Below, in pieces: positions 1 through 45,597 of a stretch of 45,597 nt of DNA. Positions within the stretch are counted from its first letter, which is position 1; every line of letters begins with the position of its first letter. This DNA comes from Desulfuromonas sp. GTDB taxonomy: Bacteria; Desulfobacterota; Desulfuromonadia; Desulfuromonadales; BM501. The notes below the pieces were generated by a model. It saw only the letters and a list, made by a program, of their open reading frames with translations. It made no database searches and was not told where the DNA came from. The stretch lies in NCBI RefSeq assembly GCF_002868845.1, contig NZ_PKUB01000048.1:46830-92426 (forward strand). Direction: 5' to 3'. The translations under genes and the position numbers were made by a program.

Positions 1-339
1 AAGGCTGTTGCTGGCATGGGAAAGCCTCTGGGTCAGTCTGTCGTAGAACTGAAAGGCGATGATGGCCTTGTTGACCTGCTTGGCCAGCGGTTGAACGTTT
101 GCCAGAATGGCCCTTTTCTCGTCCGTATCCTGAAGGTTTTCCGCAGCCGAGTCGATAGCCTGGATGCTCCCGGCCAGCGAGGTGAAGGTGTCCGCCAGGT
201 GGTCTACGGACTCATCCCCCTCCTTCATGGCCTTTTAGATCTGGGCGACGGCCAGGTTCAGCATCAGTACGGTCTCCCGCACCTGGCTCCAGTCCAGGTC
301 GGGTTTTGGGGGGGTAAATCCTGTCGTATCTTCAGACAT
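1..339 (-). pseudogene. CheZ-like conserved protein, partial, with internal TAA
   Basis: The reading frame starts at ATG 339-337 and runs off the left edge. The first 34 codons are open, codon 35 is TAA (235-237), and the frame then stays open to base 1 with normal GC-rich codon use. The downstream part is amphipathic and helical and ends in a motif like FQFYDRLTQRLSH. That motif is found in small helical proteins related to chemotaxis phosphatases or chemoreceptor-associated proteins. I do not recognise the exact family. The open frame on both sides of the stop suggests a single C-to-T or G-to-T change (CAA or GAA to TAA), or a sequence error, rather than two genes. The 3' end lies outside the window, so length and true function cannot be judged. 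Confidence 0.55.
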
Positions 340-411
340 GTGGGGTTCCTTTTGCTTCTTGGATTATTAATGTTGAAACGTGTCCGGGGAAATGAGCTTT
401 CATTCCCCGGC

Positions 412-440
412 CTTCTCTGTGCCCTCAGTGTCTCTGTGGC
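412..440. repeat. CTCTGTG-type intergenic repeat
   Basis: A short stretch contains two spaced copies of TCTCTGTG. Sequences of this kind (CTCTGTG..CTCTGTGG) are dispersed in intergenic regions of many proteobacterial genomes. Only one instance is visible in this window, so assignment to a repeat family is from general knowledge and weak. Confidence 0.3.
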
Positions 441-820
441 AAACAAACCACTGTCTATCGTTGCCGGTCCGTTTTGCCGGCCCATTTTCCGGTCCTGAAA
501 ACGCGACAACCCCGCCAGGATGGCGAGGCTGCCGACGCACGATCTTGAAACTTGGGGAGACGGCGGGGCGGTACCGGTTTCGTCCCTTCACCGAATGGTG
601 GCCCCCGGAAAGTCACTTCAGGCTTCCCGCTGCCAGGGCGGGCCTGCACACCATGCTTTGCCGAAGGCGGAACGTTTTAAAGTGATGACGAATAGGCCTG
701 TATCGAACCGCCGTGACCCCTTTATCAAAAAGCTTGCCCTTGGTTTACTTGTCGGCAGGCGGGGAAGGGATGTTTAGTTTTTCTCGAAGGGCCGGAGAGC
801 CCGGGGGAAGGGAGGGGGAT

Positions 821-863
821 TGAAATGCGAGAGCCGCTGCGTCGGGCAGCGGCTCTCGTTTCA
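821..863 (-). terminator. hairpin downstream of pldA
   Basis: A 13-bp perfect stem (828-840 with 846-858) has a 5-base loop. It is extended by TGAAA/TTTCA flanks after a mismatch. It lies about 35 bases past the stop of the phospholipase gene. The T-tract is short on both strands. Confidence 0.6.
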
Positions 864-898
864 TGTGAAGGGGGCCTGGGGAGGGGCGGCGCGCCTCT

Positions 899-1852
899 TC
901 AGAGCCAGTTGGCGAGGATCAGCCCGAAGCCGATCCTGTTGTTGGAGCTGTCGTATTCGATCAGATTCTCCCCGTAGCCGTTAAAGTACTGAACGTAGCC
1001 GTCGAGTTTCTTGTGCAGGGGGAAGCTCCAGTCGAGCTGAACGGCTCCCTTGTTCTCCGAGCGCAGGTTGTTGCGCAGCATCAGCCCCAGGCGCTGCTTG
1101 CCCAGGGCGTAGACGGCGTAGAACTCGCCGTGGCCGAGGTACTTGTCGATGTCGGGGTTGTCGTCGTCGGCGCTCTTCTCGGGGATGCGGTACCACGGCC
1201 GCAGCGCGAAGTAGAGGTTTCCCCGCTCGAAGGCGAACTGCGCGTAGAGGCGGTTCCAGCTGCGGGAGAGGTCCCCGCCCCGGCCGTTGGACTGATGCAC
1301 CAGGCCGAGGGTGACCATGCGGTTGCGCACCCCGAGGACCGGCAGGTCGTTGAAGAGGTTGAGGAAAAGCTCGGGCTCGTAGTTGGTTTCCCGGAAGGGA
1401 GAGGAGCTTTTCGAGTTGTAGGCCTGCCAGTACGACTGCTGGGTGTAGCCGGCGAAGAGGGTCCCCCGGTCGGCGAATATCCCCTCCCAGAGAGGCATCT
1501 TGAAGCTCAGCTGGAACTTGAGCTCCACCCGTGCGACGTCGTCGCCGAGGTCCTGGTAAACCTGCCGGTTGGGGGTGGCGTTGTAGGTGAAGGGCAAAAG
1601 GTAGCTCGGCTTGTACGGCAGGAAGGCGAACCGGTTGCCGGCGGCCCGTTCCTCGAGCCGGCGGCGCTGCACGATGGCCGAGGCGGAAGGGTTCGCCTCG
1701 ATGTCGGCGGCGGAGGGGGGGCACTGGGGCCCTTCGGCGTCGAGGGCCGCCGGGGCCGTGAGGGCCTCCTGGGCGAAGACGGGGGCGGGGCCGGTCGGCA
1801 GAAGCAAAAGGAGCAGGAACGTCGCCCCTGCCAAAAGATAGGGTGATTTCAT
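899..1852 (-). CDS. pldA: outer membrane phospholipase A (OMPLA)
   Basis: The 317-aa protein starts with a signal peptide (hydrophobic residues 6-27, cleavage near VFAQ). OMPLA is a 12-strand outer-membrane barrel that hydrolyses phospholipids mislocalised to the outer leaflet. The catalytic signature is plain: HQSNGRGGD.LSRSWNRLY, giving His186, Ser188 and Asn200. The spacing (+2, +14) is the same as His142/Ser144/Asn156 of the E. coli enzyme. The protein ends with an alternating hydrophobic strand and a terminal aromatic-rich tail (ILANWL), as expected for BAM-assembled barrels. Residues 29-75 form a Pro/Ala-rich spacer before the barrel that is longer than in E. coli. The gene is monocistronic, with hairpins on its 3' side and the next gene about 270 bases upstream. 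Confidence 0.93.
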   Translation of the reverse strand: MKSPYLLAGATFLLLLLLPTGPAPVFAQEALTAPAALDAEGPQCPPSAADIEANPSASAIVQRRRLEERAAGNRFAFLPYKPSYLLPFTYNATPNRQVYQDLGDDVARVELKFQLSFKMPLWEGIFADRGTLFAGYTQQSYWQAYNSKSSSPFRETNYEPELFLNLFNDLPVLGVRNRMVTLGLVHQSNGRGGDLSRSWNRLYAQFAFERGNLYFALRPWYRIPEKSADDDNPDIDKYLGHGEFYAVYALGKQRLGLMLRNNLRSENKGAVQLDWSFPLHKKLDGYVQYFNGYGENLIEYDSSNNRIGFGLILANWL

Positions 1853-2036
1853 GATTTTCCGGGTCGCTCGGGAAAGACTGGATACGTGATGCCTGTTTCA
1901 GAATATTGATCTGCTCCTTTTTGCCACGGGGCGGGCCGCTTGTCAAATTGTGAAATCTCCACCGCTGCCTGTTGACCCAGGCGCCCCCCCCTATGGCCGG
2001 ATCGTCGTCGAGTCGGCTTCACTCGATCCCCACGAC

Positions 2037-2070
2037 AAAGGGCCGCCCCACATATCGGGGGCGGCCCTTT
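2037..2070 (-). terminator. hairpin terminator for the dehydrogenase gene
   Basis: A 13-bp stem of AAAGGGCCGCCCC type (2037-2049 with 2058-2070) has an 8-base loop. It sits 50 bases past the minus-strand stop. The longer T-run is on the plus strand, so it may act in both directions. Confidence 0.65.
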
Positions 2071-2119
2071 TTTCTTCAATGTCAAACCGTGAAAGCCTGA
2101 TCCCCGCGCAGGACCAGAT

Positions 2120-2992
2120 CTACACGCGGAGCACCTTGACCACGGCCGAAAAGTCCTCTTCGCCGCGGCCGTCTTTGACCGCCTGAGCGAAGACCCCGGC
2201 CACCGCGTCGGCGGCGGGGAGCTTGAGATCGGCGTTGCTGGCGGCGTTCTGGACCAGCTGCAGCTGCTCCTGGACGTATTTGAGGGCGAGGTTGCGGGAG
2301 AAGTCGCCGCGGGAGATCGAGCGCCCCTTGGCGTGGAAGAGGGGGGAGGCGACCCCGCCCGAGTCGAGCACCTCGAGGATCTTGTCGGCCTTGAAGCCGA
2401 GCTTCTCGCCGAGCACCAGCCCCTCGGAGAGGGCGACCATCAGCTCGGCCTGGACCAGGTTGACGACGAACTTCATGCGGGTGGCGTCGCCGACGTTGCC
2501 GACATGGATAATGTTGATGCCGAAGAAGCCGAAGGCCTCGCGGCAGCGGCTGATCAGGTTCGGGTCGCCGCCGGCGAGGATCGTCAGCAGGCCGTTGGCG
2601 GCATGCTCCTTGGTTCCCCACACCGGCGCGTCAAGGAACATCACGCGGTGCTGAATGGCCTGTTCGGCGAGCTCCATGGTCGCCTCGAGGGAGTGGGTCC
2701 CCATGTCGACCAGGATGGTTCCGGGGTCGATCCCCTCGAGGACCCCCTCGGCGCCGGGGAGGACCGCCTGCATCTCCTCCTGTTCGGGGAGGATGATGAT
2801 GACCATGTCCTTCCCTTTGGACGCCTCGAAGGGGGTGGCAGCGGCGGTCGCGCCGAGCTTGACCAGTTCGGCCACCTCGGCGGGATGCCGGTCGTAGATC
2901 GTCAGGTTGTAGTCCCCCTTGGTCAGGTTGGCCGCCATGTGCCGCCCCACCGTTCCCAGCCCGACAAAGCCAATCTCTTTGATCATTGTCAT
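2120..2992 (-). CDS. beta-hydroxyacid dehydrogenase, glyoxylate/succinic semialdehyde reductase type
   Basis: This 290-aa member of the 3-hydroxyisobutyrate dehydrogenase superfamily has an N-terminal Rossmann motif GFVGLGTVG at residues 8-16 and the substrate loop DAPVWGTKEHAANG at 121-134. The putative catalytic lysine is Lys174, in the MKFVVN motif of the all-helical C-terminal domain. The G-T-K loop resembles the glyoxylate/succinic-semialdehyde reductase subgroup described from Geobacter more than classical HIBADH (SGG). A Trp replaces the usual Ser at the second loop position. The predicted role is NAD(P)H-dependent reduction of a short aldehyde acid in the cytoplasm. It stands alone; upstream is an AT-rich promoter-like stretch (about 3015-3060). 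The precise substrate cannot be read from the sequence. Confidence 0.85.
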   Translation of the reverse strand: MTMIKEIGFVGLGTVGRHMAANLTKGDYNLTIYDRHPAEVAELVKLGATAAATPFEASKGKDMVIIILPEQEEMQAVLPGAEGVLEGIDPGTILVDMGTHSLEATMELAEQAIQHRVMFLDAPVWGTKEHAANGLLTILAGGDPNLISRCREAFGFFGINIIHVGNVGDATRMKFVVNLVQAELMVALSEGLVLGEKLGFKADKILEVLDSGGVASPLFHAKGRSISRGDFSRNLALKYVQEQLQLVQNAASNADLKLPAADAVAGVFAQAVKDGRGEEDFSAVVKVLRV

Positions 2993-3313
2993 CCTCCAGT
3001 TAAGATGTCGGAATAAAAAAGATTATATATTCTATACATTTTTGCGGTTAAAAACCACCTAATTCAAAAGCAGGGCCCGGGTAGAGGGGGGGCGGTTCGC
3101 CAAAGCGTGAACCACGGCCCCGCCGCGCTCTTATGGTGCACAGCAGGATCCCATAGCCCTGTTTTTCCAGTCCTCGTGAGCACCGGGAATGGCAGACATC
3201 CTGACCTCCAGGATCTACCCGGTTTCAGCTGAAACGACATGAGCCCATCTCTGCAGAGATGGGCTCATGTCGTTTTTGGCGGACCGCTGGGTCGCTCCGT
3301 TTTCCGGTCCGGT
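2993..3313. other. intergenic region with promoter-like AT-rich stretch and palindrome
   Basis: Bases 3010-3060 are markedly AT-rich, with TATA-like strings on the minus strand, and presumably hold the promoter of the dehydrogenase gene. The middle part shows no gene. A long perfect palindrome at 3232-3275 ends the neighbouring DsrE-like gene. Confidence 0.5.
3232..3275 (-). terminator. 44-bp perfect palindrome, terminator of DsrE pair
   Basis: The 44 bases are a perfect inverted repeat centred between 3253 and 3254 with no unpaired loop. AAAC/GTTT ends give U-tracts on both strands. It lies about 40 bases past the stop of the lipoprotein gene, where a terminator is expected. Confidence 0.75.
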
Positions 3314-3829
3314 CTACTGGATCAGGATGGGGGAGTAGCCCTTGGCCTGGTAGCCGATGGCCGAGATGAAGGTGTTGCCGACAACCTTGATCTCCGGCAG
3401 GATGGCGTCGTTGGGGGTCCCGGTGAGGGCGGTGGCGACGTTGCAGGCCTCGAAGGTGACCCCCATGCCGGCCAGCGTGGTCACCAGCCCCTTGACGTCG
3501 TCGGAGGCGGCGCCGGTGACCAGGGTGACGGCCGAGCCGCGGACCGCGACGATGATGTCGGCGGCGGCGCCCTGGGCCTCCAGCCCATCATGGGTCTGCC
3601 GGATGACGTCGAGGTAGAGGGCGAGCTTGCCCATCGACGCATCGAAGGTCTCCGGGGTGACGCCGATGTTGACGTCGAAGAGCCCCTTGCCGACATCGAC
3701 GCCGGCCAGGGCCGCCATGTCGTTGGGGGTGGAAGGCGTCGCGGGTGAGTCGCTGTCGCTGCCGCAGCCGGCGGCGAGGATGAGCAGCGTCAGTCCCAGC
3801 AGTAGCAGGAACCCTTTTTTCATGGTCAT
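3314..3829 (-). CDS. DsrE-fold lipoprotein (paralogue 1)
   Basis: This 171-aa protein has a lipoprotein signal: positively charged MTMKKG, a hydrophobic run, and the lipobox LAAGC (Cys22). Ser/Asp-rich residues follow. The rest is a DsrE/DsrF-like domain: LFDVNIGVTPETFDA, then AVRGSAVTLV, then a conserved Cys in FEACNVA. Family members in the cytoplasm relay sulfur or act as subunits of sulfur carriers. Here the protein is predicted to be anchored outside the inner membrane, so the role is unknown. The start at 3829 is preceded by GGGAG at 6 bases. It lies 42 bases downstream of a very similar gene on the same strand and shares long near-identical DNA with it, so it arose by tandem duplication. 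Confidence 0.75.
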   Translation of the reverse strand: MTMKKGFLLLLGLTLLILAAGCGSDSDSPATPSTPNDMAALAGVDVGKGLFDVNIGVTPETFDASMGKLALYLDVIRQTHDGLEAQGAAADIIVAVRGSAVTLVTGAASDDVKGLVTTLAGMGVTFEACNVATALTGTPNDAILPEIKVVGNTFISAIGYQAKGYSPILIQ

Positions 3830-3871
3830 GATGAACTCCCTTGGGATTGAAGAACGGTTCGCTGGGCCGGG

Positions 3872-4381
3872 TTACATGATGGGAATGGTGGCGTACCCCT
3901 TGTGGTCGCTGCCGTAGCCGATGGCCGAGATGAAGGTGTTGCCGACGACCTTGATCTCCGGCAGGATGGCGTCGTTGGCGGTCCCGGTGAGGGCGGTGGC
4001 GACGTTGCAGGCCTCGAAGGTGACGCCCATGCCGGCCAGTGCGGTCACCAGCCCCTTGACGGTATCGGAGGCGGCGTCGGTGACCAGGGTGACGGCCGAG
4101 CCGCGGACCGCGACGATGATGTCGGGGGTGACGCCCTGGGCGACCAGCCCTTCATGGGTCTGCCGGATGACGTCGAGGTAGAGGCCGAGCTTGCCCATCG
4201 ACGCATCGAAGGTTTCCGGTGTGACGCCGATGTTGATGTCGAAGAGGGCCTTGCCCGAGGTCAGGCCGGCCAGAGCATCGCTGTCATCGGGCAGGTCGAC
4301 GGCCCATGCCGGAGAAGCGGCGAGGAGCAGGGTCAGGGCGAGGGCGGCGAGGAGCCGGATGGGACTGCGGGTGCTTTTCAT
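3872..4381 (-). CDS. secreted DsrE-fold protein (paralogue 2)
   Basis: This 169-aa protein has a Sec signal peptide (hydrophobic residues about 8-22, ASPAWA cleavage) and a DsrE-like domain nearly identical to that of the downstream gene. Shared elements are LFDINIGVTPETFDA, AVRGSAVTLV and FEACNVATAL with its single Cys. The start chosen is ATG 4381, because GGAGGAATC lies just before it; a longer frame to 4456 has no ribosome site. Unlike its neighbour it lacks a lipobox Cys and so should be soluble in the periplasm. The two probably form an operon ending at the 3232-3275 palindrome. Known DsrE proteins often form homo- or hetero-oligomers, so a periplasmic complex of the pair is a reasonable inference. 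Confidence 0.75.
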   Translation of the reverse strand: MKSTRSPIRLLAALALTLLLAASPAWAVDLPDDSDALAGLTSGKALFDINIGVTPETFDASMGKLGLYLDVIRQTHEGLVAQGVTPDIIVAVRGSAVTLVTDAASDTVKGLVTALAGMGVTFEACNVATALTGTANDAILPEIKVVGNTFISAIGYGSDHKGYATIPIM

Positions 4382-4806
4382 GATTCCTCCTTGACGGTTG
4401 GTGTACGGGCGAAGGGATATTCCGTCCGTACGGGAACGGGAAAAACGTTTGTCCATAGGGGGTGGACCGAAGTCAGAAAGAACATTCGGTCTAATAGTAG
4501 GCGGAACGGCCCGGCCCAGTCAATGACAATCCGATTAAACCGCTGCAATCGAAACTGCGGGGGAGGCCGGGGCATGATGCCTGTTTCGGAAAATGGGCGT
4601 TATGGTCGTGGGTTATGGGATGGGCGGGGGGACGTCGGCAGGGGGGGGGAAGGGCAGGAATCAGGTTCTTTGTGGCGGTCGAAAAAAGTGCCAAGGCAAG
4701 ACTCCTCGGCCGTTCTGGGGCGCCAACCCAAAGGGCCGCTTCCCGTTGAAGCGGCCCTTTGGGTTGTTCGAAAAATGCCAGGAATAGCGATCCCGCAAGG
4801 CCCGAT
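4382..4806. other. intergenic region, no gene seen
   Basis: About 425 bases separate the start of the DsrE pair from the stop of the FMN-binding protein gene. Apart from the hairpin at 4724-4766 there is no coding signal I trust. The promoter of the DsrE pair should lie near 4400-4550. Confidence 0.5.
4724..4766 (-). terminator. hairpin downstream of FMN-binding protein gene
   Basis: A 19-bp perfect stem (4724-4742 with 4748-4766) has a 5-base loop. It starts about 40 bases past the stop at 4807. No long T-tract is present. Confidence 0.7.
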
Positions 4807-5178
4807 CTACAACGTCTGGGTGGCCGAGTCAATGGTCACGGCCAATGCCGCCCGCGCCCATCCGAACTTTGCCTTGATGGTGTCAAAGTCCGGGCCGGAG
4901 GCGACGAAGGCCGCCGTGCCCTTGATCAGGAAGCCGGTGCCGGGGCCGTTCTTGCCGGCCACCTTGCTGCTGCCAAGGGTCATCAGGACCTTGTTGTTGA
5001 CGGCAAGGTTCGCCTCGGTGAGTTGCATATAGCCGGCCGGGATCAGGAACCGCCCATCGGCCGTGATTTGAATGTAGCTGTTCCAGGTGTTCACCATGTG
5101 CGGATCGCCCCGCCCCATCGTCGCGATGGCCACCACCCCGTCCTTCTTCAGTACCTCGAGTAATTTTTCGGGAATCAT
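4807..5178 (-). CDS. FMN-binding protein, PNPOx-like split barrel (copy 1)
   Basis: At 123 aa this is a close match in length and motifs to the structurally known FMN-binding protein of Desulfovibrio vulgaris. Shared elements are [13 protein letters not shown] near the N-terminus, [11 protein letters not shown] at about 26-36, LMTLGSSKVAGKNGPGTGF at about 65-83, and the C-terminal ITIDSATQTL-like tail. The fold is a PNPOx-type split barrel binding FMN as a dimer; the electron partner in vivo is unsettled. The start ATG 5178 has AGGAG about 9 bases upstream. It is divergent from a MocR-type regulator gene (broken by TAG), with 138 bases between the starts. A second, similar pair lies at 39.3-41.3 kb. 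Regulation by the neighbouring MocR protein is inferred from this conserved arrangement. Confidence 0.88.
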   Translation of the reverse strand: MIPEKLLEVLKKDGVVAIATMGRGDPHMVNTWNSYIQITADGRFLIPAGYMQLTEANLAVNNKVLMTLGSSKVAGKNGPGTGFLIKGTAAFVASGPDFDTIKAKFGWARAALAVTIDSATQTL

Positions 5179-5215
5179 CGTCGTTGTCTCCTGTCGTTCG
5201 TGTGGGTGTCCTGGC

Positions 5216-5235
5216 TGACACTTGCCAATGTGTCA
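5216..5235. promoter_or_regulatory. candidate MocR operator (TGACAC-N8-GTGTCA)
   Basis: A perfect 6-bp inverted repeat with 8-base spacing lies in the divergent region between the FMN-binding protein and MocR genes. A further GGTGTC half-site lies about 11 bases to the left. Position and symmetry suit an operator; no experimental motif is known to me for this pair. Confidence 0.45.
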
Positions 5236-5316
5236 CCCTCGGTTTAAGCTGTTTCCATGAAGTGCAAGGGGGCAGATGGCTGCAGGCCCCCTGGATTTAG
5301 GTTGATTGGAGCGCCT

Positions 5317-6711
5317 ATGTACATCCTGGATACCGATAACCCTGCCCCGCTCTACCAGCAACTCTATAGCCAGATAAGAGAGCGCATCCTGTCGGGGCGG
5401 CTGCCCGCCGATTCCAGGCTTCCATCCGTCCGGCACCTGGCCGCCGAACTTTCAACCAGCCGCAACACGGTCGAAGGGGCTTATCAGGAACTGTACGCCG
5501 AAGGGTACATCTACAGCAGACCGCGCAGCGGTTATTTCATCTCGGCCCTCGACCAGGAGGCCGCGCCGCTGTCCCTGGTGCACAAGCCGCGCAAACGCGC
5601 CCCGCTCCCGGCGCCCCCGCCGCACTACGATTACGATTTCCACCCTGCCCGCCTCGTCCCGGAGAGCTTTCCTGCGCCCCTGTGGCGCAAGCTTTTTACG
5701 GAAAGCCTGCGCGAAAGCTCCCGAGATCTTGTCTAGTACGGCGACCCCCAGGGAGAGCGGGACCTGCGCCGCACCCTCCAGCACTACCTGGAGCGTTCAC
5801 GGGGCGTGGTCTGCGACCCGGAGCAGATCGTCATCTGCGCCGGACTTCAGAACAGCCTCGACATTGTCGCCCAGATTCTGAAGGACAGCCATCCGGTGGT
5901 GGCTGTCGAGAATCCCGGCTTCCACCTGCCGCGTTCCGTCTTTCGCAACCATGGGTTTGACGTCGTTCCCGTTCCCGTCGGATCGGGCGGGATGGACCTG
6001 GGTGCCCTCAAAACCAGCGGCGGCACCCTTGTCTATGTCACCCCCTCGCACCAGCTTCCCATGGGTTGCGTGATGCCTGTGGCCAACCGGATCACATTGA
6101 TCGAGTGGGCCGAATCGAGCGGCAAGCTGATCATCGAAGACGATTACGACAGCGAGCTCCGCTACCACGGCAAACCGATCCCCTCATTGCAAGGTTTGCG
6201 ACCGCAGGGGCCGATCATCTACCTGGGGACCTTCTCCAAAGTTCTCTCCCCGGCGCTGCGCGTAAGCTACATGGTCCTGCCTGATGCCCTCCTCGCCGCC
6301 TACCGCCGGCTTTTTCAGGATTATTTTGCCACGGTCTCCCTGCTGGAGCAGAGAACCCTGGCAAAATTCATGGAGCGGGGGCACTGGGACCGGCATGTCC
6401 GCCGGATGCGCGCCATCTATAAAAAGAAGCACGACGCCCTGCTTCGAGCCGTCGACCGTCACTTCGGCACCCGGGCCGATGTCGTCGGGCAGGGGGCCGG
6501 GCTGCATGTCGTTTTGCAGCTGCCCGAGGGCACCCCGGGAGAGACGGAGATCATTGAGAGGGCACGGCAGAAGGGCATCCGCCTCTTTCCCTTTTCCGCC
6601 ACCTGCGCCACAGGCGAACCCGCCTCGACCCGGTTGCTGCTCGGCTTCGGCGGGATGAGCGCCAGCGAGTTGGAGCGGGGGATTGCCCTTTTGTCCCGGG
6701 TCTGCTTTTGA
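5317..6711 (+). pseudogene. MocR-type GntR/aminotransferase regulator (copy 1), internal TAG
   Basis: Read through one stop, this is a 464-codon MocR/PdxR-family regulator. It has an N-terminal winged helix (PLYQQLYSQIRERILSG, then LAAELSTSRNTVEGAYQEL) and a linker. The PLP-dependent type I aminotransferase domain follows, with EDDYDSELRY and the PLP-lysine motif GTFSKVLSPALR. The start ATG 5317 is preceded by GGAG at 5 bases. Codon 140 is TAG (5734-5736). The intact paralogue at 39.9 kb has CAG (Gln) at the aligned position, so one C-to-T transition explains the break. The frame is otherwise undamaged, so the lesion is recent, polymorphic or a sequencing error. If real, the product is the DNA-binding domain plus linker without the effector domain, which could act as a constitutive binder. 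Confidence 0.85.
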
Positions 6712-6911
6712 GGGGGCCACGAGTTCAGGATAGGTAAAAGTTGACCCCGGTTGTAGGTCCAGCTTTGGATATAATTATGGGGGCAGATTTGACCGGCGCG
6801 GGCGGATGGGGCGCCTGGCTCGACGAGCAGAGATCATGACGGATAGTGATGGGCGGGGGATAGGGATACGGCCCCCTTTTCCCCGTGGTGGGAAACCTTC
6901 GCGCGAGCGGA

Positions 6912-7160
6912 TCAGGCCGCGAGATCGGTCACGGCAGTGTCCGGCTGGGCCGTTTCCTCCTCGACATCTTCGAACTCTTCGCTGTCGACGTACGGTTCCG
7001 TCCTTCTCCCGAGGATGGCGATGACCTTGCCGGAGACCAAACCGGAACAGGCGGCGATGACGACAGTGACGACAATCGCGGTCAGCTGGGCGCCGAAATC
7101 GATGCCGGAGACGACGAAGGCGGAAAGGCCGCCGAAGATGCCGGGCAGGCCGGAAGCATG
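6912..7160 (-). pseudogene. C-terminal remnant of Rh/Amt-type ammonium transporter
   Basis: An open frame encodes about 80 residues like the last part of Rh-family ammonium channels. It has HASGLPGIFGGLSAF, resembling the Rh His-x-Gly-x-Pro-Gly segment. A hydrophobic helix (QLTAIVVTVVIAACSGLVSG) and an acidic tail with EPYVDSEEFEDV follow. Nothing matching the earlier ten helices is present upstream. The sequence before 7160 changes frame and lacks membrane segments. I read it as a fragment left after deletion, but a small membrane protein cannot be excluded. Confidence 0.45.
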
Positions 7161-7419
7161 GGAACAACAGGCAGAAGGGTGGTTCTGAGGTGCGCGGTCA
7201 TGGCTTCCTCCCTGAAGGCAATAAAATTCGACGCGGCCATAACACTGTAAAATGTCGAGAGTCAGGAAGGGCCTGGCCTTTGCGACTTCCCCGGACCCCA
7301 AGCTTCTCTTGACTTTGTCTGAAATGGAGAGCCATCGTGGGCGGGACGACGCTGCATTGAGTATGGCCGCGAAGCGCGAGGCGGTGAAGATGGTGGCCGA
7401 CCCCGAATTGGAGTCATGC

Positions 7420-8265
7420 ATGAATATTTTACATATCTCGGATCTGCATTTCGGTCCCCGCCACTGGGAGGGGGACGATCAGCTGCTGCTGGAGAAAATC
7501 AATTCCTATGCCGCCGATATTGTCATCAATACCGGAGACAGTACAACCGATGGCCTGGAAGATGAGTATGCCGAGGCGGGGCGCTTTCTGAATGCCATCA
7601 CGTGTAAAAATGTTATCTCCACCATCGGCAATCATGACAAAAGAAGTATGCGCTCCCATGAACTATTCCGAAAATATATCTACAATTCCGACACTATCTG
7701 TATCCCGGAAACGGTAAAAACCACCAAGAAACACCTCTTTCTGAATCGGGAGATAACAAAAGTCAACGAAAATTTTACCGATGTGAATTTTATCAAATCC
7801 ATTTCTGTCAAGGGCCAAACCCTATTGATTATTAACATCGACTCCAATGAATTGTACAGTGATGACGGATATGTTGAAAAAGAGGTTCTGAGTGCGGTTT
7901 CGATGAAAATTGAGCAGACAGAATATGATCTGCCGCTCCTGATGACTCATTATTCGATTCTGGGCACCGACGAGTGTCCGCTAAAAAATTCCGCCTGCCT
8001 GATCGATTTTGTACAAAGGCACAACATCAAATACGTCTTTTGCGGTCATACCCACGAGCTGGAACTGATGCGAACCACCGACCTGTATCACGGCCACTCC
8101 TTTCACCATTTCATGTGCGGCACCCTGGCCTCCTGCAATCATGCCAACGATGACAACATGTTCCTGTATTACGAAAATTTTGACAGCGATGAGATGCACT
8201 TGTATCTGACCCGGATCTTTCTGGAGCGGGGCAAGGTTCATTTCAAGGAGGAAATGGTCTTTTAG
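7420..8265 (+). CDS. calcineurin-like metallophosphoesterase
   Basis: This 281-aa cytoplasmic protein has all five metallophosphoesterase motifs: ISDLHFG (Asp8, His10), NTGDS (Asp40), GNHD (Asn71, His72), MTHYS, and CGHTH near residue 210. These coordinate a dinuclear metal centre. The set and length resemble CpdA/3',5'-cyclic-nucleotide phosphodiesterases and related phosphomonoesterases; the substrate cannot be deduced. The start ATG 7420 is chosen because GGAG lies 6 bases before it and homology begins at MNILHISDLHF. GC is clearly lower than in the flanking backbone, like the four-gene operon converging from the right. It may therefore have arrived with that operon and remove a phosphate in the same pathway, which is inference from proximity only. 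Confidence 0.85.
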   Translation: MNILHISDLHFGPRHWEGDDQLLLEKINSYAADIVINTGDSTTDGLEDEYAEAGRFLNAITCKNVISTIGNHDKRSMRSHELFRKYIYNSDTICIPETVKTTKKHLFLNREITKVNENFTDVNFIKSISVKGQTLLIINIDSNELYSDDGYVEKEVLSAVSMKIEQTEYDLPLLMTHYSILGTDECPLKNSACLIDFVQRHNIKYVFCGHTHELELMRTTDLYHGHSFHHFMCGTLASCNHANDDNMFLYYENFDSDEMHLYLTRIFLERGKVHFKEEMVF

Positions 8266-8281
8266 GGCGTTCAACAAATCT

Positions 8282-8306
8282 GCCGGGCTCCACCTGAACA
8301 GCCGGC
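8282..8306. terminator. hairpin between convergent genes
   Basis: An imperfect GCCGGGCT/AGCCGGC stem (one bulge) with a 10-base loop lies between the stop of the phosphoesterase (8265) and that of the ATP-grasp gene (8398). AAAA follows it on the plus strand. Confidence 0.35.
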
Positions 8307-8397
8307 AAAATCGACTCAGCGGCCCATCCCTCACCCTTGGCCCGGTTGGCATCACCGATGTTCCTTAAATATGTCCGGTCCCTGCCGATTCTGGCGA

Positions 8398-9669
8398 CTA
8401 ATCCCGCTTAACTCCCAGCTCTGCCAATGCCGCCTCGAGCAGCTGAAGTTGGGCCATGTCGTCGGCCAGAAGAATCACGGCGAAGTTTCCGGTCCGTGAT
8501 AAATCTTCGCAGTTGAAAGGAAACACGGAATTCGATTTGCTGCCGTCGTAAAGTACTGAATCGATCCGTTGGCTCAATTCGACAAAGGTGCAGGGGGTCG
8601 TCTTGATCTTGATAAACTTCCAGACCGGAACCGGCCCCATCAATCCTTCAATGTTATGCAGGATCATGTGCACAAAGGAAGAGCCATTAAAGCGGGCATT
8701 ATTCTCAACCGGGAAGATCCCTTCATCGGTGACGATATAATCGAAACCGGTCACCCCTCGATATCCCGATTCGGCCATCTCGGATACGAGTTTCAGCGAT
8801 GTCGATGTAATGGCCTCAACGACTTGCGATGAAGGCCCTTGTCCCTTGAGACTGCCGACATGCACCATCCCCTGCTCGCAGAGCTGCTCGATCATGCCGA
8901 TATGGGTGACCCTGCCGTCCAGACCGACGACCCATTGGTCATTCGGGGTGGACCTGACCTGCAAAAAAGGTTCGATGAGCACGACCTTTTCGCCGCTATC
9001 GGCAATGGTCTGGTAGAGTTCGGCAAGGTCAGCGCCCGTTGTCTTGTACAACGACATGCCGGCCTCACCCAGGGTGCCTCGGATGATGACGGTGTCGCGG
9101 GTAGACCGGTAGCCTTCAACCAGGCTCCTCATTTCCTCGAAGTTGTCACTACCCTCCGGCTGCATTGCAAAGGCGACACCCTCCACGACCGGCACCTTCA
9201 ATCGCTGGCACAACGCCTTAAAGGTCGCTTTGTCGTTATGTTTCCACGTATCGGCTTCGGTAGCGCCAAACAGCTCAGCGCCAAGGGCTTTGGCCGCAGC
9301 GGCTTCCATTTGGGTCGAGAACCAGGGGGCGTAGACCGGTTTCCCGCCGATCTCGCTGATCTTCTTTTTAACCGGTTCCGGATTAGCCACAATCAGTTCC
9401 GAGAGGGTCTTTCCGAGGGGGGGCATGTTGTAAGAAACGACATGGTCTGATCCCAATTTATGGGAGCGCAACCAGCGATGATAGTCCTGATCCAGTTCGC
9501 CACGCAAAACCACCAGGTCGCCGGCGCTTGCCGAGGCCAGGGCGCGGTCACTTTTCGCAGTGACTGAGGCATCACGCCGGGGAAATTGGGAAAAGTTATC
9601 GACGGCATAAATGACCAGGTCGTCTTTGTTGTCAGAAATTGCGGTTCTTATCGATTGAAGGTCTGTCAC
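8398..9669 (-). CDS. ATP-grasp ligase, peptide-synthetase-like
   Basis: This 423-aa protein has an N-terminal pre-ATP-grasp region (about 1-150) and an ATP-grasp fold. Visible elements are the lysine-containing WKHNDKATFKALCQ, the strand VIIRGTLGEAGMSLYK (nucleotide-binding loop), and the metal ligands in FPVENNARFNGSSF near residue 325. ATP-grasp enzymes join a carboxylate to an amine or thiol through an acyl phosphate. The gene starts with GTG (9669) after GGGAG and is last in an operon behind a PssA-like transferase (37-base gap), a PLP enzyme and a nucleotidyltransferase. A likely inference is that it adds an amino acid or other acid to the amine of the head group made by these enzymes. 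It could equally modify a free metabolite. Substrate is unknown. Confidence 0.8.
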   Translation of the reverse strand: MTDLQSIRTAISDNKDDLVIYAVDNFSQFPRRDASVTAKSDRALASASAGDLVVLRGELDQDYHRWLRSHKLGSDHVVSYNMPPLGKTLSELIVANPEPVKKKISEIGGKPVYAPWFSTQMEAAAAKALGAELFGATEADTWKHNDKATFKALCQRLKVPVVEGVAFAMQPEGSDNFEEMRSLVEGYRSTRDTVIIRGTLGEAGMSLYKTTGADLAELYQTIADSGEKVVLIEPFLQVRSTPNDQWVVGLDGRVTHIGMIEQLCEQGMVHVGSLKGQGPSSQVVEAITSTSLKLVSEMAESGYRGVTGFDYIVTDEGIFPVENNARFNGSSFVHMILHNIEGLMGPVPVWKFIKIKTTPCTFVELSQRIDSVLYDGSKSNSVFPFNCEDLSRTGNFAVILLADDMAQLQLLEAALAELGVKRD

Positions 9670-9706
9670 TTCGGACTCCCGGGAACGGTATAAAAAAACG
9701 TGCGGT

Positions 9707-10369
9707 TTATGCCGGACAGAGCAATTTCCAGCCGTAGGCCAGCGTCAGCACCAGCGTGTAACCGGTGACGGCGTAATACCAGCGTCCGGCAAATTTAGGG
9801 GTCTTGATCGGCGCGACGTTGAGGGCGCAGAGAGCCATCAGCAGTGCGTAGAGCATTGGGCCGAAAACCGCGGGACTGACCAGGCCGTCAAAGAGGAAGA
9901 GAAAAACCAGGATAATCACATTGTTGTCGAGGGCCAGACCCCAATAGGTTGATTTGTCCACCAGGCCAAAGACATTAAAATAGCTCAGCCGGATCACGCC
10001 GGTCGCGACAACGATAAAGGCTCCGGGGATGTACCAGGGGCTGAAATTGCCATAGCTGAGCAGAATAACAGCGGGACAGATCCCGAAACTGACAATATCG
10101 ATCAGCGAGTCGAGTTGGCCGCCAAACTCCCCCTGCTCATGGGTTCGACCTTTCATCCGCCGGGCGATAATGCCATCGCTCCAGTCAAAGAAGACCGCCC
10201 AGATCAGGCAGATCATCGCTGCCGGGAAATTGCCCAGAAAACCGAAATAGATGCCGAATATTGCGCAGAGGAGGCCGACCAACGAACAGATGTTCGGCAG
10301 GTCCTTCGCGTAGCAGAGGATGGCCCTGGGAGTCTCTGGGGGCGTTGGGGTTTGGGGAGATTCACTCAT
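9707..10369 (-). CDS. CDP-alcohol phosphatidyltransferase, PssA-like
   Basis: This 220-aa integral membrane protein has about six to seven hydrophobic segments. The CDP-alcohol phosphotransferase signature is present: Asp65-Gly66-x2-Ala69-Arg70, then Gly83-x3-Asp87-x3-Asp91. The gap between Arg and Gly is 12 residues rather than the canonical 8. The stretch LDSLIDIVSFGICPA after the motif resembles phosphatidylserine synthase (PssA) more than PgsA. These enzymes displace CMP from a CDP-activated alcohol by another alcohol. The ATG overlaps the TGA of the upstream PLP-enzyme gene by 4 bases, so the two are translationally coupled. The enzyme may use CDP-diacylglycerol or a CDP-alcohol made by the nucleotidyltransferase of the same operon; the sequence does not decide. 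Confidence 0.85.
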   Translation of the reverse strand: MSESPQTPTPPETPRAILCYAKDLPNICSLVGLLCAIFGIYFGFLGNFPAAMICLIWAVFFDWSDGIIARRMKGRTHEQGEFGGQLDSLIDIVSFGICPAVILLSYGNFSPWYIPGAFIVVATGVIRLSYFNVFGLVDKSTYWGLALDNNVIILVFLFLFDGLVSPAVFGPMLYALLMALCALNVAPIKTPKFAGRWYYAVTGYTLVLTLAYGWKLLCPA

Positions 10370-11493
10370 GAACTTTTCTCCGAACCGATAATCACACCTA
10401 AGGCCTCAGCCACAACCTTGTTTTCAGCCTGGGTGCGGCTGGCAATGCGGATGTAACGGTCAGATTCCGGCATCGTCTTGCCCTGGCAGTGCTTGACGTA
10501 GATATTGTGCTGGACAAAAAGCCTGCGGGCCACCTCGGGACAGGAAGGAGCATGGTCGGGCAGCCGGCAGAAAATATAGTTGGCGTCAGGCCGATAGACC
10601 GTCAGTCCATTAATGGCACAGAGGTCCCGATAAAACTGATCTCGATCCGCCCGGACCCGGTCGCAACTGGCAAGAAACTCCTGTTGGTATTCAGGGGCAT
10701 GAATCAGAAAGGTTTCCGCAAAGCCGTTGAGGTTCCAGATATGCAGCCCTTGACGGACCTGATCGGCAAATGCCGCGTTGGCCGTCAGCATATAGCCGAT
10801 GCGCAGACCGCAGATACCGTAAGCCTTGCTCATGCTCTTGAAGATCGCCAGGTTAGGGTATTTGGCGATATCCCCGTCCAGGGTTTCCCCGTCGCGATCC
10901 CGGGCAAAATCGATGAAAGATTCATCGACGATAAGGATACAGTCGTGCGCGGCCAGCTTGTCCAGCAGGCGAACCAGATGCGCTTTGGGTACCAGCAGTG
11001 ACGTCGGATTGTTCGGCGACACCACCACCGCAACGTCGGCCTTGTTGCGGATAGCCTCCGCCGCAAACTTATCTACATCGAGCTGGAAGGAAGGCGCATC
11101 GAGGGCGAACTCAATTACATTTTCCGTCGGTGCGGCATTGGCGTATTCGTTGAACGACGGCACCGGAACAATCAGCTTTTGGGCGAGGTGGCCGGAGACG
11201 ATATTGATCAACTCTGCCGCGCCATTGCCGACCACAATCCGTTCCGGCGGCTGGTCGATGAGGGTGCCCACCAGTCCGGCCAGAACATCCTGAGCGACCG
11301 GATAGTTCAGCACCAGTTCATTGATCTGGCTGGTCAATTGCTGGAAGAAACGCTCTGGCGGAAAATAGAGATTATAGAGGTAGGCATGATCGATAAAGTC
11401 ATGCCGCCAATAGCCGCCATGCTGGCGTTCGATGGCTTCAAATTGTTGTTCTTTGTTAGCCGCATCCAGATTTATCGTATTTTGTTCTGTCAT
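10366..11493 (-). CDS. HisC/CobD-like PLP-dependent aminotransferase or decarboxylase
   Basis: This 375-aa fold-type I PLP enzyme has the marks of the histidinol-phosphate aminotransferase branch: VVGNGAAELI (88-97), SPNNPTS (159-165, Asn162), VDESFIDF (189-196, Asp190), the PLP lysine Lys223 in KSMSKAYG, and Arg231. The same branch includes CobD (threonine-phosphate decarboxylase) and related serine-phosphate decarboxylases, which act on phosphorylated amino acids. An unusual N-terminal extension (about 1-50, HGGYWRHDFIDHAYLYN) is not typical of biosynthetic HisC. With no his genes nearby and a LicC-like nucleotidyltransferase upstream, action on a phosphorylated amino alcohol precursor is more likely than histidine synthesis (inference). 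The ribosome site before ATG 11493 is weak. Confidence 0.8.
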   Translation of the reverse strand: MTEQNTINLDAANKEQQFEAIERQHGGYWRHDFIDHAYLYNLYFPPERFFQQLTSQINELVLNYPVAQDVLAGLVGTLIDQPPERIVVGNGAAELINIVSGHLAQKLIVPVPSFNEYANAAPTENVIEFALDAPSFQLDVDKFAAEAIRNKADVAVVVSPNNPTSLLVPKAHLVRLLDKLAAHDCILIVDESFIDFARDRDGETLDGDIAKYPNLAIFKSMSKAYGICGLRIGYMLTANAAFADQVRQGLHIWNLNGFAETFLIHAPEYQQEFLASCDRVRADRDQFYRDLCAINGLTVYRPDANYIFCRLPDHAPSCPEVARRLFVQHNIYVKHCQGKTMPESDRYIRIASRTQAENKVVAEALGVIIGSEKSS

Positions 11494-11598
11494 GTTTTGT
11501 TATTGCCTATCGTTAAAGCGATCAGAACTGACGACTGTCTTACGGTCTTTACACAGAAACCGTCAACCCCATCCCATTTCATTCCCGGAGAGGATCGC

Positions 11599-12498
11599 TC
11601 AATTAGAGGTAGCTAGGGGCAATAATGGGAATACGGGTTTGCCCGGAGTCGTATGTTTCTTCATGTCGAGAGCCTTCTGGGAACGGACCCTGATAGCTTC
11701 CCGAAGAGGTGACAGCCTCTCGTCCATAGCTACCTTGACCTTGGAAGGCTCGGGAAACATTTTCTCCGCCGCGCTCAGGTCCTCAAGGGTATCGATCTCA
11801 TACCAGCGGGCAGCATCAAAGAAAACCGGCGCAAAGGAGATGGTCCCTTCCGCAACCATCTCGGCGAAGATCGACTCATAATAGCCATTCACCTTCCCGG
11901 CGGAAATATGTTGATCCAGTCGTTTCTGGATCAACGCCCAGGTGTTCCTGGAGAAGTTGTAGATGTTCACCGTCTTATAATGGCTGGCGTCATTGCGGCT
12001 TGCAGTGCCGAGGCAAAAGCCCTCCAACTGTTGCCGTTCATTGAGCGTCACCGTCGTGCCGTTCATCCATGGCAGCATTTTGGAGACAGCAACCCGGTCA
12101 GGTTGGAGCATAGGCGTAAGCAGTTCCGGATGAAAAACCAGATCGCTTTCAATCAACAGAAAAGGTTCGTCAATGACTGCTCCGGCAAGCCACAAGGAGT
12201 AGATGTTGTTGGTTGTTTTATATCGCGGGCTGTGGATATATGTGATTTCAATATCGGCATGCCGACTGCCCAGATAGTCTTGAATAACTTCCGACAGGTG
12301 GCCTGTGACCACAAAGAGCCGATTGAATCCGTGACTACGCAGGGAGCGCATCAACCTTTCAAGGATGGGGAGAGTATTCACTTCGACAAGACATTTGGGT
12401 GTTGAATCCGTCAAGGGAGAGAGTCGACTCCCCATGCCGGCGGCCAACAACAAGGCGGTTCTCACCGGGGTACCATCATTTGAAAGGTCACTGTGCAT
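11599..12498 (-). CDS. LicC/PntC-like nucleotidyltransferase
   Basis: This 299-aa protein is a MobA/LicC-type NTP transferase. It has the nucleotide loop LLAAGMGSRLSPLTDSTPK (17-35), the acceptor segment TTNNIYSLWLAG and the metal-site ESDLVFHPELL typical of phosphocholine and aminoethylphosphonate cytidylyltransferases, and WYEIDTLEDLSAAE near the C-terminus. It should transfer CMP (or another NMP) to a phosphorylated or phosphonylated amino alcohol. The start ATG 12498 has AGGAG 6 bases upstream; a longer frame to 12567 lacks one. It is the first gene of a four-gene operon (11599-12498, 10366-11493, 9707-10369, 8398-9669). The residues after about 275 form a basic tail outside the fold. Confidence 0.82.
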   Translation of the reverse strand: MHSDLSNDGTPVRTALLLAAGMGSRLSPLTDSTPKCLVEVNTLPILERLMRSLRSHGFNRLFVVTGHLSEVIQDYLGSRHADIEITYIHSPRYKTTNNIYSLWLAGAVIDEPFLLIESDLVFHPELLTPMLQPDRVAVSKMLPWMNGTTVTLNERQQLEGFCLGTASRNDASHYKTVNIYNFSRNTWALIQKRLDQHISAGKVNGYYESIFAEMVAEGTISFAPVFFDAARWYEIDTLEDLSAAEKMFPEPSKVKVAMDERLSPLREAIRVRSQKALDMKKHTTPGKPVFPLLPLATSN

Positions 12499-13194
12499 TA
12501 ACGCTCCTGATGTTGCCTGAGGTGAACAGGGAAAGGAAAAGGGGGGAATCATGCCCGGGTGGAGCAACCGTCACTGTGCTCAGCCGAAAAACAAACGACA
12601 TAAGGTCGCTGGCAGGCTAAGAAACTGCACCAATACAGGTGAGAGAACAAGCCTGTGCATGGTGGCTGAACGGATAAAAGACGAGCGGTGTTCTTTTTCC
12701 GGGGTGCGAGAAAGAACCTGTATGGGACCTGAACGGTTGAAAGTATTGAGTGTTCTTTTTAGTGAGTACGAGAAAGAGATTGAGAATGGAGACTGGAAAG
12801 GTAGAAGTGAGCTTTTTGGCAGGGCTTATTGCGGGAAACGAACGTCGCCTCACAACATGTTACGTGACCAAGGCTTTAAGATATAGCACTTCACCGAAAC
12901 ATGCAAGGGTAATGCTGTCAATAGGGTAGTGCTGCACAGTCTTTGAAAATCGACATTAGAGCCTGAGGGAGTTCCGGGGGATGGGTCTTGGGGACATTCT
13001 ATGGTCCAGACGTCAACAGGAAAAGAGCGGGGGGGGCGTGGAGGCGAAAAGGGGACTGATTTGTTTTCGGAAAAATCAAGAGTAAAGATGCGCCGCAAAA
13101 GCCAACGGCAGACTTGACCCCTTTGGCACTCCTTGTGGGAGTGCCTTAAAAAAGTGTTACGGCAAGACTTGAACCCGCCGCTCCGTCCGGATCT
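12499..13194. other. intergenic region with degenerate repeats
   Basis: About 700 bases lie between the operon start and the stop of the YitT gene. A 111-codon plus-strand frame (12551-12886) has no homology I recognise and no ribosome site. The region contains two imperfect direct repeats of the pattern TGTTCTTTTT..GAGAAAGA (about 12690-12715 and 12750-12775). It also has one arm of a GGGGAC-GATTTG repeat (about 13053-13070) and a hairpin at 13125-13145. It looks like accumulated debris beside the acquired operon. Confidence 0.45.
13125..13145 (-). terminator. hairpin downstream of yitT-like gene
   Basis: A GGCACTCC/GGGAGTGCC stem with a TTGT loop lies 50 bases past the stop at 13195. A-rich sequence rather than a clear T-tract flanks it. 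Confidence 0.5.
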
Positions 13195-14058
13195 TCAATA
13201 GAGCTTGCGCCGGGAAAAGGACGAGCCGATGACGTTGAAGGTGTTCTCGACGATGAAGAGAGCCTCGGGGTCGAGGGTGAAGACGATCTCCTCCAGCCGT
13301 TTCAGCTGAATGTTGTTGATTACCGTCATCAGAACCCGCTGGGGGGACTTGTTGACGGCGCCGCTTCCCTCGAGAAAGGTCGATCCGATCTTCAGCTTTT
13401 CGAGGACTTCGTTGGCGATGCCTTCGGATTTCTTGGAGATGACCAGGGTCAGCTTGCGCTCGCTGAAAAGCGCCAGCACCTGGTCGACGATGTTCGCCGA
13501 GACGAAGGCCATGATCAGCGAGGCGATTACCAGGTCGGCGTCGCGGGTCAGGAAGCAGATGGCGAACAGGAAGACATTGAAGATCAGGTAAAAACGTCCG
13601 ATGCCGACGTTGTAGCGCTGAAAGCAGATCACCGCCAGGACGTCGATGCCGCCGTTCGAGCCGAGGGAGCGCAGCACGATCCCGGCTCCCGCCCCGGAGA
13701 TGGCGCCGCACGTGACGGCGGCGTAGAGCTCGTTGTGGATGGTGAAAGTGACCGGCAGCAACGAATAGGAGAGGCCGGTGACCAGCATCGCGTAGAGGCT
13801 GTAAAGAATAAAACGGCGGCCGATCATGGTCCAGGCGAGGACGAACATCGGGATGTTGTACACGATGTACCAGGTGCCTGCGTCAAGGATGCCGGTCAGC
13901 TGCTGGGTCAGCACCGAGATCCCGAACAGCCCAGCGGGGATGAAGCCGTGGCTGAGGGCGATCCCCTTGATCGCCAGCGAGTAGATAAGGGAGCCGCTGG
14001 TGATGAGTAAAAGGTTCCAGAGGACGGAATAAGCATAATCCTGGCGGTTGATATTCAA
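13195..14058 (-). CDS. YitT family membrane protein (DUF161-DUF2179)
   Basis: The 287-aa protein has five or six membrane segments in residues 10-190, including the glycine-rich GAISGAGAGIVLRSLGSNGG and GGIDVLAVI. This is the YitT_membrane (DUF161) core. A cytoplasmic DUF2179 domain (about 205-280) ends in EALFIVENTFNVIGSSF. Function is unknown across the family; transport is suspected. The best start is TTG 14058, preceded by GAGAGGAAGAG, rather than an internal ATG. It is single, with a terminator-like hairpin downstream and a hairpin repeat about 200 bases upstream. Confidence 0.85.
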   Translation of the reverse strand: MNINRQDYAYSVLWNLLLITSGSLIYSLAIKGIALSHGFIPAGLFGISVLTQQLTGILDAGTWYIVYNIPMFVLAWTMIGRRFILYSLYAMLVTGLSYSLLPVTFTIHNELYAAVTCGAISGAGAGIVLRSLGSNGGIDVLAVICFQRYNVGIGRFYLIFNVFLFAICFLTRDADLVIASLIMAFVSANIVDQVLALFSERKLTLVISKKSEGIANEVLEKLKIGSTFLEGSGAVNKSPQRVLMTVINNIQLKRLEEIVFTLDPEALFIVENTFNVIGSSFSRRKLY

Positions 14059-14258
14059 GGCTCTTCCTCTCTGGCCGAAGATTCGGGGATGGCTGGGGCT
14101 AACCCGTAAGAAGTTTATGGGAGGTTGGTGAGGGCGTCAAGGCGGGGTCCTGAAGGGGCAAGGCGTATTAGCAATGATTAAATCTGTCTCGGTTTCTTTG
14201 GCTTATCCGTTTCCGGCCCTTTTGTATGATGGTGCCTAAAGAAAAAAGGGGACGAAGA

Positions 14259-14308
14259 AAAAAGGGGACGGATTTATTTCTGTGCGAAAATAAATCCGTC
14301 CCCTTTTT
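14259..14308. repeat. REP-like hairpin (GGGGACGGATTTATTT type)
   Basis: A 21-bp perfect inverted repeat (14259-14279 with 14288-14308) has an 8-base loop. A partial direct copy of GAAAAAAGGGGACG lies immediately to the left (14241-14254). The GGGGACnGATTTATTT core is the type often linked to REP-associated tyrosine transposases in proteobacteria. No such transposase is in the window. Confidence 0.6.
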
Positions 14309-14344
14309 GTCTCTTTATATATTTGTTACGCTCACCAATATGAA

Positions 14345-15111
14345 TTATTCGATAAATTCAAAGCCATCACCTAGTAACCCATCACCCTGTAACCCATCAC
14401 CAATGTCACCTGAAAGCAGACTGATCATTTCCGTCTTTGATTTCTGTCTAATTACGGAGGAATCGGGACTAGCTGAATAAGCCTCATCACCATCATCATG
14501 ATAGGAAATGATTAGGTAATCATCACCGGAATCGAGGGCCATATAATAAACTGTTACTTTATTAGATACGCCACAGCTTAACTGCTCAGCCCGTACCGGG
14601 TAAGTCATATTGTCCGCAAAATATGCCTCAGCTTGAGTTTTACAATTTTTCAAATCAGACTTAGCCGCAGAGTTGAAAGCCTTTAACCGATAGGATGAAG
14701 ATTTTGGAATGGCTATGGCTGCAAGAATTCCAACTATGACAAGACAGACAAGAGGAAGCACAACAGCGAGAACAATTGCTGCTCCACTGGTTTCAGGATA
14801 ACGCTGCTGTAGTTCTTCTTCACTCTTAAAACAGTAGATAATAAATTCAATCAGTGCGACAAGTCCGGGGATATAGGTCCAACAAAAAAGAAGATAAAGA
14901 ATACCGAGCCCATATTTTTTTTGATAGAACCTATGTCCTCCAAAACCACCTAAGAAAAAAGTAATTAGGAGCAATGCGACTTTGTTGATCCTCTTGTTTG
15001 GCGCAACCATGGCTATAACCCCGCAATCTGGGCAATTTCAGCCTTAACATTCATTTCATTACCACATTCAGTACAAAATTTCTTCTCTACACTCGCGACA
15101 TTGCTCATCAT
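14345..15111 (-). pseudogene. zinc-ribbon/TM2/pilin-like fusion protein, -1 frameshift
   Basis: ATG 15111 (after GGAGTGGGA) opens a frame with CTECGNE, the first half of a zinc ribbon, and ends at TAG about 33 codons on. Adding one base in the ATTGCCC run near 15033 gives the missing second half (EICPDCGV). The frame then leads directly into the long frame 14345-15010. That frame has a TM2 domain (FFLGGFGGHRFYQKKYGLG, two helices). It is followed by a pilin-like segment LVIVGILAAIAIP with a helix and a small Cys-containing globular region. The C-terminus carries three copies of a GDG(L/F)-type repeat. The intact protein would be about 255 aa. Zinc ribbon plus TM2 is common; a type IV pilin-like helix behind TM2 is less so. 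Lower GC than neighbours suggests transfer. Confidence 0.75.
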
Positions 15112-15234
15112 TCCCACTCCTTTTTAAGATTTGATATAAATAAGATATTAAAAAATGTCTTTGGGGTCAGGTTTTGCCGTGCCGCTTTTGAGGCCTGGGA
15201 TCAGACCCGAAAGCCTGCATCCCCCGAAAACCAA

Positions 15235-15272
15235 AAGCCGCCCAACCCGTCAACGACAGGCCAAGGCGGCTT
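15235..15272 (-). terminator. possible hairpin between genes
   Basis: An 8-bp AAGCCGCC/GGCGGCTT stem with a long loop lies in the 267-base gap before the spermidine-synthase-like gene stop. It is a weak candidate. Confidence 0.3.
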
Positions 15273-15378
15273 AGAAATTTATCGGCCATCCCCTCGCAAA
15301 ACCATCACACCCCGCATCCCATGAAATATTTCACATAAGCTACGCCTCCATCTCGGGGATGTCAAGGATGTCGTACAG

Positions 15379-16056
15379 TTAGTCCTCCCGCGTCGCCAGC
15401 CAGATCATGTGTAGCGATCCTTGTTTCCCATCGGACAGCACCCGGGCCTGTCGCACCGAGAAGCCGGCCTTTTTCAACCGTTGGGTAAAAACGCGGTCGG
15501 GGCCGGCCGACCAGATGGCGAGTATCCCTCCGGGCCGCAGGGCGGTGTAGGACTCGGAGAGCCCGTCGAAGCTGTACAGCCAGTTGTTCTTCTGGCGGGT
15601 CATCGCCTCGGGGCCGTTGTCCACGTCGAGCAGGATCGCGTCGAACGCCTTGCGCTCGGCCCGCAAAACCTTGGCGACGTCGCCCACCCGGACCGTGGCC
15701 CGCTTGTCGTCGAGGGGGCGGCCGGCGTGCTCGCCGAGGGGGCCGCGGTTCCACTTTACGACCTCCGGTACCAGCTCGCCGACCACCACTTCGGCGTCGT
15801 CGCCGAGGTGGCGCAGGGCCGCGGCGAGGGTGAAGCCCATGCCGAGGCCGCCGATCAGCACCCGGGGCTGGGGGCGATTCGCGACCCGGGTGCAGGTCAG
15901 CTTGGCGAGAGCGTCCTCGGACGAATGCTCCCAGGTGTTCATCAGCTGGCCGCCGTCCTGGATGTCGATGGTGAAGTCGTTTTCGCACTGGTGCAGGCAG
16001 AGTGCGCCGTCGGTGCCGGGGATCGTGGCGGTGTCGAGGAGGGTCCAGTGATTCAT
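15379..16056 (-). CDS. spermidine-synthase-like methyltransferase-fold protein
   Basis: The 225-aa protein has a Rossmann-like class I fold related to spermidine synthase. It has the nucleotide-binding loop LIGGLGMGFTLAAAL (about 68-82), an acidic strand end EVVVGELVPEVVKW (about 89-102), and an ILLDVDNGPE motif in place of the SpeE catalytic D-x-D-P. Members of this branch lack polyamine enzymes nearby and many have unknown substrates, so polyamine synthesis is uncertain. The start ATG 16056 follows GGAAG. It is single and divergent from the iron-repair operon at 16295. Confidence 0.75.
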   Translation of the reverse strand: MNHWTLLDTATIPGTDGALCLHQCENDFTIDIQDGGQLMNTWEHSSEDALAKLTCTRVANRPQPRVLIGGLGMGFTLAAALRHLGDDAEVVVGELVPEVVKWNRGPLGEHAGRPLDDKRATVRVGDVAKVLRAERKAFDAILLDVDNGPEAMTRQKNNWLYSFDGLSESYTALRPGGILAIWSAGPDRVFTQRLKKAGFSVRQARVLSDGKQGSLHMIWLATRED

Positions 16057-16294
16057 CGGGGCATCTTCCGGTAGGGTTGGCGCCGGCTTCGGGTGGCGCG
16101 GCGTCTCTCAAGATATCTGAATGGCGCCTTTTGCACAAAGAAATAGTGACTCCCTGCCGGTGCGGCCTCCCTTCCGATCGCCTCGAAATCTTAATCCCTG
16201 ATCGATTTTGTCGGGCTTTTGACCCCGGTCATGTTTCCCCGTCCCCTTTTCGCCTATCCTGGCATCAACAAACGGGAACAAAAGGAGCGCAACC

Positions 16295-16534
16295 ATGAAT
16301 CTCCCCCACGGCATCGGCCGGCAGGCCATCAACAAGGTGATCGAAGAGCATCCCGCCATCGGCGAGATCCTGCAGAAGCACGACATCGGCTGCGTCACCT
16401 GCGGGGTCGGCATCTGCCTCCTCGGCGACGTGGTCACGATCCACGCCCTCGGCGACGAGGCCGAGGCCCGGATCGAGCGGGAGATTGCGGACTATCTGAA
16501 TACACAAGGCAACGACAAAGGAGAAACAAGATGA
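16295..16534 (+). CDS. DUF542/ScdA N-terminal-like small Cys protein
   Basis: This 79-aa protein matches the N-terminal domain of RIC proteins (ScdA/YtfE), which repair iron-sulfur clusters damaged by nitric oxide or peroxide. Its signature is IGEILQKHDIGCVTCGVGI, with Cys33, Cys36 and Cys41. In E. coli YtfE this domain is fused to the hemerythrin-like domain. Here it is a separate polypeptide, and the hemerythrin domain follows two genes later. AAAGGAG lies 9 bases before the ATG. Its TGA overlaps the next ATG by 4 bases, so translation is coupled. Confidence 0.8.
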   Translation: MNLPHGIGRQAINKVIEEHPAIGEILQKHDIGCVTCGVGICLLGDVVTIHALGDEAEARIEREIADYLNTQGNDKGETR

Positions 16535-16989
16535 AGAATCTTGCTTGCGGTTGCCCGGGCTCCCAGGTCCGCACCATCGAAAAGAAAGAAACCGACGTCG
16601 CCGGACCGGCCGGCCGCCTCGCCTCGGAGCTGCGCCAGTGGCCGACCCAGCTGCACCTGGTGCCGCCGACGGCCCCCTGGCTGCAGAACGCGCACCTGCT
16701 CATCGCCGCCGACTGCGTCCCCTTCGCCTACGCCGAGTTCCACCGCGACTTCATCAAGGACAGGGTGCTGGTCAACGCCTGCCCGAAGCTCGACGACACC
16801 AGCCCCTACGTGGAGAAGCTGGCGGCGATCATCCGCAACAACGACATCCAGTCGGTGACCGTGACCATCATGGAAGTCCCCTGCTGCCGGGGCATGGCGA
16901 TGATGGCCCAGCAGGCCCTCGCCCAGTCGGGCAAGGAGATCCCCCTGGAGATCGCGGTGATCGGGGTAGGCGGCGAGAGGAGGAGCTGA
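16531..16989 (+). CDS. Cys-rich iron-sulfur protein, 4Fe-4S ferredoxin-like
   Basis: The 152-aa protein opens with ACGCPG (Cys6, Cys8). Further Cys pairs follow (AADCVPF, NACPKLDD, VPCCRGMA), a spacing seen in proteins annotated as 4Fe-4S ferredoxins that co-occur with hybrid-cluster and RIC genes in Geobacter-type genomes. No membrane segment is present. It lies in the middle of the DUF542 - Fe-S - hemerythrin operon (ATGA overlap upstream, 2-base gap downstream). A role as electron donor or cluster carrier in iron-centre repair is inferred from this position. AAGGAG lies 7 bases before the start. Confidence 0.72.
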   Translation: MKNLACGCPGSQVRTIEKKETDVAGPAGRLASELRQWPTQLHLVPPTAPWLQNAHLLIAADCVPFAYAEFHRDFIKDRVLVNACPKLDDTSPYVEKLAAIIRNNDIQSVTVTIMEVPCCRGMAMMAQQALAQSGKEIPLEIAVIGVGGERRS

Positions 16990-16991
16990 TC

Positions 16992-17546
16992 ATGAAGACC
17001 GACGTGACACGGGTGATGGTCGAGGAGCACAAGCTGATCCTGCGCATGATCGCGCTGGTGGAGAAAAACACGGCGCTGCTGGAGGCGGGCCGGTTCCGCC
17101 ACTGGCAGTTCTACCTCGACGCGGTCGATTTCATCCGCAACTACGCCGATCGCTACCACCACGCCAAGGAAGAGGACGTCCTCTTCGTCGAGCTGATCCG
17201 CAACGGCATGCCCGAGAAGAACTCCCCCATCGAGGCGATGCACATGGAGCACGAGCAGGGCCGGGCCCACGTGAGGGCGGTGGAGGAGGCGGCGCAGAAG
17301 GCGCTGGCGGGCGAGCCCGGCCAGGGCGCGGTCATCGCCGAGCACGCCCGTGGCTACGCCGAGCTGCTGCGCGGCCACATCGCCAAGGAGGACGACATCC
17401 TCTACCCCCTGGCCGAGCGCGTCCTGCCCGAGGAAGTGCGGCCGGGGATGCTGGCCGCCTACGAACAGGCCGAGGCGCGCACCCCCGGGCTGGAAGAAAA
17501 ATACCGACTGATGGTCGAGGGGTACGAGGCGCAGGCCGCGGTGTGA
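16992..17546 (+). CDS. hemerythrin-like (HHE) domain protein
   Basis: This 184-aa four-helix protein carries di-iron ligands: His13 in EEHKLILRM, His56/57 and Glu60/61 in DRYHHAKEEDVLF, His84/87 in MHMEHEQG, and His129 with Glu133 in GHIAKEDDILYPL. This is the hemerythrin/HHE pattern shared with the C-terminal domain of YtfE. The gene begins 2 bases after the Fe-S protein stop with GGAGG upstream. Together with the DUF542 gene it supplies both halves of a RIC protein as separate chains. Oxygen or NO sensing is an alternative role. Confidence 0.85.
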   Translation: MKTDVTRVMVEEHKLILRMIALVEKNTALLEAGRFRHWQFYLDAVDFIRNYADRYHHAKEEDVLFVELIRNGMPEKNSPIEAMHMEHEQGRAHVRAVEEAAQKALAGEPGQGAVIAEHARGYAELLRGHIAKEDDILYPLAERVLPEEVRPGMLAAYEQAEARTPGLEEKYRLMVEGYEAQAAV

Positions 17547-17566
17547 GGGGGGGGCGATCTCCGGAC

Positions 17567-17590
17567 AAAAAAAAACCTCCTGATCGGAGG
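17567..17590 (-). terminator. intrinsic terminator of the small minus-strand gene
   Basis: On the minus strand a short CCTCC/GGAGG stem is followed by at least nine T residues. It lies 55 bases past the stop at 17645 and also sits just after the hemerythrin gene converging from the left. Confidence 0.75.
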
Positions 17591-17644
17591 CTCTTCTGAA
17601 TCATGGCCCACCCGTCCGGGGCGGGCCGATTTCATCCTCGGCCT

Positions 17645-17833
17645 TTAATCCTCGGCCTTGCAGTTTTCGGCGATCCAGGTCTTGTGCTCGCCGTTCACGT
17701 CCACCTCGAACTCGTAGTCTTCGGGGTGGCAGGAGAGAATCTTGCCGATCTTGTGGGTCACGATGTGCTTGACGTGCGCCTCCTGACCCGACTGGACCTT
17801 TTGACAGAAACTTTCGAATTCGGCGTGTCTCAT
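17645..17833 (-). CDS. small conserved protein of unknown function
   Basis: This 62-aa acidic protein begins MRHAEFESFCQKVQSG and has Cys10, Cys35 and Cys58. It has no membrane segment and no domain I recognise. The ribosome site GGGAGG lies 6 bases before ATG 17833 and an intrinsic terminator follows, so it is a real single gene. The VTHKIGKILSCHPEDYEFEV region looks like a small beta-rich fold. Confidence 0.7.
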   Translation of the reverse strand: MRHAEFESFCQKVQSGQEAHVKHIVTHKIGKILSCHPEDYEFEVDVNGEHKTWIAENCKAED

Positions 17834-18047
17834 TGTCGACCTCCCTGCGCAGGGTTTTCGCTCCGTACTCTTGCCTGTCTGCTACGACTCAATTATACCA
17901 CCCCGGAATAGAGTTTCAGGGTTTGGCAGGGCGGAAGTTTATTCGCGCGATCGGGGGGTTGCGGGGCCCGAGGACGTGCGGCTCATGAAGGGCTGCCGGG
18001 TCGGGCCCGGCCCCGGCCCTGCCGCCCATCCATTGCCCGGAAAGAGA

Positions 18048-18076
18048 TTGACAGCCCCCGGAAATTGCGGTAAATA
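18048..18076 (+). promoter_or_regulatory. sigma-70-type promoter of tRNA-Thr
   Basis: TTGACA (18048-18053) and TAAATA (18071-18076) are separated by 17 bases and lie about 20 bases before the tRNA start. A 9-bp inverted repeat (18063-18071 with 18081-18089) overlaps the -10 element. Confidence 0.7.
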
Positions 18077-18096
18077 CTGGACCGCAATTACAAATT

Positions 18097-18172
18097 GCCG
18101 CTGTAGCTCAGCTGGTAGAGCAGCTCACTCGTAATGAGCAGGTCGTCCGTTCGAGTCGGATCAGCGGCTCCA
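18097..18172 (+). tRNA. tRNA-Thr (CGT)
   Basis: The 76-base gene includes the encoded CCA end. The acceptor stem GCCGCTG/CAGCGGC pairs over 7 bp. The D-loop has AGCTCAGCTGGTAGAG, the anticodon loop is CTCGTAA between GCTCA and TGAGC (anticodon CGT, Thr ACG), and the T-loop is TTCGAGT. It is a single gene with its own promoter and terminator. Confidence 0.96.
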
Positions 18173-18181
18173 GTAAGACAG

Positions 18182-18210
18182 AAGGGCCCGCGCGACAGCG
18201 CGGGCCTTTT
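18182..18210 (+). terminator. intrinsic terminator after tRNA-Thr
   Basis: A 9-bp GGCCCGCGC/GCGCGGGCC stem with a GACA loop is followed by TTTT, ten bases after the tRNA. Confidence 0.85.
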
Positions 18211-18440
18211 GTCATTTCCGCCAGGCGCTTCGGGCCTTTCCGGCTTTTCGGGCCTGAGTTTCCCCTCATCCGGCATTTACAAATCTTTACAACAAAACAC
18301 CCCTCCTTAACGTTCCCGCCCCCCTGTTTGCTTTAGAGTGGAAGTAGAAGACAGGTAACGAAAAAAGCCGGGGAACGAACCCCGGTTCGGGCCCGTGGCC
18401 CAGCCCGCCGCTGAGCCCGCACCCAAGAAAGGAGGACGAG

Positions 18441-18914
18441 ATGAGATCCCTGAAATCAGTCCAGACCCTTTCGAGCCCTCGTGTTCTTGTTGCAGCGCTC
18501 GCGGTTGCAGTGACCTCTCTGCTTCTGACCGCTCCCGTCGCCAGGGCCGGCGATGTGGACCTGAGCTTCTCGGTCGGCGTCCCCATCGTTTACAGCGCTT
18601 ATGGCGACCACGGCTACCTGGTCATTTCGACCGGTTCCTGGGGCGCGGGGTACGGCCACTACTACGGCACACCCCATTTCCGCTACGGGATTCCGCAACA
18701 TCATGCCATCAGGTCGCATCGTCCCTACGGGAAGCGCCACATCTACTACGGCAAGCACTATCGCCCGTACGGGAATGACCACCGCTCCTTCGTCAACCAC
18801 CGCGGGCACGGCAAGGGCGGCCGCTTCTACGGCAACCACCGCAGCCACGGGGGCCATCGCCACCAGCAGATCGACCGGTACCAACGCCGGAACTTCCGGG
18901 GCCACCGCCGCTAG
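18441..18914 (+). CDS. secreted Gly/His/Tyr/Arg-rich low-complexity protein
   Basis: The 157-aa product has a Sec signal peptide (charged start, hydrophobic residues about 17-31, APVARA cleavage). A short ordered part, DVDLSFSVGVPIVYS, follows. From about residue 65 the sequence is basic and rich in His, Gly, Tyr and Arg, with repeated YYG, RPYG and GHG units. GAAAGGAGG precedes the ATG and a strong terminator follows. Such tails bind metals, nucleic acid or polysaccharide in other proteins. I recognise no family, and function is unknown. Confidence 0.75.
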   Translation: MRSLKSVQTLSSPRVLVAALAVAVTSLLLTAPVARAGDVDLSFSVGVPIVYSAYGDHGYLVISTGSWGAGYGHYYGTPHFRYGIPQHHAIRSHRPYGKRHIYYGKHYRPYGNDHRSFVNHRGHGKGGRFYGNHRSHGGHRHQQIDRYQRRNFRGHRR

Positions 18915-18926
18915 AAAGAGCAAAGA

Positions 18927-18966
18927 AGCAGGCCCGGTCGGAAAATTCGACCGGGTCTGCTTTGTT
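18927..18966 (+). terminator. intrinsic terminator
   Basis: The stem AGCAGGCCCGGTCG/CGACCGGGTCTGCT (one G-T pair) has a 7-base loop. It is followed by TTGTTCT, about 12 bases after the stop at 18914. Confidence 0.8.
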
Positions 18967-19002
18967 CTGCTCTCTCTGCCCACCGGTGGCGTCAGGCAGT
19001 GC

Positions 19003-19185
19003 CTATCTGGCCCTGCGCCGTCCGAACCCCAGCAGCAGGACCAGCGCCGCGGCCGCGCCGAGCGCCGGCCAGAAGAGGGGCGAGCCGGTTATCTGGTCGA
19101 GCGCCGGCGGGATGGTGTCTCTCCACCATTCGGCGGCGTCGAAGCGCACCTGGATGGTCCTGGTTTCGAACAGTTCGGACCGCAT
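19003..19185 (-). CDS. small single-pass membrane protein
   Basis: This 60-aa protein starts at ATG 19185, which follows GGGAGGGCGGCG. It has a polar N-terminal half with WW (about residue 20) and one C-terminal membrane helix (LFWPALGAAAALVLLLGFG). It ends in the basic cluster RRRAR. The layout resembles sorting-type C-terminal anchors, but no recognition motif is clear. No homologue is recognised. Confidence 0.5.
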   Translation of the reverse strand: MRSELFETRTIQVRFDAAEWWRDTIPPALDQITGSPLFWPALGAAAALVLLLGFGRRRAR

Positions 19186-19373
19186 CGCCGCCCTCCCTTC
19201 CCCCGGGGTGTTTGTCCCTATTATATCCTGCGAAATCCGTTTTGCTCCCCCCGCGCGTGACGTTGACAGCGCCGGCAAAGGTGTTAATGGTTTATAAGGT
19301 TGTATTCTCCCACCGGTCGGACGGGACAGGGTCACGCCGGCGCCTGCCGGGGGGCATTTTTTGTAGGAGGGCG

Positions 19374-19583
19374 ATGAAGAGACATTTCTGCCACAACCCC
19401 CGCTGCCAGTTTCACGACGTGCCTTTCGACGGTCTTTCCCCCTTCATCCATAGGGCGGGCGGGGGAGGGCGGATCGACCGCTTTTCCTTCAAGGACATTT
19501 CCGGGCATGTGATTCACCTCTGCGGCTGTTGCGCCGGTTCCAGGAGAGGCCACCCGGCCCCTCCGTCGCAACTCCGCCACTAG
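19374..19583 (+). CDS. small Cys/His protein, putative zinc-binding
   Basis: This 69-aa basic protein starts at ATG 19374, just after TAGGAGG (3-base spacing). CHNPRC near the N-terminus and CGCC near residue 51 could bind a metal. I do not recognise the family. The tail is Pro/Arg-rich. The coding call rests on the ribosome site and the Cys pattern. Confidence 0.45.
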
Positions 19584-19716
19584 CCTCCGCCATCCCATTC
19601 GCTCCTTTCGGACCGGGCGTAAACGGGCCGCTTTTATCCCCGGGAGATTGACCCGTGGGGGAAGTGTGCTAGAATTTCCCCGTTTAATGAACTTTTTGCC
19701 CAAAGGAGTGACGTGC

Positions 19717-20289
19717 ATGAGCTTGAAAGGAACCCGGACGGAAAAGAACATCCTGACCGCCTTCGCCGGCGAGAGCCAGGCCCGCAACCGCTACACCTAC
19801 TTCGCCGGCAAGGCCAAGAACGAGGGGCTCGTGCAGATGGCGGCGATCTTCGAGGAGACCGCCGACCAGGAGAAGGAGCACGCCAAGCGGCTCTTCAAGT
19901 TGCTGGAGGGGGGCGAGGTGGAGATCACTGCCGCTTTCCCGGCGGGGATCATCGGCACGACCGCCGAGAACCTGAAGGAGGCGGCGGCCGGCGAGTGCTA
20001 CGAGCATACGGAGATGTATCCCTCCTTCGCCAGCGTCGCCAGGGAGGAGGGCTTCGAGGAGATTGCCACGATCTTCATGGCCATCGCGGTGGCCGAGAAG
20101 CAGCACGAGAAGCGCTACCGGGCCCTGCTGGCCAGCCTGGAAGCGGGCCGGGTCTTCAGCCGGCCCGAGACGGTGACCTGGCGCTGCCGCAACTGCGGCT
20201 ACCTGCACGAGGGGACCGGGGCGCCGGAACTCTGCCCGGCCTGCGCCCACGCCCAGGCCCATTTTGAACTGCTCGCCGAAAACTACTGA
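19717..20289 (+). CDS. rbr: rubrerythrin
   Basis: The 190-aa protein has a ferritin-like di-iron domain: [22 protein letters not shown] (helix 1, Glu), [27 protein letters not shown], and [13 protein letters not shown]-terminal rubredoxin-type domain has CRNCGY..CPAC (the two CxxC pairs for one iron). It reduces hydrogen peroxide with electrons from NADH via small redox proteins in anaerobes. The start ATG 19717 has AAAGGAG 8 bases upstream. Desulfoferrodoxin follows after 16 bases, giving a joint superoxide/peroxide detoxification operon. Confidence 0.95.
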
Positions 20290-20305
20290 CCACAGGGAGG
20301 AGATC

Positions 20306-20686
20306 ATGGCCGAACAACTGGAAGTCTACAAATGCGCAGTCTGCGGGAACATCGTCGAGGTGCTGCACGGAGGGGCCGGGGCCCTGGTCTGTTGCGGGGA
20401 GGAGATGGCCCTGCTGAAGGAGAACACCGTCGATGCCGCGAAGGAGAAGCACGTGCCGGTCATCGAGAGGGGACCGGACTCCATTACCGTCAAGGTCGGC
20501 AGCGTCGCCCACCCCATGGAGGAGGCCCATTACATCGAGTGGGTCGAGCTGATCGCCGACGGCAGGGTCTACCGCCAGTTCCTCCAGCCGGGCGGCAAGC
20601 CGGAGGCGACTTTCCCGATCACCGCCGACAAGGTCACCGCCCGGGAGCACTGCAACCTGCACCTGCTCTGGAAATCAGAGGGCTGA
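20306..20686 (+). CDS. dfx: desulfoferrodoxin (superoxide reductase)
   Basis: The 126-aa two-domain protein has an N-terminal desulforedoxin centre (YKCAVCGN and LVCCGEEM). The C-terminal neelaredoxin domain has the catalytic iron ligands: Glu/His in KEKHVPVIE, His in [11 protein letters not shown], and Cys-x-x-His in EHCNLHLLW. It reduces superoxide to peroxide, which the upstream rubrerythrin can remove. GGAGGAGATC precedes ATG 20306. A strong terminator follows. Confidence 0.96.
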
Positions 20687-20705
20687 GGCTGCGGAAAAAT
20701 CTGGT

Positions 20706-20748
20706 AACGGAAAAAGGCACCCTGCGCGGCGGGGTGCCTTTTTCCGTT
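20706..20748 (+). terminator. intrinsic terminator of rbr-dfx operon
   Basis: A 17-bp stem (20706-20722 with 20732-20748) has a 9-base loop and a T-run within its 3' arm. It lies 20 bases past the desulfoferrodoxin stop. Confidence 0.85.
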
Positions 20749-20920
20749 GCCTGATTCGTACATGTCTTCCGCTCGACCCTTCTCCAGGGGGAGAAGCTGG
20801 CCGAAGTCCGGATGAGGGGGCTTGGGTCAAGACACGGCGGAAGATGGATGCCAGACAGGTTTTTTTTCTCTCGAGGGGCATGCCGGGGTGGCAACGGGGA
20901 CTGTCGCCCGGAGGGGGGGG

Positions 20921-21289
20921 TTACTGGGTCAGGAACTTGTCGACCTTCTCCTTCAGGTCGCTGATGTCGAAGGGCTTGCCGATGTAGTCGTCGGCCCCGG
21001 CGGCGAAGGCGTCCTCCTGGTCCTGGGCCTGGACCTTGGCGGTCATGGTGATAATGGGGCAGGCGGCTGTCAGGGGGTCTTCCTTGAGGGCCTTGGTGTT
21101 CTCGTAGCCGTCCATGCCGCCGGGCATCATCACGTCGAGCAGGATCACGTCCGGTTTTTCGGAGCGGGCGATGGCGACGGCCTCTTCTCCGCTGTCGGCG
21201 TGGAAGAACTGTCGACCCCCGCCCTTGAGGATGATCTCGAGCAGGCGTTTGACTTCGGGCTGGTCATCGACGATCAGAATCTTTTTCAC
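20921..21289 (-). CDS. single-domain response regulator
   Basis: This 122-aa CheY-like receiver has no output domain. It shows ILIVDD (Asp8, Asp9), the phospho-acceptor Asp52 in LLDVMMPGG, a Thr in ITMTAK and the conserved Lys in GKPFD. The insertion GGM after the Pro of the MMP motif is mildly unusual. The start is GTG 21289. It lies 52 bases downstream of the alcohol dehydrogenase gene on the same strand and may be cotranscribed. Its partner kinase cannot be named; two hybrid-like kinases lie at 26.7 and 31.6 kb. Confidence 0.85.
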   Translation of the reverse strand: MKKILIVDDQPEVKRLLEIILKGGGRQFFHADSGEEAVAIARSEKPDVILLDVMMPGGMDGYENTKALKEDPLTAACPIITMTAKVQAQDQEDAFAAGADDYIGKPFDISDLKEKVDKFLTQ

Positions 21290-21341
21290 GGCTCTCTTTC
21301 GGTTCTCGCCTGCATCCTCCGGTGCGGAAGAGGCGCAAAGC

Positions 21342-22502
21342 TCAGATGGATTCTTCGTAGATGGTTTCGAGGTCCTGCTCGGTCGCCCGTCGCGGGTTGG
21401 CCTGCATGCAGGCGTCCTGCAGGGCCTTGTGGCCCAGTCGGGCGAATTCGGACCGGCTCACGCCGAGGCTGCCGAGGGTCTGGTCGATGCCGGCCTTCGT
21501 CTTCAGGGCATGGAGTCGCGCGATGAGGGCGGTCTTGCGGGCCGCCGAATCCCGGCCGGCCATATCGATCCCAATGGCCTCGCCGATCCGCTCGAAGCGC
21601 TCCGGGCAGGCCGCCCAGTTAAAGGCCACCACGTGCTCCAGGAGGATGGCGTTGCACGCGCCGTGGGGCAGGTCGAGCTGCCCGCCGAGGCTGTGCGCCA
21701 TGGCGTGGACCGCGCCGAGGCTGGCGTTGGAGAAGGCGAGCCCGGCGTGGAGGCTGCCGAGCATGACCTGGGCGCGCCGGTCCACGTCCTTCGGGGCTTC
21801 AACCGTGGCGATCAGGTGGGCTGAGATGAGGCGGACGGCCTCCAGGGCGTGCAGGTCGGTCACCGGGGAGTGGGCCTTGGCGACGTAGGCTTCGATGGCG
21901 TGGGTCAGGGCGTCGAGGCCGGTGCAGGCGGTCAGGAAGGGGTCCTTGGTGGTCAGGGTCAGGGGGTCGACGAGGGCCACATTCGGCACCGCCTTCCTGT
22001 CGACGATGGTCACCTTGACCCCCTCGTCGGGGTTGTTGATGATGACGAACTGGGAGACCTCCGAGCCGGTGCCGCCGGTTGTCGGCACGCAGACGAGGGG
22101 GGGGAGGGGCTTTTCGACCCGGTCGCTCCCCTCTAATTCAAGGATGTGCCGCCCGTTGGCGGCGACGATGCCGATCCCCTTGGCGCAGTCCATGGGGCTG
22201 CCGCCTCCCACCGCGACGATGCCGTCGCAGCCCTCTTCCCTGTAGCGTTCGGTCCCCGCCATGACCTCCTTGGCCCGGGGGTTGGGAGAGACCGAGGAGA
22301 AGACCGCTGTCTGCAGTCCGTACTCCTCGAGGGACTGGGCGACCTCCCCGGACCAGCCGGCGGCGGTCACCCCCGGGTCGGTCACCAGGAGCACCTTGCT
22401 GCATCCCAGGCCCTTGGCATGGCGTCCCGCCAGGTGGCGCGCCCCGACCCCGAAGATGAATTCGGGGGCGACGAATTTCCCCATTTCCAGACTCTTTTCC
22501 AT
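21342..22502 (-). CDS. iron-containing alcohol dehydrogenase
   Basis: This 386-aa protein is a group III (Fe-type) alcohol dehydrogenase. It has the cofactor motif VAVGGGSPMDCAKGIG (97-112), TTGGTGSEVSQF (141-152), and metal ligands Asp197 and His201 in GLDALTHAIEAY with later His in GAVHAMAHSLGG. It interconverts a short alcohol and aldehyde with NAD(P)H, for example ethanol or 1,3-propanediol. The start ATG 22502 with AGGAAAGGG is preferred over the longer frame to 22556. A response regulator follows it on the same strand. Confidence 0.9.
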   Translation of the reverse strand: MEKSLEMGKFVAPEFIFGVGARHLAGRHAKGLGCSKVLLVTDPGVTAAGWSGEVAQSLEEYGLQTAVFSSVSPNPRAKEVMAGTERYREEGCDGIVAVGGGSPMDCAKGIGIVAANGRHILELEGSDRVEKPLPPLVCVPTTGGTGSEVSQFVIINNPDEGVKVTIVDRKAVPNVALVDPLTLTTKDPFLTACTGLDALTHAIEAYVAKAHSPVTDLHALEAVRLISAHLIATVEAPKDVDRRAQVMLGSLHAGLAFSNASLGAVHAMAHSLGGQLDLPHGACNAILLEHVVAFNWAACPERFERIGEAIGIDMAGRDSAARKTALIARLHALKTKAGIDQTLGSLGVSRSEFARLGHKALQDACMQANPRRATEQDLETIYEESI

Positions 22503-22668
22503 AAACCCTTTCCTGAAAAGTAATTTGATTATAGGGGCTATATGGGAATGAATCAACTGCGGAAGGGCAAAACGGGGCGCAGCGGGATGCGGGGACGGGA
22601 GTGTGAGATCGCATCTCGCCGGAGCCCGGGAGGGAAGGTGCCGGCCTCCCGGGTTCTCTGGAGATCTT

Positions 22669-22714
22669 AAAAAAGAGGGCCGCCCCTTCCGGAGTTGATC
22701 CGGCAGGGGCGGCC
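22669..22714 (-). terminator. intrinsic terminator of FKBP gene
   Basis: A compound stem (GGGCGGCC outer, CCGG inner) is followed on the minus strand by CTCTTTTTT, 38 bases past the stop at 22752. Confidence 0.85.
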
Positions 22715-22751
22715 TTTGGAGCAGACGCCCGGGGAAGCCCCCGATCCCGCT

Positions 22752-23507
22752 TTACTTGGCTTCTTCGACAGGCTCTTTTTCCTCTTCTTCCATCTTCGGT
22801 TTCTTCTGCCCGATGTACAGCAGTTCCACGTCGAAGACGAGGGCGGAGTTGGGCTGGATGACGTTTCCGGCGCCGCGCTCGCCATAGGCCAGCGTGGCGG
22901 GGATGAAGAGCTGCCACTTGGCCCCTTCCTTCATGAGTTGCAGGGCTTCGGTCCAGCCGGGGATGACGCCGCCGACGGGGAAGGAGACGGGCTCGCCGCG
23001 CTTGTAGGAGCTGTCGAACTCGGTGCCGTCGATGAGGGTCCCTTTGTAGTTGACGGTGACCGTTTCCGAGACCTTGGGGGTTGCTCCGGTCCCTTCCTCG
23101 ATGACCTTGTACTGCAGGCCGCTTTCGAGGGTTACAACGCCTTCCTTTTCCTTGTTCTCGGCGAGAAAGGCTTCACCCTTCTCCTTGTTCTCGGTCTTCA
23201 TGTTCTCGACCCGGGCGGTCTGCTTGGCGACGACCTCCTCCTGGAAGGCCAGCTGGGTCTCCTTGATTTCTTCGTCGGTCATCAGGGCCTCGGCGCCGGA
23301 CAGGCCGTCCTTGATGCCCTTGGCGATGATGGCGGGGACGACCTCGATTTCCTGCTTTTCGAAATCCCGCCCCATGCTCAGGCCGATGGCGTAGCTGACT
23401 TTGTCGTTCTGGTCCTTGAGCTCGATTTTCTTGTCCTCGGCGACGCAGCCGCTCGCCAGGAGCAGAATGCCCAGAGTCCCTGCTGTTGCCCACATTAGTC
23501 GTTTCAT
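22752..23507 (-). CDS. FKBP-type peptidyl-prolyl isomerase lipoprotein
   Basis: The 251-aa protein has a lipobox LASGC (Cys21) after a hydrophobic signal, an N-terminal dimerisation/chaperone domain (about 35-135, SYAIGLSMGRDFEKQ), and an FKBP catalytic domain. The latter shows VTVNYKGTLIDGTEFDSSY, FPVGGVIPGWTEALQLM and PATLAYGERGAG. It ends in an acidic, Lys/Glu-rich tail. It resembles FkpA/Mip proteins, which fold periplasmic and outer-membrane proteins; here it should be membrane-anchored. It has its own terminator. Confidence 0.92.
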   Translation of the reverse strand: MKRLMWATAGTLGILLLASGCVAEDKKIELKDQNDKVSYAIGLSMGRDFEKQEIEVVPAIIAKGIKDGLSGAEALMTDEEIKETQLAFQEEVVAKQTARVENMKTENKEKGEAFLAENKEKEGVVTLESGLQYKVIEEGTGATPKVSETVTVNYKGTLIDGTEFDSSYKRGEPVSFPVGGVIPGWTEALQLMKEGAKWQLFIPATLAYGERGAGNVIQPNSALVFDVELLYIGQKKPKMEEEEKEPVEEAK

Positions 23508-24004
23508 CGCTACGGTTCTCCTTGACTGGGATTAATGAAATTATGCCTTTCCTGAGAGGCCACCATTACATACATCAGGGGGGGGGTAACTGTCAATAAT
23601 TGTTTGGCATTGGCCCTGCTCTGCGCGAGCGGTTCAACGCTCCCTGTCCAGGCGCAGGGAGAGGGCCCGGGCGACCGCGGGCAGCAGGCCGAGGGCCTGG
23701 GTGTCGAGCAGGGCCGGCACCGGACTCGGCCTCTTGATTGTAGGTTTTTGACGGGACCCGCTATCGGCGATAGAGTTGTCTGGCGCGGCCGCCGCCGGGG
23801 GAGCCTCGGCCCCCGGGAGGAGGACCTCTTCGAACCCTGGCCCGCCGCCCCGGCCTTTATCGCCGGCGGGCCGGGAAAAGGGCCTGAACCGGGAAGCCGA
23901 CTTGGAACTTCCACCTTTTGGTGTAGACTATTCGGAGGCCCGGGCCGGATTCGGCCCTCGGCCCATAACCCACCCCCGGCTCCGCCCGGGGTCGCGGAGG
24001 GAAC
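23508..24004. other. intergenic region between FKBP and GH57 genes
   Basis: About 500 bases hold the divergent promoters. On the minus strand a GC3-rich frame without ATG (about 23650-23930) ends in a plausible helical stretch. It has no start codon and an upstream TAG, so I do not call it a gene. The plus-strand frame through the same bases is not convincing either. Confidence 0.4.
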
Positions 24005-26446
24005 GTGAGCTCGCAATCGAAGAAACGCTATGTCTGCATCCACGGCCACTTCTACCAGCCGCCGCGGGAGAACCCCTGGCTGGAGGACGTGGAGCTGCAG
24101 GACTCGGCCCACCCCTTCCACGACTGGAACGAGCGGATCACCGCCGAGTGCTACGCTCCCAACGCCGCCTCCCGGATTCTCGGCCGGGAGGAGCGGATCG
24201 TGGAGATCGTCAACAACTACTCCCTGATCAGCTTCAACTTCGGGCCGACCCTGCTGTCCTGGCTTGAGCGCCACAGCCCGGAGACCTACCGCGCCATCCT
24301 CGAGGCCGACCGGCAGAGCATGGCCCGCTTCTCCGGCCACGGCTCGGCCCTCGCCCAGGCCTACAACCACATCATCATGCCCCTGGCCAACGAGCGGGAC
24401 AAGCGCACCCAGGTCCGGTGGGGGGTGGCGGACTTCGAGCACCGCTTCGGCCGCCGCCCCGAGGGGATGTGGCTGCCGGAGACCGCGGTCGACACGGAGA
24501 CCCTGGAGGCCCTGGCCGGGGAGTGGATCCTCTTCACGGTCCTCGCCCCCTACCAGGCGCGCCGGGTCCGCCTGATCGGCAGCGAGAAGTGGTGGAGCGT
24601 GCCCGGGGCGGGGATCGACACCCGCATGCCCTACCTGTGCCGCCTGCCGTCGGGGAAGGCCATCAGCCTCTTTTTCTACGACGGCCCCGTGGCCCAGAAG
24701 GTGGCCTTCTCGGACCTGCTGCGCAAGGGCGAAAACCTCGCCAGGGGCATGCTCGGCGGCTTTGCCGCCGAGGAGGTCCCGCAGCTGGCCCACATCGCCA
24801 CCGACGGCGAAACCTACGGCCATCACCACCGCTTCGGGGAGATGGCCCTGACCTACTGCCTCGACTACCTGGAGAAGAACGACCTGGCGGCCATCACCAT
24901 CTACGGGGAGTACCTGGAGAAGCACCCCCCCACCCACGAGGTGGAGATCGCCGAGAACACCTCCTGGAGCTGCGCCCACGGGGTGGAGCGCTGGCGCAGC
25001 GACTGCGGCTGCAGCATCGGCGGCGAACGGGGCTGGACCCAGGTCTGGCGGGGGCCGCTGCGCTCCGCCCTCGACTGGCTGCGCGACCGGGTCGCTCCGG
25101 CCTTCGAGAGGGAGATGGCCTCCCTGGCGGGGGATCCCTGGGCAGCCAGGGACGCCTACATCGAGGTCGCCCTCGACCGCTCCCCGGCCAACGTCGAGGC
25201 CTTTCTGCGCCGCCAGGCCGGCCGGGAGCTGACCCGGGAGGAACGGATCAAGGCCCTGCGCCTGCTCGAGATGCAGCGCCAGGCCATGCTCATGTATACC
25301 AGCTGCGGCTGGTTCTTCGACGAGGTCTCCGGGATCGAGACGACCCAGATCCTCGCCTATGCCGCCCGGGTCCTGCAACTGGCCGAAGAAGCCTGCGGCG
25401 AGGCCCTGGAGGAGGAGTTTCTCCGCCGTCTTGAGGCGGTCCCCAGCAACGTGGCCAAGTGGGGCAACGCCGCCCGCCTCTATGCCGGGCAGGTCAAGCC
25501 GACCCGCCTCGATCTGATCCGGGTGGCCGCCCACCATGCCATCGCCTCGGTCTTCGACGGGCATCGCCCGGCCGAGAGGGTTTACTGCTACCGGGCGGAA
25601 AATCAGATCTTCGAACGGATTCCCGCCGGGCGGATGTGCCTCGGCATCGGCCGCACCCGCATCCGCTCGGAGATCACCGGCAACGAGGGGGAATTCACCT
25701 TCGCGGTGGTTCATTTCGGGGAACACAACCTCAACGCCGGAGTTCGGGAATTCCAGGGAGAGGAAGCCTTTGCCGCCATGGGCAGGGAGGTTCGCGGGGC
25801 TTTCCAGAGAAGCGACCTGCCCGGGGTCATCCGCCTCATGGACCGCCATTTCGGCTCCCACAACTACACCCTCTGGCATCTTTTCAGGGACGACCAGCGC
25901 AAGATCCTGAACCAGGTCATGGAACAGACCCTGGAGGATATCGGGATCTCCTTTCGGGACATCTACGACAAGCACTTCGCCCTGATCAATTTCCTGCGGG
26001 AGGTGGGAATGCCCCTTCCCGCCCCCCTGGCGGCCCCCGTCCAAGTGGTGCTCAACTCCCGGCTGCAGACATCTCTCGACCGGGACGATTACGACCCGGG
26101 AGAGTTCCGGGCCCTGGTCGAGGAGGTGGAGAACCTCGAGGTCTCCCTCGATCGCCCGACCCTCGCTTTCGCCGCCGGCCGGAGGATCGAGTCCCTCATG
26201 GACCGCCTCGCCGCCTCCCCGGAAGATCTCGAGCTTCTTCTGACCATCGATGGACTGCTGGCCCTGCTGCAGCCCCTCGACCTGCGGCCCAACCTGTGGA
26301 AGGCCCAGAACATGTATTGCGCCATCCAGCGCCGACTCCGGCCGAAGATGAAGCGGGCCGGCGCAGAGGGCGATGCGGCGGCGAGACGCTGGCTGGAGTC
26401 CTTCTGCAGGCTGGGCCGGCACCTGCAGGTCAGCGTGACCGGGTGA
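24005..26446 (+). CDS. GH57 glycoside hydrolase with DUF3536 domain
   Basis: The 813-aa cytoplasmic protein has an N-terminal GH57 (beta/alpha)7 barrel: HGHFYQPPREN (13-23, motif 1), SFNFGPTLLSW (motif 2), GMWLPETAVD with candidate nucleophile Glu159, and TDGETYGHHH with candidate acid/base Asp267. The C-terminal half (about 400-813) is the DUF3536 helical region. GH57 enzymes act on alpha-glucans (amylase, branching enzyme, 4-alpha-glucanotransferase). The DUF3536 subgroup has no firm substrate, so glycogen metabolism is an inference. The start is GTG 24005 after GGAGG. The gene is apparently single. Confidence 0.88.
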   Translation: MSSQSKKRYVCIHGHFYQPPRENPWLEDVELQDSAHPFHDWNERITAECYAPNAASRILGREERIVEIVNNYSLISFNFGPTLLSWLERHSPETYRAILEADRQSMARFSGHGSALAQAYNHIIMPLANERDKRTQVRWGVADFEHRFGRRPEGMWLPETAVDTETLEALAGEWILFTVLAPYQARRVRLIGSEKWWSVPGAGIDTRMPYLCRLPSGKAISLFFYDGPVAQKVAFSDLLRKGENLARGMLGGFAAEEVPQLAHIATDGETYGHHHRFGEMALTYCLDYLEKNDLAAITIYGEYLEKHPPTHEVEIAENTSWSCAHGVERWRSDCGCSIGGERGWTQVWRGPLRSALDWLRDRVAPAFEREMASLAGDPWAARDAYIEVALDRSPANVEAFLRRQAGRELTREERIKALRLLEMQRQAMLMYTSCGWFFDEVSGIETTQILAYAARVLQLAEEACGEALEEEFLRRLEAVPSNVAKWGNAARLYAGQVKPTRLDLIRVAAHHAIASVFDGHRPAERVYCYRAENQIFERIPAGRMCLGIGRTRIRSEITGNEGEFTFAVVHFGEHNLNAGVREFQGEEAFAAMGREVRGAFQRSDLPGVIRLMDRHFGSHNYTLWHLFRDDQRKILNQVMEQTLEDIGISFRDIYDKHFALINFLREVGMPLPAPLAAPVQVVLNSRLQTSLDRDDYDPGEFRALVEEVENLEVSLDRPTLAFAAGRRIESLMDRLAASPEDLELLLTIDGLLALLQPLDLRPNLWKAQNMYCAIQRRLRPKMKRAGAEGDAAARRWLESFCRLGRHLQVSVTG

Positions 26447-26675
26447 CAGGTCCGCCCCGCTGGAACTCAAGCAGGCCTGTCCCGACTCCCCGGATTCCTT
26501 TGAAGGTCCTTTCTCCCCGGCCGGGGGGGAAGCGGAAAAGGGTTCCCTTTCGTGGGAAAATTTATTATATTGCCCCAATTTCAAGTGTTTCTCTCTGGAA
26601 ATATGATGGAGAGGGGATTGTATTGGTGATGAAATGGGAGGGGAAAGAGATGTTTTTGCCCCGCAGGATGTGTTG

Positions 26676-28949
26676 ATGGGGAGAACGGTTCAGGTTCTCC
26701 TGGTTGAGGATTCGGAAACTCATGCCGCCCTGCTGTCCCAGGCCCTGGAATCTCCCGGGGGCCGGGTGGCGGTGCGGGTCGCCCGCAGCCTGGCCGAAGC
26801 CCGCTCCGTCCTGGGCGGGTTCACGCCCGACCTGGCGATCGTCGATCTGTGCCTGCCCGACGGCCAGGGCACCGAGCTTCTTCCCCCGGAGGGGGAGGAG
26901 GGCGCCTTTCCCGTCGTGATCATGACCGGCCACGGCGACGAGGGGGTGGCCGTGGAGGCGATCAAGGCCGGAGCCCTCGATTACGTCGTCAAGACCCCCG
27001 CCTCCCTGGCCGAGATGCCCCACGTCGTCGAGAGGGCCCTGCGCGAATGGACCCAGGTCACCGAGCGCAGGCGGGCCGAGGAGGCGTTGCGGCAGAGCGA
27101 GGAGAGGTTTCGCTCCTTCTTCGAGTCGGCCGCCTCCGGCATGGCCATCATCAGCCCGGAGGGGAGGGCGCTGCGGGTCAACCCGACCTTTTGCCGTCTC
27201 TCCGGCTACAGTGAGCCCGAGGCGCTGGAAAAGAATATTCTCGAGGTGACCCACCCCGACGACCGGGAGGAGACGCGGCGCCTCTACGACGAGATCCGGG
27301 CGGACCGCCGCCGGGTCGTCGACTATGAGAAGCGCTATCTGTGCAAGGACGGCTCGGTAACCTGGGGCCGTGCCACGGTGGCGGGGGTGTTCGGCACGGA
27401 CGGGGCCCTGAGTTACTTTGCCGCCAACGTGCAGGACATCACCGAGCGCAAGGAGACCGAGGAGGCGCTTCGGCTCAGCGAGGAGAGGTTTCGCACCGTC
27501 TTCAACAACGCTGCCGCGGGGATGGTCACCCTCTCAACCGAGGGCCGGTTTCTGGAGGCGAACGAGGCCTTTTGCCGTTTCATCGGTTATTCCCGGGAGG
27601 ATCTGCTGTCCCTCCGGGTCCCGGACATCACCCATCCCGACGATCAGGAAAAAACCGCGGAAAACTACCGGGTTCTCGGCAGCGGCCAAAGCCGGGCGAT
27701 CGATTACCAGAAGAGCTTTTTGCGCAGGGACGGCAGCACCGTGTGGGGCCACGTCTCGGTGGCCGCGGTGCCGGGCGCCGACGGGTTGCCCCTCTATTAC
27801 GTCGGCCTGGTGCAGGACATCACCGAGTCCAAGCGGGTCCAGGACCAGATCCGGGAGTCGAAGCAGATGCTGCAGTTGGTCCTCGACTACATCCCCCAGC
27901 GCGTCTTCTGGAAAGACCGCGACTCGGTCTATCTCGGCGGCAACCGCAACTTCGCCCGGGCCGCGGGGGTGGAGGCGCCTCAGGACCTGGTCGGCAAGAC
28001 CGACTACGACCTCCCCTGGAGGCGGGAGGAAGCCGATTTTTTCCGGGAGTGCGACCGCCGGGTGATGGAGTCGGACGCGCCGGAGCTGCATATCATCGAG
28101 CCGCAGCTTCAGGCGAGCGGCAAGCAGGCCTGGCTCGACACGAGCAAGGTCCCCCTGCATGACGGCGAAGGGCGGGTGGTCGGGGTCCTCGGCACCTTCG
28201 AGGATTTCACAGAACGCAAGCGGGCCGAAGAGGCGTTGGTCGAGGCGAACCGGGAGCTGGACGCCTTCGTCTACACCGTCTCCCACGACCTGCGCACCCC
28301 CTTGACGCCGATCATCGGCTATGCCGAGGTCCTTCAGGAGACCTGCCGGGACCGCCTGGACGAGCAGTCCCTCGACTGCCTGGCCGAGATCGAGAACCAG
28401 GGCCGCAGGATGCTGGCGCTGATGGAGGACCTTCTGGTCCTGGCCAAGGTGGGACACGTGCAGCGGCCGGCCGAACCGGTCGACCTTGGCGCGGTGGTGG
28501 CGGAGGTCCTGGTCGGCATGGGGAGCCTCCTTGCCGAGGCCGGCGTCGCCGTCGAGAGACATTCCCTGCCCGGCCTGAGGGTGCCGAAGACCCTGCTGGC
28601 CCAGGTGTTCGACAACCTGATCGGCAACGCGGTCCGCTACGCGGGGGCGGAGGGCGCCTCGCTCGAAGTGGGGGGGGAGCGGACGGGGGCGATGGTGCGC
28701 TTTTTCGTGCGGGACCACGGCCCGGGCATCCCCGCAGGAGAGCGCGAGCGGGTCTTCGAGGTCTTTTTCCGGGGGACGGAGGGGAAGAAGGTCCAGGGGA
28801 CCGGGGTCGGGCTGGCCACGATTCAGAAGATCGCCCGCTGCTACGGGGGGCGGGCCTGGCTCGAGGAGACCCCCGGCGGCGGCTGCACCTTCTGGGTGGA
28901 GATGGAAGACGCTCCGGCCACCGGGCAGGAGCCGCAGGGGGGGGGCTGA
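26676..28949 (+). CDS. REC-PAS-PAS-PAS histidine kinase
   Basis: This soluble 757-aa hybrid-type kinase has an N-terminal receiver (about 3-120, phospho-acceptor Asp57 in IVDLCLPDG) and three PAS/PAC sensor domains (about 140-255, 265-385, 390-510). A HisKA domain with phospho-His follows ([17 protein letters not shown]), then a HATPase ([26 protein letters not shown]). A receiver at the N-terminus of a kinase suggests that it is itself controlled by another kinase. No transmembrane segment is seen. The start at 26676 is favoured (AGGA 8 bases upstream; homology starts at [10 protein letters not shown]), but 26634 is possible. A paralogue lies at 31620-33137. Confidence 0.88.
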
Positions 28950-29014
28950 AGAGAATGCGCCGAAGGGAAGGGGGCAGCCCCCGGCCTTGAGCCCTTCGAA
29001 TGATCGTACGACAC

Positions 29015-29048
29015 TCAGGAGCCCCGGTCGAAAGACCGGGGCTCCTGA
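29015..29048. terminator. bidirectional hairpin between convergent genes
   Basis: A perfect 15-bp stem capped by a GAAA tetraloop lies between the kinase stop (28949) and the aminotransferase stop (29072). It serves both strands. Confidence 0.8.
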
Positions 29049-29071
29049 CGTTTGGAATCGTCTCCGCCTCT

Positions 29072-30244
29072 CTACGCCCAGCCCCGTTCCCGGAACAGGG
29101 CGGCGAGGCGGTCGAGGGCCCGGTCGATGTTCTCGAGGGAGTTGGCGTAGGAGAGGCGCAGGTAGCCCTCTGCCCCGGGGCCGAAGTCGATCCCCGGCGT
29201 GAGGGCCACGCCGGTGGTCTCGAGGATCTCCAGGGCCAGGGCGCGGGAGTCGGGGTTGATGTGCCGGGCGTCGGCCAGGACGTAGAAGGCCCCCGAGGGG
29301 GTCCCGGCGGCCCTCAGACCCAGTTCCGGAAGGCGCTGCAGCAGGTGGCGGCGGCGCTCGTCGTAGGCCCGGCCCATGCGTTCCACGTCGGGCCGGCAAC
29401 GGCGCAGGGCGGCGATTCCGGCGACCTGCACGAAGCTGTTGGCGCTGATCATGAAGTTCTGGTGCAGGGTCTGCAGGGTCCGCACGCACGAGCGCGGGGC
29501 GACCAGGTAGCCGAGGCGCCAACCGGTCATGGCGTAGGCCTTGGAGAATCCCCCGAGGACGAAGGCGTTTTCCGTGAACTCCAGGATGCTGCGTTCCTCC
29601 CCCGCGTAGGTCAGGCCGTGGTAGATCTCGTCGGAGACGATGGGCACCGGCAGCTCGGCCAGTTCCTTCAGGCGGGCCGGGGCCAGGACCGACCCGGCCG
29701 GGTTGGAGGGGGAGTTGACCAGCAGGGCCCGGGTGCGGGGGGAGAGGGCCCGGCGCACGTCGTCGGCCCGGGGCTGGAAGCCGTCTTCCTGCCGGGTGGC
29801 CAGCAGGACGGGCCGACCGCCGGCGAAGCGGACGACGTCAGGGTAGCAGGCGTAGCAGGGGTCGGGGAGGATCACCTCGTCCCCCTCCTCGAGCAGGGCG
29901 GCGAAGAGGAGGAGCATCAGGGGGCTGGTCCCGGAGGAGACGACGATCTGCTCGGGGTCGATCTCCACCTCGTAGCGCCGCCGGTAGTGGGCGGCGATCT
30001 CCCGGCGCAGGTCGAGGCGCCCCAGGGAGTGGGTGTAGGTCGTTTCTCCTCCCTTCATGGCGGCGGCCGCCGCTTCCACGATCGGCCGGGGGGTCGGGAA
30101 GTCGGGCTCCCCCAGGCACAGGTAGATGATCTCCCGTACCTCGGCCTGCAGGGCCTGGGCCCGCTCCATCACCTCCATGGCCAGGAAGGGTGTCACCTCC
30201 CGGGCCCGGCGGGAGAGGGGAATGGACATGGCGTCTTCGTTCAT
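29072..30244 (-). CDS. class I/II PLP-dependent aminotransferase
   Basis: The 390-aa enzyme has LGEPDFPTP (44-52), SPSNPAG (Asn181), SDEIYHGL (Asp205, Tyr208), the PLP lysine Lys235 in GGFSKAYAMTGWRLGY and a C-terminal Arg in LRLSYANS. This is the AspC/alanine-type Igamma subgroup, probably a broad aspartate, alanine or aromatic aminotransferase. ATG 30244 is preceded by AGGAG. It overlaps the stop of the upstream M48 protease gene by 4 bases, so the two are cotranscribed although unrelated in function. Confidence 0.88.
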   Translation of the reverse strand: MNEDAMSIPLSRRAREVTPFLAMEVMERAQALQAEVREIIYLCLGEPDFPTPRPIVEAAAAAMKGGETTYTHSLGRLDLRREIAAHYRRRYEVEIDPEQIVVSSGTSPLMLLLFAALLEEGDEVILPDPCYACYPDVVRFAGGRPVLLATRQEDGFQPRADDVRRALSPRTRALLVNSPSNPAGSVLAPARLKELAELPVPIVSDEIYHGLTYAGEERSILEFTENAFVLGGFSKAYAMTGWRLGYLVAPRSCVRTLQTLHQNFMISANSFVQVAGIAALRRCRPDVERMGRAYDERRRHLLQRLPELGLRAAGTPSGAFYVLADARHINPDSRALALEILETTGVALTPGIDFGPGAEGYLRLSYANSLENIDRALDRLAALFRERGWA

Positions 30245-31494
30245 CGGCCTGTCTCCTTGGACGTGTTCCGCCGGCGCAGCGCCCGAACCCGCTCCACGAT
30301 CGGCGGATGGGAGTAGTAGACGCGGGCGTAGAGGGGGTGGGGGTGCAGGTTGGCCAGGTTCTCCCGGGAGAGCCGGACGAGGGCCGATGCCAGGTGCTCC
30401 GGCTCTCCGGTCAGCTCGGCGGCATAGCGGTCGGCCTGCCATTCGGCGCGCCTGGAGAGCCAGCTGCTCAGGGGTGCCAGGGGGAAGGCGGCCAGGGAGC
30501 CGAGGAAGGCCACGAGCACAAGGCGCGCGCAGAAGGAGGCCTGCTCGAGGCCGAGCAGCTCCGGCAGTCCCGGCCAGTGCAGCAGGCGAAAGGCGACGTA
30601 GCAGCCGGCCAGAAAGAGCGCCTCGGTGGCCAGCAGGCGCTTCCAGATGTGCCCTTTCTTCCAATGCCCCACCTCGTGGGCGAGGATGGCCAGGGTCTCG
30701 GGGGGCTCCATCTGCTCCAGCAGGGTGTCGAAGAGGACGATGCGCTTGACCCGGCCGATGCCGGTGAAGTAGGCGTTGGAGTGGCGGCTGCGGCGCGAGG
30801 CGTCGACCTGCAGGACCTTGCTCACCTTCAGCCCCGCCCGTCCCATCAGGCGGCGGATCTCCTCCTCCAGGCCCTCCCTGCGGACCGGCTCGAACCTGAA
30901 GAAGAGCGGCTCGATGAGGACCGGGGAGAGGTAGAGAAGGAACAGGGTGACGGCGGCGAACAGGGCCCACACCCAGAGCCACCACCGGTCCGGGCTGGCC
31001 GAGACGAGGGCCAGGGCCCCGGCCGCGAGCAGGCCGGCCAGCAGCAGGGAGAGGAGGGTCGACTTGAGCAGGTCGGAGAGCCACAGTCTCCAGGTGGTGG
31101 TGTTGAACCCGAAGCGGGCCTCGATGCAAAAGGTCCCGTACAGGCTGAAGGGGATGTCGAGGGCGGTCTGGATCAGGAGCAGGCCGAGCAGGAAGAGGGT
31201 GCCGGAGAGGACGAACCCGCCGCTCGACGCGGCCCATCGGTCGTAGTGGGGGAGCAGGCCGCCGAACAGGAAAAGAACCAGCAGGGCTGAGCCGAGCAGC
31301 CCCTGGAGCAGGCCGAGGCGGCTGCGCGCCAGGGTGTAGGCGGAGGTCTTCTGCAGGTCCTCGGGCCGGACCGCGTCCTCGAAGCCCTCGGGGACGGTGG
31401 CGCCGTGCCGCGCCAGGTGCCGCAGGTTGAGCCAGCGCAGGCCGTGGCGGGCGGCGAGCACGGCGAGGTAGGTCAGGAGGATCAGCCATTTCAT
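30241..31494 (-). CDS. M48 family metalloprotease, Ste24/CAAX-prenyl-protease-like
   Basis: The 417-aa membrane protein has about six to seven hydrophobic helices and the zinc motif HEVGH (His273, Glu274, His277), preceded by SNAYFTGIG. The third ligand lies in EWQADRYA near residue 365. The length and N-terminal helices match Ste24-type proteases rather than short HtpX. Bacterial members act in membrane protein quality control; no prenylated substrate is expected. It is first in a two-gene operon with the aminotransferase (ATGA overlap). Confidence 0.88.
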   Translation of the reverse strand: MKWLILLTYLAVLAARHGLRWLNLRHLARHGATVPEGFEDAVRPEDLQKTSAYTLARSRLGLLQGLLGSALLVLFLFGGLLPHYDRWAASSGGFVLSGTLFLLGLLLIQTALDIPFSLYGTFCIEARFGFNTTTWRLWLSDLLKSTLLSLLLAGLLAAGALALVSASPDRWWLWVWALFAAVTLFLLYLSPVLIEPLFFRFEPVRREGLEEEIRRLMGRAGLKVSKVLQVDASRRSRHSNAYFTGIGRVKRIVLFDTLLEQMEPPETLAILAHEVGHWKKGHIWKRLLATEALFLAGCYVAFRLLHWPGLPELLGLEQASFCARLVLVAFLGSLAAFPLAPLSSWLSRRAEWQADRYAAELTGEPEHLASALVRLSRENLANLHPHPLYARVYYSHPPIVERVRALRRRNTSKETGR

Positions 31495-31619
31495 GAAACC
31501 AATGATAGCCCATCGATGGCCGCCGGTCGAGCCGGAAGTATCTCTTCGGCCGGGGGCTTGTGTCGCAGGGCCTCTGGTTCTATGCTTTAATAAAGGGGAT
31601 GCGAAGAGGAAGGGGCGAC

Positions 31620-33137
31620 ATGGACGAGGGACAATCCATACACCTGCTCGTGGTCGAGGACTCGCCGACCCACCTGGCCCTCATCCGCGAGGCGCTGGAG
31701 TCCCGGGGCGGCGACTGGCGGATGAGCGTGGCCGGCACCCTCGCCGAGGCCCGCGCCTTGCTGAGCAGGGACAAGCCCGACCTCGCCCTGATCGACATGA
31801 ACCTGCCCGACGGCCTGGGGACCGAACTCCTTCCGGCCGACCCCGAAGGTTTTGATTTCGGCGTGGTGGTCCTCACCGGGGAGGGGGACGAACAGACCGC
31901 GGTGGAGGTGATCAAGGCCGGTGCCCTCGACTACGTGGTCAAGAGCGCGGGCGCCATCGGCGACCTGCCCCATACCGTGGAGCGGGCCCTGCGCGAGTGG
32001 CGGAGCCTGCAGAAAGGCCGGGAGGCGGAGGAGAGGCTGCGCCGGGCCAACGAGTTTTCCAGGACCGTTCTGGACAGCATGAGCGACGCCCTGTCGATCA
32101 TCGACGTGGAGACCTTCCGCATCCTCGGGGTCAACCGGGTCTTTCTCGAGGAGTACGGACTCAGCGAAGGGGAGGTGCTGGGCAAAACCTGCTACGCCGT
32201 CACCCACGCCCTGAATGAGCCTTGCGCGGCCCCGGACCACCACTGCCCTTTGAGAGAGACCGTGGCAGAGGGGGACTATGCCCGGGCCGAGCACGTCCAC
32301 CTCGACAAGGAGGGCCGCCGGAGGCACGTGGAGGTCTCAACCGCTCCCATCCGGGGCCCCTCGGGCAAGGTGAAGCAGGTGCTGCACATCTCCAAGGACA
32401 TCACCCCCCAGAAACTGGCCGAGGAGAAACTGCGTGCCGCCAACCGGGAACTGGAGGCCTTCGTCTACACCGTCTCCCACGACCTGCGCAGCCCCCTGAC
32501 CCCCATCATCGGCTATGCCGAGTACCTCGAGGGGGATCGGGGGGAGAGCCTGGACGAGGAGGCCCGCGAGCTGCTGAGGGAGATCCAGAACCAGGGGCAC
32601 CGGATGCTGACCCTCATCGAAGACCTCCTGAACCTGGCGCGGATCGGCCACATGGAAATCCCCCCAGAGCCCGTCTCCCCGGAAGCGGTGCTGGAGGAGG
32701 TCCTCCGGGAGTTCGGTGCCAAGGGGGAAGAGACGGGCGTTGTCGTCAGCCTCGCCCAGTTGCCGCTCCTGCACGTGCCCCGCAGCCTCCTGGCCCAGGT
32801 GTTCCGCAACCTGGTCGGCAACGCCCTGCGCTACGCGGGAACCGGGGGGGGGGGCATCGAGGTCGGCGGAGAGGACCGGGGCGACACGGTCCTGATCCAC
32901 GTCCGCGACCACGGCCCGGGCCTTCCCCCTTCGGAGCGGGAAAAGGTCTTCGAGGTTTTCCGGCGTGGGGCGGGCCAGGAGCGTGTCCCGGGCACCGGGG
33001 TCGGCCTCGCCACAGTGCGCAAGATCGCTCAGTCCTACGGCGGCTCCGCCTGGGTGGAGGAGACCCCCGGAGGCGGCTGCACATTCCTGGTGGAACTGAA
33101 CGCGGGCCCCGACCCATCGGGCCCGGTGGAGGGCTGA
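31620..33137 (+). CDS. REC-PAS histidine kinase
   Basis: The 505-aa cytoplasmic kinase has a receiver domain (about 6-120, Asp59 in LIDMNLPDG) and one PAS domain with Cys residues (CYAVTHALNEPC and CPLRETV, about 190-225). A HisKA follows ([17 protein letters not shown]) and a HATPase ([28 protein letters not shown]). The Cys-rich PAS segment (CxxxxHxxxxPC.....HxCPL) is of a kind seen in other delta-proteobacterial kinases and could bind a metal or heme. The ATG 31620 has AGGGG upstream. It is a shorter paralogue of the kinase at 26676 with closely similar receiver and kinase domains. Confidence 0.88.
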   Translation: MDEGQSIHLLVVEDSPTHLALIREALESRGGDWRMSVAGTLAEARALLSRDKPDLALIDMNLPDGLGTELLPADPEGFDFGVVVLTGEGDEQTAVEVIKAGALDYVVKSAGAIGDLPHTVERALREWRSLQKGREAEERLRRANEFSRTVLDSMSDALSIIDVETFRILGVNRVFLEEYGLSEGEVLGKTCYAVTHALNEPCAAPDHHCPLRETVAEGDYARAEHVHLDKEGRRRHVEVSTAPIRGPSGKVKQVLHISKDITPQKLAEEKLRAANRELEAFVYTVSHDLRSPLTPIIGYAEYLEGDRGESLDEEARELLREIQNQGHRMLTLIEDLLNLARIGHMEIPPEPVSPEAVLEEVLREFGAKGEETGVVVSLAQLPLLHVPRSLLAQVFRNLVGNALRYAGTGGGGIEVGGEDRGDTVLIHVRDHGPGLPPSEREKVFEVFRRGAGQERVPGTGVGLATVRKIAQSYGGSAWVEETPGGGCTFLVELNAGPDPSGPVEG

Positions 33138-33205
33138 GGGGCCGGGCAAGCTCTCAGCCGGAAGCCCCTGTGAACGGTTTCTTCACTGAATCCACACCTT
33201 GCAAT

Positions 33206-33220
33206 TGAAAACGACTTTCA
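33206..33220 (+). promoter_or_regulatory. Fur box upstream of feoA
   Basis: TGAAAACGACTTTCA is a 6-1-6-like inverted repeat, 75 bases before feoA. It resembles the Fur boxes of Geobacter-type bacteria and should repress feo genes when iron is plentiful. Confidence 0.7.
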
Positions 33221-33294
33221 TTTTTTCCTTGACCCGGCCTTCCGGCTTCGACTATTCTGACATTGGATTTCAAAATCAACCCTAGGAGGACCCC

Positions 33295-33507
33295 ATGTGT
33301 CTGAGTGATCTTCGCCGCGGCCAGGCCGCTACCGTCGCCGATATTTCCGATGAAACCCTGCGCGTCCAGCTGCTGCGCTTCGGCATTACCGCCGGATGCC
33401 GGGTGCACTGTCACACAAAACTTCCCCTCGGCCCCGTCGTGCTGCGCTACGGCGGTCAGGAGATCGCCCTTGGCCGCGAGATCGCCCGCCAGGTTCAGGT
33501 CAGTTGA
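33295..33507 (+). CDS. feoA: FeoA iron transport protein
   Basis: The 70-aa SH3-like protein has LRRGQAATVADI at its start, LRFGITAGCRVHCHTK in the middle and EIALGREIARQVQV at the end, the usual FeoA size and pattern. FeoA is a cytoplasmic partner of FeoB. AGGAGG precedes ATG 33295. feoB begins 114 bases downstream after a repeat-rich spacer, and a Fur box lies upstream. Confidence 0.92.
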   Translation: MCLSDLRRGQAATVADISDETLRVQLLRFGITAGCRVHCHTKLPLGPVVLRYGGQEIALGREIARQVQVS

Positions 33508-33510
33508 AAG

Positions 33511-33605
33511 GCAGCTTTAAGCTTTAAGCTATAAGCTGTCAGCTTTCAGTAAAACCAAAATACACAACCGACTGTCCTTAAGCTTGACGCTTACAGCTGG
33601 TTTTA
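33511..33605 (+). repeat. AGCTTTAAGCT-rich inverted repeat before feoB
   Basis: The spacer holds repeated AGCTTTAAGC/AGCTTATAGC units (33511-33549) and an imperfect inverted copy (33576-33600). TAAAACCA (33550-33557) also pairs with TGGTTTTA (33598-33605), closing a loop that ends two bases before the feoB ribosome site. It may be a dispersed repeat, an RNA hairpin that tunes feoB expression, or both. Confidence 0.45.
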
Positions 33606-33620
33606 TTCAGGAGTTAAGCC

Positions 33621-35465
33621 ATGAGCCACAGCAGCAGCGCACCGGTCATTCAGGAAGTGGAAGACAAGAAGAAAATCGTGCTGGTCGGCAACCCCAACGT
33701 GGGAAAGTCGATCTTTTTCGGCACCTGGAGCGGGGTGTATGTCGACGTCTCCAACTTTCCCGGAACCACCGTGGAGATCACCCGCGGCCGGGTGGGGGAG
33801 GACGCCCTTTTCGACACCCCGGGGGTCTACGGAGTTTCCTCTTTCAACGACGAGGAGCGGGTGGCGCGGGACGTCATCCTCTCGGCCGATACCGTGGTCA
33901 ACGTGGTCGACGCCACCCACCTGGAGCGGGACCTCTTTCTGACCCTGCAGGTCATCGACATGGGGCTGCCGACGGTGGTGGCCCTCAACTTCTGCGACGA
34001 GGCCGAGGCCCTCGGTGTCAAGATCGACGCGGGGGCGCTGCAGGAGGCGCTGGGGGTCCCGGTTATCCCGACGACGGCGGTGGACGGCAAGGGGGTGGCC
34101 GAGGTCTACTCCGCCATCTCTCTGGCGCGGCCGGGCAAGGCCCATCCCGAGATCGAGGCCGAGGTGCACAAACTGCTCGACCGCATCGACTCCCGACCCG
34201 AGGCCCTGATGGTGCTGGAGGGGGACTGGACGGTGGCAAAGCGCCACGGCGTCGAGCCCCTGGCCGAGCGGGAGCGGGTCTACCTGCTGCGCCGCCACCG
34301 GGCCAACGAGATCGTCGCCCAGGCGGTGACGCGTCCCGAGAGAACGAGCCGCCTGCGCGATCTGATCGGCCGTCTCTGCCTCGATCCCCTCACGGGGATT
34401 CCCGTCCTGCTGGCGGTCCTGTGGGGCTGCTATCAGTTGATCGGAGTCTGGGTGGCCGGCGACGTCGTCGGCCTGACCGAAGAGACCCTCATGCAGGGCT
34501 ACTGGGAGCCCTGGATCCGCGGCCTGGCCGGGGGCTGGGTGGCGGAGGGCTCGGCCCTCGGGCAGATCCTGATCGGCGAGTTCGGGGTGCTGACCATGAC
34601 CGTGACCTACCTTCTCGGCCTGCTGCTGCCCCTGGTGCTCGGCTTCTATGTGGCCCTCTCGGTCCTCGAGGACTCGGGCTACCTCCCGCGCCTGGCGACC
34701 CTGGTCGACCGGATGATGACATCCATCGGCCTCAACGGCCGGGCGGTGATCCCGGTGATCCTCGGTTTCGGCTGCGTCCAGCTCGGCACCATCACCACCC
34801 GCATCCTCGGCTCCAAGCGCGAGCGAACCATCGCCACCTCGATCCTCAATTTCGTCGTTCACTGCAGCGCCCAGATCGGGGTCATCGCCGGCATGCTCGC
34901 GGTGGTGGGGATGAAGCTGACCCTCGCCTACGTGGCGACCATCTTCGCCTGCCTCGCGATCCTGGGGACGGTGCTGAACAAGATGATCCCCGGCAAGAGT
35001 TCGGCTCTGCTCATCGACCTGCCGCCCATGCGCCTGCCGCGGATCGGCAACGTGCTGCGCAAGACGGGGGTCCGGACCTTCTTCTTCATGAAGGAGGCCT
35101 ACGTCTGGTTCATCGCCGGCTCCCTCGGCGTCTCTCTCCTGCACATCTCCGGCGGGCTGAAGGCCTGGCAGAATCTCGTCGCGCCGCTGACCGAGGGGTG
35201 GCTCTCCCTCCCCAAGGAAGCCGCCACCGCCTTTGTCATGGGCATGGTGCGCCGCGACTTCGGCGCCGCCGGCCTGACCGAGCTTTCCCTGGCGCCCTGG
35301 CAGGTCGTCGTCTCCCTCGTCGTCATCACCCTCTTCGTCCCCTGCATCGCCTCCCTGATGATCCTGTTCAAGGAGCGGGGCGTGAAAGAGGCCATGGCCA
35401 TATGGGCCGGCGCCTGGGTGCTGGCCTTCACCGTCGGCGGCGTCCTCGCCCAGATCGTACTTTAG
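33621..35465 (+). CDS. feoB: FeoB ferrous iron transporter, divergent gate motifs
   Basis: The 614-aa protein has an N-terminal G domain: GNPNVGKS (23-30, G1), Thr in FPGTTVEI (G2), DTPGVYG (65-71, G3), NFCD (123-126, G4, usually NxMD). A helical spacer and a polytopic membrane domain (about 270-610) follow. The gate motifs are unusual. The first reads GFGCVQLG instead of GFGCNVPA, and the second HCSAQIGV instead of CSARLPVY; the two Cys are kept. The protein is shorter than typical FeoB (about 700-780). Neighbouring feoA, a Fur box and a Cys-rich protein support Fe(II) uptake, although another divalent metal is possible. A GGAG ribosome site lies about 9 bases before ATG 33621. The stop is TAG. 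Confidence 0.9.
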   Translation: MSHSSSAPVIQEVEDKKKIVLVGNPNVGKSIFFGTWSGVYVDVSNFPGTTVEITRGRVGEDALFDTPGVYGVSSFNDEERVARDVILSADTVVNVVDATHLERDLFLTLQVIDMGLPTVVALNFCDEAEALGVKIDAGALQEALGVPVIPTTAVDGKGVAEVYSAISLARPGKAHPEIEAEVHKLLDRIDSRPEALMVLEGDWTVAKRHGVEPLAERERVYLLRRHRANEIVAQAVTRPERTSRLRDLIGRLCLDPLTGIPVLLAVLWGCYQLIGVWVAGDVVGLTEETLMQGYWEPWIRGLAGGWVAEGSALGQILIGEFGVLTMTVTYLLGLLLPLVLGFYVALSVLEDSGYLPRLATLVDRMMTSIGLNGRAVIPVILGFGCVQLGTITTRILGSKRERTIATSILNFVVHCSAQIGVIAGMLAVVGMKLTLAYVATIFACLAILGTVLNKMIPGKSSALLIDLPPMRLPRIGNVLRKTGVRTFFFMKEAYVWFIAGSLGVSLLHISGGLKAWQNLVAPLTEGWLSLPKEAATAFVMGMVRRDFGAAGLTELSLAPWQVVVSLVVITLFVPCIASLMILFKERGVKEAMAIWAGAWVLAFTVGGVLAQIVL

Positions 35466-35476
35466 GAGGTGACCCC

Positions 35477-35647
35477 GTGCTGAAAATGTTCGCCAAAGCG
35501 AAAACCGTGCAACCGGCCCACGTCGCCCAGTGCCCCAACTGCCGCTGCGCCCTCGACGGTGCCCACTGGCAGAACTGCCCCCGCTGCCACCAGGAGCTCC
35601 CCAAGGGGAGCGGCTGCCACGGCTGCGGCTCCTGCGGAAAACACTAG
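35477..35647 (+). CDS. small Cys-rich protein of the feo operon
   Basis: The 56-aa basic protein starts with GTG 35477 after GGAGG, 11 bases past the feoB stop. It has CPNCRC, CPRC and CHGCGSC motifs, that is nine Cys plus several His in 40 residues. It probably binds zinc or iron. Small Cys-containing proteins (FeoC or FeoB-associated Cys-rich proteins) often follow feoB; this one does not match FeoC's winged helix. A T-rich run follows the stop. Confidence 0.7.
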   Translation: MLKMFAKAKTVQPAHVAQCPNCRCALDGAHWQNCPRCHQELPKGSGCHGCGSCGKH

Positions 35648-35668
35648 AGGCCTTTTTTTTGTCAACCA

Positions 35669-35687
35669 AATGAAAAGAGTTTTCATT
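35669..35687 (+). promoter_or_regulatory. Fur box upstream of the porin gene
   Basis: AATGAAAAGAGTTTTCATT is a 19-base perfect palindrome with 8-bp arms, 99 bases before the porin start and 22 bases after the feo operon. Together with the feoA site it marks a local iron regulon. Confidence 0.78.
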
Positions 35688-35785
35688 TTCACGCAGTTCC
35701 GGGGTAAATATTTTCTCCCCGGACACCGATAAGTCCCATAGCAAATCAACCTTCTGAGATTACTCTCCTTAAAAGAGGTCGTATC

Positions 35786-36898
35786 ATGCAGCGTCTGAAT
35801 GTTCTTTTTGCCGTTCTCGCATTTTCTCTCGTCTCCCTGCCGGCTTTCGCATCCTCCCAGGACCCGAAAGGGGACTCCCTCGAAGGTCGGATGCAGGCCC
35901 TGGAGTCGACCCAGGCCGAGATCTACCACACCCTGGCCGAGAAGAAGGCCGCCGGGCTGGCGAGCAGGATCACCGAGCGCATCACCCTTTCGGGTCTCAT
36001 CGAGGTGGAGGCTACGGCCGAGGGGATCGATTTCGCCGACGGCGGCTCCGACGCCGCCAGCGACCTGGTCCTGGCCACCGCCCAGCTCGGCTTCGGCCTG
36101 GAACTGACCGAATCCCTCAGCGGCGACATGATCTTCCTCTTCGAGGAGGACGCCACCGACCTCGAGGTGGACGAGGCGGCGGTCAACCTGGAGCTGGGGC
36201 CCTGGTCCGGGCGGATCGGGCGCCAGTACCTCCCCTTCGGAGTCTATAACAGCCACTTCGTCAGCGATCCCCTGACCCTGGAGCTCGGAGAGACCCGCGA
36301 GACGGCCCTCCTCGCCGGCTACGGCAGGGACCTTTTCACCGTTTCCGCCTTTGTCTTCAACGGGGACGCGGAGAAGGCCGGCGCCGAGGATCACATCCGC
36401 GACTGGGGCGTCAGCCTTGCCGTCACCCCGCTGGAGGGGATCGCACTGGGCGCCAGCTACCTGTCCGACCTGGCCGACACCGACGCCGACCTGCTCGGCG
36501 GCGCCGACTACGGGGAGCGGACCGGCGCCTGGAGCGCCTACCTGGTCGCCGCCTGGCGGCAGCTGGAGTTCTCCGGCGAGTACCTGGGGGCGACCGGGGC
36601 CTTTGCCGCCGCCGACCTCGATGCCGACGGGAACGGCGCCGGCGACGAACCGGCCGCCTGGAACCTGGAGATCGCCTGGTACCCCTCCGGGACCCTCGAG
36701 GTGGCGGCCCGCTACGAGGGGAGCGACCAGTTCGCCGGGCAGCCGGAGACGCAGTACGGCCTGTGCACCTCCTGGGGCGCGTGGGAGAACGTCTCCCTCT
36801 CCCTGGAGTTCCTGCACGGGGAGTTCGAGGCCGCCTTCGCCGAGGCAGGGGAGGAGGAGCGTGAACTGGTGACCGCGCAGCTGGCCTTCGAGTTTTGA
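35786..36898 (+). CDS. LbtU-like siderophore/iron porin
   Basis: The 370-aa outer-membrane protein has a Sec signal (residues 1-22, PAFAS) and a short coiled-coil region (about 30-60, LEGRMQALESTQAEIYHTL). The rest is a beta-barrel of alternating strands that ends in Phe (QLAFEF). GLIEVEA, FLFEEDATDLEVDEA and LPFGVYNSHFVSDPLTLELGET are like the LbtU family, a legiobactin/siderophore porin without a TonB box. It probably brings iron chelates or Fe(II) across the outer membrane to FeoB. A Fur box precedes it and a terminator follows. Confidence 0.78.
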   Translation: MQRLNVLFAVLAFSLVSLPAFASSQDPKGDSLEGRMQALESTQAEIYHTLAEKKAAGLASRITERITLSGLIEVEATAEGIDFADGGSDAASDLVLATAQLGFGLELTESLSGDMIFLFEEDATDLEVDEAAVNLELGPWSGRIGRQYLPFGVYNSHFVSDPLTLELGETRETALLAGYGRDLFTVSAFVFNGDAEKAGAEDHIRDWGVSLAVTPLEGIALGASYLSDLADTDADLLGGADYGERTGAWSAYLVAAWRQLEFSGEYLGATGAFAAADLDADGNGAGDEPAAWNLEIAWYPSGTLEVAARYEGSDQFAGQPETQYGLCTSWGAWENVSLSLEFLHGEFEAAFAEAGEEERELVTAQLAFEF

Positions 36899-36917
36899 GT
36901 GGGGAGCCAACAAATAC

Positions 36918-36951
36918 AAAGGCGTGGTCCAATCAGGGCCACGCCTTTTTT
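36918..36951 (+). terminator. intrinsic terminator of the porin gene
   Basis: A 13-bp AAAGGCGTGGTCC/GGGCCACGCCTTT stem with a 5-base loop is followed by T residues, 20 bases past the stop. Confidence 0.85.
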
Positions 36952-36985
36952 CTATTCATAAGCGCCGAAGGGGTGAGTCCCCCCC

Positions 36986-38626
36986 CTAAAAGCAAGCTCC
37001 TGGCAACTGATTCCAGAAATCTCTTAACAAAAGCTCCTTGTTCGACGCTGTGAACTGGTAGTTAAATCTCGTGGTGTTGCTGCTCACCTGATCAACTTCA
37101 TCAGTAAACATGCCTATTCGCAGCCCTGTGGGGCGCAAACCTTCTAATAGCTTGTAGACCTGGGCGTTCACCTCCTCAGGGGTCAAAGACCTGTTGTCTG
37201 TTTCGGCGTTCATGTTTCTGGCATACATCGAACTCTCACAAGGATTGATGGAGAGAAGGGTCAGGTAATTCAGGTAAATGTTGTTTAGCAGTTCAAGGGT
37301 GCCAGCAACGTGCTCTTCTGATAGCCTCAGGCCGCCAACCCCTGGCATTAACATGGCGGAGGTCTCGATTTCAGCCTCGACAAACATCTTTGAAGCCTCA
37401 ATCATGTCATTGCGAGTGCAGTCCTTACATACATAACGCAATACTTCATCTGAACCGCTCTCCAGCCCCCAGTAGATCAAGGATAGGCCTGCATCCTTGA
37501 GCTCTTTCAGTTCGTCGACAGACTTCTCCAGTATCGAGGCGGTCCGGCCGTAAAGAGAAACCCTCTGCGGGTTGAAGATGTCTCCGGCATAGTGCAATGC
37601 GCCTAGCAGCAGGCCGGTGTCGACCCCCAATTAGTTTCCGCTGCCGACGAACAGCCGTTGGAGCCTCGATTTTTCGGACCCTATCGAGGCAACGACCTTG
37701 TCTACGTGTTCCCTGAACTCGTCAAGAGACTTGTTTTCAGGTGCCATTTCAGAATATTCAGAGCAGAACGTACAACGGTTGTAATCGCACCCTGTCGTTA
37801 GCTCTAAACGTAAAACGTGGGGCTTCCTCTCGGAGGGGGGAGATGACAAGTCGTGTGAACTGAACAGGTTCCTGTCCTTGTAGGTCTCATCCAGCCTGGG
37901 AGCCAAAGTGGAAAAAATTCGGCTCGGCACACCGATAAGTTCACCGGAAACTTCTTTTATAAAGCCCTCATCGATCAGGAATTGAACCCCGGTATTCGCA
38001 GCAAAGGAATAGACGGAGGAGTCGATATTCGATCTCATGGCCCGCAGCATGGAATCGCAAAAAAAGTATTGAGCAATGCCGTCGATGCTTTGATGCCGGT
38101 CCAGAAGGTTTTCCAAGGTCAAGACCTGGAGTTCTTCATCGGGAACTTCCATTGAAAGTACATCCGCGCCGTAACGTCCAGCAGTGGAATAGAATCTAAC
38201 TCTTGACGCCCCATTCAGCTTTTCTGTGACAAACCCCTCGCTTCCAGGCTTAACGTAACTGGCTCCGCTGCACAGCCTTACAAGAACCCTGCTGCCTTTT
38301 TGTAGCGAAGAAAGGTTTTCGCATTCCAACGATCGAAGTAATGTTGGGCAAAAATGGTTTTCTAAATCGAGATAAGAAAAATTTTCCAGGCACTGGTCGG
38401 TCATTCCCAATGGGTGATGGGCTCTTGCTTCCAACGATTTGACAACGTTTTCCACCACCCCAAGTTTATCGCACGAATTCTCAAAAAGGGAGTTTATGCC
38501 TTTAAAGTAAGGCAATAAGCTCGAAAGGCCATGATTCGTAAATTTACGAATCAGTTTTTCCCTGTTGACCCTTTGACCGTCAACTTGCCTTAACATCCAC
38601 AATAAATCACAGTGACTTACAAACAT
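36986..38626 (-). pseudogene. radical SAM protein split by TAA, 5' end at IS remnant
   Basis: Two in-phase frames (37631-38626 and 36986-37630) make one protein of about 546 residues. TAA at 37631-37633 separates VGSGN from LGVDTG, inside what should be a continuous radical SAM strand-loop. The radical SAM cluster motif is TTGCDYNRCTFC (Cys280, Cys285, Cys288; CX4CX2C). It is preceded by a 270-residue domain I do not recognise and followed by a typical barrel (YWGLESGSDEVLRYV). The first ATG at 38626 has no ribosome site and lies a few bases from an IS1595-like remnant. The 5' end is therefore probably lost. GC is low compared with the flanking genes. The reaction is unknown. Confidence 0.7.
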
Positions 38627-38636
38627 ATATTGGCTG

Positions 38637-38756
38637 CCGTACGGGCCGTAGAGCCCGAAACAAAGTGTTCGATGAGCCGTTCTTGCTTGGCCTGACTCAG
38701 ACGACTTTTTCGCATACTGCTGTCCTAGACAATTTTCAGTTGTCTAGGACAGCCCC
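38637..38756 (-). mobile_element. IS1595-like insertion sequence remnant
   Basis: On the minus strand, ATG 38715 opens a frame MRKSRLSQAKQERLIEHFV that matches the N-terminus of IS1595-group transposases and breaks off after about 27 conserved codons. In front lies the IS end: GGGGCTGTCCTAGACAA, including a 12-bp inverted repeat (38721-38732 with 38740-38751). The other end and most of the transposase are gone, and the sequence fuses to the radical SAM gene near 38637. Confidence 0.7.
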
Positions 38757-38762
38757 TTAATC

Positions 38763-38837
38763 GCGACTTTGGTCCTCGTGCCGCTGATGATCAACTGGAT
38801 TGCTCCTTTCGTGAGGAAGCAGGTCGAGCGACGCTAA
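38763..38837 (+). pseudogene. possible C-terminal gene fragment beside the IS end
   Basis: A 24-codon plus-strand frame reads TLVLVPLMINWIAPFVRKQV and stops at 38835-38837. It looks like the last membrane helix and basic tail of a protein whose body was lost at the IS junction. The family is not recognised; the call is weak. Confidence 0.3.
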
Positions 38838-38905
38838 CGATGTTCCTCCAGTGCGATCCCCGGAGCGCACAAGAGGGACAACCTCAAGAAGACATGGAGA
38901 TGGCC

Positions 38906-39028
38906 ATGAAAGTATTAGGCGTATCCGGATCCCCGGTCCCAAACAGCAACACCGACAGGGCGTTGAAACTCGCCCTGGAGGCGACCGTTCTGGACACGGA
39001 ATTCATCAAGCTCAAAGACTACTCCTGA
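38906..39028 (+). pseudogene. N-terminal fragment of NADPH-dependent FMN reductase
   Basis: Forty codons from ATG 38906 match the start of flavodoxin-fold FMN reductases and iron-sulfur flavoproteins. KVLGVSGSPVPNSNTD is the FMN-phosphate-binding loop and the frame continues to EFIKLKDYS. A TGA then ends it. No Cys cluster or catalytic body follows in any frame, so about 150 residues are missing. It lies beside the second FMN-binding protein gene, suggesting a former flavin-protein cluster. Confidence 0.65.
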
Positions 39029-39084
39029 CCTCAGTCGGCAGGGTCAGGCCAGGCCGCCCAATCGGCATCGGTCGCACTCTTTGC

Positions 39085-39261
39085 TTACGCCGGCGTCCAG
39101 TAGCAGCGCTTGGGGGAGACGATTTTGCTCTCCTTTTTCAGTTGCGCCATCGCCTTGTCGACCTCCTTGCGGTCGAGGCTTCCGAGTTCGGCGATCTTTC
39201 CAGCGTTGAGGGGCTGCCCTTCTTCACGCATGATCTCCAGAACCTTTTCCTTGATGGCCAT
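39085..39261 (-). CDS. small winged-helix DNA-binding protein
   Basis: The 58-aa protein has [39 protein letters not shown] and the wing IVSPKRCYW, a complete minimal winged helix. AGGAG lies 8 bases before ATG 39261. It is downstream of, and on the same strand as, the FMN-binding protein gene (57-base gap), so it is probably cotranscribed. The single Cys in KRCYW is next to the wing. Its target is unknown. Confidence 0.75.
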
Positions 39262-39317
39262 GAATACACTCCTTGTCGCGGGGAATCCCGCAATGGGTGA
39301 AATGCTGCGAGAGAACC

Positions 39318-39689
39318 TCACCAGGTCTGGGTGACGGAATCGATGGTGACGGAGAGCGTTGCCCGCAGCCAGCTGAATCGTTTTTTCATGACGTCATAAT
39401 CGGGGCCGGAGGTGACAAAAGCCGCTTTCCCCTTGATGAGAAAACCGGCTCCCGCCCCGTGGAGCCCTTCCACCTTGCTGCTCCCCAGGGTGATCAGCAC
39501 TTCGGGGTTGTGGCGGATGTTTTCTTCCGTCTTGTGCATGTAGCCTGCGGGAATCAGGAACCGCCCTTCAGGTGAGATCTGGATGTAGCTGTTCCAGGTG
39601 TTGACCATGTGCGGACCGTCTTTGCCGAGGGTGGCCATGGCGACGACGCCATCTTTTTTGAGAATTTCGAGCAGTTTTTCCGGGACCAT
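39318..39689 (-). CDS. FMN-binding protein, PNPOx-like split barrel (copy 2)
   Basis: The 123-aa paralogue of the protein at 4807-5178 is identical at roughly two thirds of positions by eye. [37 protein letters not shown] and [18 protein letters not shown] match the FMN-binding protein of Desulfovibrio vulgaris. AGGAGG lies 6 bases before the start. It is divergent from an intact MocR regulator (240 bases between starts). Differences from copy 1 cluster in the 70-80 region (GLHGAGAGF versus GKNGPGTGF) near the expected flavin site. Confidence 0.88.
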
Positions 39690-39790
39690 TGCGACCTCCT
39701 GTCTTCCTTCTGTTCGGTGTCTGGCTCTGGGTGCTGCACCTGATGGGTGATGGCGGGGCAGTTCCCTTCTCCCTTTCGCGTATGGAAAGA

Positions 39791-39827
39791 ATAATTGTTG
39801 CCTGGCCCTACGGGAAGGTACAATTAT
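39791..39827. promoter_or_regulatory. candidate operator of copy-2 MocR module
   Basis: ATAATTGT (39791-39798) and ACAATTAT (39820-39827) form a perfect inverted repeat with a 21-base spacer in the divergent region. Centre-to-centre spacing is 29 bases, near three helical turns. It differs from the TGACAC repeat of copy 1. Confidence 0.4.
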
Positions 39828-39929
39828 AGAAAAAATCGTGGGGGCAGAAAGGGGAAAGGGGGGGCAGCCCGAAGAGGGACGCTTTCGCTCGCCCCCCTCT
39901 GTCCTCAGAGGTCGCGGCGGGGGGAGACG

Positions 39930-41321
39930 ATGTTTACACTGAACAACGAGGACAGCAGCCCGCTTTACCGTCAGCTCTTCGAGCAGATTCGCGACCAAAT
40001 CCTTTCGGGGAATCTGTCGGCCCATTTCAAGCTGCCTTCGATTCGCGACCTGGCGAACGAGCTTGCCGTCAGCCGCAATACGGTCGAGGGCGCCTACCAG
40101 GAGTTGTGCGCGGAGGGGTATCTCTACAGCCGGTCGCGCAGCGGCTATTTCGTTTCGGACATCGAACAGGGCGTCACGACATCGGCCCAGGGCAAAAAAA
40201 CCGAACTGGACCTGCACCCGAAGCTAGCGGAAAACTACCGGTATGACTTCCACCCGGCAAGGCTCGACCCGGAATCGTTCCCGGCGGCTCTGTGGCGCAA
40301 ATGCATCCTGGAGAGTCTTCGGGCAAGTGCCGAGGACCATTCTCAGTACAGCGAGCCTCAGGGTGAATGGGGATTGCGCTGCAACATCCAGTTGTACCTG
40401 GAGCGCTCCCGCGGAGTGCTCTGCCGGCCGGAGCAAATCGTGGTCAGTTCAGGCTTGCAGCAAAACCTGGAAATCGTCGCCCAACTCATTAGGGGAAGTC
40501 ATGACTCGGTCGCCGTCGAGAACCCAGGCTACCATCTGCCCCGGGACGTTTTCCGCAACCTCGGATTCAAGATCACGCCGGTAGACGTCGGCCCGGAGGG
40601 GCTGGATACGAATAAACTGCTGGCAACCGACTGCAGTGTCGTCTACATCACCCCGTCACACCAGATGCCCCTCGGCCACGTGATGCCCGTGGCCAATCGC
40701 CTGAAGCTCCTTTCCTGGTCGGAAAAGGGGGGCGGGCTGATCATCGAAGACGACTACGACAGCGAACTTCGCTATGTCGGCAGGCCCATATCGTCGCTGC
40801 AGGGGCTGAGTCCGCAAGGGCATGTCATTTATCAGGGGACGTTCTCCAAGGTTCTCTCGCCGGCATTGCGTTTGAGCTACATGGTCCTTCCCCCCGTGCT
40901 GGCCGATGCCTATAGGAAAAAGTTCAGGAACTACCTTTCTCCCGTTCCTCTTCTGATCCAGCGGGCCATGATCGCCTTCATGGAGCGGGGCCACTGGGAG
41001 CAGCACCTGCGACGTGCGCGGATATTCTATAAGAAGAAACACGACCTGATGCTCCACGCCATCGAGCGTCGTTTCGGGGACAGGGCAAAAGCCATCGGCC
41101 AGGGTGCGGGCCTTCATATCGTTCTGGAACTGATCGATAGCATTTCAGGGGAAGCGGAGTTTGTTGAAAGGGCAAGGGAGCATGGTTGCAGATTGCTGCC
41201 CTTTTCGGATTTTTATGCCGACGGCAGAAAGGAACATGACAAGTTGCTGATCGGCTTCGGGGGCGTTCCCATGGACGAGATTCCGCAGGGGGTCGAATTG
41301 CTTTCCAGGTTGCTTGAGTGA
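39930..41321 (+). CDS. MocR-type GntR/aminotransferase regulator (copy 2)
   Basis: The 463-aa intact regulator has a GntR winged helix (PLYRQLFEQIRDQILSG, LANELAVSRNTVEGAYQEL) and a linker of about 40 residues. The type I aminotransferase-like domain follows, with EDDYDSELRY and the PLP lysine in GTFSKVLSPALRLSYM. MocR proteins sense PLP-related ligands through the aminotransferase domain (PdxR controls PLP synthesis, GabR GABA use). The target here is probably the divergent FMN-binding protein gene and itself. GGGGAG precedes ATG 39930. It aligns end to end with the broken copy at 5317. Confidence 0.92.
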   Translation: MFTLNNEDSSPLYRQLFEQIRDQILSGNLSAHFKLPSIRDLANELAVSRNTVEGAYQELCAEGYLYSRSRSGYFVSDIEQGVTTSAQGKKTELDLHPKLAENYRYDFHPARLDPESFPAALWRKCILESLRASAEDHSQYSEPQGEWGLRCNIQLYLERSRGVLCRPEQIVVSSGLQQNLEIVAQLIRGSHDSVAVENPGYHLPRDVFRNLGFKITPVDVGPEGLDTNKLLATDCSVVYITPSHQMPLGHVMPVANRLKLLSWSEKGGGLIIEDDYDSELRYVGRPISSLQGLSPQGHVIYQGTFSKVLSPALRLSYMVLPPVLADAYRKKFRNYLSPVPLLIQRAMIAFMERGHWEQHLRRARIFYKKKHDLMLHAIERRFGDRAKAIGQGAGLHIVLELIDSISGEAEFVERAREHGCRLLPFSDFYADGRKEHDKLLIGFGGVPMDEIPQGVELLSRLLE

Positions 41322-41686
41322 CCGGTTTTCCTCCCCGCGCAGTCCTATCTCCTCCCGCCAACCTCCGCCTGCCGCAGGCTGGAGATGTCGCGCATCGGGG
41401 GGGGGGCCGCCATCTACAAAATCTGATGGTAGACCCCCTTCGACTCCCTTGTTCGGTCAAGCAGCCTGTCCCCCCTTTTTCTGCTTATGTGCAACAGTAG
41501 AGGCGGCCAATTGGTCGCCTTTTGTATTGAGTAAACTGACCCCGGAATTCCCGTTCTTTTCTTCCATAATTGTCAAACTGTAAAAGCCCCCGATGCCTTA
41601 GTTACTGTCGCAGCCAACACAAACAACAGGTCAAGGGCTCAAGTCCTGTTATTGCGGCGCTGTCCATCCAGGTTTTTGGCTGGTCA
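41322..41686. other. intergenic region, no gene seen
   Basis: About 365 bases lie between convergent genes. They contain a G-run (about 41397-41406), a hairpin (41501-41524) and a T/C-rich part, but no supported gene. Confidence 0.5.
41501..41524 (+). terminator. possible terminator after MocR copy 2
   Basis: An AGGCGGCC/GGTCGCCT stem (one G-T pair) with AATT loop is followed by TTTTG. It is 180 bases past the MocR stop. Confidence 0.45.
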
Positions 41687-43387
41687 TCATCTGAATTCTT
41701 CAGTGAAACTCTGGCGCTGTGATTCGCTTCCCAACATCACCAACTCGCAATCCGGTTCAAGAACCGTCGAAGCTGTCACCGGGACGACTCCGCCATCGGG
41801 CAGGCGCAACGCCAGCACGTTGAGGCCGGTCCGCGACCGGATATGGCTGCTGGCCAGGGACTGCCCGGCCAGGGGCGCAGGCGTGGGGACATAAAAGAGG
41901 TCGAAGCCCTCACCCAGGATCACGGACTCTCGACGCTGCAACAGCGACATAACGGCCTCGGCTCCCAGGGACGGGTAGCTCAGCACAAAGTCGGCACCGG
42001 CCCGGTGGATCGCTTCTATGTTACGCTCGTGAGTGATGCGGCTGATCACCCGGAGTTTCGGATTCAGGCGGCGGTAATACACCGCCAGGTAGATATTCAT
42101 GGCGTCATCATTGGTGGTGAGCAGCACACTGGGGGCATCAGCCAAGCCCGCACCCATGAGCAGCTCCCGGTCAGCCGCGTTGCCGATGAACAGCTTGTCG
42201 GCGACCCCTTCAAGGGCATTCCGCAGAGACTCCTCGCGCTCGATCATATGCACGGTCACGCCACGGCTCCGGAGGGTCTGGGTGGTGGCGCAGCCGACCT
42301 TGCCGCCACCGACCACGAGCACCGGGTTGAAATTGGTGTTGTAGATCACCAGGTACGTGTCGAGTTCGGTGATCTGTTCTTCCGTTCCCATCACCACCGG
42401 AAAGCTTCCGTCGACCAGGAGGGTATCAGGGGTAACCGGGACCATGCGCCCCCGTTCCCACACCGCCACCACATTCAAGCCGAAGCTCTCCCTCAATTGC
42501 ACATCCCTCAAGGGACGGCCGACCAGCGGGGTGTTGTGCACCGGAAACTCCGCGATCAGAAGATCCCCCAGTCGTCCGACCACGTGGCAGTGGAGATGTC
42601 CGGCGTTGACACGATTGGCAAGGTGCTCCCCCAGCTGGAGCTTGAGGGGCAGGACGTGATTGCTGCCGGTCAGTTCCAGCAGGTCGATGGACCGCTCGTG
42701 TTCCGCCACCGCTGCGATGGGCACGTGCGGAGAAAGATCCCGGATCGTCAGGGTGATATTGGTGTTGATGGTGTCGCTGCAGTTGGCGACCACCATCCGC
42801 GCGTGCTCCACCTGCAACGCCTCGTAGGTTGCCCGATCCTCTACGCGTCCGGTAACCACCGGAACACCGTCGATTTGTCGTTGCGCAGCCTTGACCGGGT
42901 CCGGTTCGATCACGAAGTGGGGGATGTTGTGAAGTTGCAACCGTGCTCGCAACGCCGTGGCAAGACTGTCCAGGCCGCACAGGATGACATGGTCTCGGGT
43001 GCCGGGGGGGACGGCCCTGGGCGCATGAAACCGCATGCGGGATTCCATCCAGGGGGCGTAGAAGAAGCGGATGAATACGAATGGCAACACGATCAGCAGC
43101 AGTACGACGCCCGTCAGCAGAACCACGATACTGAACAGGCGACCCACATCACTGTGGAAGGTGATGTCGCCGAAGCCGAGAGTCGTCATGACCGTGAGGG
43201 CCCAGTAAACTCCCGTGACCCAGGAGTGCTCCTGCCCCTCGACGTGGTACATGATCAGGTGAAAGCCGACGGCAAAGAGCGCCACGGTCGCCACCAGAAG
43301 GAGCGAATAGCTTATCAGCGCCCGGATATTGGGGCGGGCGCGTGCCGGGAAAAGGAGAGACATCAACTGGCTCGAAAAAAACTTCAT
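41687..43387 (-). CDS. two-RCK potassium channel (Kch/TrkA-N type)
   Basis: The 566-aa protein has two transmembrane helices (about 24-46 and 84-106) around a pore loop with the filter TTLGFGD (68-74). It is followed by two RCK/TrkA-N units: the first from about 132 (VILCGLDSLATAL), the second from about 347 (VLVVGGGKVGCATTQ). Each unit has a C-terminal TrkA-C-like part. The second glycine motif GGGKVG is a canonical Rossmann nucleotide site; the first is degenerate. This is a ligand-gated K+ channel of the MthK/Kch class, with both RCKs in one chain. The gene is single. ATG 43387. Confidence 0.88.
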   Translation of the reverse strand: MKFFSSQLMSLLFPARARPNIRALISYSLLLVATVALFAVGFHLIMYHVEGQEHSWVTGVYWALTVMTTLGFGDITFHSDVGRLFSIVVLLTGVVLLLIVLPFVFIRFFYAPWMESRMRFHAPRAVPPGTRDHVILCGLDSLATALRARLQLHNIPHFVIEPDPVKAAQRQIDGVPVVTGRVEDRATYEALQVEHARMVVANCSDTINTNITLTIRDLSPHVPIAAVAEHERSIDLLELTGSNHVLPLKLQLGEHLANRVNAGHLHCHVVGRLGDLLIAEFPVHNTPLVGRPLRDVQLRESFGLNVVAVWERGRMVPVTPDTLLVDGSFPVVMGTEEQITELDTYLVIYNTNFNPVLVVGGGKVGCATTQTLRSRGVTVHMIEREESLRNALEGVADKLFIGNAADRELLMGAGLADAPSVLLTTNDDAMNIYLAVYYRRLNPKLRVISRITHERNIEAIHRAGADFVLSYPSLGAEAVMSLLQRRESVILGEGFDLFYVPTPAPLAGQSLASSHIRSRTGLNVLALRLPDGGVVPVTASTVLEPDCELVMLGSESQRQSFTEEFR

Positions 43388-43759
43388 CGGGTATCCGTGA
43401 AAATTCAGATCAACGTGAGAAACAGGCTTTTCTCCTGTCGATCAATTTGAATGGCAAAAACCATATGTCCGTTATTGAGAAGCAGCCTCACGAGTTGTTC
43501 TTGCCTCAATCTCTGCAGTGTAAAACATCCATGGGTCTGCCTCAGCCCGAGGATACCACAGTTGAACCTATTGTATTTGGGGAATTATTGGCCGGCCTGG
43601 TGGGTGGGCACTCCGGTCGACCCATTGTATTCTTAGGCTCTCCTTTGTATTGGCAGATCGGCCATAATAAGTTCCTAAATAAAAAATATGGGGACATAAT
43701 ACCTATTTCCAAAAATAAATAGGTATTATGTCCCCATATTTCGATGCCGCTGCCGGGGG
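43388..43759. other. intergenic region with REP-like hairpin
   Basis: About 370 bases lie between the K+ channel start and the next minus-strand stop. Small plus-strand frames have no homology I recognise. The right part holds the long hairpin at 43684-43741. Confidence 0.5.
43684..43741. repeat. REP-like hairpin (GGGGACATAATACC type)
   Basis: A 25-bp perfect inverted repeat (43684-43708 with 43717-43741) has an 8-base loop. The GGGGACATAATACCTATTT core is the same class as the element at 14259-14308 and is common beside REP-associated tyrosine transposases. It also lies 19 bases past the gene ending at 43760 and may terminate it. Confidence 0.65.
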
Positions 43760-45007
43760 TCACTGCTGCCACTGATGCAGGGCGGTGCGAATGATTTCGA
43801 AATAGCCCCGCTCCCGCACGACTTCTTGATATCCCGGAACGGCTCCCACCCACTTGCCCAGTCGGACGTTGCGTTCCTGTGTGAGATAAAGGGTGGGCAA
43901 TCCCATAAGCGCCGGTCCGTCCATGCCGGCAGTGGTAACGCCAATCTGGCCCACCAGGCCGTGGCGGTATCTCAACTCTTCAAACAGTTGCAGTTGAGCT
44001 CGGCGCATGTCCGGCCCCTGGAAGAGCGGCTCTTTCCAGCAAAGGGTCAGGTCTACTCCGCTTGTCGGAACAAGCTCTAGAGGAACAGCATCGCCGAAAA
44101 AGATGGGTGTGAGCCCGGCATTCAATACCAGTTCAGAAAGCTGACGCAACTCATCGAAACAGGTATTGCGCAGGGCATCGTGGTCACCCGTTCGTACCCA
44201 AAGCAGTACTTTCTGCTCTGGATTCCCGCCCACATTGCCATCGATCCATGATCTTAAGGAAGCCGATGGCGATTCGTCTCCGAGGAACGCTGTGCGAAGG
44301 GTGCACTGTGCTCCTGGCGCGTCGGCGTGAAAAGCCCCGGCGATGATATGAGTCAGATGCTTGGGACTCGCCGGACGAGACCGATATGGGCGAAGGGATC
44401 CTTCTAACCCGGCATCGAAAAGGAATCGTTTGGCCTGCAATTCCCGGGCAGCGCCAGGTCTGATCTGGATGGGAACGCCGGCAAACAGTGCCGCAGCAGC
44501 CAGGTACCAGCCTTCGCCAAAGGAAAAGCCGGGATCGGCATGGAAAGTGTACGCGCGGTTCCGCTCTATGACGATTTTCCTGGCGGCTTTTCCGGCAACT
44601 TCAGCTCTGCGGGCAATCGCTCTCGCTTTGGCCGTATTAAGTAGCTGGGCAAAACGTGCGGCCTCCAATGCCGCATCTTCTGCATTGCAAGCGATCTGCT
44701 CTACTCGCTGCCAGCCATCTTCGCAATCTTCCAATGTGGGCGCCCGCTGAGATCCGCGAGAGAGTTGCCCGGCACCATAGCGCGCATCCTCTGCCCGAGC
44801 CGCCTGAGCCCGCAGCAACACCCATTGGAGCAACGCAACCTCTCGGCTTTCCTCCATGTTGCCCACCAAAACAACATGCTCCAGCCGAGCTCGATAGTCA
44901 TCGCGCACTCCGGGCAGATGCAGCCTTCCCTCCAATGCCGTGGCCTCCGCCAAAAGATCGGCGGCCTCTTGTGCGAGCCCCCCGCTATCCGTTTCGTTAT
45001 CGAGCAT
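43760..45007 (-). CDS. unknown protein, possible GT-B-like C-terminal domain
   Basis: The 415-aa protein has a long helical, Ala/Glu/Arg-rich N-terminal half (about 1-150) and an alpha/beta C-terminal half. The C-terminal VLLWVRTGDHDALRN, LTPIFFGDAVP and GVTTAGMDGPALMGLPTLYL follow the pattern of a GT-B glycosyltransferase-like donor site. I do not recognise the family. ATG 45007 overlaps the TGA of the epimerase gene (TGATG), so the two genes are coupled and probably serve one carbohydrate pathway. An alternative ATG is 45028. Confidence 0.6.
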   Translation of the reverse strand: MLDNETDSGGLAQEAADLLAEATALEGRLHLPGVRDDYRARLEHVVLVGNMEESREVALLQWVLLRAQAARAEDARYGAGQLSRGSQRAPTLEDCEDGWQRVEQIACNAEDAALEAARFAQLLNTAKARAIARRAEVAGKAARKIVIERNRAYTFHADPGFSFGEGWYLAAAALFAGVPIQIRPGAARELQAKRFLFDAGLEGSLRPYRSRPASPKHLTHIIAGAFHADAPGAQCTLRTAFLGDESPSASLRSWIDGNVGGNPEQKVLLWVRTGDHDALRNTCFDELRQLSELVLNAGLTPIFFGDAVPLELVPTSGVDLTLCWKEPLFQGPDMRRAQLQLFEELRYRHGLVGQIGVTTAGMDGPALMGLPTLYLTQERNVRLGKWVGAVPGYQEVVRERGYFEIIRTALHQWQQ

Positions 45008-45597
45008 CACAGGATCTTCTTCGACCACGTCTTCGGCGCGAGCGGCCCGTCTATCTCCAACTCCACATTGTGTAAAAAAGGGCGGGGTCCGCGAGATTTT
45101 ATCCAGTTGATCATAACGGCCAATCCCTCTTCGAGTTTCACCTTCGGCTGGTAAGCAAGTAGTCGCCGGGCTTTGTCGGCGCAGCAGTTAGCAAAGTAAA
45201 CCTCCTGGGGGCGTCCATCGATCCGGTTCGGCTTCAGATCAAAATCGAGTAGCCGGGCGATAGTGGCTGCAAGCTCGTTAATGGTAACAAACTCATCGTC
45301 GGGACCGATATTGATAACCTCCTGGACACAGCGGTCGTCTGTGGCCATACGCAGAAGCGGATCCACCACATCGGAGACAAAACTGAAGCAGCGTCTCTGA
45401 TTGCCGTCCCCGTATATATAGGGTTGACGTCCTTGCAACATCAGGTTGATGAAAATAGCGGCCACGTTGCGATAAGGATCGTCGTACCGCTGCCGAGCCC
45501 CGATGATATTGTGAGGAACCGCCACCACCCACTCCATACCGTGGGTTTCGGCAATATTGGCAAGCAGCCGTTCCGCACTCCATTTGGCGATGCCGTA
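45007..45597 (-). CDS. NAD-dependent epimerase/dehydratase, partial
   Basis: The 3' 196 codons of an extended short-chain dehydrogenase run off the right edge. The frame enters with YGIAKWSAERLLA (the Tyr-x3-Lys active-site motif). It continues with VPHNIIGARQRYDDPYRNVA and YGDGNQRRCFSFVSDVV, as in UDP-glucose 4-epimerase-type sugar enzymes, and ends at TGA 45009-45007. The N-terminal Rossmann motif is outside the window. It makes or modifies a nucleotide sugar, probably for surface polysaccharide. Confidence 0.85.
   Translation of the reverse strand, partial: YGIAKWSAERLLANIAETHGMEWVVAVPHNIIGARQRYDDPYRNVAAIFINLMLQGRQPYIYGDGNQRRCFSFVSDVVDPLLRMATDDRCVQEVINIGPDDEFVTINELAATIARLLDFDLKPNRIDGRPQEVYFANCCADKARRLLAYQPKVKLEEGLAVMINWIKSRGPRPFLHNVELEIDGPLAPKTWSKKIL

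Follow-up and report, generated by a model that had tools for sequence, protein, structure and literature searches.

A conserved gene module that may encode a phosphoserine-fed CDP-ethanolamine route in Desulfuromonas sp. and distantly related microbes

Bacterial phosphatidylethanolamine is taught as the product of a route that leads from CDP-diacylglycerol through PssA and Psd, and the CDP-ethanolamine route, that is, the Kennedy pathway of ethanolamine kinase, ECT/PCYT2 and EPT/CEPT1, is treated as eukaryotic. 2-Aminoethylphosphonate (AEP) is an isostere of phosphoethanolamine. Two systems of Treponema denticola are also close to the locus described here: a CDP-choline pathway composed of LicA, LicC and CPT, for which choline is imported and phosphorylated (PMC3972451), and PntC, which is fused to a PLP enzyme and acts on AEP (PMC6697681).

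We analyzed a window of 45,597 nucleotides (the whole stretch of DNA under study) from Desulfuromonas sp., and compared its operon at 8398-12498 on the minus strand with these systems. As proposed below, the last two steps would be like those of the eukaryotic Kennedy pathway, and a variant of the module in Colwellia carries an ECT-like enzyme; however, the operon contains no ethanolamine kinase, its phosphoethanolamine would derive from phosphoserine, its cytidylyltransferase is of the LicC/PntC type, and its transferase, a short protein of 220 aa, resembles PssA. Like the LicA-LicC-CPT pathway, the operon combines a LicC-type cytidylyltransferase with a CDP-alcohol phosphotransferase, whereas a decarboxylase-type enzyme takes the place of the kinase and the residues that bind the amine are of the PntC type. 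The operon enzyme and PntC are both LicC-like cytidylyltransferases for a small primary-amine phospho compound (the operon substrate being our proposal), but the operon genome has no PEP mutase, the PLP enzyme belongs to another family, and a membrane CDP-alcohol phosphotransferase follows. The operon route has the appearance of a bacterial version of the animal CDP-ethanolamine pathway, one that is not described in the literature searched; no phosphoserine-fed CDP-ethanolamine route in bacteria was found in the open literature, which is weak evidence of novelty because the search covered few subscription papers.

The genes are transcribed in the order nucleotidyltransferase (NTP enzyme), PLP enzyme, CDP-alcohol phosphotransferase (CDP-OH) and ATP-grasp ligase (Table 1), with a gap of 105 bp between the first two, a 4-bp overlap between the PLP and CDP-OH genes, and 37 bp before the ligase. 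For the NTP enzyme an ATG was taken as the start, and a TTG at 12567 is a possible alternative. All four genes, with their families, had been named in a first-pass annotation of the sequence, which missed the neighboring metallophosphoesterase gene. The folds were recognizable with Pfam and NCBIfam (that of the PLP protein being aminotransferase class I/II), and all four proteins scored below the curated NCBIfam cut-offs; therefore, none of them falls in a family named by NCBI. As also annotated before, the GC content of the operon (0.54) was lower than that of the rest up to 36.5 kb (0.65), and the low-GC island proved wider than the operon, extending from about 7.2 to 15.1 kb with a GC content of 0.52; another low-GC stretch lies past 37 kb in the window. 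Because the operon lies in such an island and only 3 of 297 genomes sampled across the phylum contained the CDP-OH gene, the operon looks acquired. A scan for promoters and terminators returned sites no commoner than in shuffled sequences, and a search of a plasmid collection gave no match.

Table 1. Genes of the operon and its neighbor in the window, with proposed functions
Gene	Position	Strand	Domains and proposed function
NTP transferase, LicC/PntC-like	11599-12498	-	Pfam PF00483/PF12804; proposed CTP:phosphoethanolamine cytidylyltransferase
PLP enzyme, CobD-like	10366-11493	-	Proposed O-phospho-L-serine decarboxylase yielding phosphoethanolamine
CDP-alcohol phosphotransferase (CDP-OH)	9707-10369	-	PF01066; proposed ethanolaminephosphotransferase using CDP-ethanolamine
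ATP-grasp carboxylate-amine ligase (accessory)	8398-9669	-	Proposed acylation of the head-group amine
Calcineurin-like metallophosphoesterase (accessory)	7252-8265	+	PF00149; homologues near the module elsewhere

Using the CDP-OH protein as a query against GTDB representative genomes, we tabulated 79 loci from Desulfobacterota, Pontiella, Flavobacteriaceae, Gammaproteobacteria, Methanosarcinales and other taxa, many of them in metagenome-assembled genomes, so that taxon names and boundaries are unsure. The NTP, PLP and CDP-OH genes stood intact side by side in 47 loci, which span Desulfobacterota to Pontiella, Flavobacteriaceae and Methanosarcina, and with so many intact loci the grouping is not due to chance. 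The PLP and CDP-OH genes overlapped or were separated by 0 bp in 42 of 54 loci. A cytidylyltransferase gene was located near CDP-OH in 69 of the 79 loci (an NTP transferase in 55 and a small CTP_transf_like enzyme in 14), and nearly all of the remaining 10 were broken by a contig end beside CDP-OH, as judged from coordinates. Across the 47 three-gene loci, the pairwise protein distances of the three enzymes were correlated (r 0.83-0.91); the permutation test, applied to the CDP-OH/NTP pair only, reached the observed correlation in 0 of 1000 permutations. These three genes are accordingly the conserved core of the module, which probably moves between distantly related marine microbes as a unit. 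The ATP-grasp gene, which had been counted as part of a four-gene set, does belong to this operon but not to the core; it is an optional fourth gene, found 3' of CDP-OH in about 21 of the 79 loci.

The clearest indication of the substrate came from loci in which core genes were replaced. In 14 Colwellia-type loci without the NTP and PLP genes, CDP-OH is followed by a cytidylyltransferase of 130 aa that is non-homologous to the NTP enzyme and whose best solved match was human ethanolamine-phosphate cytidylyltransferase (102 bits, versus 67 for glycerol-3-phosphate cytidylyltransferase). The gap of about 270 bp between the two genes leaves co-transcription there unproven, and when Colwellia-type genomes were searched for a PLP orthologue standing alone, HisC-like or other weak matches were all that was returned (at most 82 bits, compared with about 680-730 for true members). 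On a prophage-like contig (L163), a CDP-OH relative with 52% identity lies beside a further ECT-like cytidylyltransferase, for which ECT ranked first by a small margin. A gene for a PhnW-like 2-aminoethylphosphonate transaminase (300 bits, below the cut-off of 360.8) substitutes for the PLP gene in two other relatives (L034 and L044), and no PEP mutase above the family cut-off was found in either genome; this replacement suggests that a variant of the module with a phosphonate head group may exist. That one and the same transferase is accompanied by two unrelated ways of making an activated aminoethyl phospho(n)ate is the strongest argument for its consuming CDP-ethanolamine or CMP-AEP. An aminoethyl phospho(n)ate is the likely substrate class of the module.

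With moderate confidence, we infer, for substrates and reactions alike, that the operon encodes a Kennedy-type CDP-ethanolamine branch that is fed by phosphoserine and does not start from free ethanolamine. The CobD-like PLP enzyme would decarboxylate O-phospho-L-serine to phosphoethanolamine, which the LicC/PntC-like enzyme would convert with CTP to CDP-ethanolamine, and CDP-OH would transfer phosphoethanolamine onto a lipid alcohol, most simply diacylglycerol, so that phosphatidylethanolamine or a close analogue would form without recourse to PssA and Psd. The same outline, in which the PLP enzyme produces a phosphorylated amino alcohol that is activated with CMP and transferred to a lipid, had been drawn in the first-pass annotation; its steps gain support here, and the amino alcohol is most likely phosphoethanolamine.

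Diacylglycerol as the acceptor is a tentative prediction, to which we give slightly less than even credence. The genome already carries canonical PssA and Psd genes, adjacent to each other and away from the operon, so that the module would be an extra route; Psd was found in 18 of 18 module genomes tested, and phosphatidylethanolamine as its product would thus be redundant. Its role may be to provide phosphatidylethanolamine when conditions differ, or else to serve another lipid acceptor. Transfer not to diacylglycerol but to ceramide, an alkyl- or archaeol-type glycerol, a hopanoid or another polyprenol-like alcohol, which would yield a specialized lipid in place of bulk phosphatidylethanolamine, agrees with the presence of PssA and Psd and with the rare and patchy distribution of the module over archaea and bacteria; however, the loci read showed no particular type of lipid gene that regularly accompanied the module, and we regard such an acceptor as somewhat unlikely.

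The first step of the proposed CDP-ethanolamine branch depends on the PLP enzyme, for which the top NCBIfam model was CobD (TIGR01140, 173.7 bits against a cut-off of 290.55); HisC (TIGR01141) scored 145.3 bits against 276.55. In a tree that combined the operon proteins with homologues of the CobD and HisC types encoded by the same genomes, the operon clade joined the CobD-type decarboxylases (support 98/95) and HisC was separate, and its long branch indicates a family of its own. An HGG motif near the N-terminus was present in 13 of 14 operon proteins and RxxSR near the C-terminus in all 14; HGG and RxAxR were both present in 4/4 CobD-type comparators and neither in 12/12 HisC-type proteins, in which RI[ST][IV]G stands where operon and CobD-type proteins have RxAxR (RIASR in the window). 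A HisC function was therefore excluded by tree, motifs and cut-off, and the possibility raised at annotation that the genes would not be co-conserved, or that this enzyme would act on histidinol phosphate, was not borne out, since the genes are co-conserved and the enzyme lies outside the HisC clade. By sequence the enzyme is of the CobD type, a classification that does not separate phosphoserine from phosphothreonine. The closest solved relative was 6oux (173 bits with the family profile), deposited as a 'threonine phosphate decarboxylase-like enzyme', which we take to be SMUL_1544 of Sulfurospirillum multivorans. SMUL_1544 is reported to govern the biosynthesis of norcobamide, with its ethanolamine linker (reference cited in PMC6461909). 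Fold, HGG, RxAxR and this nearest solved structure are thus common to the operon enzyme and CobD/SMUL_1544-type decarboxylases, but unlike CobD the operon enzyme forms a separate long branch, below the cut-off and away from cobamide genes. Elsewhere the genome encodes a full-score CobD (305 bits) and a full-score HisC, which suggests that the operon copy serves something else; a cobamide role was excluded by this separate CobD and because cobamide genes did not recur near the module in the loci read.

By the same logic, threonine phosphate could be converted to 1-aminopropan-2-ol phosphate and incorporated into a phosphatidyl-isopropanolamine lipid, in keeping with the threonine-phosphate decarboxylase CobD as the top model. 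This substrate appears quite improbable, however, given a score far under the CobD cut-off, 6oux as the closest solved relative, the separate CobD in the genome, and replacement genes that belong to ethanolamine-phosphate and aminoethylphosphonate metabolism.

For CDP-OH, an AlphaFold model (pLDDT 86, 8 helices) superposed on the phosphatidylserine (PS) synthase of Methanocaldococcus jannaschii with Z 20.4 (2.8 A over 180 residues), and on CHPT1/CEPT1 with Z 7.5-10.5 (Xenopus CHPT1 10.5, human CEPT1 7.8). The fold is thus nearer to an enzyme using CDP-diacylglycerol than to CEPT1, an observation that counts against the proposed route. The domain motif DxxDGxxAR...GxxxDxxxD is present, with D62, D65, G66, A69, R70, G83, D87 and D91 invariant. 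PS synthases coordinate serine with the RLARFN segment (R104 and F105 in MjPSS; PMC8633023); loss of R189 in Candida Cho1 raises the Km for serine (PMC8727905). A point against the proposed route is that the M. jannaschii enzyme loses only half of its activity without the corresponding arginine (PMC8633023). RLARFN was retained in the PssA of the same genome (L086) and in eight other proteins passing as or belonging to PssA, whereas RLSYFN, RLSYYN or RLSHFN replaced it in 32 of 32 aligned operon-family proteins (RLSYFN in the window). Nearly all of these 32 carry a four-residue insertion in the CDP-AP motif; the AR-to-G spacing is 11-12 in this family versus 7-8 in PssA (12 in the window protein versus 8 in PssA of its own genome), and the score on TIGR00473 (PssA) was 71.7 bits, below the 107-bit cut-off. 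Overall fold and catalytic Asp residues are therefore common to CDP-OH and PssA/MjPSS, but CDP-OH has Tyr or His for the serine-binding Arg, the insertion and a cytidylyltransferase partner. Judged by its serine motif CDP-OH is not a PS synthase, a function that the fold does not rule out, and the fold shows descent from one; the earlier label 'PssA-like' accordingly suits the fold but, given the substitution of the serine-binding Arg, misdescribes the reaction. That CDP-OH nevertheless joins CDP-diacylglycerol to an alcohol in the manner of PS synthase, its best solved match, with the PLP and NTP enzymes serving an unrelated sugar or cobamide pathway, is very unlikely: besides the lost motif and the insertion, the pairing with cytidylyltransferases recurs through non-homologous families, and no recurrent sugar or cobamide genes surrounded the module in the loci read.

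The best solved relatives of the NTP enzyme by family profile were LicC (1jyk, 92.6 bits) and PntC (6pd1, 71.7 bits). E117 and E208 of the window protein, invariant in 23 relatives, align with E104 and E196 of PntC. In T. denticola PntC, Glu104 and Glu196 are placed to hydrogen-bond the AEP amine and are Asp in LicC (PMC6697681). The conserved pair is consistent with a substrate that is a small primary amine, for instance phosphoethanolamine or AEP. A phosphonolipid formed through CMP-aminoethylphosphonate, to which the PntC likeness, the PhnW-like genes of the two relatives and a PEP mutase in 3 of 12 module genomes tested would point, is the least probable reading, as there is no PEP mutase above the cut-off in this genome (best 22.3 bits against 31.5) or in most of those tested, and the PLP enzyme usually encoded alongside is of the decarboxylase type, for which a phosphonate route has no need. 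The earlier view that the window lends no support to a phosphonate route therefore holds genome-wide, and such a route was excluded here.

Other genes accompany the core less regularly. Metallophosphoesterase homologues lay within 4.5 kb of CDP-OH in 11 other loci, in several orientations, and a SAM methyltransferase was near the module in 7 loci. The methyltransferase and the ATP-grasp gene occurred together in none of the 79 tabulated loci, a count that does not control for locus relatedness; such exclusivity would agree with the two enzymes being alternative means of modifying one amine. Profile matches of the ligase were weak (CPSase/PreATP-grasp in Pfam; LdmS and BesA in NCBIfam), and its model confirmed the ATP-grasp fold and was closest to peptide ligases, namely 8ynd (E 1e-21, TM 0.71-0.73), BesA and 3wvq, which makes amine acylation a natural guess. 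Where present, the ligase would probably perform such an acylation, although the head-group amine as its substrate is a possibility that we hold with some doubt. On a more speculative and rather unlikely reading, the four-gene version would make an undescribed N-acylated (for instance aminoacyl or short carboxylate) phosphoethanolamine lipid, and sister versions would N-methylate the amine (the 7 methyltransferase loci) or use aminoethylphosphonate (L034 and L044).

If the proposed phosphoserine-fed branch is true, a mobile module would constitute a second bacterial route in which CDP-ethanolamine is made from phosphoserine and no ethanolamine is needed. One small head group would then connect enzyme families of cobamide, phosphonate and lipid metabolism, and marine anaerobes, piezophilic Colwellia and methanogens would gain a lipid that can be searched for directly by lipidomics.

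Downstream of the module, loci L030, L038, L045, L046, L047, L054 and L075 each encode a SAM methyltransferase (268-347 aa), and at none of these loci did it occur together with an ATP-grasp gene. A Methanosarcina locus (L051) carries the NTP transferase, PLP enzyme and CDP-alcohol phosphotransferase genes in two tandem copies, which flank a roughly 53-aa ATP-grasp fragment.

Within the window, the gene of a MocR/PdxR-like regulator is broken by an in-frame TAG and is read as two ORFs. GC content ranged from 0.62 to 0.71 at 15.5-36.5 kb, compared with 0.49-0.60 in a second low-GC stretch.

Coordinates of the features described
Feature	Sequence	Position	Strand	Content
MocR/PdxR-like regulator	window	5257-6711	+	GntR domain, then aminotransferase-like part
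first ORF	window	5257-5736	+	
second ORF	window	5806-6711	+	
second low-GC stretch	window	37000-39000, continuing to 45597		
tandem modules	L051	3280-9599		
gene pair	L163	1799-3125		CDP-alcohol phosphotransferase, cytidylyltransferase

The PssA (phosphatidylserine synthase) model matched twice in each of the 437-442 aa ORFs from three Desulfobulbales-type genomes (L124, L125 and L127), which look like fusions of two CDP-alcohol phosphotransferase domains. On L163, a prophage-like contig with capsid-type genes, the CDP-alcohol phosphotransferase and cytidylyltransferase genes stand back to back, and this arrangement resembles a lipid-head-group pair borne by a phage.
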